The position numbers were made by a program, and so were the translations under genes. Shown here piece by piece: positions 1 through 45,213 of a stretch of DNA of 45,213 bases. The number at the start of each line of letters is the position of its first letter. Positions within the stretch are counted from its first letter, which is position 1. Source of the DNA: Chitinophagaceae bacterium (lineage in GTDB: Bacteria; Bacteroidota; Bacteroidia; Chitinophagales; Chitinophagaceae); the NCBI GenBank assembly GCA_004297075.1, contig SCVK01000394.1, positions 1-45,213 of the forward strand, in the 5' to 3' direction. Below the pieces are notes generated by a model. It was not told the origin of the DNA, searched no databases, and was given only the letters and a program-made list of their open reading frames with translations.

Positions 1-5
1 CGCTG

Positions 6-1619
6 TTATCGGTTCATCGACATCAGGAATTCTTCGTTGTCTTTGGTTCCGCGCATACGCTTCAGCAATTCGCTCATCGATTCTTCTGTATTCATATCGT
101 TGATGAAAAGACGGAGGATATTCATGCGCTGTAATACTTCCTTGTCGAGCAGCAGATCGTCGCGGCGGGTAGAAGAGCCGGTAAGATCGATGGCAGGGAA
201 AATGCGTTTGTTGGCCAGGCGGCGATCGAGCAGCAGTTCCATGTTACCGGTACCTTTGAATTCTTCAAAGATCACTTCGTCCATTTTACTTCCTGTTTCG
301 ATCAGTGCGGTAGCGAGGATGGTTAAGGAACCACCGTGTTCAATTTTACGGGCAGCACCAAAGAACTGTTTGGGTTTCTGCATGGCGTTAGCTTCCACAC
401 CACCGGATAATACTTTACCGGAAGCTGGCGCCACGGTATTGTGGGCACGGGCCAGACGGGTAATGGAATCGAGCAGGATCACCACATCGTGTCCGCACTC
501 AACCAAACGTTTGGCTTTTTGCAGGGCGATGGCCGAAACCTTTACGTGTTTTTCTGCGGGCTCATCAAATGTAGAAGCGATCACTTCTGCGCGAACGCTG
601 CGTTCCATATCGGTTACCTCTTCCGGACGTTCATCGATCAGCACTACCATCAGGTAACATTCCGGGTGGTTGGCTGCAATGGCGTTGGCCACTTCTTTCA
701 GCAACATGGTTTTACCCACTTTGGGTTGCGCCACAATCAGTCCACGCTGGCCTTTACCAATAGGGGTAAAAATGTCCATGATACGGGTACTGTAGTTATT
801 GGAAGTAGTGAACAGGTTCAGTTTTTCGAAAGGGAACAGTGGGGTCAGGTAATCGAATGGTACACGGTCGCGTACTTCATCCGGACGTTTACCGTTGATG
901 CTGTCTACTTTTAATAAAGCGAAATATTTTTCACCTTCTTTGGGCGGGCGAACGGCTCCGTGTACGGTATCCCCGGTTTTTAAACCAAAGAGTTTGATCT
1001 GTGAGGGAGATACATATACATCATCCGGTGAAGACAAATAATTATAATCGGAAGAGCGTAAGAAACCATAGCCATCGGGCATCATTTCCAACACACCTTC
1101 TCCGAGGATAACACCCTCAAATTCAATATTGAAAGCGGGTTCTTTGCGTTGTTGTTGTTTGGCAGGGTATTGGTGCTGGGGCGCATCGGATGCGGTACCG
1201 TTTTCACCGGGCTGGGTAACTTCGCCGGAAACAGTTGTTTCGGGAGCGGTTTCCTGGTTGCCCTGTGGTTGTCCGCCATCGGCATCTACCGGTTGGGGAC
1301 GGTTATCGGTTTTTCCTTTGCGAACCGGTGCTTTTTTAGTAGCAGCTTTTTCAACCGGTGCTGCTGGTGCAGGGGCTTCCTGCATTACTTCTGCTTCTTC
1401 GGTACCGTTGGTGGTTTTTACCGTAACGGGTTTGCGGGGGCGGGCATTCTTTTTCTTGGGATCTTCTTTGGTTTCGCTGGCCTGTAATGCCTGGCTATCC
1501 AGTATTTTGTAGATAAGACCCTGTTTGTCAAGCTTTTTCGCTCCGCTGATGCTCAGTTGCTCAGCAATATCCAGCAACTCAGGCAGGAGCATGTCATTTA
1601 ATTGCAAAATGTCGTACAT
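6..1619 (-). CDS. rho: Transcription termination factor Rho
   Basis: Hexameric RNA-dependent ATPase that ends transcription at Rho-dependent sites in the cytoplasm. Residues 1-45 look like the Rho N-terminal helical domain. Residues about 46-160 are a low-complexity stretch rich in A, P, T, E, Q and K. The RNA-binding cold-shock-like domain follows (about 165-245, with PDGYGFLRS), then the ATPase domain with Walker [11 protein letters not shown] (297-306), [10 protein letters not shown] and the [14 protein letters not shown] region. At 537 residues it is about 120 longer than the E. coli protein (419), and the difference is the insert. ATG start at 1617-1619; no clear Shine-Dalgarno. Divergent from asnS across about 415 bases. 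Identity is very secure; any role of the insert is inference. Confidence 0.98.
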
Positions 1620-1856
1620 AGAAATAAAATCTGTTAATAGGGGAATTTCAATTTGTCAAGGGTTAAATCCAGTCTAAGGAACTTTGGAACTCAGATCGGG
1701 TTGTGATTTGTTTTGAGCGGAAAGAGAGTAAACAGGTTGTGTCGAGAGCTAAGTGAAGACCGAACCGGTTTGGTTTCCAGTGCAATGTTAAGCCAGTTTT
1801 TCGGAAAACAAGCAATATTTTCCTGATTTTAAGGGTGGAAGGCTGTTAAAATGCTG

Positions 1857-1882
1857 TTTGGAGGCTTGTTTGGTTATCTTTG
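1857..1882 (+). promoter_or_regulatory. Candidate Bacteroidetes-type promoter of asnS
   Basis: TATCTTTG at 1875-1882 matches the Bacteroidetes -7 consensus TAnnTTTG exactly, and a TTTG at 1857-1860 could serve as the -33 element, although the 14-base gap is short. A start near 1888 would give asnS a leader of about 150 bases containing two short tandem-repeat tracts. The rest of the 1620-2035 gap shows no gene. Confidence 0.45.
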
Positions 1883-1896
1883 CCATTCGAAAAATT

Positions 1897-1927
1897 GGCG
1901 GATTGGCGGATTACGGATTAGCGGATT
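1897..1927. repeat. Degenerate GGCGGATT tandem repeat
   Basis: Four adjacent units: GGCGGATT (1897-1904), GGCGGATT (1905-1912), ACGGATT (1913-1919) and AGCGGATT (1920-1927). The tract is non-coding and lies in the presumed asnS leader. It is one of several short, differently worded tandem tracts in the intergenic regions of this window. Confidence 0.75.
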
Positions 1928-1981
1928 ACCATTTCCGCTTTGTAAGCCGGCCAGCCCCCACATTCAGCAATAGAGAGATGA

Positions 1982-2029
1982 CATTCACTCATCCGCTCAT
2001 TCACTCATTCACTCATTCACTCATTGACG
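1982..2029. repeat. Six-unit CATTCACT 8-bp tandem repeat just upstream of asnS
   Basis: Six consecutive 8-mers: CATTCACT, CATCCGCT, CATTCACT three times, and CATTGACG. The array ends six bases before the asnS ATG, where a ribosome-binding region would be, and contains no purine-rich Shine-Dalgarno. A change in copy number would alter the leader length. Confidence 0.85.
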
Positions 2030-2035
2030 TAAGAC

Positions 2036-3475
2036 ATGTTTAACAAGAGAGTTAAGATCAAACAACTGCTGGCAACCGGCGCAGCAGAACAGGAAGTAAC
2101 CATTATGGGTTGGGTACGTACCTTCCGTAACAACCAGTTTATTGCGGTAAATGATGGCAGTACCAATGATAACCTGCAGGTAGTGGCCACATTGGGCGAA
2201 TTTGAAGAAAACCTGCTGAAACGCCTTACTACCGGCGCTTCGGTAAAAGTGGTGGGTAAAGTGGTAGAATCAGTGGGTAAGGGACAAAGAATTGAAGTGA
2301 AAGCGGCCAGCATTGAGATACTGGGCGATAGTGATGCGGAGAAATATCCCCTCCAACCCAAAAAACACAGCCTGGAATTTTTGCGCGAGAAAGCGCATCT
2401 GCGTTTCCGTACCAATACCTTCGGATCGGTATTTCGTGTGCGCCATTCGCTGGCGTTTGCGGTGCACCAGTTCTTTAACCAGAAAGGTTTTGTGTACCTG
2501 CATACACCCATCATTACCGCCAGCGATGCAGAAGGTGCGGGTGAGATGTTCCGGGTAACCACATTGCCCATGGATAACCCTCCGCGCAGCGAAGATGGTA
2601 CGGTGAATTTTAAGGAAGACTTTTTTGGCAAAAGCGCCAACCTTACCGTTAGCGGTCAGCTGGAAGGCGAGCTGGGCGCCATGGCTTTCAGTGATATTTA
2701 TACCTTCGGTCCTACGTTCCGGGCAGAGAATTCCAATACCACCCGCCACCTGGCCGAGTTCTGGATGATTGAACCCGAAGTGGCGTTCAACGACCTGGAA
2801 GATAATATGAACCTGGCGGAAGAGTTCATCAAATACCTGATACAGTATGTGATGGATCATAACCGCGAAGACCTGGAATTTCTGGCGCAGCGACTGGCCG
2901 AAGAAGAAAAGCAATTACCGCAGGATAAACGCAGTGAGTTGGGACTGATAGAGAAACTGGAGTTTGTACTGAACAACGAGTTTCAGCGGCTTACTTATAC
3001 AGAAGCCATTGAGATTTTGAAAGAGAGTAATCATAATAAGAAAAAGAAATTCCAGTACCTGGTAGAGGGCTGGGGTGTGGACCTGCAGAGTGAACATGAG
3101 CGTTACCTGGTAGAGAAACATTTCAAAAAACCGGTGATCCTGACCAATTATCCGAAAGAGATCAAGGCCTTTTATATGCGCCAGAACGATGACGGCAAAA
3201 CTGTAGCTGCCATGGATATTCTGGCACCCGGTATTGGTGAAATTGTAGGTGGATCGCAGCGGGAAGAGCGACTGGACAAACTGGAGCAGCGCATGAAAGA
3301 AATGCATATCCCGGCCGAAGAACTGAGCTGGTACCTGGATACCCGCCGTTTTGGAACCGTGCCGCATGCTGGTTTTGGACTGGGTTTTGAGCGGATGGTA
3401 TTGTTTGTGACCGGTATGACCAATATCCGCGATGTGATCGCTTTTGCGCGGACACCGAATAATTGTGAGTTTTAA
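2036..3475 (+). CDS. asnS: Asparaginyl-tRNA synthetase
   Basis: Class IIb synthetase that charges tRNA-Asn with asparagine. The N-terminal OB-fold anticodon-binding domain (about 1-105) includes [20 protein letters not shown]. The catalytic core carries class II motif 2, with [20 protein letters not shown] at 228-247, and motif 3, GFGLGFERM near residue 446. The 479-residue length is typical of bacterial AsnRS with its internal insertion. The motif 2 region with [12 protein letters not shown] favours AsnRS over AspRS. ATG start at 2036 fits the N-terminus. A hairpin terminator follows directly, so it is likely monocistronic. Confidence 0.96.
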
Positions 3476-3549
3476 CCCTCCCCCGGCCCCTCCCTACCCG
3501 GTAGGGAGGGGAGACGAGCGCAGCGATGTTGGGGCGGGTTAATTTTTTT
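3476..3549 (+). terminator. GC-rich nested palindrome and T-run after asnS
   Basis: An inner, almost perfect palindrome (3487-3511, CCCCTCCCTACC facing GGTAGGGAGGGG) sits inside an outer complementary pair, with AACCCTCCCC at the start and GGGGCGGGTT at 3531-3540, followed by eight T residues. It fits an intrinsic terminator. Such GC-rich palindromes also recur as dispersed repeats in this group. Confidence 0.6.
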
Positions 3550-3558
3550 TGTGGATAA

Positions 3559-3590
3559 TTTCTGAATATAAGCCTGCCACCCTATATTTG
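3559..3590 (+). promoter_or_regulatory. Candidate promoter of tRNA-Phe
   Basis: TATATTTG at 3583-3590 is an exact TAnnTTTG -7 box. TTTCTG at 3559-3564 lies 18 bases upstream in the -33 position but is a weak match. The predicted start near 3596 would give a precursor with about 110 bases of 5' leader before the tRNA. Confidence 0.45.
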
Positions 3591-3706
3591 CAGCCCTGTA
3601 TGAGGATTGTTGCAGGGCGAAAGCCTAACAATAAGCCTCAAGCAGAACCAGGGTTAAAGTAAGTAAGCTGAACTCCAGACGCTTAACTTCTAACTCCCGA
3701 CTAAAA

Positions 3707-3779
3707 GGTGCGGTAGCTCAGTCGGTAGAGCAAAGGACTGAAAATCCTTGTGTCGCCGGTTCGATCCCGGCCCACACCA
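3707..3779 (+). tRNA. tRNA-Phe (GAA)
   Basis: A full cloverleaf of 73 nt can be drawn. The acceptor strands are 3707-3713 and 3772-3778. The D stem is GCTC/GAGC (3716-3719 / 3728-3731). The anticodon stem is AAGGA/TCCTT with loop CTGAAAA, giving anticodon GAA at 3740-3742. The T stem is GCCGG/CCGGC (3755-3759 / 3767-3771) with loop TTCGATC. The discriminator is A3779 and the 3' CCA is not encoded. The acceptor stem has one C-A mismatch (GGTGCGG against CCACACC). The adjoining downstream DNA looks acquired, so this gene is a plausible integration target. Confidence 0.95.
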
Positions 3780-3792
3780 CAGACTAGACAAG

Positions 3793-3823
3793 GCTTTCAA
3801 GCGATTAGCTTGGAAGCTTTTTT
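3793..3823 (+). terminator. Intrinsic terminator of tRNA-Phe
   Basis: The 10-bp stem GCTTTCAAGC (3793-3802) and GCTTGGAAGC (3808-3817) has one G-T wobble and a GATTA loop, followed by six T residues (3818-3823). The loop with its closing pairs, GCGATTAGC, is identical to the one in the terminator at 5593-5631. Confidence 0.85.
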
Positions 3824-3826
3824 CTT

Positions 3827-5158
3827 TTGGTACAACATGGGTACAACAGTTGCTCTCTACATAATAAGTTGACCCTAGAGGACACAAGTAAGGGCGTTTT
3901 CTTAATCCCTCTTCAATCCCAAACAGACGAAAGCATAAAATCCTATATCGTCGCTACCAAATATAATGACAGCAATTACTCCTATCGGTTGTACAACAGA
4001 GATTCCTTAGACAGGATAAGACCTACTAATGATACTGTGAGACAAAACCTCACAAATGTTGAAGCGGTGTTCGGCGTTTTTGAAAAAAATATAAATAACA
4101 AGAATACTATTCTGATTTCCGGTACGGTGATCCGGAACGCAAGAATGGAATATAATATAAGCTCACAGGTTAGCCAAAGCAGTAAACCCAGAATGAATTA
4201 TGATTACTGCGTGATTAACATAACAATGACTTTGTATTATGAACAGATCATGTATTCATATATGTACGGCCCACCGGAATATCAGTTGGTAGCTGTAGTG
4301 CTCGACATGCAAATAGACTGTTATGGAGGAGGAGGTAGTGGAGGTGTACAAGGCTTAGATCCAGGTCCGGGAGGAAATGGCGGTAGTGGGTACAACTGGT
4401 GGCAGTTCGGTACAGGCTGGCCGTGGAATGATCCATATCAATATGGATATTATAATGATCCATGGCAGACTTGGTGGACAACAGCGCAAAACATTGGCAG
4501 TGGCGGAGGAGCAGGGTCAGGCAGCAATCAAATAAATGATGAATTTAACCCCTATGCAAGCGATTTTGATCCGGAAGTTGACTGGTGGGATGATCAAAAC
4601 ACGACATATCCTCCGCAGCCATTACCGACCTATAATAATTTCGTAGCAAATTATCCGACGACAAATGGCCATGATATGCCGGCAGGAGATGTTTACCGCT
4701 TGGTGGGAGGTATGCCTTTATCTATTTACATGAGTGACAGTATCAAAAACGGAAATGCCTGCGCGTTGCGTGTTTCACGTGCACTCAACTATTCAGGAGT
4801 AACGATCCCTAATATCCCCAACAAAACATTCCTTGGATCAGACGGTAAATATTATTTTCTTTCTGCCGCCGCTATCGGTGACTGGATGAATAAAACGTTC
4901 GGAACTTCAGGACCGAATGTGATCACAGTTACGAAGGCACAAGGGGGTACGAATGGACAGAATTTTGATAGCTACCTGCAAGGGAATCAGGGAATTTATT
5001 CTCTAAGGGCATCGAGCAACAGCAAATTCGGAGCGACTGGTCATGCCACGTACTATAACGGAACGAACTGTCCTATAGACGCCAAAGGTCTGCACACTAC
5101 AGAATATTACAATGCAGACGGAGGAGTTGAGTATATTAGATTATGGAAATTACCTTAG
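3827..5158 (+). CDS. Tae4-type peptidoglycan amidase (antibacterial effector), 5' end apparently missing
   Basis: The last ~165 residues match the Tae4 NlpC/P60-like DL-endopeptidase pattern. The nucleophile Cys312 sits in NACALRVSRALNYSGVTIP, and the catalytic His406 in FGATGHATYYNG. Cys415 and Asp418 follow in NCPID, and the end is GGVEYIRLWKLP. Such enzymes cut the peptide cross-links of peptidoglycan in rival cells. Upstream lie a Gly/Trp/Tyr-rich linker (about 165-235) and an unrecognised N-terminal region (about 15-160). The only starts near the 5' end are TTG codons: one inside the tRNA terminator T-run (3827) and one at 3869. There is no in-frame ATG before residue 107, no signal peptide and no visible ribosome site. 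I infer that the leader was lost and this is a remnant, although the C-terminal toxin is intact. Delivery route unknown: no type VI genes are in the window. Confidence 0.8.
   Translation: MVQHGYNSCSLHNKLTLEDTSKGVFLIPLQSQTDESIKSYIVATKYNDSNYSYRLYNRDSLDRIRPTNDTVRQNLTNVEAVFGVFEKNINNKNTILISGTVIRNARMEYNISSQVSQSSKPRMNYDYCVINITMTLYYEQIMYSYMYGPPEYQLVAVVLDMQIDCYGGGGSGGVQGLDPGPGGNGGSGYNWWQFGTGWPWNDPYQYGYYNDPWQTWWTTAQNIGSGGGAGSGSNQINDEFNPYASDFDPEVDWWDDQNTTYPPQPLPTYNNFVANYPTTNGHDMPAGDVYRLVGGMPLSIYMSDSIKNGNACALRVSRALNYSGVTIPNIPNKTFLGSDGKYYFLSAAAIGDWMNKTFGTSGPNVITVTKAQGGTNGQNFDSYLQGNQGIYSLRASSNSKFGATGHATYYNGTNCPIDAKGLHTTEYYNADGGVEYIRLWKLP
3829..3848. repeat. Paired 9-bp direct repeats GGTACAACA beside tRNA-Phe (possible att core)
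   Basis: GGTACAACA occurs at 3829-3837 and again at 3840-3848, an 11-base period, immediately after the tRNA terminator and at the point where composition changes to AT-rich accessory DNA. The location resembles a tyrosine-recombinase integration site, but no integrase gene is in view and no second copy was seen downstream. The att interpretation is inference. Confidence 0.35.
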
Positions 5159-5162
5159 TACT

Positions 5163-5564
5163 ATGGAACAGAAAATAAATCTTCCAGTATTCATGCTTAT
5201 TTGCGTAATGCTCAGTTCGTGTGCAAGAAAAGAATGGGTTTCAAAACGCGATGCAGAAAATTCAATCCGGATTGCTGCGATGAGTTCATGTATGTATGAA
5301 GGATTTGGCGGCACAAAATCAGGGATTAACAAAGATGCATCGTTTGCACTTGCGATGGATATGGTACTCGAATCTTATGGACTCGGAAAGCGTGACACCT
5401 TAACAGCACTTGCGAAGGAATTCGCGAGAAATATACGGCCACCACAACATGCTGATTATGCACAGGGAAAGCCGATCATTCGTTCATGCCATGAATTCTA
5501 TCATTCAAAAACGTTGGACTCTTTGATCCGTAGCTGGAGGAAAGAACGATTCCACTATAAGTAA
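5163..5564 (+). CDS. Tai4-family immunity protein (lipoprotein)
   Basis: Starts four bases after the amidase stop codon, as expected for an effector-immunity pair. The ATG at 5163 is preferred over the longer frame from 5112 because it begins a lipoprotein signal peptide (KINLPVFMLICVMLSSC, lipobox LSSC at 17-20). That would place the 133-residue protein in the periplasm, where a Tae4 enzyme acts. The body resembles Tai4: a helical segment with CMYEGFGG and DASFALAMDMVLESYG, then the terminal IIRSCHEFYHSKTLDSLIRS, close to the family's C-x-(D/E)-(F/L)-(F/Y)-x-S-x-x-LD ending. It would bind the amidase and block self-digestion. Family assignment is by pattern and context only. Confidence 0.75.
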   Translation: MEQKINLPVFMLICVMLSSCARKEWVSKRDAENSIRIAAMSSCMYEGFGGTKSGINKDASFALAMDMVLESYGLGKRDTLTALAKEFARNIRPPQHADYAQGKPIIRSCHEFYHSKTLDSLIRSWRKERFHYK

Positions 5565-5580
5565 GTAGAACTCATAATTA

Positions 5581-5859
5581 TTACCATTTTTTAAGCCAAT
5601 TTCCTGCGATTAGCAGGAAATTGGCTTTTTTGTAAGTCAGGCGTATAATGTTCTCAATCGCCGAACTGTTCTTGCTTTCCTGGAGTACGATCGTATTGAT
5701 AAGCAATTGCGGATCTGGCAAGGATGCACAAAGTCCGCTTAATTGACCCAAATGCCTGGCAGCTTTAACAAGATGCTTAAATATTTCATTGGATTCAACA
5801 AAACCCGCCGGGGGTAAATCAGGCAGATCATTATAGGGTAATATCCTTTCGTATGCCAT
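5581..5859 (-). pseudogene. Fic-family protein, N-terminal fragment only
   Basis: The first ~72 of 92 codons match the Fic/DOC N-terminal domain: YNDLPDLPP, a helical segment, LPDPQLLINTIVLQESKNSS and then SSAIENII. SSAIEN (65-70) fits the inhibitory-helix motif (S/T)xxxE(G/N), which in intact class II Fic enzymes blocks the ATP site. The catalytic HxFx(D/E)GNGRxxR core and any C-terminal winged helix are absent. After ENII the frame runs into the neighbouring terminator hairpin, which encodes residues 77-89, and stops. A typical Fic protein is several times longer. The gene was therefore probably cut when the Tae4/Tai4 segment became joined here. AMPylation activity is excluded; whether the fragment is expressed is unknown. 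Confidence 0.75.
5593..5631 (+). terminator. Strong intrinsic terminator after the Tae4/Tai4 pair
   Basis: Perfect 15-bp stem AAGCCAATTTCCTGC (5593-5607) and its complement (5613-5627), GATTA loop, six T residues at 5626-5631. It lies 28 bases after the immunity gene stop. The opposite strand of the same hairpin encodes the last residues of the truncated Fic frame. Confidence 0.9.
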
Positions 5860-5905
5860 TGATGGTGAGTTTTTTGGTTATTTCCATCATGTTATTTTAA
5901 TGATG

Positions 5906-5963
5906 TTGAGTAACTCAATATGAAATATGCTTCATGTTGAAATTATGTTTATTTTTCAACATA
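5906..5963. promoter_or_regulatory. Operator-like inverted repeats upstream of the fic fragment
   Basis: TTGAG-TAA-CTCAA (5906-5918) is a perfect short palindrome. ATGTTGAAA (5934-5942) faces TTTCAACAT (5954-5962) across 11 AT-rich bases. Both lie 47-104 bases before the fic ATG and share the TGTTGA half-site, which suggests a dimeric repressor. The remainder of the 5860-6276 gap is AT-rich, with a weak hairpin at 6011-6029 and no gene. Confidence 0.4.
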
Positions 5964-6276
5964 AACACGCGTTGATGATAAACAAATCGACATCAAAGGA
6001 AAGTAATGTCGAAAAAATGGTGTTTTTTCATCATTATTCTAAAATTACTGTCTTATCCTCCCGATGAGCCTTTAAGAGTTTGGTATGATTCGCCGAATTC
6101 AGCATAATGTAACATAACTGACGCACCAATGAAATTGTGGCTTGTACTGCAGGATATCAAAATAATCCCAGACAAACCCCTCTAGCAACTACGCGCTTTC
6201 TTACCCTATTATACCCTGCACACGGTATTCCCTACAACTTAACGGGAGCTTATTTTTACCGATTAATGAATCGAAT

Positions 6277-7695
6277 ATGACTACCAGAATTTTTTCTTGC
6301 GCGTTTTTTTTAAGTAGTATTCTTTGTTTTAGTATAGATAGCTATGCAAATACTGACGTGTATAATCAATACAATAATGGTTATCAATACTATCGGATTT
6401 TAAATTCCAGGTCTGTTGTTCTGGATGCCCCCATGATAAAGGATAAGGCAACAAGAGAGTTGTATCTGAAACACTTAGAGGATGGATATAGATTCACCTA
6501 CGGTGCGGCCAAAAAGATGCTGAATAAATTAGAAAAAGAAAACCTGCCGGCATGGTTACAAGACGGCATCAGTGAAGAAGAAGAGAAAGTGATTCAAAGT
6601 CTCAATGGCTTTCATGTAAGAGAATTAATGGATACCTACAAAGTATTGACGTTTGAACCGGAACACAATGCACACCTGGCCGAGGTGTACAGGTTTAAAA
6701 AACCATTTTCGCTAACAGTTTCTCATTATGGAGTTGGATTCAATACAAGCTTCGATAAAATTCAATCTTCAGCTGATACCAGTAATCAGACAAAAAAAAT
6801 TAATGCGTACACCCAATACCCGGTTCAGTTACATCAACTGGTTCCGTATTATACACAAACCTTTCAAATCTATTATCCGGAATGGCAGGTGAAAGAAGCG
6901 AGAATGAAGAAAATGTTCCAGGCAGATTCTTTGATCTTTTTAAGAATCGAGAACGCGAATTTGTGGCCCAGCGGTATTACAACTATGCCCAAACAGGATT
7001 TGAATAAGTTAAAAGCGTATTATTTATTCAGTATCTGGCAGAATAAAAAAGAGTACTTATATATCAGAATTCCAGGTAAAGAGAATGCAGCCATTTTTCC
7101 CGAAATAGGATTTGTTCCCCATCATGATCTTTATTATACCATTGAAAACAACAACAGTTATATTACCTGGACGGGTGCAAAACCGGTAAAAGATTTCAGG
7201 ATCGACAATATTAAAGAAGTGATGCGGAAAAGTATGCTCGCTTATGCCAATCATCAGGATTACAGAGATCTTTACAAACCAGGTGCAGTCTGGGATGTAA
7301 ATAAAAACGGGTCAATGATCCCAACGGAACTCTATGTGTTACATCCCAAATCGGCGGGACAGGTTATACACAGAAAAGACAAACTGGGAACGTACCAGCT
7401 AATGGTTCCGTTAGAGAAAAGCTACAACGAACATGATGCCAAACAGACCGCGTATCAATTGGCTGTACAGGTAGCGGAGGAGGCGAATATTGTATTAAAA
7501 CCGGGCGGCGAACCCATACAGTTTTATCTCAGTGAGGCGAGATCAACCAATGGCGGTATACTATATGCTTTACAGTATAAAAAAGATGCACTGCTGGGCA
7601 ATAATCAATACCAGATATTCGCCATCATGAGTAATAATGATGTGGTTTGGCTAAACTATATTTTTAGAAATGAGATTTATGGGTATCTGTTTTAG
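6277..7695 (+). CDS. Unrecognised secreted protein, 472 aa
   Basis: Begins with a Sec signal peptide (hydrophobic residues about 4-18, FSCAFFLSSILCFSIDSYAN, probable cleavage after SYA). No family recognised. The mature protein is rich in Y, N and K, with an acidic-basic helical stretch around 60-110 (KMLNKLEKENLPAWLQDGIS and EEEEK) and mixed beta-type sequence afterwards with many aromatic residues. There are no Cys-pair, catalytic or membrane motifs in the mature part. ATG at 6277 is the only start consistent with the signal peptide. The gene stands alone in the AT-rich segment behind tRNA-Phe, so horizontal acquisition is likely. It is probably periplasmic or released; no T9SS tail was seen. 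Confidence 0.8.
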   Translation: MTTRIFSCAFFLSSILCFSIDSYANTDVYNQYNNGYQYYRILNSRSVVLDAPMIKDKATRELYLKHLEDGYRFTYGAAKKMLNKLEKENLPAWLQDGISEEEEKVIQSLNGFHVRELMDTYKVLTFEPEHNAHLAEVYRFKKPFSLTVSHYGVGFNTSFDKIQSSADTSNQTKKINAYTQYPVQLHQLVPYYTQTFQIYYPEWQVKEARMKKMFQADSLIFLRIENANLWPSGITTMPKQDLNKLKAYYLFSIWQNKKEYLYIRIPGKENAAIFPEIGFVPHHDLYYTIENNNSYITWTGAKPVKDFRIDNIKEVMRKSMLAYANHQDYRDLYKPGAVWDVNKNGSMIPTELYVLHPKSAGQVIHRKDKLGTYQLMVPLEKSYNEHDAKQTAYQLAVQVAEEANIVLKPGGEPIQFYLSEARSTNGGILYALQYKKDALLGNNQYQIFAIMSNNDVVWLNYIFRNEIYGYLF

Positions 7696-7916
7696 ACCGG
7701 CTCTGTGTTCTGTTGTTTTGAATGGTTTTTAGTTGGTCTGTCAGCTAACGGAAGTGCCATTCAGATGGGGATGAGCAGAAAATACCTAGGTCTATATAAC
7801 AGGCACTCTTTCGCCAATAGTAAAAAGTATCGTCCACAGCATAAATCCATACAGGTTTGCCCGGGATGGTTTAATTTAACAGGGCATATTTCAACAAGCC
7901 GTTAAACCAACCAGCT

Positions 7917-8822
7917 ATGCCAAAATATTTCCCCCTGCTGTTATCCCTCCTGCTTACAACAGCCACGCTTACCGCGCAATACCAGCCTTTATACAAAACC
8001 ATCCCCAACCAAAAAACCGTTATAAACAGAGAGTCGGATACGGTAATTGATAAGGGCATTCTCATCGTCCGTAATATTTCGGAACCGGCTTACCGGTATT
8101 TCAGGGTAAAAGAAGATGGAGTGAAGAGGCCCTGTGTGATCATTTGTCCGGGCGGCGGTTACTCGATTGCTGCGGCCGGACATGAGGGAACCGATGTGGC
8201 CCGATACCTGAACAGCATTGGTATCAATGCACTGGTACTGAAATACCGTATGCCCAACGATGCCAACCAACCCGATAAAACCATTGCACCACTGCAGGAT
8301 GTACAACGGGCCATGTACCTGGCCAGAACCAATGCGGCAGCATGGGGCATACATGCAGGCAAGATTGGCGTGATGGGTTTTTCTGCCGGCGCTCACCTGG
8401 CAGCCAGCCTGGCCACCCATTATGCAGATGTAAAAATTCCGATGGAACAAACCGTATCGCTGCGGCCCGATTTCCAGGTATTGCTGTATCCGGTTATCAG
8501 CATGACGGATATTGGTCACCGCGGCTCACGCGATAATCTGTTGGGTAAAACGCCTACCGAAACCCAGATCCGTTATTACAGCAATGAGCAGCAGGTAAAC
8601 AGCGTTTCGCCCCCGGCTTTTATTGTACATGCCAATGATGATAAGGTAGTACCGGTGCAGAACGCGCTGATTTATTACAAAGCACTGCGTGATCAGAAAG
8701 TAGAAGCCAAACTATTATTGTTTGATAAAGGCGGGCATGGGTTTGGGATGCAGAACCCGGAAGAGAAAGTGCAGTGGCCGGAGCAGATGAAAATCTGGTT
8801 AGAGATGGTGTTGAACAGATGA
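7917..8822 (+). CDS. Secreted alpha/beta-hydrolase, esterase (acetyl-xylan-esterase-like)
   Basis: Signal peptide at 1-20 (MPKYFPLLLSLLLTTATLTA). The alpha/beta-hydrolase fold is shown by the oxyanion-type ICPGGGYSIAAAGHEG (about 76-91), the nucleophile elbow GFSAGAH with Ser156, an acid at Asp241/242 (HANDDKVVP) and His274 (GGHGFGM). Bacteroidota homologues of this layout are carbohydrate or acetyl-xylan esterases acting on plant polymers, but the substrate cannot be read from sequence. 301 residues is normal for the family. It stands alone. The last codons and stop fall within a 17-base sequence that recurs 83 bases downstream (8896-8912). Confidence 0.85.
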   Translation: MPKYFPLLLSLLLTTATLTAQYQPLYKTIPNQKTVINRESDTVIDKGILIVRNISEPAYRYFRVKEDGVKRPCVIICPGGGYSIAAAGHEGTDVARYLNSIGINALVLKYRMPNDANQPDKTIAPLQDVQRAMYLARTNAAAWGIHAGKIGVMGFSAGAHLAASLATHYADVKIPMEQTVSLRPDFQVLLYPVISMTDIGHRGSRDNLLGKTPTETQIRYYSNEQQVNSVSPPAFIVHANDDKVVPVQNALIYYKALRDQKVEAKLLLFDKGGHGFGMQNPEEKVQWPEQMKIWLEMVLNR

Positions 8823-9003
8823 ACGGAGAATTCCGCCGGGGCGGGAAATATCGAACGCCGAAGTAAATCTTAGAACAGATGAACAGAGGAACAAGGAACA
8901 GATGAACGGAGAGCAAAAAAGGGAACACCGAATATCGAATATCGAATAAGGAATGTCGAACACCGAACGGAAAACCATAGAACAGATGAATATTGAATAT
9001 CAA
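8813..9003. repeat. Degenerate intergenic repeat tract (GAACAGATGAA and CGAATAT words)
   Basis: The 17-mer GAACAGATGAACGGAGA occurs at 8813-8829, overlapping the esterase stop codon, and again at 8896-8912. Close variants start at 8873 and 8980. Between them lie CGAATAT/CGAATAAGG/CGAACACCG words (8929-8968). No open frame or promoter is visible, and the whole 8823-9192 gap appears non-coding. Confidence 0.75.
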
Positions 9004-9077
9004 ACAAACAATAATGAAACCGGCGTCATCTATTGAAAGCGGCTGTTTTCTCTGTGAAACTGCTTATCTCGGTGCGC

Positions 9078-9097
9078 CCTGCCTACCGGCAGGCAGG
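9078..9097. repeat. GC-rich imperfect palindrome
   Basis: A 20-base sequence reading CCTGCCTACC then GGCAGGCAGG matches its own reverse complement at 18 of 20 positions. It lies between convergent genes with no T-run, so it looks more like a dispersed REP-type palindrome than a terminator. It is related in style to the palindrome after asnS. Confidence 0.6.
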
Positions 9098-9152
9098 TCT
9101 GTGTTGAAGAACACACCATACTATTTCAGTCATTCCGTAGCACCTTTTTTCA

Positions 9153-9188
9153 ACACAGAGCACACAGAGGAACAGAGGATCACAGAGA
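9153..9188. repeat. CACAGAG-type degenerate repeat
   Basis: Four spaced units in 36 bases: ACACAGAG, ACACAGAGG, AACAGAGG and TCACAGAG. The tract touches the 3' end of the 683-codon minus-strand gene, whose stop is at 9193. It is another example of the short-word tracts seen between genes here. Confidence 0.6.
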
Positions 9189-9192
9189 TTTT

Positions 9193-11199
9193 TTATGGTT
9201 GGTTATTTTTTATATAAGGTTTCGAGAACAGGTTAAAAAACGGAATATCTACTGCCAGAAAAACGCCGTATCGCCAGCTGAGTTTATCAGAAAGATCTAC
9301 CGTGGTGCTGCCGGATTTGTAACTGATACTGCGCAAAGTGGGCCCTTTCTGCGCACCTATGCCCAGCGATAGCGGTGTATTGAATAATCTGCCCAACACG
9401 ATAAAACCACCCGGAGCCAGCAGGTTTTGCCAGGTAAAATCAGGTAGCTGTTTACTCGTAACACTATCGGGGGTGCTTAGCTGGTAACTGGCTACGGCAC
9501 CGAGGTCTATGACGGAGGCAAAGAGAGAAACAGAACCAACAACTTTTCCGATTTTGGTATCACGAAGACCTTTGTTAAAAGCTATTCCAACCGGCAGGCT
9601 CATGCCAAAAGTGGGGAAACTGATTTCTTTGTTGGTGAGGGTGGTGCTTTTGTACTTTTCTGTATACCAATTGGCACCGATATACGAATTAACGGATACG
9701 CTCCAGCTGGTATGTTGTTTAATAGAAGAACTACCGGTAGGTAAAATGGCCGCATCCAGAGCGGCGCTGATATCTTCTGCATTTTTTGATTCAACCAGAG
9801 AAGCGGCAAAAGAACCGTACCTGATCAGTTGCTTTGTAGTGGGTTGTTCTGGCAAATAACGGTTCAGTAATATAGCCGAGTTCATTACCGCGGCGGCATA
9901 TTGTTTTTCGTACAGGTTACCTACCAATGCGGTTAGGGTAGATACGTTGTTGAATAAAGAATCTGTTTTTGCCGCATAGGTATTGTCAAAGAGCCGGATC
10001 AGCCGGTTAATCTGTGTACAGCTGTTTTTGGTAGTACTGCTGATTTTATTAATAACGCTGATAACGATTTGGTAAGATGCGCCATCAACCAGTTTGCTGA
10101 TGGTTTGTAAGTTGCCCAGTGCGGCAGCGGCCTGGTTGTATCCCTGCAGAAAAACTTTGATGGTGTTATTGAGGGCATCGATTTTTTCCTGCGTATTGCT
10201 TATCACGGCTGTCAGTTTAAATTCGGCACCATCTTTTTTGGTAAAGGAGTACGAACGGATTTTTTCATACAGGAGACCATAGAAGAGGCTGGTGCTAACC
10301 GGGTCATCAATAATTTTTTTAGAAAACGCATCCAGGCTGATCCAGTTGGTTAAACCGCTTTCATCGCGCAGGGCTTCTGATAGCTGGCATACGAGTTCCA
10401 TGGTATTGTACACGTTTTTATATTCACCTGCCTGGATGGCCGGCTGCTGGGGGCGTAAGCGTTGTATCGCATCGGCCAGAGATTCGCCATTCAACAGATT
10501 CGCAAAACCATCCAACACCGGAATAGATAACCAGAGGCCATGGCGCGAGGGCTCTTTCAGGATCAGGGCAGAAACAGTGTCTGATCGTAAATAGGCAGGT
10601 ACCGAAGTAAGCAGGGCGGTGATGTCTTCGGCAAAAGCGGCGCGTAATGTGTTCAGAAAACTGGCATAGAGATAGGTTTCTATATTACTGATAAGACCGG
10701 CTGTTTTTGGAAAAAGAATTTTCAGACCACCCTGTTTCTCGAGCTCATCTCTGAGTTTATTAAAAAAGACAACTGTTAATTCCTGTTTGGCCCTTTTAAT
10801 AACGAGGCTGGTAATGGCACTGGCAATAACAGGGGCACCAGCACCCGGACCGGCCGAAACAGCCAGTTCTTTACCCGCAGAAAACACCTGCTCAGCTACC
10901 GGGTCTCTCAGGCTGTCATATTTGAGCATTGATACAAGCGGTATCATCTCATCTATACCAAAGGGGTTGCCGCTGTTTTTGATCAACGCTTTTGTTTCAA
11001 GCGATGTGTGACTTTTGCCGGGAGCGAAATATTTTAATAGAATAGAAAAATACGTTTTCTCAGATTCTGAGTCTGTTCGAAAATAGCCATCACTCATCTT
11101 TTCCCGTAGAACTAGCACATCCCGATAAATATTGGGAAAGTTTTGCGCCGACGCAGTTTGCATCAGCAGGCAGGCCAACGCGATAAAAAGGTTTTTCAT
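9193..11199 (-). CDS. Unrecognised envelope protein with a probable C-terminal beta-barrel
   Basis: The ATG at 11197-11199 is chosen because it begins a clean signal peptide (MKNLFIALACLLMQTASAQ); the open frame extends 15 codons further without support. The resulting 668-residue protein has no family I recognise. Residues about 20-480 are mostly helical, with repeated Leu/Ala-rich segments. The last ~170 residues alternate polar and hydrophobic residues with aromatic girdles (SWSVSVNSYIGANWYTEKYK and, near the end, LSWRYGVFLAVDIPFF), which suggests outer-membrane beta-strands. It may be an outer-membrane protein with a large periplasmic domain. Convergent with the esterase; a promoter-like pair lies at 11268-11298. 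Confidence 0.7.
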   Translation of the reverse strand: MKNLFIALACLLMQTASAQNFPNIYRDVLVLREKMSDGYFRTDSESEKTYFSILLKYFAPGKSHTSLETKALIKNSGNPFGIDEMIPLVSMLKYDSLRDPVAEQVFSAGKELAVSAGPGAGAPVIASAITSLVIKRAKQELTVVFFNKLRDELEKQGGLKILFPKTAGLISNIETYLYASFLNTLRAAFAEDITALLTSVPAYLRSDTVSALILKEPSRHGLWLSIPVLDGFANLLNGESLADAIQRLRPQQPAIQAGEYKNVYNTMELVCQLSEALRDESGLTNWISLDAFSKKIIDDPVSTSLFYGLLYEKIRSYSFTKKDGAEFKLTAVISNTQEKIDALNNTIKVFLQGYNQAAAALGNLQTISKLVDGASYQIVISVINKISSTTKNSCTQINRLIRLFDNTYAAKTDSLFNNVSTLTALVGNLYEKQYAAAVMNSAILLNRYLPEQPTTKQLIRYGSFAASLVESKNAEDISAALDAAILPTGSSSIKQHTSWSVSVNSYIGANWYTEKYKSTTLTNKEISFPTFGMSLPVGIAFNKGLRDTKIGKVVGSVSLFASVIDLGAVASYQLSTPDSVTSKQLPDFTWQNLLAPGGFIVLGRLFNTPLSLGIGAQKGPTLRSISYKSGSTTVDLSDKLSWRYGVFLAVDIPFFNLFSKPYIKNNQP

Positions 11200-11267
11200 A
11201 GCAGTACAGTTATCGGATGTTGAAATTTCATGATTGCCTGGCAATTACCCGGGGGAGGTAACAAAAG

Positions 11268-11298
11268 CAAATAAATAGTAATACGATATTAATCAAGG
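11268..11298 (-). promoter_or_regulatory. Possible promoter of the 683-codon envelope gene
   Basis: On the minus strand, TTTATTTG (plus 11268-11275) matches TAnnTTTG at seven of eight positions, and CCTTG (plus 11294-11298) lies 18 bases upstream in the -33 position. The start would be about 65 bases before the chosen ATG. Nothing else was recognised in 11200-11500. Confidence 0.35.
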
Positions 11299-11500
11299 AA
11301 ACCCGAACCTGCAAGGGTTGTCAGGTATTTATTACCGGGTGCCATCGGTCTTTTAAACAAGCGATAGCAGACTGCTCCCTAATTATTACAAAAACAAACA
11401 CAATTCTTACTACGCATCAATGGCCGCCCCTTGCAACGGTCTTGCGCAGAAAGCCACTAGTGTGTTTTTCTGAGGTATCTTGTATATTTTGATCTGATAC

Positions 11501-12913
11501 TTATTGATCTGTGGGATCTTTTTCTGCGCTAACAGCAGCGGCGCCTGTTGGTACGGCTCCTCTCAAGAGGTCAGAAAGTTTGCGTTTCATAGCGGCTACC
11601 CTGTCTGGATATTGCGAAGCGAGGTTTTGGGTTTCACCGGGATCTTCGGCAAGATTGTAGAGCGAGAGCGTGCCATATTTAGCTAACATTTTTGGCGCGG
11701 GTTTTTCGTTAGGTCCATTATCATCTGCTCCCAATGCAATCAGTTTCCAGTTACCCATACGGATGGCTGCCTCTTTGGGGCCATGTGTAGATACGGATAG
11801 AATAGCATCGTGCGGTGAGGGGGCTGATGCTGTGATCATTGGCCAGATATCCAATCCATCAAGAGGTAATGTTTGCGCGAGGGTAGCGCCTGCCAGCTTT
11901 ACAAGTGTAGGATACCAGTCGATGACGTGCATGGGTTCAGTTATGCGCTTGGCCTTGGGTACATGACCGGGCCAGTTTACAAAACTGGCTCCTCTTATTC
12001 CGCCTTCATAGATACTAGCTTTAAAATCGCGCAGCGGCAAATTGATTCCGGGTGGTGGTGCGCCATTATCGCTCAGGAAAACAATCAATGTGTTTTCGCG
12101 GATACCGGCTTTGTCTATGGAAGAAACAATTTCCCCGATGGCTTCGTCAACGGCGGCCAGCATGCCGGCCAGTTTTTGCCTGTTACCGCTTAGCGTAGCG
12201 TATGGTGCAAGGTATTTTTCCGGAGCCTGGTAAGGTGCATGAATTCCATTAAAGGGCACATACAGAAAAAAGGGTTTTGCCCTGGAAGATGTTTCGATAA
12301 TCCGGCAGGCTTCTTTTGCGATCAGGTGTGTGCTGTAACCTTCTTCTTTCAGTGCGATACCATTGCGGTACCAATCGGGTTGTTTGTTACGCTCGTGGGT
12401 GAAGTAATCGATATTGCCAAAATAGAAGCCATATTGCTGATCAAAGCCACGGGCATTGGGCTGATACGCTTTTTCAAATTCGCCCAGATGCCATTTGCCG
12501 GTGATGGCGGTTTGATAACCCGCTGCACGAAGTGCATCGGCCAGTGTGCGTTCTGTAAGTGGAAGTCCCCATTTTGCGCCAGGAGAAACAATGGTGTATA
12601 CACCGGTATGTGTTGGATAACGACCGGTTAGCAAAGCCGCCCTGGTGGGCGAACAAACCGGCTGTACATAACTGTTTTCGAGAACGGTTCCTTCGTTTGC
12701 AAGACGGTCTATAACCGGTGTGCTGATTTCTTTACCGCCGTTGAAACCACATTCGCTGTAACCCATATCATCAACAAGTAAAAAAACAATATTGGGCGTT
12801 TGGGTTTTCTTGTTTTGTGCAAAACAGATAATAAAAGGTGATAAAACACATAAACAAAACAAGCGGATCGGTTTTTTTGAGCAGTTGTTTTGGCGGAGAA
12901 ACGGGAAGAGCAT
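11501..12913 (-). CDS. Secreted formylglycine-dependent sulfatase
   Basis: Hydrolyses sulfate esters, probably on glycans, outside the cytoplasm. It carries the sulfatase signature CSPTRAALLTGRY, whose Cys (residue 87 from the chosen start) is converted to formylglycine. Metal-binding LLVDDMGYSECG lies at 45-56, ITGKWHLG further on, and FLSDNGAPPP is the second metal site. The substrate subfamily is not readable. The ATG at 12911-12913 gives a signal-type N-terminus (IRLFCLCVLSPFIICFAQ), whereas the longer frame begins with TTG at 12973 and adds 20 unsupported residues. 470 residues is typical. A formylglycine-generating enzyme must be encoded elsewhere. It is divergent from the S9 peptidase gene. 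Confidence 0.93.
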   Translation of the reverse strand: MLFPFLRQNNCSKKPIRLFCLCVLSPFIICFAQNKKTQTPNIVFLLVDDMGYSECGFNGGKEISTPVIDRLANEGTVLENSYVQPVCSPTRAALLTGRYPTHTGVYTIVSPGAKWGLPLTERTLADALRAAGYQTAITGKWHLGEFEKAYQPNARGFDQQYGFYFGNIDYFTHERNKQPDWYRNGIALKEEGYSTHLIAKEACRIIETSSRAKPFFLYVPFNGIHAPYQAPEKYLAPYATLSGNRQKLAGMLAAVDEAIGEIVSSIDKAGIRENTLIVFLSDNGAPPPGINLPLRDFKASIYEGGIRGASFVNWPGHVPKAKRITEPMHVIDWYPTLVKLAGATLAQTLPLDGLDIWPMITASAPSPHDAILSVSTHGPKEAAIRMGNWKLIALGADDNGPNEKPAPKMLAKYGTLSLYNLAEDPGETQNLASQYPDRVAAMKRKLSDLLRGAVPTGAAAVSAEKDPTDQ

Positions 12914-13216
12914 GTTTTTTGAATTACAAGCGGTGAAGGAATCGGGTTGTGTACGGGCTTTGTGAATGTACAATATTTACCCAAGACAGAAGCTGGTAAA
13001 CACCAGCGATTTTTATGTAAAAGCAATGGTGCCGGGCTTCTGCCGGGTACATAAAAATCCGGCGATACAGCACAAGTGTGCGACGCAACCGGGCTGCTAT
13101 GAAAAACAGCAGCTGGTGCCATAAACATCCGGCACTCACTCACCGGATTTCCTTTAGTTTTTATATATTACAATGCATTTTGCAAGCCCCTCATTCCTTC
13201 ACTTTATACCAAAACT
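12914..13216. other. Intergenic region between divergent sulfatase and S9 peptidase genes
   Basis: About 300 bases with no supported gene. The short frames here are shadows. TGCATTTTG near 13172 partly resembles a -7 box for the peptidase, but I see no convincing promoter or operator. Confidence 0.4.
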
Positions 13217-15196
13217 ATGCGTAGAAAAAAGTTCCTTTATCTTATTTGTTTACTGGTATCGGTACCCAATCTGATCTTTTCGCAAACAACTGCGAAAAGA
13301 AAACTGAAACCGTCTGATGTGTACCGCCTGCAAAGCATTGGCGATCCGCAGGTTTCACCAGAGGGTAACTGGATCGCGTATACCTTGTCTTCGGTTGATT
13401 CTGCGGCCAACAAACGCAACACGGATATCTGGATGGTTAGCTGGGACGGGAAACAGACCGTTCAGCTGACCAATAGCCCGGATGCGGAATCGCAACCCAG
13501 GTGGAGTCCGGATGGCAAATACCTCTCGTTTGTATCTGCCCGCCAGGGTGCTACCGGCAGCCAGATCTGGCTCATGAACCGCCTGGGTGGTGAGGGTAAA
13601 CAACTGACCAACCTGAAATCGAGCCTGGTGGATTATTCCTGGGCCCCCGATGGTAAAAAATTATTGCTGACCCTGAAAACCACCGACACGGCCAAACCCA
13701 AAACACCCAAACCATGGGTGATTAACCGCTACCGCTTTAAGCGCGATGTGGAAGGGTATATTACCCAACGCCAGCCGGTGCATTTGTATTTGATGGATAT
13801 AGATGGTAAAAAAACAGACACCCTTACTGCCGGTGAATTTGATGAGTCGGGTGCTGTGTTCAGCCCGGATGGAAAGCAAATTGCTTTTGTGAGCAACCAC
13901 ACCGAAGACCCCGACAGAAATACCAACTCAGATATTTTTGTGATGGATGCTGTACCCAAAGCCACGGCCAAAAAAATTACCAGTTTTGCGGGCGGCGATT
14001 ATGGTCCGGTATGGAGCCCCGATGGTAAAATGCTGGCTTATTTTCAGTCGGCATCGGCTACCTATACTTCTTACGACCAACCTTACCTGGCCCTGGTAGA
14101 TCTGGCGGGAGGAGAACCCAAACTATTGTCTAAAACCTTAGACAGGCATGTAAACAATCCTAAATTCTCGAAAGACGGCAGTCAACTGGCGGTATTGGTA
14201 TCAGACGACAGGGAAAGATACCTGGCGCAGTTCAATACCAAAACCGGTGCCTTCGCTAAAATAGCCGGTGGCAAACGGAGCTTTGGTGCCGTGCAAGCCC
14301 ACTCGCTGAATAACTGGGTGGTGAGCATGAGCGAGCCGCAATTGCCTGCTGAATTATTTGCGGTTGAAAACGGGGTTACGAGAAGACTCACCAAACACCA
14401 GGACGAGTTTCTGGCACCGCTGGAACTTGCTACGGTGGAAGGGTTTACCTCTATTAGTAAAGATGGTAATAAGGTGGGGAGTATATTGATTCGTCCGGCA
14501 GGTATTGGTGCTACGCAGAAAATGCCTACGCTGTTTTTTATTCACGGCGGACCGGTGGCGCAGGATGAATATGGTTTTGATCTTTCGCGCCAGATGTTGT
14601 CTGCTGCCGGTTATGCGGTGGTGGGTGTGAACTATCGCGGAAGCAGCGGGCGTGGCCTGGCCTATTCACAAAGCATCAACGCAGACTGGGGTAACCTGGA
14701 AGTGAAAGATATTACGAGCGCAGTGGATTATGTAGTTGAAAAAGGCATTGCCGATCCGGAGAAGCTCGGTATTGGCGGCTGGAGCTATGGTGGTATCATG
14801 ACCGACTACATGATTGCTTCAGACACGCGTTTTAAAGCCGCATCCAGCGGTGCCGGTGTAGCACTGGTGGCTTCTTTGTATGGAGTTGACCAATACATTA
14901 TGCAATACGATAACGAGCTGGGCGTACCCTGGAAAAATATGGATAAATACCTTGCTATTTCTTATCCGTTCTTAAAAGCCGATAAGATCAAAACCCCTAC
15001 TCAGTTCATGGTGGGCGAAAGTGATTTTAATGTGCCCTCGCCGGGAAGTGAGCAGATGTACCAGGCGTTGCGTTCGTTGGGTGTGCCTACTGAGCTGATC
15101 ATTTATCCGGGTCAGTTTCATGGAATCAGTGTGCCGAGTTATGTGAAAGACAGGTTTGAAAGGTATATTTCGTGGTTTGATAAGTATCTGAAATAG
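13217..15196 (+). CDS. S9 family serine peptidase (prolyl oligopeptidase-like)
   Basis: Secreted peptidase, probably acting on peptides in the periplasm. Signal peptide at 1-23 (FLYLICLLVSVPNLIFSQ). Residues about 35-400 form a TolB/WD-like beta-propeller with repeated SPDGKxIAF blades (RWSPDGKYLSFVS, FSPDGKQIAFVS, WSPDGKMLAYF). The C-terminal alpha/beta-hydrolase domain has the nucleophile Ser523 in GGWSYGGI, Asp603 in VGESDFNVP and His635 in GQFHGIS. At 659 residues this is the usual length of bacterial acylaminoacyl- or dipeptidyl-peptidase-like S9 enzymes. ATG start at 13217. It is followed by a bidirectional terminator and a convergent M1 aminopeptidase, which suggests a peptide-degrading neighbourhood. 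Confidence 0.93.
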   Translation: MRRKKFLYLICLLVSVPNLIFSQTTAKRKLKPSDVYRLQSIGDPQVSPEGNWIAYTLSSVDSAANKRNTDIWMVSWDGKQTVQLTNSPDAESQPRWSPDGKYLSFVSARQGATGSQIWLMNRLGGEGKQLTNLKSSLVDYSWAPDGKKLLLTLKTTDTAKPKTPKPWVINRYRFKRDVEGYITQRQPVHLYLMDIDGKKTDTLTAGEFDESGAVFSPDGKQIAFVSNHTEDPDRNTNSDIFVMDAVPKATAKKITSFAGGDYGPVWSPDGKMLAYFQSASATYTSYDQPYLALVDLAGGEPKLLSKTLDRHVNNPKFSKDGSQLAVLVSDDRERYLAQFNTKTGAFAKIAGGKRSFGAVQAHSLNNWVVSMSEPQLPAELFAVENGVTRRLTKHQDEFLAPLELATVEGFTSISKDGNKVGSILIRPAGIGATQKMPTLFFIHGGPVAQDEYGFDLSRQMLSAAGYAVVGVNYRGSSGRGLAYSQSINADWGNLEVKDITSAVDYVVEKGIADPEKLGIGGWSYGGIMTDYMIASDTRFKAASSGAGVALVASLYGVDQYIMQYDNELGVPWKNMDKYLAISYPFLKADKIKTPTQFMVGESDFNVPSPGSEQMYQALRSLGVPTELIIYPGQFHGISVPSYVKDRFERYISWFDKYLK

Positions 15197-15217
15197 ATCA
15201 AACACTTACACTTTGGC

Positions 15218-15251
15218 AAAAGCCCCGGCAGATCATCTGCCGGGGCTTTTT
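15218..15251. terminator. Bidirectional intrinsic terminator between convergent peptidase genes
   Basis: Perfect 11-bp stem GCCCCGGCAGA (15222-15232) and its complement (15236-15246), TCA loop, flanked by A residues on the left and five T residues on the right. It works in both directions and lies between the S9 and M1 genes. Confidence 0.92.
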
Positions 15252-15293
15252 GTTTGGGAACCTGTGGGTTCTGGATTGTGCTATTTGCGATAT

Positions 15294-16928
15294 TTATTTG
15301 AAATCAATCTCTGCCAATAAAACATTTCTTGGATCGAGTAATAGCAGATCGGGTTTAGCATCGGCAGAAATGTTGAAACTGGTTTGTAAACTGTTCACCG
15401 TAAATTTTTTGATCTCCGGTACGGCATTACCCGCTTTGTACATGGCCACTTCTATGGGGAAATCGAATGGCAAACGGGAGCTTTGGGTTTGCTGCAGGGT
15501 AACGGTGATCTGTTTGGTTTTGTTATCATATCCCCAACTTCCTTTTAGTTGCAGATTGTCTGCACGGGTCAGGTATTGCGTAAAAAATCCGCGGAGGTTC
15601 TGGTTAGCGGCTTTTTCCATTTCGGTGATAAAATCGTTGGTAGTAGCATTGGCGTTATAGAACTTTTTGTAATAAGCCTGTATGCCTTTTCTGAAAGCAT
15701 CCTGTCCCATTCGGTCGCGCAGCATGTGTAAGATCCAGGCCCCTTTCTGGTAAGTGAGGCCACTGGTTACCAACCCTTTTTCGGCAGAGCGATCGGCTAC
15801 AATGGCCCAGGAAGAATCTTTTCCGGTAAGATCGTACACCGTTTTACGCGCCGCTTTGATACCACTGATGAACTCTTCATGTCCATAGGCATTCTCAATA
15901 AACAATAGTGTAAAATAAGTGGCAAAACCTTCGCTCAGCCAGGCATCGTCCCAGGTGCTTTCGGTTACGGCATTACCAAACCATTGATGGGCCAGCTCGT
16001 GTATCACCACATTACGCAGGCGAACGGATTTTTTTCCGGTCACCATTTTCTCGTCATAAAAAATAGCCGATGAAGTTTCCATACCACCACCTACACTCTG
16101 GGTTTCTATGCTGGCCAGTTTTTCATAGGCAAAGGGTCCTACCAGGTCTGAGTAAAACTGTAACACCTGTTTGGTGGGTTCTGCAAAATCCAGGAAACCG
16201 GCTTCACGATCTTTGGGATATACCCAGGTCTGGATGGATTTACCATTGAAATCATCTACATACTGCACTGAAAATTCTGCCACCCCCAATACAAATAACC
16301 AGCAGGATACAGGTACAGACTGTTTCCAGTGGGTGAGTTTGGTGGTTTTGTCGAGCATAGATTCTTCGAGCAGCAATCCGTTAGAGACTACTTTGTAATG
16401 AGCGGGTGCGGTTACGATAAATTCGGATGTGGCTTTATCGTAGGGGTGGTCTACCGTAGGCAGCCAGTGCCGGGCATTATTGGGCCAGTTCTCGCACATA
16501 AAACTCCGGTCGCCGAATTTGGTGGGCTGGATCTTCATGCCGCCGGCTGGTATGCCTTTGTAGCGGATCACTATGGTAATGGGTTGGTCAATAACCGGAG
16601 CGGCGGACAACTGTATCAGCAGTTCATCGTTTTTGTGAGTGAAGGTAAGGGGCTGGTTCTGGTAACTCACTTCCTGTACGGTCATTCCCTTTCCATTCCA
16701 TTTATCGGCCTGGTTGATGAGGTCCAGCCGGAGTTGTTTTACATCGGCCTTCTTGCATACAAATCGGATGGAAGCTTTACCACTGATCTCATCTGTATTG
16801 TCTGAGAACTGCAGATCAAATGCATAATGCAGGATATCGATAGAGTAATTACGCGGATACGTATCGGCGTAACCGGTACCTGCAGCCAATAAAAGAATGC
16901 AAAGGAGAAGAACTGATTTGTGCTGCAT
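15294..16928 (-). CDS. M1 family aminopeptidase (zinc metallopeptidase)
   Basis: Removes N-terminal residues from peptides. Signal peptide at 1-21 (SVLLLCILLLAAGTGYA), so it is exported. Zinc site HELAHQWFGN: His310, His314 and Glu333 (LSEGFATYF), with catalytic Glu311. The substrate-binding GxMEN motif appears as GGGMETSSAI at 280-289, with Thr in place of the usual Asn. At 544 residues it is a short M1 form lacking the large C-terminal helical domain of PepN. ATG at 16926-16928 fits the signal peptide. Convergent with the S9 peptidase; both probably take part in extracytoplasmic protein degradation. Confidence 0.93.
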   Translation of the reverse strand: MQHKSVLLLCILLLAAGTGYADTYPRNYSIDILHYAFDLQFSDNTDEISGKASIRFVCKKADVKQLRLDLINQADKWNGKGMTVQEVSYQNQPLTFTHKNDELLIQLSAAPVIDQPITIVIRYKGIPAGGMKIQPTKFGDRSFMCENWPNNARHWLPTVDHPYDKATSEFIVTAPAHYKVVSNGLLLEESMLDKTTKLTHWKQSVPVSCWLFVLGVAEFSVQYVDDFNGKSIQTWVYPKDREAGFLDFAEPTKQVLQFYSDLVGPFAYEKLASIETQSVGGGMETSSAIFYDEKMVTGKKSVRLRNVVIHELAHQWFGNAVTESTWDDAWLSEGFATYFTLLFIENAYGHEEFISGIKAARKTVYDLTGKDSSWAIVADRSAEKGLVTSGLTYQKGAWILHMLRDRMGQDAFRKGIQAYYKKFYNANATTNDFITEMEKAANQNLRGFFTQYLTRADNLQLKGSWGYDNKTKQITVTLQQTQSSRLPFDFPIEVAMYKAGNAVPEIKKFTVNSLQTSFNISADAKPDLLLLDPRNVLLAEIDFK

Positions 16929-17128
16929 AAAAAAGGAGTTAGGTTTTAGGGATATAAATACAAGATCGGCTATTGCTAATATACCTGAATTATCTGTGAT
17001 GGGGGAGATGAAACAGGAAGCTCCTTTCTATGACATTTATCATTGAATCAGCCTGGCTGGTAAGGTATATTTACAGGTGAGTCTATCGTGACTTTTGATA
17101 GCTGCATAGGCCTTTAAAATCATGCGTT

Positions 17129-18358
17129 ATGAAAAAGTTCTTTATACCCTTCAGTGTGTTTATACTGCTGGAAATTTTTCTCATTGGCTGCACCAAAAAG
17201 AACCTGGAAACACCAACAGCCGATCGGCTAATTCAGGAAAAACTACAGACGTCGGTAAACCAGATAATGGCACAGTATACAACCAAATATCCCGGCTTCC
17301 CGGGTGGTATTGCTATACAAATGGTCTCAAAAAGCGGCACTTATTTTGCGGCTTCGGGTATGGAGGCCGGTATAACAGACCAGGTACATTTCCGTGCAGC
17401 CAGTAATACCAAAACATTTACCTCCACTGCTATTTTGCTGCTGGCGCAGGAGGGTAAATTACAGATTGATGCTAAAATCATCGATACCATTCCCGGCACC
17501 AAAATGACGTATGTGCCGCTGAATCCGCAATACAATATCCCTTATCGCAGTCAGATTACCATCCGCGATCTGTTACAGCACAATGCGGGTGTATATGATA
17601 TTTCCAATGACTCTATTCCCATTACCGTAACAGCCAACGTTCCGTATGTTGGACAGAACTACCTGACGTATATCGGCGAAACAGATCCTAAACACAGTTT
17701 TACCTTTGATGAATTGGTGGGTGTGGTAGCTACCTGTCAGATATCGTATGCTGCGCCCAGGGTAAAACACAAATATTCCAACACGGGCTACTCTATTCTG
17801 GGAAAAATTATTGAACGGGTATCGGGTATGAGTTACGGACAGTTTATTACCGAGCGTATTTTTAAACCGATGGGTATGACACAATCGTCTATGCCATTCA
17901 CCGGTTCCGATCAACTGATACCGACCCCTTTTGCACGTGGCTATTATTATCTGCCCGCCACGAAAGAATGTACCCAATCCAATATATCCGCAAATGTGGC
18001 AGAGGGTAATCTCATTACTACACCTGATGATTTGTCTCGGTTTATCCGGAAATTATTGCGTGGCGAAGGAGTGCTGACTATTACTACTGTAAATACGATC
18101 CTGAAAAATATTCCTGCCGGTCCGCTGGGCGATAGCCGGTATGCCTGTGGTATTACTTTTGTGCCCAACCTGGGTTGGGGTCATGATGGCGCACATGAAG
18201 GTTTTTTGTCGAGAATGGTAACAGACCCCGATACAGATATTACACTGGTTGCCTTTACCAATACCTGGAACCTGGCAGGAGGAATGAGCACTATCGTAGA
18301 GCAACTTACCAATGTGCTGGATGAAGCCTGCCTCAAAGCAAAAGTGCTGGTACAATAA
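17129..18358 (+). CDS. Serine hydrolase lipoprotein, class C beta-lactamase fold
   Basis: Lipoprotein signal with lipobox LIGC, Cys21. Penicillin-binding/class C fold: SxxK motif Ser92-Asn-Thr-Lys95 (AASNTKTFTS), Tyr216-Ser-Asn (KHKYSNTGYSILGKI), and HEG near the C-terminus (GHDGAHEGF) replacing the KTG box. This HxG variant is usual in the broad beta-lactamase-related esterase/D-aminopeptidase group, so antibiotic resistance should not be assumed; a DD-peptidase, D-amino-acid peptidase or esterase role is more likely. 409 residues. ATG start at 17129, single gene, with a strong terminator downstream at 18397. Confidence 0.9.
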   Translation: MKKFFIPFSVFILLEIFLIGCTKKNLETPTADRLIQEKLQTSVNQIMAQYTTKYPGFPGGIAIQMVSKSGTYFAASGMEAGITDQVHFRAASNTKTFTSTAILLLAQEGKLQIDAKIIDTIPGTKMTYVPLNPQYNIPYRSQITIRDLLQHNAGVYDISNDSIPITVTANVPYVGQNYLTYIGETDPKHSFTFDELVGVVATCQISYAAPRVKHKYSNTGYSILGKIIERVSGMSYGQFITERIFKPMGMTQSSMPFTGSDQLIPTPFARGYYYLPATKECTQSNISANVAEGNLITTPDDLSRFIRKLLRGEGVLTITTVNTILKNIPAGPLGDSRYACGITFVPNLGWGHDGAHEGFLSRMVTDPDTDITLVAFTNTWNLAGGMSTIVEQLTNVLDEACLKAKVLVQ

Positions 18359-18396
18359 AGCTAACAGGCATATACATACAGGATAGTACAGGAACT

Positions 18397-18423
18397 AACC
18401 CACGGTTGCCGTGGGTTTTTTAT
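18397..18423 (+). terminator. Intrinsic terminator after the beta-lactamase-fold gene
   Basis: Perfect 9-bp stem AACCCACGG (18397-18405) and CCGTGGGTT (18409-18417), TTG loop, then a T-rich tail. Confidence 0.9.
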
Positions 18424-18540
18424 TGGGGGCATGCGCTTCATTCCCGTCTGTTTCCGTTGGGGAGACACGAATTCACAATTCCTTAATGATTCCGTAGCAT
18501 CCCGGTAATACGCTAATCTGAATTTTAATAAACAGTCAAC

Positions 18541-19401
18541 ATGGAAAAACGTTCCGTTAATGTTGTAGTAATGAGCGACCTGCACCTGGGTACTTATGGG
18601 TGCCACGCTGCTGAGATTGTTAATTATCTCAAAAGTATCTCTCCCCAGATCCTCGTATTAAACGGCGATATCATTGATGGCTGGCAGTTCAGCAAAAGAT
18701 ATTTTCCGGCCAGTCATCTGCAGGTGATCAAAGAGATCATGAACCTGATAACCAGGGGTACCCGTGTGATCTATATTACCGGTAACCATGATGAAATGAT
18801 GCGCCGCTACAGTGATATCCAGATCGGTAATTTTCAGCTAACAGATAAAGTGGTGATTGAGATAGATGGCAAAATGACCTGGATTTTTCATGGTGATGTA
18901 TTTGATGCCACTACCAGGGGAAGCGCCAAACTGCTGGCCAAGCTGGGTGGACATGGGTACGACCTGTTGATATTGCTGAACCGGTTTATCAATTACTGTT
19001 TACGCCTGCTGGGGAAAGAGAAAATGAGTTTGAGCAAAAAAGTGAAAGACAGTGTAAAACAGGCGGTATCGTGGATCGGGAATTTTGAACAGACCGCCGC
19101 TGAACTGGCCATTGCCAAAAAATATGATTATGTGATCTGCGGGCATATTCACCAGCCCCAGAAAAGGACCGTTGAAACCAAAGAAGGCAAAGTGATCTAC
19201 ATGAACAGCGGCGACTGGATAGAGAACCTGACCGCGCTGGAATACAATGATAATGAGTGGGAAATTTTTCACTATGATGAAAAAGCTTTTGCTGACCAGC
19301 CGGTTGAAACCAAAGCGGTACGAAAATCTCAGCGCCCGCAGTTATCTGTTGTTACAGATGAAGTCACTTTTTTTCTTAACTCCTTACATCTTCAATCATG
19401 A
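18541..19401 (+). CDS. Metallophosphoesterase, LpxH-like (UDP-2,3-diacylglucosamine diphosphatase family)
   Basis: Calcineurin-type two-metal phosphoesterase: SDLHLGTYG (Asp13, His15), LNGDIIDGW (Asp43), ITGNHDEMM (near 80), a central FHGDVFD, and CGHIHQPQ near residue 200. The short insert with a hydrophobic helical patch (YDLLILLNRFINYCLRLLG) could touch membrane. Family members remove UMP from a lipid A precursor or act on related nucleotide-lipids. Here the gene is first in a tight operon with a glycosyltransferase and a glycosidase, so a glycolipid substrate is plausible but inferred; this may not be the main lipid A enzyme. 286 residues. Its stop codon overlaps the next ATG by four bases, suggesting translational coupling. 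Confidence 0.85.
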   Translation: MEKRSVNVVVMSDLHLGTYGCHAAEIVNYLKSISPQILVLNGDIIDGWQFSKRYFPASHLQVIKEIMNLITRGTRVIYITGNHDEMMRRYSDIQIGNFQLTDKVVIEIDGKMTWIFHGDVFDATTRGSAKLLAKLGGHGYDLLILLNRFINYCLRLLGKEKMSLSKKVKDSVKQAVSWIGNFEQTAAELAIAKKYDYVICGHIHQPQKRTVETKEGKVIYMNSGDWIENLTALEYNDNEWEIFHYDEKAFADQPVETKAVRKSQRPQLSVVTDEVTFFLNSLHLQS

Positions 19402-20450
19402 AAATATTATATGCTGTGCAGGCCACCGGTAATGGCCATATAGCCAGGGCAAAGGAACTGTTGCCTTATCTGGAGCAATATGGTACCGTGGATGTTTTTC
19501 TCAGCGGCAGTAACAGTAACCTGCCAGTGCCTTTACCGGTGAAATACAAAAGCAGGGGTGTGAGCCTGTTTTATGGTAACCGGGGCGGACTGGATTATTG
19601 GAAAATGCTGCAGGAATTGGCACCCCTGAAAATCATGACAGAAGCCCGCGCTTTACCGGTTGAAAAATATGATGTGGTGATCAATGATTTTGAATGTATC
19701 ACATCACTGGCCTGTAAGTTGAAGAATGTGCCATCGGTTAATTTTGGTCACCAGGCAAGTTTCATCAGCAGTCATACACCGCGGCCCGCTAAAAAAGATC
19801 CGGTTGGAGAATTGATCTTACGGAACTACGCAACAGCTTCACAATACATAGGGCTTCATTTTGAACAGTATGATGATTTTATTTATTCTCCCATCATAAA
19901 AGAACAGGTACTGTATGCAAACCCAACCAATCAGGAACATATCACCGTATATCTTTCTCATTATAGCGATGATTTTATTGCACCTTACTTACAACAGTTA
20001 CCTGCTGTTCGTTTTGAAGTATTTAGTAAAAGAATAAAAGAAAAAGTACAGGTAGGAAACATCAGCTTTCTCCCGATTGACAACGAGGCATTTACCAATA
20101 GTATGATCCATGCTACGGGTGTGATTACCGGTGCCGGTTTTGAAACACCTGCCGAGGCCCTGGTGTTGGGCAAAAAACTCATGTGTTTACCTATCAGGGG
20201 CCAGTACGAGCAGTTGTGTAATGCTGCCGCACTGAAAAATTTTGGCGTACCGGTAGTATCTTCCATACAGGAAACCTTTCCGGACGAGATCCGTTCCTGG
20301 CTGCAGGCGGCGGGTCCGAGAAAACTGGAACTCGCACATTCCACTGATACGATTGTATCTAAGGTGATAGAAACAGCGCTGTCTATCCGGAAAAAAACCA
20401 ACAACCCTGCAGCCTATACGTTTCATCCGCTTGCTTTAAAATACCAGTAA
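19398..20450 (+). CDS. MurG-like glycosyltransferase (GT-B fold)
   Basis: The start MKILYAVQATGNGHIARAKE matches the N-terminal glycine-rich loop with TGNGHIARA seen in MurG/GT28-type and related UDP-sugar transferases. The C-terminal half has ATGVITGAGFETPAEALVLG (around 235-255), the nucleotide-sugar-binding segment of GT-B enzymes, followed by PIRGQYEQLCNAAAL. No transmembrane segments. The ATG overlaps the phosphoesterase TGA (ATGA). The product and acceptor are unknown; context suggests a membrane lipid or other glycoconjugate. 350 residues, similar to MurG, but true MurG is expected in a cell-wall cluster, so this is probably a paralogous family. Confidence 0.85.
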   Translation: MKILYAVQATGNGHIARAKELLPYLEQYGTVDVFLSGSNSNLPVPLPVKYKSRGVSLFYGNRGGLDYWKMLQELAPLKIMTEARALPVEKYDVVINDFECITSLACKLKNVPSVNFGHQASFISSHTPRPAKKDPVGELILRNYATASQYIGLHFEQYDDFIYSPIIKEQVLYANPTNQEHITVYLSHYSDDFIAPYLQQLPAVRFEVFSKRIKEKVQVGNISFLPIDNEAFTNSMIHATGVITGAGFETPAEALVLGKKLMCLPIRGQYEQLCNAAALKNFGVPVVSSIQETFPDEIRSWLQAAGPRKLELAHSTDTIVSKVIETALSIRKKTNNPAAYTFHPLALKYQ

Positions 20451-21803
20451 TTGATACCAGCTGCTACTATCCGTGCCACAGATTTTGGGAAAGACTTTTT
20501 ATGGGGTGTTACGATTGCAGCAGCCCAGAATGAAGGGGCATATACGGCCGGTGGCAGGGGGCCTTCGGTATGGGACCAGTTCTCGCAACGCAAAGGAAAA
20601 ATAAAAGACGGATCACGACCCTCAGTGGCCTGCGATTTTTATCATCGCTACAAGGATGACCTGCTATTGGTGAAAGCACTGGGTTTTACCGTATTCCGTT
20701 TTTCTATTTCCTGGAGCCGGATTCTGCCGGATGGAACCGGAAAAATCAATCTCGAAGGAGTCGCTTATTATCACCGTGTAATAGATGAATGCATTAAACT
20801 GGGGCTGGTTCCTTTTATTACCTTATACCACTGGGATCTTCCCTATGCACTCGAAAAAGAAGGCGGTTGGTACACACACAAGGTATTACGCTGGTTTAGC
20901 CGTTTTGTAACTGTTTGCGCCACGGAGTACGGCGATAAAGTAAAAAACTGGATCATCCTGAATGAACCTATGGCATTTACATCGCTGGGGTATATGCTGG
21001 GTGTGCATGCACCGGGTAAAAGAGGGTTGGAGTACTTTCTTCCTGCCGTACATCATGCGGCCATGGCGCAGGCTGAAGGGGGCAGGATTATCAGATCATT
21101 GGTTCAGGCGGCTACTATCGGTACGGCTTTTTCCTGCAGTGAAATTGTTCCGGCTTCGCAGCATCCAAAAGATGTAGCAGCAGCCAACCGGATGGATATT
21201 CTGCTGAACCGGCTGTTCATCGAACCCTCGCTGGGTATGGGTTATCCCAATGATCCATTTCCGTTAATGGAGAAACTATACCTGCATAACAAAGCCTGGA
21301 AGTATACCGATCAACTCCGTTTCGATTTTGATTTTATCGGCCTGCAGAATTATTTTCCTGTTACGGTAAAATACAATGCCGTTATTCCCATTATACAGGC
21401 GGTGGAAGTAAAAGCGGCCACCAGGAAAGTTCCTTACACGGCAATGGGATGGGAAGTGAATGCAGACAGTTTTTACCGGATGGTCAAACGGTTTGCAGCC
21501 TATGAAAACGTAAAGCAGGTAATTGTAACAGAAAACGGCGCTTTCTATAAAGACAAACTGGTGAACGGCAGGATCGACGATGTACAACGAACCGCTTATT
21601 TTGAACAATACCTGACCGCACTTTTGCGTGCCAAAAAGGAAGGTGTGAAAGTGAATGGTTACTTTGCCTGGACCCTCATGGATAATTTTGAATGGTCGGA
21701 AGGCTACCATGCACGCTTTGGGCTAGTGCATGTTGATTTTGACACGCAGTTAAGAACCGTCAAACAATCCGGGCACCGGTTCAGAGAATTTCTATCCCGG
21801 TAA
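20451..21803 (+). CDS. GH1 family beta-glycosidase (cytoplasmic)
   Basis: Hydrolyses or transfers beta-linked sugars with retention. Acid/base Glu172 in IILNEPMAF and nucleophile Glu361 in IVTENGAFY. Typical GH1 N-terminus FLWGVTIAAAQNEGA and the end WTLMDNFEWSEGYHARFGLV. 450 residues is the usual single-domain size, with no signal peptide. The start is unusual: TTG at 20451 directly after the preceding TAA, with no in-frame ATG before the conserved FLWG segment and no Shine-Dalgarno, so translation is probably coupled to the upstream glycosyltransferase gene. In this operon it may trim or remodel the product of that transferase. It ends seven bases before the convergent FadL-type gene, with no terminator between. 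Confidence 0.92.
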   Translation: MIPAATIRATDFGKDFLWGVTIAAAQNEGAYTAGGRGPSVWDQFSQRKGKIKDGSRPSVACDFYHRYKDDLLLVKALGFTVFRFSISWSRILPDGTGKINLEGVAYYHRVIDECIKLGLVPFITLYHWDLPYALEKEGGWYTHKVLRWFSRFVTVCATEYGDKVKNWIILNEPMAFTSLGYMLGVHAPGKRGLEYFLPAVHHAAMAQAEGGRIIRSLVQAATIGTAFSCSEIVPASQHPKDVAAANRMDILLNRLFIEPSLGMGYPNDPFPLMEKLYLHNKAWKYTDQLRFDFDFIGLQNYFPVTVKYNAVIPIIQAVEVKAATRKVPYTAMGWEVNADSFYRMVKRFAAYENVKQVIVTENGAFYKDKLVNGRIDDVQRTAYFEQYLTALLRAKKEGVKVNGYFAWTLMDNFEWSEGYHARFGLVHVDFDTQLRTVKQSGHRFREFLSR

Positions 21804-21810
21804 AGACGGT

Positions 21811-23247
21811 TTAAAAATTATGAATATACGCCAACATCAAACCGGCGGCCATACGGGTAGCACTGATCTTTTTGAGTGCTCCTTCCAATGCGTTTTCCTG
21901 GGTGGGGTTATCAAAGCTGACCATTTGTTCTAACTGGCTTTTTCTTCCGTATGAAAGCAGGAGTCCGGCGCGCAGGTTAAATTTCCGTTTTTTAAAATTG
22001 GTTCCCACCTGCATGTGGTAAATATCCCAGGTAGCTGTGTTGGACCTGTAACCATCATCGTTGCTGAATGAACGCTGATCGGAATAATTAAAATCAGTTC
22101 GTAGCGAAAGATAACCGGTAACCCTTTCTTTAAGCGGGAAACTGGCGCCTACGGCATAATTGAGGATGGATTTATGAATGTTTTTCAGCTGCATCATGGA
22201 AGAAGTGAAATATTCTCCGATACCTGTTTGCGGCTGAACAAAATATTCATCACGAGGCGTGATCACATTGTATTCGCCAATCGGAACAAAATACTCGGCA
22301 GAAAAATACAGGTCGCTTGTACCATAGTTCAGGGTATATCCCCCTGCAATACTAAGCGGTGTTCTCCATTTTGATGATAGTTTGGTTTGTTTACTGCTGG
22401 CCAGCATAAAAATCTCTTCGGTACCCACAACAAGGTTACTGATATTGTATTGAACAAGCAGGTCGGCTTTGGAAGTAAGGTGTATGGAAGGCAGGGTTAC
22501 CAGTAAACCCAAATGATTTTTCGGGTTGAGTTCGTACGAAAGTCCTGCTTTAATGCCCAGGTTCCACACATTACTGTGTACAAGGTAGTATTCCCCGATA
22601 GATATCATGCGCTGATCGTAGGTGGTACTCAGATCGTTGCTGAGAACATTGATGCTCATGTTATGGTGAAACTCCTGCCGCCGGTTGGTGAAGCCAAACG
22701 TTAGTCCCATAGCCAGTTTATTTGTAAGCGATTTACCTAAGGCCAGTAAACCACTGGTTTCTTCTACGGTGTTGGCATGTACATACTGACCCACAAAAAA
22801 TTCGTTCCCCGGACTTTTACCATCCGGTAGAACATTGATCATGGCATCTCTTCTTTGCGAAGCATGAAATTTCATCACCGGTGTGCTCATGATGGCATAG
22901 GCAATGGTGATCGGTTTTTTCAGTTTCAGGTAAATGGTGTTGGAGGCAAGTACCGGAAGAATATAGGTGGAAGTTGCTTTCAGGTTTAACCCTAATCCGG
23001 CCCCATCGTTAAAATTGGTGGTTTGAAAATTGTAAATGCTGCCACTGATATTGGATGCATTTTTGGTGTTGTATGCCAGCAGTGCAGGGTTATAAAACAG
23101 TACACCACTGTCTCCGTTTTTAGCAATGGTGGAACCGGGCGAAAGAAAACCTCCGGGACCATACGTGGAAGACCAATAATTGGCGTCCTGGGCAATACTT
23201 GCAGCGGAGAAAACGAAGAGTAGCGCAGGTAGAAAAATTCTAGTCAT
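21811..23247 (-). CDS. FadL/OmpP1-type outer-membrane channel protein
   Basis: Signal peptide MTRIFLPALLFVFSAASIAQ. The N-terminus of the mature part has the FadL-like plug and first strands with NPALLAYNTKNASNISGSIY. The rest is a series of amphipathic beta-strands ending in the aromatic C-terminus LMLAYIHNF. FadL-family barrels carry long-chain fatty acids or other hydrophobic compounds across the outer membrane. 478 residues fits. It is divergent from a PI-PLC-type gene (82-base gap), so lipid turnover and uptake may be linked; this is inference. ATG at 23245-23247. Confidence 0.8.
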   Translation of the reverse strand: MTRIFLPALLFVFSAASIAQDANYWSSTYGPGGFLSPGSTIAKNGDSGVLFYNPALLAYNTKNASNISGSIYNFQTTNFNDGAGLGLNLKATSTYILPVLASNTIYLKLKKPITIAYAIMSTPVMKFHASQRRDAMINVLPDGKSPGNEFFVGQYVHANTVEETSGLLALGKSLTNKLAMGLTFGFTNRRQEFHHNMSINVLSNDLSTTYDQRMISIGEYYLVHSNVWNLGIKAGLSYELNPKNHLGLLVTLPSIHLTSKADLLVQYNISNLVVGTEEIFMLASSKQTKLSSKWRTPLSIAGGYTLNYGTSDLYFSAEYFVPIGEYNVITPRDEYFVQPQTGIGEYFTSSMMQLKNIHKSILNYAVGASFPLKERVTGYLSLRTDFNYSDQRSFSNDDGYRSNTATWDIYHMQVGTNFKKRKFNLRAGLLLSYGRKSQLEQMVSFDNPTQENALEGALKKISATRMAAGLMLAYIHNF

Positions 23248-23328
23248 AACGCAGAATTTTGGGAGAAGAGAATCAGATTTTCAGTAACTTGAAGGGGATA
23301 AAAAGTTCACTGAAAATCTTATACAAAG

Positions 23329-25308
23329 GTGACCAAAATTGTTCATATTCTGCTCTTTTTGTCAACGTTGTTACTGCCTGTTGCAGCGGATTCGCAGGGG
23401 CTTAGTTTCACCTATCCGCTTACCATTGCCGGCCAGGCGCAAACTGACCGGGAGCCCAGTATCACCCGGTATAATGATCACTTTTTCATTGCCTGGAAAA
23501 CGACAGGGTCTTCGGGAAATATCATGTTACTCAATCTGGGTAAACAATATGATACGGGCAGTACTGCTGCTGTTGTTGGTATTCCCGGTGCCCAATCTGC
23601 TTTTGCTCCTGTCATACGAGCATTTAATAACCATCTCTATCTTTTCTGGATCTCCCCGAAGGGAAAAATTCAATACATACTGCGTAACAAAGACGAGGAT
23701 TTTGATCTTGCCGCCATTCAGGAGATCGGCTTCACCGAACCTGGCAGGGTTTCCCTGGGCATCAGCGTGGCAGAAATGGGTAACCGGTTGTTACTGGCCA
23801 CACATGCAGACAACAAAGAGACTATATTATATACACTACTTACAACAGATGCCACAGGATTGATTCAACCGGCCAGTCTGCAGAAGCTGCCGGAGGAGAA
23901 ATCAAAAAATTATCCGCATGTTACCGCCATCAACAAAGAAGTAGCCAGGCTTTGCTGGCAGGGGAAAAACGACCAGTTATATTTTGCCGATTTTGATAGT
24001 GACAAAAACAGCTGGACAGCTGCCACGCCCAAAGGAAATTCACAGACACAGGTATCGCCTGTGGTACACCAGGTGTATAACTCGGACCAGTTATTTTATA
24101 TCTGGAGAGGGTATAAAAAAGACAATCGCCTGTATTATAAAATGGGAGCAGGCTTTGAGAGTCCGCGCGGGCATACCGAATTGCCGCCTTATTTTACTAC
24201 AGATCTGCCGGTATCGGTATCTAAGGTGGATGACAATGATTTTCTGATGGCGTATACCGGTACGGACCGCCGTTTATACCTGAGTAAATTTTCTGCTTAT
24301 CAGCCAGCCAAATGGATGGAGCAGGTGATACAACCACTAAAGAGTAATAAAACGCTGAAAGATATTGTGATACCCGGTTCGCACGATGCGGGCATGAGCA
24401 TACTCACCGCCACGGGTGGCCAGCAGAAGGGAACCATTAATGAGTGTAACACCTTAACCCAGCAACTGAATATAGAGAAGCAACTGAACGCGGGCATACG
24501 CATGTTCGATTTCAGGATCGGAACCTATAACGGGATGTTGTATACCAAACACAGTTCTTCAGATTGTATGACTGAAGCCCTGGGAGGGGGGTATGGCGAA
24601 CGGTTACAACCTATTGGGCTGGCCATCCGGAAATTTCTGCAAAGCAACCCGCAGGAAATAGTGCTGGCCAGTTTCAGCCATTTCTGCGAGCAGGAAACAC
24701 CGTTACAGCGTTTAAAAGACAGCCTGATCAATTGGGTGGGTATGGACCACCTGTATACCGCTAATAAAACTTCGATAGGTGATGTACCCTTACAAGAGCT
24801 GGCGGGTAAAGCTGTTTTGAGTTTTGAAATACCAGGCCATACAGATAACCGTTTTCCTACCTGTGCCATTGCAGATACGTCAACTGCATTTATCAATTTC
24901 AGGAGAGCCTATGCTGCCACCAATAAAATGAGTGAGCTGATTGATAAGGAAAAGAATTTTTTTATTTCACTTAACAACACACTTAATCCGAACGATCTGG
25001 TTCGCCTGGACTGGCAGTTAACCCAGGGTGCCGATGAAGCGCCGGTGATCTGTAATGAGTTTGAGGACGAAAAGATCAATCCGCTGGTAAATGGGGTGAT
25101 GCTGCTGGCCAATGTGATCCGTAAGAATAAGAGCATCATCGGCCACTCGCTGGATGGCAATAAATTACTACCGGTAAAACTGAACGAATGGATCAAAGAC
25201 GGTATCATACACACAAAGAACAAACCTAATATCGTATATGTAGACGTGGCGGGTATCTGGATCACGGATTATTGTATTGATCTGATACGGGGAGAACTGT
25301 ACCGCTAG
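23329..25308 (+). CDS. Secreted beta-propeller fused to a PI-PLC X-box phosphodiesterase
   Basis: Signal peptide at 1-23 (IVHILLFLSTLLLPVAADSQ). Residues about 42-320 contain at least five blade-like repeats (HFFIAWKTTG, LYLFWISPKGKIQYI, ARLCWQGKNDQLYFADF, LFYIWRGYKKDNRLYY, FLMAYTGTDRRLYLSKF), likely a carbohydrate- or surface-binding propeller. Residues about 330-655 are a phosphatidylinositol-specific phospholipase C X domain: IPGSHDAG with His352/Asp353, NAGIRMFDFRIG with Arg391 and Asp394, and KHSSSD with His408. It would cleave phosphoinositides or similar glycerophospholipid heads. The start is GTG at 23329; no better in-frame ATG precedes the signal sequence. Divergent from the FadL-like gene. 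Confidence 0.88.
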   Translation: MTKIVHILLFLSTLLLPVAADSQGLSFTYPLTIAGQAQTDREPSITRYNDHFFIAWKTTGSSGNIMLLNLGKQYDTGSTAAVVGIPGAQSAFAPVIRAFNNHLYLFWISPKGKIQYILRNKDEDFDLAAIQEIGFTEPGRVSLGISVAEMGNRLLLATHADNKETILYTLLTTDATGLIQPASLQKLPEEKSKNYPHVTAINKEVARLCWQGKNDQLYFADFDSDKNSWTAATPKGNSQTQVSPVVHQVYNSDQLFYIWRGYKKDNRLYYKMGAGFESPRGHTELPPYFTTDLPVSVSKVDDNDFLMAYTGTDRRLYLSKFSAYQPAKWMEQVIQPLKSNKTLKDIVIPGSHDAGMSILTATGGQQKGTINECNTLTQQLNIEKQLNAGIRMFDFRIGTYNGMLYTKHSSSDCMTEALGGGYGERLQPIGLAIRKFLQSNPQEIVLASFSHFCEQETPLQRLKDSLINWVGMDHLYTANKTSIGDVPLQELAGKAVLSFEIPGHTDNRFPTCAIADTSTAFINFRRAYAATNKMSELIDKEKNFFISLNNTLNPNDLVRLDWQLTQGADEAPVICNEFEDEKINPLVNGVMLLANVIRKNKSIIGHSLDGNKLLPVKLNEWIKDGIIHTKNKPNIVYVDVAGIWITDYCIDLIRGELYR

Positions 25309-25760
25309 GCTCATTTTAGATATTTGTCTAACCACTTACACATATTTAGTACAATAAATACTCCTACCGTTACCGATAAGCCACGATGCAGACCGAAGTT
25401 TCGGTAATGGCTCTGACCTATTACCATCTCACACATACAGTTCCGATCGGCAAAAAGGTATCAAAATGATATCTTTTTATTGGCTGATAGTCAGCTGTTT
25501 GGCACCGATTTACCTGCAGTTCTGACCTAACATAGACATTCCACTACAATTTTTTTGCTGGTGCGCTACGCCGCATCTGTTTATCCTGTTACCATAACGG
25601 GGCCCTAAACTCTATTCTTCCGGCGCCGATCCTGTTACTGTTTTGGGTCGGTGTCACCTACTGTTTTTTCACAATGCGGTCTATTTCCCGGGGGGCGTAA
25701 TCTGAGTCTCTTTGTACTGTAATTGTAGCGAAACAATTGCCGCTGAAAAAAAGAGAGATC
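25309..25760. other. Non-coding gap with inverted repeats between the PI-PLC and SusE-like genes
   Basis: About 450 bases without a supported gene. ACCGAA-GT-TTCGGT (25392-25405) is a small perfect hairpin, and CCGTTACCGA (25367-25376) faces TCGGTAATGG (25401-25410). These could form alternative structures in a transcript end or leader. There is no T-run and no clear promoter. Confidence 0.4.
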
Positions 25761-26894
25761 ATGAAAACGCAGACCACCCAAACCGGAAAAATGCAAGTGC
25801 TGGGAGCCAGGATGCTCACTATGGTAACTGCGCTGTTATTGTTCACTGCCTGTCAGAAAGGAGTTGAAACACCCGTTAACATGGCTGCGGCACCGGTGGC
25901 CACAACCAGCGCTGCTTTTATTGGTGGATTCAGGATTGCAGAACCTAAAGTGGTAATGTGCCAGGGAAATGAAGAAAAAACCGGTATCAGCTTCAGCTGG
26001 AACCGCACCGCTACTGATAACCTGCGAGACTATACTGTTGAAGCGGCTGTTGAAGGCACTCATTTTGAGACAGCGGTAGAACTGGGCACCACCGATGGTG
26101 GCCAGGTAAGTTTCCTGGTAAAAGAGCTGAACCAGAAAATGTGCAAACTGATCCCTGCCGGTACTACCGGTAAAGTGGAGTTGAGGGTAAAAGCTTACCC
26201 TGTAAATGGCAAAAGCACTGCTGTTTACAGCGATGCGGTAGCGCTGAATGTAACTACCTACCTGCACTATACTGAATATGCTTATCCCCGTTATATAAAA
26301 ATGCCCGGTAACTACCAGAACTGGGACCTAGCTACTGCCCCCCAGCTGGTGAGTGTGAACAATGATGGCGAGTATGAGGGATATGTAAGTTTTGGCAACA
26401 ACTACCCCCAGTTCATGTTTGTAAAAGGCACCCGGTGGGAAAAAACCAACACATTCACCCATATCGGCAACAGCAAGTTTGGATTTGGTGGTGGTGTACT
26501 GGCTGTGTTTGGCGGAGCGGGTACATACCTGGTAAAAGCAAGTACCAATACCAATAGCTGGAGTTATACCAAAATCAACAACTGGGGCATCCACGGTACA
26601 GCAGTAGCGGGCAACCCAGGCACAGACCCTGTGATGAGTTACGATGAAGCCAGCAAAGCGTATGTGATGGGTGTGAACCTGCAGGCAGGTACTTTCCGGT
26701 TCAGGGCCAATAACGATAATGCGGTTACGCTGGGCAAAGAAGTAAAAGATGGTTACGAAGTACCTGTGGCAGGGGGAACTGATTTTACTGTAGCCACTGC
26801 CGGTTACTACAGTATTTACCTGAAAGTAGATCTGGCCGGTAACTACGCCTGTACCGTAGCCAAACAAGCTACACCTGCTGTAAATGGAAAATAA
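25761..26894 (+). CDS. SusE/SusF-like outer-membrane lipoprotein
   Basis: The ATG at 25761 is preferred over the TTG at 25737 because it begins the lipoprotein signal (MVTALLLFTAC, Cys31). Residues about 50-190 resemble a SusE-type Ig-like domain (GISFSWNRTATDNLRDYTVE followed by a VELRVKAYPVNGKSTA region). Two C-terminal starch-binding-type modules follow (YIKMPGNYQNWDLATAPQLV; FRFRANNDNAVTLGKEV). Such surface lipoproteins hold glycans for a SusCD transporter, but no susC/susD is adjacent here, and the nearest pair, 7 kb away, is separated by opposite-strand genes. 377 residues. A strong terminator follows. Confidence 0.8.
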   Translation: MKTQTTQTGKMQVLGARMLTMVTALLLFTACQKGVETPVNMAAAPVATTSAAFIGGFRIAEPKVVMCQGNEEKTGISFSWNRTATDNLRDYTVEAAVEGTHFETAVELGTTDGGQVSFLVKELNQKMCKLIPAGTTGKVELRVKAYPVNGKSTAVYSDAVALNVTTYLHYTEYAYPRYIKMPGNYQNWDLATAPQLVSVNNDGEYEGYVSFGNNYPQFMFVKGTRWEKTNTFTHIGNSKFGFGGGVLAVFGGAGTYLVKASTNTNSWSYTKINNWGIHGTAVAGNPGTDPVMSYDEASKAYVMGVNLQAGTFRFRANNDNAVTLGKEVKDGYEVPVAGGTDFTVATAGYYSIYLKVDLAGNYACTVAKQATPAVNGK

Positions 26895-26941
26895 ACAAAT
26901 TCCCCTGGATATATCGCAAGCAAATGGATGACGATGAGTAG

Positions 26942-26969
26942 GCGGTACCCGAAAGGGTATCGCTTTTTT
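26942..26969 (+). terminator. Intrinsic terminator after the SusE-like gene
   Basis: 9-bp stem GCGGTACCC (26942-26950) and GGGTATCGC (26955-26963) with one G-T pair, GAAA tetraloop, six T residues. Confidence 0.92.
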
Positions 26970-26976
26970 GTTTTTG

Positions 26977-27033
26977 TTCGGCCGCTTTAGCGTTCCGACC
27001 AAAACCTGCCCGCTAAGGCGCAGTTAGACCGAA
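26977..27033. other. Imperfect inverted repeat downstream of the SDR gene
   Basis: CGCTTTAGCG (26983-26992) faces CGCTAAGGCG (27011-27020) with one mismatch, and TTCGG (26977-26981) faces CCGAA (27029-27033). It could form a long stem at the 3' end of the minus-strand transcript, but no T-run follows in that direction. Confidence 0.35.
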
Positions 27034-27040
27034 TAAATGG

Positions 27041-27757
27041 TTAGGGGTTGGTTGACCAGATGGAGGCATCTTTTACAAACACCCTTCTGTTCAGTTTTAA
27101 TTGAGCCACTATCAGTTCTGCAAAGTCTTCGGGGTGCATTACACGGTCTTCGTTATTGTTGAGCAGGTTGGCGCTTTTGGCCAGATCGGTTACAACGGTG
27201 CTGGGAGTAAGTGCTGTTACGCGGATATTGTGTTTACGCACTTCCTGCATCAGGGAATCGGTCAATCCCATCAGTCCGAATTTAGAGGCGCTGTAAGCAC
27301 TGGTAACCGGTGCTCCTTTTAAACCTGCCGTAGAAGATACGTTGACGATATCCCCGGTCTGCCTTTCGATCATCTCGGGCAATACGGCGCGGGTAACATA
27401 GTACACGCCAAACAAATTCACTTTCACCTGGTTCTCCCACTGCTCCGGTGTTAACTCCAGGAATTTCCCGAAAGCGGCCGTACCGGCGTTGTTGATGAGG
27501 ATATCAATGGCCCCCAGTTCCTGCCGGATCTTTACCACTGCAGCATTCACCGAGTCGATATCACTCACATCAGCCACGGCCATCGCTGCTTTTACGCCCA
27601 GTGCAGTTACTTCCGCAGCAACCGCCTGCAGGTCTTTCTCCGTCCGGGCCACCAAACCGATATGTACCCCTTCGTTCGCCAAAGCCAGTGCTACCGCACG
27701 CCCAATTCCTTTACCGGCACCAGTGATCAGGGCGGTTTTATTTTGTAATGATTGCAT
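27041..27757 (-). CDS. Short-chain dehydrogenase/reductase, FabG-like
   Basis: NAD(P)-dependent oxidoreductase with Rossmann motif TGAGKGIG (12-19), NNAG (89-92) and catalytic Ser141/142, Tyr155 and Lys159 (YSASK). It is 238 residues, classical SDR size, and has the look of 3-ketoacyl-ACP reductase-like enzymes, but the substrate is not readable. Cytoplasmic. ATG at 27755-27757. It lies downstream of the LolA/FtsX operon on the same strand but is separated by 166 bases containing a repeat hairpin, so it is probably its own transcription unit. Confidence 0.9.
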
Positions 27758-27792
27758 ATGATTTTTATTTTTTGGTTAGGGGGATGAAAACC

Positions 27793-27870
27793 GTGAGTCG
27801 TGAATCGTCAGTCGCGAGGGCCGGACCATCTATTATCTACCTACTGACGACTGACGACTGACGATTGACG
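27793..27870. repeat. 7-bp ACTGACG tandem repeat with an inverted partner
   Basis: Four tandem 7-mers, ACTGACG three times and ATTGACG, occupy 27843-27870. GTGAATCGTCAGTCG (27800-27814) is complementary to 27855-27869 at 14 of 15 positions, so the tract can fold into a stem of about 15 bp with a 40-base loop. Located between the outer-membrane-barrel gene and the SDR gene. Confidence 0.8.
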
Positions 27871-27923
27871 CAAAATTAATTCTTCCCTATCTTGTTTTTG
27901 TAATCGTTCTGTCATTGTTAGCC

Positions 27924-29084
27924 CTACCTGGCAAAGCTCCACTTGAGACGCAGGTAGCCAATATCCTGCAGGCCCTGGAAACTACCCTGGTATTGGAGGA
28001 AGAAGGACTGCCAGATAAGGTCTGCATCCAGTCCGGACGAAAGATTGTAGCTGACACCGGCAGAAAGAATGAGCAGGTTAAGCTTTGGCGAGTATACAAG
28101 GGTACAGGTGGCAGCGCTGAGCGGGCTGATCTCTTTCCGGCCAACCAATAACCAGCTGATACGTGCAGGCATCAGGTTTTTGGAACTGAGGCTGAGATTC
28201 AGTTCAGCAGGATGATTGAGGCTGTGGTTCAGACCACGGCTGTTATAGAGTGCCCCCGCGGAAAGATACCATCCTCCTTTAAGAGCATGATCGAGTGCCA
28301 GGGTCAGGTTCAGTTGACTGGCAGAATCCTGATGGGCGAAATAATATTGTACCTCACCCTTAAACCCGGTTTCACGGATACTACCTGCCCAACCGGCACC
28401 GAGTGTTGCGGCGCCCTGGTAGGAACCGGCTATGAACTGAAGATCATAATTCCATTTGTTCAGAAAATACCGGCTTGCCATTATCTGTTTGTTGCTGCCG
28501 GCAGTGCCGTACACAAATTCTATATGCGAAAAATCGGTAAGGTTGCGTTGCAGGCTGATGGCATCAGACCCCGGTCGTTCCTCGTAATCGATATCCAGGA
28601 AATTATAGGCATTGTAAATATCATTCGGGTTCCAGAGGGTGGTCATACCCCAGTTAATGCGTTGCCGGCCCAAACGGGCGCTCCATTTCTCTTTTTTCAG
28701 GTCTGCATACAACCGTTCTGTATTGGTATGAAAAACAAAATTCTCCCGGTGGATCCATGCTTTCTGCAGGTTCCAGGCTTCGTTGCTGTTGCGGAGCCTG
28801 GAACCGAAATCGGGAACCTGTTTTACCTGTTCGCCCCAGAAAATGCGGTTACGCAGTTCCGCCACAAGGGTGAGTGAAGCCGAGGGTTTCCATTTTATAT
28901 TAAAACGCTGATGGATGAGGTTCCCCCATGTGTTTTGGTGATTCAACTTATCAATCGAATACGACTCGAGACTTTTCAAATAACCGTTGAAGGAAACTTT
29001 TTTAGGGGAAGGTGCAATGGTATCCTGTGCTGCCAGTGGCTGGTAACCGAGAAACAAGATCAATAGTAGCAGACTACTCTTCAT
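27924..29084 (-). CDS. Outer-membrane beta-barrel protein of the LolA/FtsX operon
   Basis: The ATG at 29082-29084 is chosen because it begins the signal peptide (MKSSLLLLILFLGYQPLAAQ); the longer frame adds 13 unsupported residues. The 386-residue protein is made of amphipathic strands and contains RLGRQRINWGMTTLWNPNDI, reminiscent of DUF1302- or alginate-export-like porins (R-x-G-R-Q-x-x-x-W-G), and ends in YLRLKWSFAR. It overlaps the end of the ATPase gene by 11 bases, so the two are translationally linked. It may be the outer-membrane end of the export system encoded upstream. The family name is uncertain. Confidence 0.75.
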   Translation of the reverse strand: MKSSLLLLILFLGYQPLAAQDTIAPSPKKVSFNGYLKSLESYSIDKLNHQNTWGNLIHQRFNIKWKPSASLTLVAELRNRIFWGEQVKQVPDFGSRLRNSNEAWNLQKAWIHRENFVFHTNTERLYADLKKEKWSARLGRQRINWGMTTLWNPNDIYNAYNFLDIDYEERPGSDAISLQRNLTDFSHIEFVYGTAGSNKQIMASRYFLNKWNYDLQFIAGSYQGAATLGAGWAGSIRETGFKGEVQYYFAHQDSASQLNLTLALDHALKGGWYLSAGALYNSRGLNHSLNHPAELNLSLSSKNLMPARISWLLVGRKEISPLSAATCTLVYSPKLNLLILSAGVSYNLSSGLDADLIWQSFFLQYQGSFQGLQDIGYLRLKWSFAR

Positions 29085-29778
29085 GAACAGCAACTTTTGC
29101 GGTGTCTGAAACGATCCGCCCATCCACCAGGGTGATCACTCGGCGGGCCCTTTCGATCACCCTTGCATCATGGGTAGAAAAAATAAAAGTGATATTTTCT
29201 TCTTTATTCAGCAGGGCCATAATATCCAGCAGGTTAGAAGCCGAAGCGGTATCCAGATTGGCGGTGGGTTCATCGGCCAGTACAAACTGGGGTTTGGAGG
29301 CCAGCGCCCGGGCTACGGCCACCCGTTGCTGTTGACCGCCGGATAATTGTGCCGGGCGGCTGTCCATTTTATCTACCAGATCGATCTGTTTGAATAAGTT
29401 ATTGATGCGCTCCTCCCTGGCTGCTTTCGGGATGCCCTGTAACTGCATGATAAATTCTACATTCTCTTTGGCCGTTAATACCGGTATCAGGTTAAAGGAC
29501 TGAAACACAAATCCGATATTCAGCAGGCGGAAATCGATGAGTTTGTTGGGAGACATGGCGGAGATATCAATCCCATTGATCTCAATTTTACCTTCATCGG
29601 GTTTATCCAATCCGCCGATCAGGTTCAGTAAAGTGGTTTTTCCCGAACCCGAGGGACCTACCAGCGCCGTAAATTCTCCCTGGTTAATGTGCAGGTGTAC
29701 ATTGTTAACAGCATACACAGGGATGTTCTCCTTGTTGTAGGTTTTGGAAATATTATGTGCGTCAATAACAGTTTTCAT
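29074..29778 (-). CDS. ABC transporter ATPase, LolD/MacB type
   Basis: Energises the paired FtsX-type permeases. Walker A GPSGSGKTT (41-49), Q-loop in VFQSFNLIPVLTAKENVEF, signature LSGGQQQRVAVARALA (145-160), Walker B FVLADEPTANLD with Asp169/Glu170, and H-loop FIFSTHDARVIERA. 234 residues, standard for LolD and MacB N-terminal domains. Cytoplasmic, membrane-associated. It follows permease 2 by 26 bases and overlaps the outer-membrane barrel gene. Confidence 0.95.
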   Translation of the reverse strand: MKTVIDAHNISKTYNKENIPVYAVNNVHLHINQGEFTALVGPSGSGKTTLLNLIGGLDKPDEGKIEINGIDISAMSPNKLIDFRLLNIGFVFQSFNLIPVLTAKENVEFIMQLQGIPKAAREERINNLFKQIDLVDKMDSRPAQLSGGQQQRVAVARALASKPQFVLADEPTANLDTASASNLLDIMALLNKEENITFIFSTHDARVIERARRVITLVDGRIVSDTAKVAVHEE

Positions 29779-29804
29779 GCGAATGGAATTTGGTAGTCAT
29801 GATT

Positions 29805-31019
29805 TTATTTTCGTAACGCTTCAACCGGTTGTAACTGCAGGGCTTTGATGGCCGGGTATATACAGGAGGCCAGCGCGGTAAATAATACTATGCAGATAAC
29901 CGCCACTATTTTCTCCGTTGGAAATTCCGGATAGATCATGGAACTGAAACCAAAACTGCGCATCACTTCTTCGCCTGCAGAACTCCAGTTAAGGCCATGC
30001 TGTTGGTAATAAAGAGTCAATACCCAGGCAACGGCCAGTCCTACAGGAGTCCCGATCAATGTTAAAAAAACGGTTTCGAGAAATACCAGCAGGAACAAAC
30101 GGATGCGGTTCATGCCGAGTGCCATCATTACGCCGATCTCCTGGGTTCTTTCCAGAATGGCCATCAGCATGGTATTAACAATGCCGAATGCCAGCGCAAA
30201 GAGGATGATGCCGATGATGATATAGGAAGTGGTATCAACCGTATCGATCATCAGGTCTGTTTCGGGTGAGATGTCTTTCCATGACTCGATGAGTTGTTCC
30301 GGATATTGCTGCTGCAGTTGTTGCCGCACAATATCAGTAAGTGCGTCATTTTGCAGAATGATACAGATCTCATGAAAAGCATTGCCGATAGTAAGCATCT
30401 GGTTCAGTTCGGACTGTTGTACGTATACATTCCTTTCATCGAGCGGTGCATTGTCTGACTGGTAAATGGCGGCAACGCGGAATGCAGCCGAGATCATATT
30501 GGCATCCACATCGGTAAAAGTGAGTACGAGTTTGCCACCGGTTTTCAGTTTCATTTTATCGGCTAGTTTGTTACCGATGAATACCTGGTTTTTTTTGGTG
30601 GGATCAAAACCTTTTCCCGCTATGATTTTATTGGCCAGACCAGACACTTCATCCTCTTTGCCGGGGATAATTCCGTTGATTTTTACACCGGCACTCCCTG
30701 TACTGGTGGCCAGCATGCCCTGTGTAATGGTGCGGGTAGTAAAGAGTTTGACGGTACTGTTTTTTTTCAGTGCAGCCAGCAATGCCTCCCCCTGGTGAAT
30801 GATAAACTGCGGTTCATTATCCTGCTTAAATAATTTGTGATGGATCTGCAGGTGGCCCGTTTCTGCATAAATCACCGTGTGTATGCGGCTGTTCAAAATG
30901 CCTTTGTAGAGGGCCAGTACAGCGATACCCGCAAAGAGGCCTATCGCCACCGAAAGTATGATGACGAGGCTACGCATTTTGTTGCGCCAGATATTTCGCC
31001 AGGCTATTCTGAAGATCAC
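29805..31019 (-). CDS. FtsX/LolCE-family ABC permease (second of two)
   Basis: Inner-membrane permease with the MacB/LolCE layout: one N-terminal membrane helix (SLVIILSVAIGLFAGIAVLA), a large periplasmic domain (about 45-255), then three C-terminal helices (YIIIGIILFALAFGIVNTML; a helix after MNRIRLFLLVFLETVFL; and IVAVICIVLFTALASCIYPA). The conserved cytoplasmic coupling segment ERTQEIGVMMALGM and the end IKALQLQPVEALRK are typical. 404 residues, close in size to the first permease (405) but clearly diverged, suggesting a heterodimer like LolC-LolE. Confidence 0.93.
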   Translation of the reverse strand: MIFRIAWRNIWRNKMRSLVIILSVAIGLFAGIAVLALYKGILNSRIHTVIYAETGHLQIHHKLFKQDNEPQFIIHQGEALLAALKKNSTVKLFTTRTITQGMLATSTGSAGVKINGIIPGKEDEVSGLANKIIAGKGFDPTKKNQVFIGNKLADKMKLKTGGKLVLTFTDVDANMISAAFRVAAIYQSDNAPLDERNVYVQQSELNQMLTIGNAFHEICIILQNDALTDIVRQQLQQQYPEQLIESWKDISPETDLMIDTVDTTSYIIIGIILFALAFGIVNTMLMAILERTQEIGVMMALGMNRIRLFLLVFLETVFLTLIGTPVGLAVAWVLTLYYQQHGLNWSSAGEEVMRSFGFSSMIYPEFPTEKIVAVICIVLFTALASCIYPAIKALQLQPVEALRK

Positions 31020-31029
31020 GGGTACGGTT

Positions 31030-32247
31030 TTATTTTTTCATGGATAGAACAGGGTTTAAACGGATCAGTTTGAGTACGGGGTAAAGTGATAAGATCAGTC
31101 CAATCAATAACACGAATAACCCCTGTGTGATAAAATGCATACTATCTGTAGAAGTGGGGAATATGGCTTCGAATCCAAAACGCTCATAGGCTTTGGCTAC
31201 TTCACCGCCCAGGCGCAGGGGATGCCGGTTCAGGTAGTACACAATGGGAATACTGGCCATTATGCCAAGGATACAGCCTATCAGTACAGCAAGAACGGAT
31301 TCTGCGAGCAGTAAAAATGCCAGCTTGGTTTTCTTCATTCCTATGGCCACCAGCATACCCAATTCAAAGCGGCGCTCTGCCATCATCATCAGCGAGGTTC
31401 CAAAGATCCCGAAGGAGATCAGCAGGTACAGGAACAACTGAACCACCTGCATATTGTTAGAGTCGCCTTGTATATGTTGTTTGATATCGGGCATCATCTT
31501 TTCCCAGCTCATCACTTCATATTCATTACCCAGCCGCTGCTGTACCGAAAGGCTGGTGGCGTTAACAAGGCCGGGATTCCGGACAGATAAAACATAGGAA
31601 GTAAGCATGGCCGGCGCTTCGAACATATTCTGCGCGGCCAACAGGGGCAGGTACAGCAGCCTGTCGTTTAGATCGGGCGAACCAAAACGAGCCACACCTT
31701 TAATAAAATACTTACCCGCCGCCGTAGCCCCCTGGTAACCCTGGCCAATCAATACCAGCGTATCATGCAACTGCAGTTTCATGCGTTTCAATAATCCTTC
31801 CGAGGCCAATACGGCGTTATCATCGGGTTTGAGGTATTCTCCGGCAATCAGTTTGGCAGCGAGGTGGGTAAGCCTGTCTTCTTTGGCGGGGTCAATGCCT
31901 ACTACCAGACAACCTTTTGTGTTCATTTCTGCAGAAGCCAGCGCAAAGGATTCGAGACGGGGGGTAACACCTGTTATCTCTGTCTGTGCCAGGATTGTTT
32001 TCTCCAGTTGCGGAGAGGCGGCAAAACTGTTATCAAGTAATTGTTCCTCCCAATAACCGGCTTTGTGTACCTGCACATAACCGGAATAAAAACTGACCAC
32101 GTTTTTTATCAGGTTATCAAAAATGCCCGTTTTTAAACTGCTGGTGAGCACAGATAGAACTACGGCAAAAAAAATTGATGCCATGGTAATGGCGGTGCGG
32201 CTTTTATTGCGCCAGAGGTTTTTCCATGCCAGCTGTAAGATCCACAT
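31030..32247 (-). CDS. FtsX/LolCE-family ABC permease (first of two)
   Basis: Same topology as its neighbour: N-terminal helix (TAITMASIFFAVVLSVLTSS), periplasmic domain (about 45-265), and three C-terminal helices (VVQLFLYLLISFGIFGTSLM; LLLAESVLAVLIGCILGIMA; FVLLIGLILSLYPVLKL), with the coupling segment AERRFELGMLVAIGM and the end LIRLNPVLSMKK. The gene starts one base after the LolA-like gene's stop and ends 10 bases before permease 2, so the operon is tightly packed. Its substrate is inferred to be a lipid-modified protein or lipid handed to the LolA-like carrier. Confidence 0.93.
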   Translation of the reverse strand: MWILQLAWKNLWRNKSRTAITMASIFFAVVLSVLTSSLKTGIFDNLIKNVVSFYSGYVQVHKAGYWEEQLLDNSFAASPQLEKTILAQTEITGVTPRLESFALASAEMNTKGCLVVGIDPAKEDRLTHLAAKLIAGEYLKPDDNAVLASEGLLKRMKLQLHDTLVLIGQGYQGATAAGKYFIKGVARFGSPDLNDRLLYLPLLAAQNMFEAPAMLTSYVLSVRNPGLVNATSLSVQQRLGNEYEVMSWEKMMPDIKQHIQGDSNNMQVVQLFLYLLISFGIFGTSLMMMAERRFELGMLVAIGMKKTKLAFLLLAESVLAVLIGCILGIMASIPIVYYLNRHPLRLGGEVAKAYERFGFEAIFPTSTDSMHFITQGLFVLLIGLILSLYPVLKLIRLNPVLSMKK

Positions 32248-32248
32248 C

Positions 32249-32989
32249 TCAGTTAAATTGTTTTATCCGCTCAATGGAGAAAAAGTTGTCGTCAATGGTT
32301 CGGTTAAATTGTATTGAGAGGTATCTGATTTCAGTTTTATGTCCTTTTTTATCTGCCGGTATCATTTCCATTCTGGTCGGTATTAACCTGCCATCCATTA
32401 ATTTGATATCATAAGCCTGCATTGTATTGACCAGCTTTCCTTCTTCATCAAAGAATTCAGTGTACAGTTCCAGAAAATCATTTTTATCAATGGCCACCAG
32501 CAGTTTCCCCCATACTACGGCGGTATTTGGCTTGGGAAGCAGTTCCAGCTGATAACAGGCTTTTCCATTCACTACGGTATCCCCCAGTAACCGGTGATGA
32601 TAGTCTTGCACCACCGAAGACTCTTTCACCAGGTCATCGTTGGTAAAATCGGTACCCATCCAGCTATTGGTCATCATAGAAGGAGGCAGTTTGATGATCC
32701 GTTCCAGTATGGGCATCCAGTTCCATACTTCTTTTTTCCTTTTCAGGTAAACAATGCCTTTGTCTTTGGGTGGAGATTGCACCAGCAGTATAGCGAATTC
32801 GGTTCCCTTCATCCAGGTTTTCAGCCGCATTTCCCTGCTCCAGGTGGGGCGGGTGGTTTTGATGAGGATCTCTCCCTGCGAGGTTTTACCACGCATTTTT
32901 TCATCGGCTTTTTGTATGATCTCGGTGGCAGATTGCGGGTAAGCAAAGGAGAAGGAACAACAAAACAGTATAATGAGAGAGTACCTCAT
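32249..32989 (-). CDS. LolA-like outer-membrane lipoprotein-sorting protein
   Basis: Signal peptide MRYSLIILFCCSFSFAYPQ followed by ATEIIQKADEKMRGKTSQGE, as in the periplasmic 'outer membrane lipoprotein-sorting protein' (LolA-like) family. The fold would be an open beta-barrel with a hydrophobic cavity (strands around TRPTWSREMRLKTWMKGTEF and KGIVYLKRKKEVWNWMPI). 246 residues. It is the first gene of the operon, directly ahead of two LolCE-type permeases, an ATPase and an outer-membrane barrel, so it probably carries the exported lipidic cargo across the periplasm. It is distinct from classical LolA, which would be a housekeeping gene elsewhere. A good -7 box lies 20 bases upstream. Confidence 0.88.
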   Translation of the reverse strand: MRYSLIILFCCSFSFAYPQSATEIIQKADEKMRGKTSQGEILIKTTRPTWSREMRLKTWMKGTEFAILLVQSPPKDKGIVYLKRKKEVWNWMPILERIIKLPPSMMTNSWMGTDFTNDDLVKESSVVQDYHHRLLGDTVVNGKACYQLELLPKPNTAVVWGKLLVAIDKNDFLELYTEFFDEEGKLVNTMQAYDIKLMDGRLIPTRMEMIPADKKGHKTEIRYLSIQFNRTIDDNFFSIERIKQFN

Positions 32990-33008
32990 AGCACTACCAT
33001 TGTTATCC

Positions 33009-33016
33009 CAAATTTA
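33009..33016 (-). promoter_or_regulatory. Probable -7 box of the LolA/FtsX operon
   Basis: Reading the minus strand, TAAATTTG (plus 33009-33016) matches TAnnTTTG exactly, 20 bases before the first ATG of the operon. A T-rich run (plus 33031-33036 complement) sits roughly in the -33 position but is not a clear TTTG. Confidence 0.5.
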
Positions 33017-33324
33017 CGATATTAATCAGGGAAAAAGGGGGTTATTTATTACCGGTTGTACCCTTGCTGCCGGCTGTTTGGTTTAGGGCGGTAATCCCTG
33101 CGGGGAAAGGATCTGCAAGGGAATCGAACAGGCGAATTCGGGTAACCTGTTGAGCAGTTAGCAGGCCGCTTACCTGCAATAGGTTATTCTGTTTTATTTT
33201 TACCCTCCGCCATTCCCTGCATCAGGCATGCACGAAATCGTTAGCGTTTGTTTTCTATGCCGCCTGGCGTCGTTTTCAATGGCTTCTTCATATTTTATTG
33301 CCTGATTAATCGCCCCCGATTGCT

Positions 33325-33510
33325 GTGAATGTCAAACTACCCCGTCGTCGTTTTATTCGTTATGCCACTACTTCGGCCATAGGGGCTGGTTTATTAGGTC
33401 GTTTTCTCCTGCCTCGGCAGCTACGGCAGATGATGCACCGAAACGGATCGCTACAGAAAGTCAAGAATGCTGATACGTTTATTTTTGGGAACAATTGGCT
33501 ATCTGTATAA
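33325..33510 (+). pseudogene. Orphan twin-arginine (Tat) signal-peptide remnant
   Basis: A 61-codon frame with a GTG start encodes MNVKLPRRRFIRYATTSAIG and then AGLLGRFLLPRQ. This is a Tat leader: a twin-arginine motif RRRFIRY, a hydrophobic core and a polar end. After about 30 more codons the frame stops, with no mature enzyme domain. The most likely reading is the 5' remnant of a lost Tat-exported enzyme. The other stretches of 33026-34013 show no gene. Confidence 0.4.
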
Positions 33511-33765
33511 CCATGGGAATGAAATATAACTCATCAGCGTACGCCATAATATAGTATAGAGATCAGAACCCTTTTTGATTTTGCTTATGCACATACGGGT
33601 TAGTAAATTGTTATGGCAATGTTACGCCAATGTTAGTATGCACAGTATATAACCTGTAATCCACAGCAGCATACGATTCATTCACATACCTGCAAATGTT
33701 ACACACAGTTTTCCAGACCAGAACCTAGTAAGCTTTCACATGCAGTTATGATAAGCAGTAAACTG

Positions 33766-33985
33766 TTTGTGAATTATAGGAGTTGATATGTTAAAAAACT
33801 ACACAAACCGACCGTCGTTTCTGTAGTGATACAATAATGAAAACATTTGTGAATACAAATCAAATTTGCGTTTGATAAAGCAGTAATTCTGTTAATGTTA
33901 ACTTAACAATTTGTTCTTTTTATCAAACTATGAAATGAAAGGGTACCAATTACCTTGCATCCGAAATGTGAAAATAATATTCACA
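33766..33985. promoter_or_regulatory. Inverted-repeat-rich control region upstream of susC
   Basis: Within 220 AT-rich bases lie ATTTGT-GAAT-ACAAAT (33845-33860), ATCAAA-TTTGCG-TTTGAT (33859-33876), GTTAA-N7-TTAAC (33891-33907) and TGTGAA-N7-TTCACA (33967-33985). TTTGTGAAT occurs twice, at 33766 and 33846. These are likely regulator-binding sites for the susC operon; no regulator gene is adjacent. No confident promoter could be assigned. Confidence 0.45.
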
Positions 33986-34013
33986 CCCCTCACTTAAGAA
34001 ACTGATTAGCATT

Positions 34014-37000
34014 ATGAAGAAGCCTCTTTCCCTGAATTGGTCATTTGGATCCGTATGCCTGGCATTGATTGTAATCTTTTGTACAACACAGGTAATCCCC
34101 TTATCCGCTGCAGAAAAGTTGACAGTTGCAGTACGTTTTGCAGATGGAAAAATTACAGGAGTAGTTAAAGATCAAAACGGATCTCCGCTTGCCGGTGCCA
34201 ACCTGGTGATTGAAAAATCCGGTAAGGTAATTGTTGCCGACAACGATGGAAAATTCAACGTGTCTCTTGCGCCTGGCAGTTATTCTGTCAGCATCAGTTT
34301 CGTTAATTATAAAACGCATAAGCAAACGATTCTGGTAAGATCAGGTGAAACCACACAGGTATATATTTCTTTATTGGCTGCTCAGAACGACCTGAACGAA
34401 GTGGTGGTGGTAGGATATGGTACGCAGAAAAAAGTGAACCTGACCGGAGCGGTTGACCAGGTGGGTAACGAATATTTTGAAGACAGGCCCAACGCCAATA
34501 TTACCCGGAGTTTACAAGGCGCGATTCCGAACCTGAATATTAAAATTGTGGATGGAAAACCAACACGAACAGCTACTTATAATGTGCGTGGTATTACTTC
34601 TATCGGCTCTGGCGGAAGCGCGCTTGTGCTGATAGATGGTGTACCGGGCGATCCGGCTACGCTGAACCCGAATGATATAGAAAGTGTATCTGTACTGAAA
34701 GATGCTTCTTCGGCAGCGATTTATGGAGCCAGAGGTGCATTTGGTGTGATACTGATTACCACCAAGTCTCCGAAGCGCGATAAGATCCAGGTAAGCTACA
34801 GTGCTAATTATGCCATCAACCAGCGCACTACTACTCCTGATCTGGTATCGGACTCTTACGTATGGGCAAAGAATTTTGATGAATCGTTTTATTCATGGAA
34901 CGATTACCTCTCGCACCCGCAAACCATCAACTCGCAGCTTGGGTTTTCGCTGGCCTACCTGGATTCGCTGAAGGCGCACTCCGAAAACCCAAACCTGCCG
35001 CAGACAACGATTGATCCACTAACGGGTAAGTACCAGTATTTTGCCAATACAGACTGGTTCAAAGAACTGTATAAGGATAATAACGGTACCACAGAACACT
35101 CTATCAGTGTTTCTGGTGGTAGCGAAAAAGTGAATTTCTCCCTTTCGGGAAGGTATTATTTCCAGGATGGTATTTTCAGGTACAACACAGATAAATTCAA
35201 CAGGTATAATCTTCGTTTGAAAGGAAGTATCAAAGTAACCGACTGGCTTACCATAAATACCAATACAGATTATTCTACCTACAGTTATTCTTACCCGCTT
35301 ACCTCTGTAGGTGGCGTAAATGCGATCTGGCGTTTGATGGCCGTAACCGCTTTCCCTGTATCACCCATGCTGAACCCTGATGGTACCATGACCATAGTAG
35401 GCGCTTATTCGGTTGGAGATTTTTATTATGGGAAAAGCAAATCAATAGCTTCACAGAACTTCCTGCGTAATACCCTTGGCTTTAATGCGTCTATCATCAA
35501 AAACAAACTGAACCTGAAAGGTGATTTTTCTTATTTATATACTACCACAGGCGAAACACGTAAGTTTTTTACCACACCTTATAGTATCAAACCCGGAGAG
35601 CTGATTACATCGGGTCTGAACTATCTTTCCAACAGTGATGTGAAAGAACAATATTATGTAGGTAATATATATGCAGACTATACCCAGCATTTTGGTAAAC
35701 ATGCTTTTAAACTGCTGGGTGGTGTGAACATCGAATACGACCAGATCAAAAACCAGTTTGTACAAAGAGATGGTTTGCTGATCGATAATCTCCCTGATTT
35801 TAACCTGGCCACCGGCTTAAACTATCGTGTAACCGGTGGTGGTACACAATGGTCAACCGTAGGTGCTTTTTACCGCATGAACTATTCATTCAACAACAGA
35901 TACCTGTTTGAAATGAATGGCCGTTATGATGGTTCGTCTAAATTTCCTACCAACCAGCGTTTTGGTTTCTTTCCTTCCGCTTCTGCCGGATGGAAAATCT
36001 CAGAAGAGAAATTCATGGAAAAAACAAGGGGCTGGCTCGATAACCTGAAGCTGCGTGCTTCTTATGGTTCGCTGGGTAATGGTAATATTGCGCCCTACAC
36101 TTTTGCTGAAACCATTTCTTCGGCCACTGCTTCTACCATCATCAATGGCGTTTTTCCTAACTATATACAGATGCCGGGTGTAATTCCCAATGGTCTTACC
36201 TGGGAAAAATCCACCACATTCGATCTGGGTCTTGATGTAGAGGTATTCAACAGAAGACTGGTACTCGGTGCAGACTGGTACCAGCGTAATACTACCGGCA
36301 TGATCACTACAGGTCAGCCACTGCCTTCCGTGTTTGGTGCAACCGTGCCCAGGGGCAATTACGCCGACCTGGTAACCAAAGGCTGGGAACTGTCACTTAC
36401 CTGGAATGACCAGGCAAAACTGGCTGGTAAACCATTAACGTATAGTGTTCGTTTTACCCTGGCCGATAATGATTCCCGTATCACCAAGTTTTATAATCCA
36501 ACACAGTTATTGTCGAGCTATTATGAAGGACAGCGTATTGGTGATATCTGGGGTTTTGAAACCATGGGCTTTTTTACTTCGCAGGAGGATATTACCAAAC
36601 ATGCCAACCAGAGTTATTTTGTGGTATCCAATGCCAATAAACTGTTACCCGGCGATCTGAAGTTCAGGGATCTGAACGGAGACGGTGTGGTAAACAGGGG
36701 TAAAAACACATTGGCCGATCCGGGTGATCAGAAAGTGATTGGAAATACTTCTATCCGTTTGCCGTATGGTATTACCGGTAATGTAGAATGGAACAATATC
36801 AGCCTGTCTGTGTTTTTCCAAGGTGTGGGTAAAAGAGATTGGTATCCCTCTACGGAAGCAGCGTATTTCTGGGGACAGAATAATCGCCCGTATAGCTTCC
36901 TGCCTGCTTTTAACCTGAACAGGTGGACAGAAGCCAATCCAAGCCAGGATGCCTACTTCCCGAGATACAGAGGATACACTGCTTTATCCGGTACACGTGA

Positions 37001-37295
37001 ACTGGCGGTTCAACAAACAAGGTATCTGCAGAATGCCAGCTACCTGCGTCTGAAGAACCTGACCATCGGGTACTCATTACCAAAGAGCGTGATCAGCCGT
37101 TTAAAAGTAAATAGTATCCGTTTCTATTTTACCGGACAAAACCTGCTCACATTCTCTCCTATGTATAAGGTTACGAAAAACTTCGATCCGGAAGTGATAG
37201 AAGCATCAGACCTCGAAATTAATTCAGGTGGTGGCGATGGCTTTTCTTATCCTATGCAGAAGAGCTACACATTCGGTTTCAACATTACTTTTTAA
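34014..37295 (+). CDS. SusC/RagA-family TonB-linked outer-membrane transporter
   Basis: Imports oligomeric nutrients across the outer membrane with TonB energy. After the N-terminal signal segment come a carboxypeptidase-regulatory-like domain (ITGVVKDQNGSPLAGANLVI, about 48-120), then the SusC signature NDLNEVVVVGYGTQKKVNLT, the plug (ARGAFGVILITTKSPK near 245) and a 22-strand barrel to the end (MQKSYTFGFNITF). 1093 residues is typical. No N-terminal secretin/STN domain is evident, so no direct sigma/anti-sigma signalling is expected. First gene of a three-gene operon with susD-like and phosphoesterase genes (gaps 20 and 32 bases). ATG at 34014. Confidence 0.97.
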   Translation: MKKPLSLNWSFGSVCLALIVIFCTTQVIPLSAAEKLTVAVRFADGKITGVVKDQNGSPLAGANLVIEKSGKVIVADNDGKFNVSLAPGSYSVSISFVNYKTHKQTILVRSGETTQVYISLLAAQNDLNEVVVVGYGTQKKVNLTGAVDQVGNEYFEDRPNANITRSLQGAIPNLNIKIVDGKPTRTATYNVRGITSIGSGGSALVLIDGVPGDPATLNPNDIESVSVLKDASSAAIYGARGAFGVILITTKSPKRDKIQVSYSANYAINQRTTTPDLVSDSYVWAKNFDESFYSWNDYLSHPQTINSQLGFSLAYLDSLKAHSENPNLPQTTIDPLTGKYQYFANTDWFKELYKDNNGTTEHSISVSGGSEKVNFSLSGRYYFQDGIFRYNTDKFNRYNLRLKGSIKVTDWLTINTNTDYSTYSYSYPLTSVGGVNAIWRLMAVTAFPVSPMLNPDGTMTIVGAYSVGDFYYGKSKSIASQNFLRNTLGFNASIIKNKLNLKGDFSYLYTTTGETRKFFTTPYSIKPGELITSGLNYLSNSDVKEQYYVGNIYADYTQHFGKHAFKLLGGVNIEYDQIKNQFVQRDGLLIDNLPDFNLATGLNYRVTGGGTQWSTVGAFYRMNYSFNNRYLFEMNGRYDGSSKFPTNQRFGFFPSASAGWKISEEKFMEKTRGWLDNLKLRASYGSLGNGNIAPYTFAETISSATASTIINGVFPNYIQMPGVIPNGLTWEKSTTFDLGLDVEVFNRRLVLGADWYQRNTTGMITTGQPLPSVFGATVPRGNYADLVTKGWELSLTWNDQAKLAGKPLTYSVRFTLADNDSRITKFYNPTQLLSSYYEGQRIGDIWGFETMGFFTSQEDITKHANQSYFVVSNANKLLPGDLKFRDLNGDGVVNRGKNTLADPGDQKVIGNTSIRLPYGITGNVEWNNISLSVFFQGVGKRDWYPSTEAAYFWGQNNRPYSFLPAFNLNRWTEANPSQDAYFPRYRGYTALSGTRELAVQQTRYLQNASYLRLKNLTIGYSLPKSVISRLKVNSIRFYFTGQNLLTFSPMYKVTKNFDPEVIEASDLEINSGGGDGFSYPMQKSYTFGFNITF

Positions 37296-37315
37296 AGAAC
37301 CACAAACGAAATTAT

Positions 37316-39055
37316 ATGAAGAAGATAGTTATATACCTCGTGGCAGCAGTGGCATTGGCTTCCTGCACCAAATTCCTTGATAAATCGCCATTGGATAAAT
37401 TAACCCCGGAGCAGACTTTTGGAAGTGAGAATACACTTCAGTTATATGTTAACTCCTTTTATGTAAGAAGTTTGCCTACCGGTCCGGATATTTATAAAGG
37501 CGATGTGATGTCTGATATTACGGTGCCCAATGCGGTTCCGCAATTTATTGGTGGTGTATTCGGAAGCCAGCAGTCAACCGGCTGGACATGGACCGATCTC
37601 AGGAATATCAATTATTTTCTGGAACGGTATGATAACCCGGCCATCCCTTTAAAAGCCAGAAATCATTATGCGGGTATTGCCCGTTTCTTCCGCGCCAGTT
37701 TTTATTTTGCGATGGTAAAAAGATTTGGCAATGTACCCTGGTATGGCAAAACACTGGGTGTAGAAGATTCGGCATTGTATAAAACACAGGATTCCAGAGC
37801 ACTGGTAATGGATTCCGTCCTGGCCGATCTGGATTTTGCCTGCAATAATATTTACGACACCAAAGACAATTCAGCTACACAGATCACCAAATGGGTGGCA
37901 CTGGCATATAAATCGAGGATCTGTTTATTTGAAGGAACTTTCCGTAAATACCATACGGAGATCAGCTTTGGACCCAGCAGTACACAATGGTTTCAGCAGG
38001 CGGCAGATGCCGCTTCCAAACTGATGGCCAGCGGTCAGTATAAACTGCAGAATACCGGAGCGCCGGATAAGGATTACCGTTCTCTGTTTATCAGCGAGAA
38101 TCCGGTTTCCAATGAAGTATTACTGGCTTCAGTATATAACAATTCATTAAAAAAATGGCACGATGCTGCCTGGTGGTTCAACAGCGCTACATTGGGAGCG
38201 AGACTGGGCCTGGCAAAAACTTTTGTAAACACCTACCTGAACATCGACGGAAGCCGGTTTACTGATAAAGCCGGATACGATACCCTACAATTCCAGGATG
38301 AAGTAAAGAACAGAGACGGGCGTTTACAAAGTACCATACGTGCCGGTGCCTACAAAAGAACCGACGGAACGCCTGCTCCTCCGGATTTTACAGTAACTTA
38401 TTCCGGTTACCAGATCCAGAAGTTTTCTCTGGATGATAAGTATTTCGATACACGTACAGAAAGTTATAATTCTATTCCCATCATGCGTTATGCAGAAGTA
38501 TTGCTGAACTATGCAGAAGCAAAAGAAGAGATGGGTACGTTAACGGCGGCAGACTGGAACCAGACCATTGGTGCATTACGCAGCCGGGCAGGTATCACCA
38601 ATACCGCTATGCCCACAGTTGCCGATCCTTACATGAAACAGTTGTTCCCTGCGCTTACCAGTGCCGTTTTGCTGGAGATCAGAAGGGAGCGAGCCGTAGA
38701 ACTGGCAGCCGAAGGAAATCGTTTTGACGATCTCAGACGCTGGAAAGCCGGAAAACTACTGGAGAAAGGATACGATGGGATCTATGTTCCCGCAAAAGAT
38801 AAATTACTTGATCTTAACGAAGATGGTAGATTTGATGTAGCATTTGTAGATAAAACACCGGCTACCCGTGTGCCAGGCGTTACCTATTTCCTGCTGGATA
38901 ATGTTACCTCAAAATTATCGCAGGGAAACAAGGGTAACCTGCTTTGGTTGAATAACACGCCTAAAAATTTTGACGACAAGAAATACCTGTATCCTATTCC
39001 GGCAACAGAGCTGTTGCTGAACCCTAAACTGGTGCAAAATGCGGGCTGGCAATAA
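37316..39055 (+). CDS. SusD/RagB-family substrate-binding outer-membrane lipoprotein
   Basis: Lid and binding protein of the neighbouring SusC channel. Lipoprotein signal with lipobox LASC, Cys17, then the family start TKFLDKSPLDKLTPEQTFGS. TPR-like helices include ARFFRASFYFAMVKRFGNVP, and the C-terminal SusD/RagB signature reads AVLLEIRRERAVELAAEGNR followed by FDDLRRW. 579 residues. The ligand is unknown; the partner phosphoesterase downstream points to a phosphate-containing substrate. Confidence 0.96.
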   Translation: MKKIVIYLVAAVALASCTKFLDKSPLDKLTPEQTFGSENTLQLYVNSFYVRSLPTGPDIYKGDVMSDITVPNAVPQFIGGVFGSQQSTGWTWTDLRNINYFLERYDNPAIPLKARNHYAGIARFFRASFYFAMVKRFGNVPWYGKTLGVEDSALYKTQDSRALVMDSVLADLDFACNNIYDTKDNSATQITKWVALAYKSRICLFEGTFRKYHTEISFGPSSTQWFQQAADAASKLMASGQYKLQNTGAPDKDYRSLFISENPVSNEVLLASVYNNSLKKWHDAAWWFNSATLGARLGLAKTFVNTYLNIDGSRFTDKAGYDTLQFQDEVKNRDGRLQSTIRAGAYKRTDGTPAPPDFTVTYSGYQIQKFSLDDKYFDTRTESYNSIPIMRYAEVLLNYAEAKEEMGTLTAADWNQTIGALRSRAGITNTAMPTVADPYMKQLFPALTSAVLLEIRRERAVELAAEGNRFDDLRRWKAGKLLEKGYDGIYVPAKDKLLDLNEDGRFDVAFVDKTPATRVPGVTYFLLDNVTSKLSQGNKGNLLWLNNTPKNFDDKKYLYPIPATELLLNPKLVQNAGWQ

Positions 39056-39087
39056 CCAGAGATGCATTTCAAAAATAAAATTGCAAT

Positions 39088-41526
39088 ATGATAAAAGCCC
39101 TCAAACCCATTACCCTGCTGTTTGTATCTGTATTTTTTACCAACAGTATTTTTTCGCAAAGCTTCTCCGAGCTCGACAAGAAACGGGTGTTACTGCCTAA
39201 TGGCTGGCATCTTACACCTGTTGGAAAACAACTCCCGCTGGGCGATCTGCCGTTGAACCTGGTGGTAAGTAATAACCGCCGCTACCTCGCTGTTACGAGC
39301 AACGGACAAAGCAGTCAGTCAATCGAATTGTTCGATGTTCAGAAAGGAATTAAACTGGATAGTATTGAAATTGCCAAATCCTGGTATGGACTTGCTTTTG
39401 GCAAAAACGATCAGTTTCTCTATGCTTCGGGCGGACATGATAACCGTGTTATCCGGTATGCAGTTACTAATCACAAACTACAGCTGGTAGATTCTTTTAT
39501 CCTCGGCAAATCATGGCCCAATGCCATCGGCACTGCTGGTCTTGATGTGGAAGAAACCGACCACAACCAACTGTTCGTGGTTACCAAGGAAGCCAAAAGT
39601 CTGTATGTGTTCAACCTTGCAAGCAGAAACCTGGTAAATAAAGTGGATCTTGGTTCGGAAGCATATACCTGTAAGGTTTCTGCCGACAGGAAAAAACTTT
39701 ATATCAGTCTATGGGGCGACAGGAAAATATTGGTTTATGGCATCAGCGAAGGAAAAATCACGGCTGAAATTGTAGTAGGAGACCATCCGAATGAAATGTG
39801 TCTCACCAAAAATGGTAATTACCTGTATGTGGCCAACGCCAATGATAATTCGGTTTCGGTTATTGATACCCGGACAAACAAAGTGGTAGAAACATTAAAT
39901 GCAGCTTTGTATCCTGGCGCGCCCAGTGGCTCAACCAGTAATGGTGTGGCTTTGAGTGATGATGAGAAAACATTGTATATCGCTAATGCAGACAATAACT
40001 GCCTGGCGGTGTTTGATGTATCAGTGATATCGAAAAGCAAATCGAAAGGGTTTATCCCGGTTGGCTGGTTCCCCACCAATGTAAAAGTGCTTGGCACAAA
40101 TATTTATGTAACCAACGGGAAAGGCCTTACCTCTTACGCCAACCCCCGCGGACCCAACCCGGTTAATAAGAAACAGGTGGTGATCAGTCACCAGGGCGAC
40201 AGTACCAAACCCGCCAATGTTGAATATATCGGAGGTTTGTTTTTGGGTACGCTAAGCATCATTAAAACACCTTCTGCCGAACAGTTGGGGGTGTATACCA
40301 AAGCGGTGTATAAGAATACGCCCTATACCAAAGCCAAAGAACTGGTAACCGAGGGAGAAGCAGGAAACCCTGTTCCCCGGAAAGTGGGCGATGGATCGCC
40401 TATTAAATATGTGTTCTACATCATTAAAGAAAACAGGACTTTTGACCAGGTACTGAGCGATGTTAAAGGTGGTAATGGAGATACGAGCCTGCTGTTATTT
40501 GGTGAAAAGATTACGCCCAACCAGCACAAACTGGCGAGGGATTATGTGTTGCTTGATAATTTTTATGTGGATGCAGAAGTAAGTGCCGATGGCCATAACT
40601 GGAGCATGGGCGCTTACGCTACGGATTATGTAGAAAAGAACTGGCAGTCAAGTTATGGCGGAAGAGGTGGCACACATGGTACATCCGGAACACTGAAGAT
40701 CGGCAATAACCGGGATGGTTTTATCTGGGACCAGTGCGCTCGATATAATGTAAGCTTCCGCTCGTATGGAGAGTTTGTAGCAGACTACCAGGGTAAAAAA
40801 CCCAGAGTGGATGTACTGAAAAATCACTCAGCCGTATATGCACCATATACACTTACCATCCCCGACACCACCCGTTTTTACCAGTGGAAAAAGGATTTTG
40901 ATTCGTTGGTGGCCCTGAATGCTTTACCCGCTTTTTCTTCTATCCGTATGGGTAATGATCATACAGAAGGCATGCAGGCCGGAAGGCCAACGCCTTATGC
41001 GCACGTAGCCGATAATGACCTGGCGGTAGGCATGCTGATCGATCACTTAAGCAAAAGCCCGGTATGGAAAGAAAGTGTTGTATTTATCCTGGAAGATGAT
41101 GCGCAAAACGGTCCCGACCATGTGGATGCACACAGAAGTCCTGCTTATGTAGTGGGTCCGCATGTTAAAAGAAACTATGTAGACCATACCATGTACACCA
41201 CTTCGGGCATGCTGCGTACGATGGAACTGATTCTCGGTTTACCGCCTATGACACAGTACGATGCGGCTGCAACGCCCATGTGGCGTTCTTTCACCAGCCA
41301 GCCCGATTATAGTGCGTTTACCTATCTGCCATCCAATGTAAACCTGAAAGACAGAAATCCGGCCAATACCAAATTGGCCAATATTTCTGCCAAATATAAC
41401 TGGAGTAAGGAAGATGCTGTACCGGATCTGGTATTTAATGAGATCTTATGGCAGGGTATTAAAAGAACAGCTGCGCCCTCTCCGGTGCGGGCCGCTTTCC
41501 TGAAAACGGATGTAGAAAAAAAATAA
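39088..41526 (+). CDS. Secreted YncE-like beta-propeller + phosphoesterase (alkaline phosphatase superfamily) fusion
   Basis: Signal peptide at 1-24 (TLLFVSVFFTNSIFSQ). Residues about 25-350 form a YVTN/YncE seven-bladed propeller (NGNYLYVANANDNSVSVIDT; KTLYIANADNNCLAVFDV). Residues about 425-800 resemble phospholipase C/acid phosphatase-type phosphoesterases: YIIKENRTFDQVLSDVKG, then DAEVSADGHNWSMGAYATDY and an FILEDDAQNGPDHVDAHRSP metal-ligand segment. It would hydrolyse phosphomonoesters or diesters in the periplasm or at the surface. 812 residues, the usual length for this bifunctional architecture. It completes the susCD operon, 32 bases after susD, and is followed by a bidirectional terminator. 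Confidence 0.9.
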   Translation: MIKALKPITLLFVSVFFTNSIFSQSFSELDKKRVLLPNGWHLTPVGKQLPLGDLPLNLVVSNNRRYLAVTSNGQSSQSIELFDVQKGIKLDSIEIAKSWYGLAFGKNDQFLYASGGHDNRVIRYAVTNHKLQLVDSFILGKSWPNAIGTAGLDVEETDHNQLFVVTKEAKSLYVFNLASRNLVNKVDLGSEAYTCKVSADRKKLYISLWGDRKILVYGISEGKITAEIVVGDHPNEMCLTKNGNYLYVANANDNSVSVIDTRTNKVVETLNAALYPGAPSGSTSNGVALSDDEKTLYIANADNNCLAVFDVSVISKSKSKGFIPVGWFPTNVKVLGTNIYVTNGKGLTSYANPRGPNPVNKKQVVISHQGDSTKPANVEYIGGLFLGTLSIIKTPSAEQLGVYTKAVYKNTPYTKAKELVTEGEAGNPVPRKVGDGSPIKYVFYIIKENRTFDQVLSDVKGGNGDTSLLLFGEKITPNQHKLARDYVLLDNFYVDAEVSADGHNWSMGAYATDYVEKNWQSSYGGRGGTHGTSGTLKIGNNRDGFIWDQCARYNVSFRSYGEFVADYQGKKPRVDVLKNHSAVYAPYTLTIPDTTRFYQWKKDFDSLVALNALPAFSSIRMGNDHTEGMQAGRPTPYAHVADNDLAVGMLIDHLSKSPVWKESVVFILEDDAQNGPDHVDAHRSPAYVVGPHVKRNYVDHTMYTTSGMLRTMELILGLPPMTQYDAAATPMWRSFTSQPDYSAFTYLPSNVNLKDRNPANTKLANISAKYNWSKEDAVPDLVFNEILWQGIKRTAAPSPVRAAFLKTDVEKK

Positions 41527-41574
41527 GTATTACCGGAATGTTTGTTTGAAACACAGTTTGTATATAAGTCTTTG

Positions 41575-41607
41575 AAAAGGTACGCAAATAAGCTCTGCGT
41601 ACCTTTT
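41575..41607. terminator. Bidirectional terminator after the susCD-phosphoesterase operon
   Basis: Perfect 12-bp stem AAAAGGTACGCA (41575-41586) and TGCGTACCTTTT (41596-41607) with a 9-base loop. A residues on the left and T residues on the right serve both this operon and the convergent PorP operon. Confidence 0.9.
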
Positions 41608-41652
41608 CTCTTTCCGGCAACAAGGGTTCAGGAACAATATCATACCGCAGGT

Positions 41653-42558
41653 TTAATCCTCGGATCTCAGATCCAGCCTGATAATCGCTTCATGTGAACC
41701 CTGGCTGAAAATACCCCTGTCGCCAATGCTTTTTCCATAGGAATAGCCAAAACTTAATTTATCATTCAGCTTTATTTCCAGTAACCCCATGATAGCATCA
41801 TCATACCGGTACGAAGCGCCAACACCGATCATGTCTTTCACCCAAACGCTTCCGTTTACGTGCACATCAAATACTTTTCCATTCATCCAGCGCATGTATA
41901 CAGAAGGTTTGCATTGTATTTCATCGCTCAGCGTGGCCGTTATGCCTGTGGTTAAAATCAGCTGCATATTGCGTAACGTAGCGCTGTTAACCGAAAGGAT
42001 CTTATCTACCTTAACCGTACTTACCAGCAAAGATGGAGCAGATAAACTGGCGTAAAACCCGGGCCGCTGGTAATAGATCCCTGCACCCGCGGTAGGCATT
42101 ACCACATTGGTATTATATTGAAAGGAGGGGTCGTTCTGAAAGGGAAGTGCTACAGAAGTCCGGTCTATCCGGTAATTCATCAAACCACCCTGCAGCCCCA
42201 GCGATAAAAATTCATCTTCTTCAAACTGAAGCATGGTAGCAAAACTCATATTGATACCGTTGGTTTTTTCGAGGCCGATGGAGCTGGTGTATAACTGCAG
42301 CCCCAGTCCGAAATGATGTTCCTTCAACGGCGCATCCATCGAAAAAATGCTTGTTTGGGGTGCACCCGGAATACCCGCCCATTGTTTGCGGAAACCCGTG
42401 CTGATACTGAGCCCGCCCCTGCTGCCCGCATAAGCCGGGTTAATGTTCAGCAGGTTAAACAGGTATTGTTTGTTGCTCGCGTCTTCCTGTGCAAAAGAAG
42501 CCATACAACAACTACCCGACAGCAACAGTAAAAAAAGGGTTTTGTAAAAAATTGACAT
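41653..42558 (-). CDS. PorP/SprF-family outer-membrane protein (type IX secretion)
   Basis: Signal peptide ending SCCMASFAQ, then the family start ASNKQYLFNLLNINPAYAGS and GLSISTGFRKQWAGIPGAPQ. The PorP/SprF signature is 'Q-Y-x-x-N-x-x-x-I-N-P-A-Y-A-G'. The remainder is beta-barrel-like. 301 residues, normal. PorP-like proteins help to attach or secrete specific type IX substrates; the gene directly upstream encodes a CHU_C-tailed protein (17-base gap), which is a typical substrate-partner pairing. ATG at 42556-42558. Confidence 0.95.
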   Translation of the reverse strand: MSIFYKTLFLLLLSGSCCMASFAQEDASNKQYLFNLLNINPAYAGSRGGLSISTGFRKQWAGIPGAPQTSIFSMDAPLKEHHFGLGLQLYTSSIGLEKTNGINMSFATMLQFEEDEFLSLGLQGGLMNYRIDRTSVALPFQNDPSFQYNTNVVMPTAGAGIYYQRPGFYASLSAPSLLVSTVKVDKILSVNSATLRNMQLILTTGITATLSDEIQCKPSVYMRWMNGKVFDVHVNGSVWVKDMIGVGASYRYDDAIMGLLEIKLNDKLSFGYSYGKSIGDRGIFSQGSHEAIIRLDLRSED

Positions 42559-42575
42559 GCTTTATCGGTAATTTT

Positions 42576-44423
42576 TTATTTCCATATAGATAAGTATCCA
42601 TAAAAAGTTTCTTCTGATCCGTTTGCTACATCTGTTACCACTACCTTGTAGAAATAAGTACCATCTTCTACACGTTGGTTGGAAGTAGGTCCGCCCTGGT
42701 TATTGGTTCCATCCCAATCGTTTTTGTAATTCTGGTTACGATACACCAGTATTCCCTGTTTATTAAACACCCAGATAGCTGCCCGGTTATTACCCAGACT
42801 ACCGATCACGAACCTGTCGTTGATGCCATCTCCGTTGGGCGACATACCTTCCTGCATCTGGTATTTTGCCGGACTCAGAATCAGGGGTGTTGTTACCGGA
42901 GCGGCTCCGGTAGCGGGTGCAGTGAGGCCGTTTACGGAACGGTTATTGAATACATACTGTGTGTTGTTATATCCGTTCAGGGTTCCTTTCAGGCTGGCTG
43001 TGTTATAATAGTAGCCTTCTTTTTTATTGGTAATAATATTCAGTACCAGTGTAACAGTATCGGTGCTTTTTATTGGCAGCGTGCTGGCGGGAAGCAGGAG
43101 ATCGGTATTGGTGGTTCCGTTAAATACCGGGTTGGCCACCAGCCGGCCACTGGTTTGTATGCTGCTTACGCTGAAACTGGCGGGGGAAGGAAATACCTTA
43201 TCCAGTGTATCCAGTAATTGCACCGTGTTGGCGGTAAGGTTTCCGCGGTTAGTGAGCAGGAAAACGAAAGTAACGCGGTAACTGCCATCGGGCTGACGTA
43301 CAGGCGTAAGGGCTGCTTTGGCCAGTGTAATAGAGTCGGTACGGGTATCCGCGGTTTTCGTAAGAAAATTATCTTCTCCGAGAATAGTAAAAACGCGTGT
43401 ATTGATAAAAGCTCCACGGATATGAGGCCCTGTTGTATAAATACCCGGATTACTCAGTCCCGAAGGTCCGAGTGTATCCCAGGTACGTTCGGTGAAATCG
43501 TATTTGGAAACATAACTATTACCGCGGTGAGTTGTAAAAGCAGGACCTTCTCTGTCTACTACGTGTTGAAAAGCAACAATTGATGGAACCTGGGTATTAT
43601 TTTCCTGGCCGATATTCCAGGTTTGCTGCAGGCTGGCCGGACTACCTGTTGGACCAATAGTAGCGTTCCGGTAAATATTATCGAATACCCTGGTATGTAG
43701 ATCCTGCGGTGTGCTGGTGTTGAACATGATGGAAACCGGCGCATAACTACCTGCCTGTGTACCAATGGGAAATACCACGCTGCCGGTGGCGGAAGAAAGT
43801 TTGGCCCGGTACAGGTTTCCTCCTTTTGGGGTATTGCCGGTGGCTACAAAGCGGTTTTCGGTATAACCGGTGATGGAGCCGGGGTTGTTTTTACCAACCA
43901 TCAGGTTATTCCCGTTGAGCCAGAGTAAACCATCTTCAAAGTGCAGGGTGCCCAGAATATGGGTATCGGTTCCTTCATCGAGATACAAACCACGGGGGTT
44001 GGCTACCAGCAGGTTGGGGAAAGCACCACCGGTTTTGGTAGTGACCGAAAAACCACCGGCCAGGTATTGAGGAGAGCTGCTGTTGAAAAAACGAAAAGCA
44101 CCGCCTACACCCGAAAAAGAATTGGGATTGTTTACCCCCCATTCATCGGGGAAGGAAGCGGTAACGCCGTTACGCCATCTTTCGCCATACATATTAATGG
44201 TAACTCCTTTTACTGAGCCCATTGTGCCATCATTGATGACATTGTTGAATACCGACAGGTTGGCCTTGTTATTTACATACAGGGTGGCATTGGGGGCAAG
44301 GTATAGGGCAAAGTCATTGTTGTTCTGTGCGTTAACGGTTAATACAGAACACAGGAATGCACCCTGCAACAGGCCTGCTGCTTTTCTGATGATGGACGGA
44401 TATGTAAAACAGTGTTTTTTCAA
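42576..44423 (-). CDS. Large surface protein with CHU_C (type B, T9SS) C-terminal sorting domain
   Basis: Signal peptide with hydrophobic core GLLQGAFLCSVLTVNAQ. Residues about 40-330 are beta-rich adhesin-like sequence (ANATLYVNNKANLSVFNNV). About 360-480 resemble a DUF11/CARDB-like Ig domain (SYRVTFVFLLTNRGNLTANT). The last ~90 residues are the gliding-motility-type CHU_C domain: SPNGDGINDRFVIG, AIWVFNKQGILVYRNQNYKN and DWDGTNNQG. It would be exported by the type IX system and kept at the surface. The start is TTG at 44421-44423: no in-frame ATG precedes the signal region, and AGGATC lies a few bases upstream as a possible ribosome site. 615 residues. Operon with PorP and the S74 protein. 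Confidence 0.9.
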   Translation of the reverse strand: MKKHCFTYPSIIRKAAGLLQGAFLCSVLTVNAQNNNDFALYLAPNATLYVNNKANLSVFNNVINDGTMGSVKGVTINMYGERWRNGVTASFPDEWGVNNPNSFSGVGGAFRFFNSSSPQYLAGGFSVTTKTGGAFPNLLVANPRGLYLDEGTDTHILGTLHFEDGLLWLNGNNLMVGKNNPGSITGYTENRFVATGNTPKGGNLYRAKLSSATGSVVFPIGTQAGSYAPVSIMFNTSTPQDLHTRVFDNIYRNATIGPTGSPASLQQTWNIGQENNTQVPSIVAFQHVVDREGPAFTTHRGNSYVSKYDFTERTWDTLGPSGLSNPGIYTTGPHIRGAFINTRVFTILGEDNFLTKTADTRTDSITLAKAALTPVRQPDGSYRVTFVFLLTNRGNLTANTVQLLDTLDKVFPSPASFSVSSIQTSGRLVANPVFNGTTNTDLLLPASTLPIKSTDTVTLVLNIITNKKEGYYYNTASLKGTLNGYNNTQYVFNNRSVNGLTAPATGAAPVTTPLILSPAKYQMQEGMSPNGDGINDRFVIGSLGNNRAAIWVFNKQGILVYRNQNYKNDWDGTNNQGGPTSNQRVEDGTYFYKVVVTDVANGSEETFYGYLSIWK

Positions 44424-44438
44424 AGCGTAGATCCTGTT

Positions 44439-45213
44439 TTATTTTTTTTGAGATGCCAGTTTTTTGATCATGTTTTCCAGTTGCTGCATTTTTTCCTGCA
44501 GTTCCTGGTTTTGTTTTTTCAGGGATTCGATCTGTTCTTGCTGCTCCTGTATGGATTTTACAATGGGCGATACCATAGCAGAATAATTAATAGACAACCT
44601 TCCGGATTTATCTTCTGTTACGAGTTCCGGGAAGATTTTTTGTACATCCTGTGCAATAAAACCTATCTGCCTGTTTTTTCCAAAAGCCGGATTAATCCAG
44701 TTATAGGAAACCGGTTGTAGCGAAAGAATACCTGTGAGAGAAGCAGGTAATGTGCTTATACTCTTCTTGAATCTTTTATCAGAAAGGTTTGTAAAGTTAG
44801 CCACGGTAATATTTGTGGCAGAAATGGTGTTGGCGTCGATGGTGCCAGTGGAAACAATATCAGTCAGGCTGCTGGTAACAGCGCTCATACTGTTAGCTGT
44901 AATATTACCAGAAACAGTAATTGCTGTGAGGTTGCCGAGCGAAGTGATATTGTTTAATGTACCTGTTCCCAGGGTTCCACTGAACGTTCCGCCGGTAATT
45001 GTTCCTGTTGCCGTAATATCTGTAAAGTTGCCAGTAGTGGCACTCACAGAAGATGCGGTCACATTACCGCTGACAGTAATTGCTGTGAGGTTGCCGAGCG
45101 AAGTAATATTATTTAATGTACCTGCTCCCAAGGTTCCACTGAATGTTCCGCCGGTAATTGTTCCTGTTGCCGTAATATCTGTAAAGTTGCCAGTAGTGGC
45201 ACCCACAGAAGAT
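44439..45213 (-). CDS. Repeat protein with C-terminal S74-type intramolecular chaperone domain (partial; N-terminus beyond the window)
   Basis: The frame is open to the right edge, so the start is missing. The visible ~258 residues begin with repeats of 53 residues (ATTGNFTDITATGTITGGTF, then SLGNLTAITVSGN), likely a trimeric beta-helical stalk. The C-terminal domain LSDKRFKKSISTLPASLTGI followed by QIGFIAQDVQKIFPELVTED is the peptidase S74/endosialidase chaperone used by phage tail spikes to trimerise and then cleave itself. A coiled coil (EQQEQIESLKKQNQELQEKM) ends it. The neighbouring CHU_C and PorP genes, 15 bases onward, suggest a surface fibre. Ser-Asp at the domain start would be the cleavage site, by family analogy. 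Confidence 0.88.
   Translation of the reverse strand, partial: SSVGATTGNFTDITATGTITGGTFSGTLGAGTLNNITSLGNLTAITVSGNVTASSVSATTGNFTDITATGTITGGTFSGTLGTGTLNNITSLGNLTAITVSGNITANSMSAVTSSLTDIVSTGTIDANTISATNITVANFTNLSDKRFKKSISTLPASLTGILSLQPVSYNWINPAFGKNRQIGFIAQDVQKIFPELVTEDKSGRLSINYSAMVSPIVKSIQEQQEQIESLKKQNQELQEKMQQLENMIKKLASQKK
44896..45213. repeat. 159-bp coding tandem repeat
   Basis: Two nearly identical units of 159 bases; for example, GTTCCTGTTGCCG starts at 45001 and again at 45160. They encode 53-residue repeats, and the array continues past the window edge. The near-identity at the DNA level points to recent duplication or gene conversion. Confidence 0.9.

Follow-up and report, generated by a model that had tools for sequence, protein, structure and literature searches.

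The locus described here raises the question of how a putative amidase of the Tae4 family might be deployed by a Chitinophagaceae bacterium for which the initial annotation reported a type IX secretion system (T9SS), no type VI secretion system (T6SS) genes in view and a delivery route that would be new or different. The window, that is, the whole stretch of 45,213 nucleotides that was analyzed, harbors the amidase domain at the end of an open reading frame (ORF) lying behind a tRNA-Phe gene, and the gene starting four bases after this ORF codes for a lipoprotein resembling Tai4 immunity proteins (Table 1).

Table 1. Location of the features recognized in the window and basis of each assignment.
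Feature	Position	Strand	Basis
tRNA-Phe (GAA)	3707..3780	+	ARAGORN
Terminator-like hairpin with T-run, between tRNA and toxin ORF	3790..3820	+	2 such sites found vs 2.1 expected in shuffles (weak)
5'-truncated toxin ORF, 443 aa, TTG start	3827..5158	+	ORF and homologue alignment
Remaining part of head domain	3845..4321	+	Profile A3, positions 104-262 of 262, 187.2 bits, E 5.2e-55
Gly/Trp/Tyr-rich linker, limits approximate	4322..4640	+	Sequence; WWQFGTGWPWN at about 4397-4429
Tae4 amidase domain (predicted), residues 310-440	4754..5146	+	Pfam PF14113, alignment, fold match of homologue
Tai4-like immunity lipoprotein (putative), 133 aa, lipobox LSSC	5163..5564	+	Sequence, profile comparison, predicted structure
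Truncated Fic N-terminal fragment, right-hand neighbor	5581..5859	-	PF13784, positions 2-46 of 82, E 2.4e-13
Terminator-like hairpin, 15 pairs, 3' of toxin/immunity pair	5593..5627	+	Hairpin scan
PorP/SprF, T9SS-associated membrane protein	41653..42558	-	PF11751, E 6.2e-66
Protein bearing a T9SS type B sorting domain, control of the sorting-domain scan	42576..44423	-	TIGR04131, 34.6 bits, just below cut-off 35, E 1.6e-8

By profile and by fold, the toxin tip belongs to Tae4 and is a predicted amidase. Indeed, the window toxin matches PF14113 over positions 3-125 of 125 (E 3.2e-18), the alignment places the catalytic pair at Cys312 (4760-4762) and His406 (5042-5044), as originally proposed, and the predicted structure of a homologue matches the Tae4 fold and retains the papain-like Cys-His site. 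The Tai4-like nature of the downstream lipoprotein was also upheld: in addition to its lipobox, a profile built from six Tai4-like proteins (A4) matches the Tai4/Rap structures 3zib (1e-7), 4hff (1.9e-4) and 4j30 (2.2e-4), and the window protein as a single query gave 0.0021 against the solved Tai4/Rap proteins. The relation emerged from this profile but not from Pfam Tai4 (PF16695), which matched neither the window protein nor those of L096, L100 and L113; of the five Tai4-like proteins other than that of the window, it thus missed three and matched two, both below its cut-off of 27.1 (L055, 22 bits; L099, 25.5 bits). A Foldseek search with the model of the immunity protein gave no match with E below 0.4, and its structural comparison with Rap2a/Tai4 is modest and supporting. 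On the strength of the profiles, this putative immunity protein is related to Rap2a/Tai4.

The comparison with intact homologues revealed that the window copy is incomplete. A protein search with its residues 1-165 retrieved four proteins (P0001-P0004); the first, of 540 aa, bears a lipoprotein signal peptide at its N-terminus, the same head and a Tae4 tip, and its residues 110-540 are 99% identical to the window toxin, while in the alignment P0002-P0004 have the head in common with these two proteins and different C-terminal ends. The similarity between the window ORF and P0001 begins at about 3863-3875 and the sequences diverge upstream, the signal peptide and the first ~110-115 residues of P0001, which include part of the head, being missing from the window copy. 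The N-terminal part, taken at first for an unrecognized region in an odd fusion, is actually the remnant of a lipoprotein head domain. Since the lipoprotein signal peptide II and the lipidated Cys present in P0001 are absent from the truncated copy, together with part of the head, the window toxin is unlikely to be exported and, most likely, the immunity has been kept while the toxin would not be deployable. In the linker, the motif WW-x-(Y/F)GTG(W/Y)P is conserved in the window (4397-4429), P0001-P0004, L095 and L096, the remaining part being variable; its W, G, T, P and N columns are invariant in five aligned proteins. The secondary structure predicted for the head shows a helix-then-strands pattern twice.

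Two alternatives can explain the junction: either a module was inserted beside the tRNA-Phe gene and lost sequence at its two ends, or a chimeric contig has brought together the tRNA-Phe locus and a toxin fragment of other origin. The latter possibility is in agreement with the fragmentation of the genome into 568 contigs, with the near-identical full-length homologue on other contigs, with the abrupt change of sequence at both edges of the ~3875-5640 segment, the right one of which cuts the Fic fragment, and with the G+C content of this segment (0.43, compared with 0.48 to its left and 0.46 over the whole window). However, a query spanning 3700-3880 found matches in 54 of 60 genomes (our own included), nearly all of which stop at the end of the tRNA; the DNA behind tRNA-Phe varies among the relatives compared, which is what would be expected, weakly, of a variable site. 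An assembly artefact appears to us rather unlikely, although it deserves some weight. The window copy is probably dead or misassembled; we regard it as a real but probably non-functional member of a family of lipoprotein polymorphic toxins, and the point of interest is this family rather than the window copy. In one relative (L118, genome G011), a minus-strand ORF, Fic-like by eye, lies behind the same tRNA-Phe, comparable to the Fic fragment of the window. Far from this junction, the window also contains two head-to-tail repeats of 159 nt, 77% identical, at 44839-45156, inside the ORF 44439-45206.

To describe the family, a head profile of 262 positions (A3) was built from eight heads. Among 396 genomes sampled from the order, it matches 26 (25 Chitinophagaceae and one member of another family), and among 395 sampled from the phylum a single one, our own. 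The 48 places found in the order (49 rows, two of which represent one ORF) include three in our own genome; as up to six candidates were scored per genome, G417, with six places, has at least six. The head is also carried by L096, from a metagenome bin of an uncultured Mucilaginibacter, and all the places in which it was detected are Bacteroidota records, the area outside the phylum being covered by protein searches and one further search. We examined 45 loci (40 fetched, plus L009-L011, L012 and L013); five of the 48 places, i.e., the window and four others, are not among them. An ORF of at least 400 aa is present in 41 loci, L012 being counted through its Tae4 tip and not through the head, and 32 of these 41 toxins pass the lipobox rule, compared with 17 of 184 neighboring ORFs used as control (longest non-overlapping, at least 150 aa, uncurated). 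A same-strand gene lies within -40 to +60 bases of the toxin in 35 of the 41 cases, and four of the six toxins devoid of such a partner have a contig end at most 350 bases away. According to crude rules, 36 downstream genes code for lipoproteins (3), for proteins with a signal peptide and at most one hydrophobic segment (20), for proteins with at least three segments (4) or for proteins with none of these features (9). None of these counts is made up of independent cases, since the members of the family are related and certain loci nearly duplicate each other (L069/L070, L075/L076).

The tips are heterogeneous. A Pfam scan covering P0002-P0004 and the toxins from 35 among the 45 loci assigned a tip above the cut-off in 7 of the 35 loci, namely Tae4 (L012, L055), DUF6973 (L009, L061), AHH (L057, L079) and DUF3289 (L087), and below it SprT-like (L059, L075, L086, L093) and DUF4329 (L071, L088) domains, most of the 35 scanned tips having no Pfam family. 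Behind both AHH tips (L057, L079) lies Imm11, above the cut-off and without a signal peptide according to the lipoprotein/signal rule, and behind the Tae4 tip of L055 lies the lipoprotein that matches Tai4 below the cut-off; L096 exhibits the plan of the window in an intact form, that is, the head, the Tae4 tip and then a lipoprotein gene with a Tai4-like ending. Judging from these predicted domains, the pairing of tips and immunity proteins would be as expected for polymorphic toxins acting in different compartments. The presence of one head with exchangeable, unrelated tips and, in most cases, an adjacent small immunity-like gene defines a polymorphic toxin family, and we are confident that the window pair is a member of such a family, found mainly in Chitinophagaceae and whose toxins are lipoproteins.

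Other observations concern single tips and their surroundings. DUF6973 (PF22322) is the C-terminal tip in L009 (15563-17392), L061 (2170-3825) and P0004; because in both loci a lipoprotein gene comes next, this domain may be a putative toxin acting in the periplasm. DUF3289 (PF11692, E 1.2e-15) is the tip of a lipoprotein of the head family in L087 (95-1813). Four tips that are alike and share HPV(S/A)GNR by eye (L058, 2915-4840; L066, 2154-3920; L084, 2346-4232; L094, 2369-4138), three of which were run against Pfam with no match, precede genes whose products have three or four hydrophobic segments, as though the putative target were a membrane or a lipid-linked precursor. The tip of P0002 shows, by eye, a His/Asp pattern similar to that of a VanY-like tip. 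Lastly, the second toxin copy of our own genome has, some 2 kb away, a tyrosine integrase in two pieces, one arm/SAM-like and one catalytic (L009, 12516-13124 and 13233-13913).

Tae4 and Tai4 being T6SS families, one might suppose that the toxin is a T6SS effector loaded by a system hidden in an incomplete genome; the assembly is, indeed, just 82.75% complete, related long proteins are named "T6SS effector amidase Tae4 family protein" in the source records, and a single Bacteroidales T6SS locus with a tae4/tai4 pair is described in the accessible text of PMC4714493. The distribution of the sheath gene tssC speaks against this. Tae4 was found in 16 of the 396 genomes of the order: five have a stand-alone copy of 161-169 aa (L101, L103 and L110 read, L104 and L105 by frame length) and five carry it on a lipobox protein (L055 and L012, and, by eye, L100, L111 and L112), the others being the truncated copy of the window, L113 (whose start is outside the stretch), the RHS-like L099 and L102 (by eye) and the fragmentary L108 and L109. 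TssC of the Bacteroidota type was detected in all five genomes with stand-alone Tae4, whereas the 11 whose Tae4 is fused or fragmentary, among them G017, which is a single contig, gave no match (Fisher 2.3e-4); although the probe gave no signal in any of 14 control genomes, the matches obtained here are unmistakable, with E below 1e-200. Moreover, only one of 27 head carriers (G407) harbors TssC. A TssB model found nothing in the same 27 genomes, which adds little because it also missed G407. In our own genome (G000), at its completeness of 82.75%, neither TssB nor TssC was found, in line with the initial remark on type VI genes. The relatives also bear lipoprotein signals, for which an effector loaded in the cytoplasm has no use. 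We therefore consider it very improbable that the toxin is an effector of a hidden T6SS.

Compared with the Tae4/Tai4 pairs of T6SS (PDB 4hfk, 4j30 and 4jur; Rap2a, 3zib), the pairs described here belong to the same tip family and show the same immunity relationship, but the amidase of the intact relatives forms the tip of a lipoprotein, whose length is 540 aa in P0001, 596 in L096 and 636 in L055, the immunity protein is itself a lipoprotein, and TssC was not found in the tested genomes with fused Tae4. The expectation of a different route is in this sense supported in kind, as a route other than T6SS. In L099 and L102, where Tae4 ends an RHS-like protein, an exported protein follows, that of L099 being a lipoprotein that matches Tai4 below the cut-off. 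Four proteins (P0026, P0030, P0049 and P0057) carry source names of T6SS amidase effectors Tae4 and all of them pass the lipobox rule; judging from their N-termini, the name may be misleading.

The T9SS represents another possible route, in which the precursor would cross the outer membrane through SprA. The genome is a T9SS genome, as annotated: SprA was detected in G000 (E 1.8e-155), and PorP/SprF is encoded in the window. SprA is also present in 27 of 27 head carriers, a figure that says little since it covers carriers alone, and polymorphic toxins of Bacteroidetes, the TANFOR toxins, are presented as proposed T9SS substrates in the available part of PMC7073777. On the other side, the NCBIfam scan returned no match for any of nine toxins, hence no T9SS sorting domain, while it detected, just under the cut-off, the control protein of the window; no T9SS C-terminal sorting domain was found in the window toxin ORF, and the C-terminus is taken up by the toxin. 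A T9SS substrate is therefore, in our opinion, improbable.

As regards a possible sorting signal following the lipid-bearing Cys, Lys at position +3 occurs in 30 of the 32 toxins and in all 16 N-termini of SusD-like proteins of the same genome (out of 18 matches, one lacking an N-terminus and one being a further piece of a frame already counted; one of those retained is below the cut-off), as well as in 6 of 17 other lipoproteins, but in none of eight immunity lipoproteins picked by eye. It is accompanied by an acidic residue at +4 or +5 in 24 of the 32 toxins, and the net charge over +2 to +6 is +1 in 28 of them; among the SusD-like proteins it is +1 in 8 of 16 and neutral in 7. SusD proteins are surface lipoproteins in the Bacteroidota studied so far. 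In Capnocytophaga, the export signal K-(D/E)2 described in the accessible text of PMC5080379 combines Lys at +3 with acids at +4/+5, and a net negative charge seems to be required; SusD homologues are there supposedly surface-exposed. The positive net charge of the toxins is unlike this measured signal, and their likeness is to the SusD-like proteins of their own genome, whose exposure is assumed; the flavobacterial Tae4 lipoproteins P0030, P0034 and P0049 have acid-rich starts. Together, these N-termini suggest a surface display matched to the lineage. Since the residues behind the Cys resemble those of their own SusD proteins, the toxins probably face outward, a display that we favor with some reserve, and the immunity lipoproteins, lacking Lys at +3, would face the periplasm.

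The same positive charge, in speaking against the measured surface signal, would fit toxins retained at the inner leaflet of the outer membrane, with passage to kin by outer membrane fusion, as in SitA/SitI of myxobacteria. The plan is shared: in the available text of PMC5562445 and PMC8546572, SitA proteins have a lipobox, a conserved head, polymorphic tips, an adjacent downstream immunity gene and several copies per genome. However, SitA is delivered by TraA/B membrane exchange, and PMC5562445 reports, in that text, no homologues outside Myxococcales and SitA only in species with traAB, while all the places of the head described here are in Bacteroidota; in addition, SitA tips are described as nucleases, whereas some tips of this family are predicted envelope enzymes with exported immunity proteins. 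A SitA-type delivery thus seems to us unlikely, if somewhat less so than passage through the T9SS, and outward display is the reading that we retain.

Besides SitA, the closest known systems, as far as the consulted portions of these papers describe them, are the toxins with a lipobox and a cystatin-like head reported in 2025 (PMC12419801), which likewise combine a common head with exchangeable tips, including a VanY-like one; the most widespread of their immunity folds resembles BamE, those portions mention no Tae4, AHH or DUF6973 tip, and the heads were compared by description only. The TANFOR toxins (PMC7073777, same limitation) are likewise Sec-exported proteins of Bacteroidota with polymorphic tips, but their head is TIGR02542, of which the nine toxins scanned here show no NCBIfam match. 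The BSAP of Bacteroidales are likewise described, in the accessible text of PMC12853789, as antibacterial surface lipoproteins with an export signal; they are, however, MACPF pore formers with receptor-binding C-terminal domains, while the toxins of this family have polymorphic enzyme tips. A full-text literature search recognized no paper on the Chitinophagaceae head family. Lipoprotein polymorphic toxins are already known, and to these the present analysis adds the Tae4/Tai4 pair as cargo, the head found in Chitinophagaceae and the contrast with T6SS.

On the basis of these data, the following mechanism can be proposed. The intact toxin would be synthesized with a lipoprotein signal peptide, receive its lipid on the Cys of C-(R/K)-K and be carried to the outer membrane, where we infer that it is located and displayed, probably facing outward. 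It might then reach neighboring cells by contact or on outer membrane vesicles; such a delivery, without a dedicated injector, has in our view about even chances. In the target, the C-terminal tip would act, the Tae4 amidase cutting cell-wall peptides in the periplasm and presumably killing the cell, while the producer and its kin would be protected by the periplasm-facing Tai4-type lipoprotein encoded by the next gene. Taken as a whole, including membrane location, display and delivery, we consider this explanation reasonably probable, a little less so than display on its own.

Within the order, Tae4 divides cleanly by architecture, TssC accompanying every stand-alone copy and none of the fused or fragmentary ones, and source records of long Tae4 lipoproteins from Bacteroidota name them as T6SS effectors. 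It is tempting to speculate, though we advance it only tentatively, that Bacteroidota possess a general, T6SS-independent form of antagonism based on surface lipoprotein polymorphic toxins, with an export signal matched to the lineage, transfer by contact or vesicles and immunity on the opposite leaflet, and that many Tae4 "T6SS effectors" are tips of such toxins. The family also offers a testable function for DUF6973 and other tips. If the fused Tae4 proteins are deployed weapons, the action of lipoproteins between cells would become testable, for instance in Ferruginibacter sp. SUN002, whose P0026 is a Tae4 lipoprotein with a match to the head profile, and Bacteroidota would own a lipoprotein-borne counterpart of SitA.
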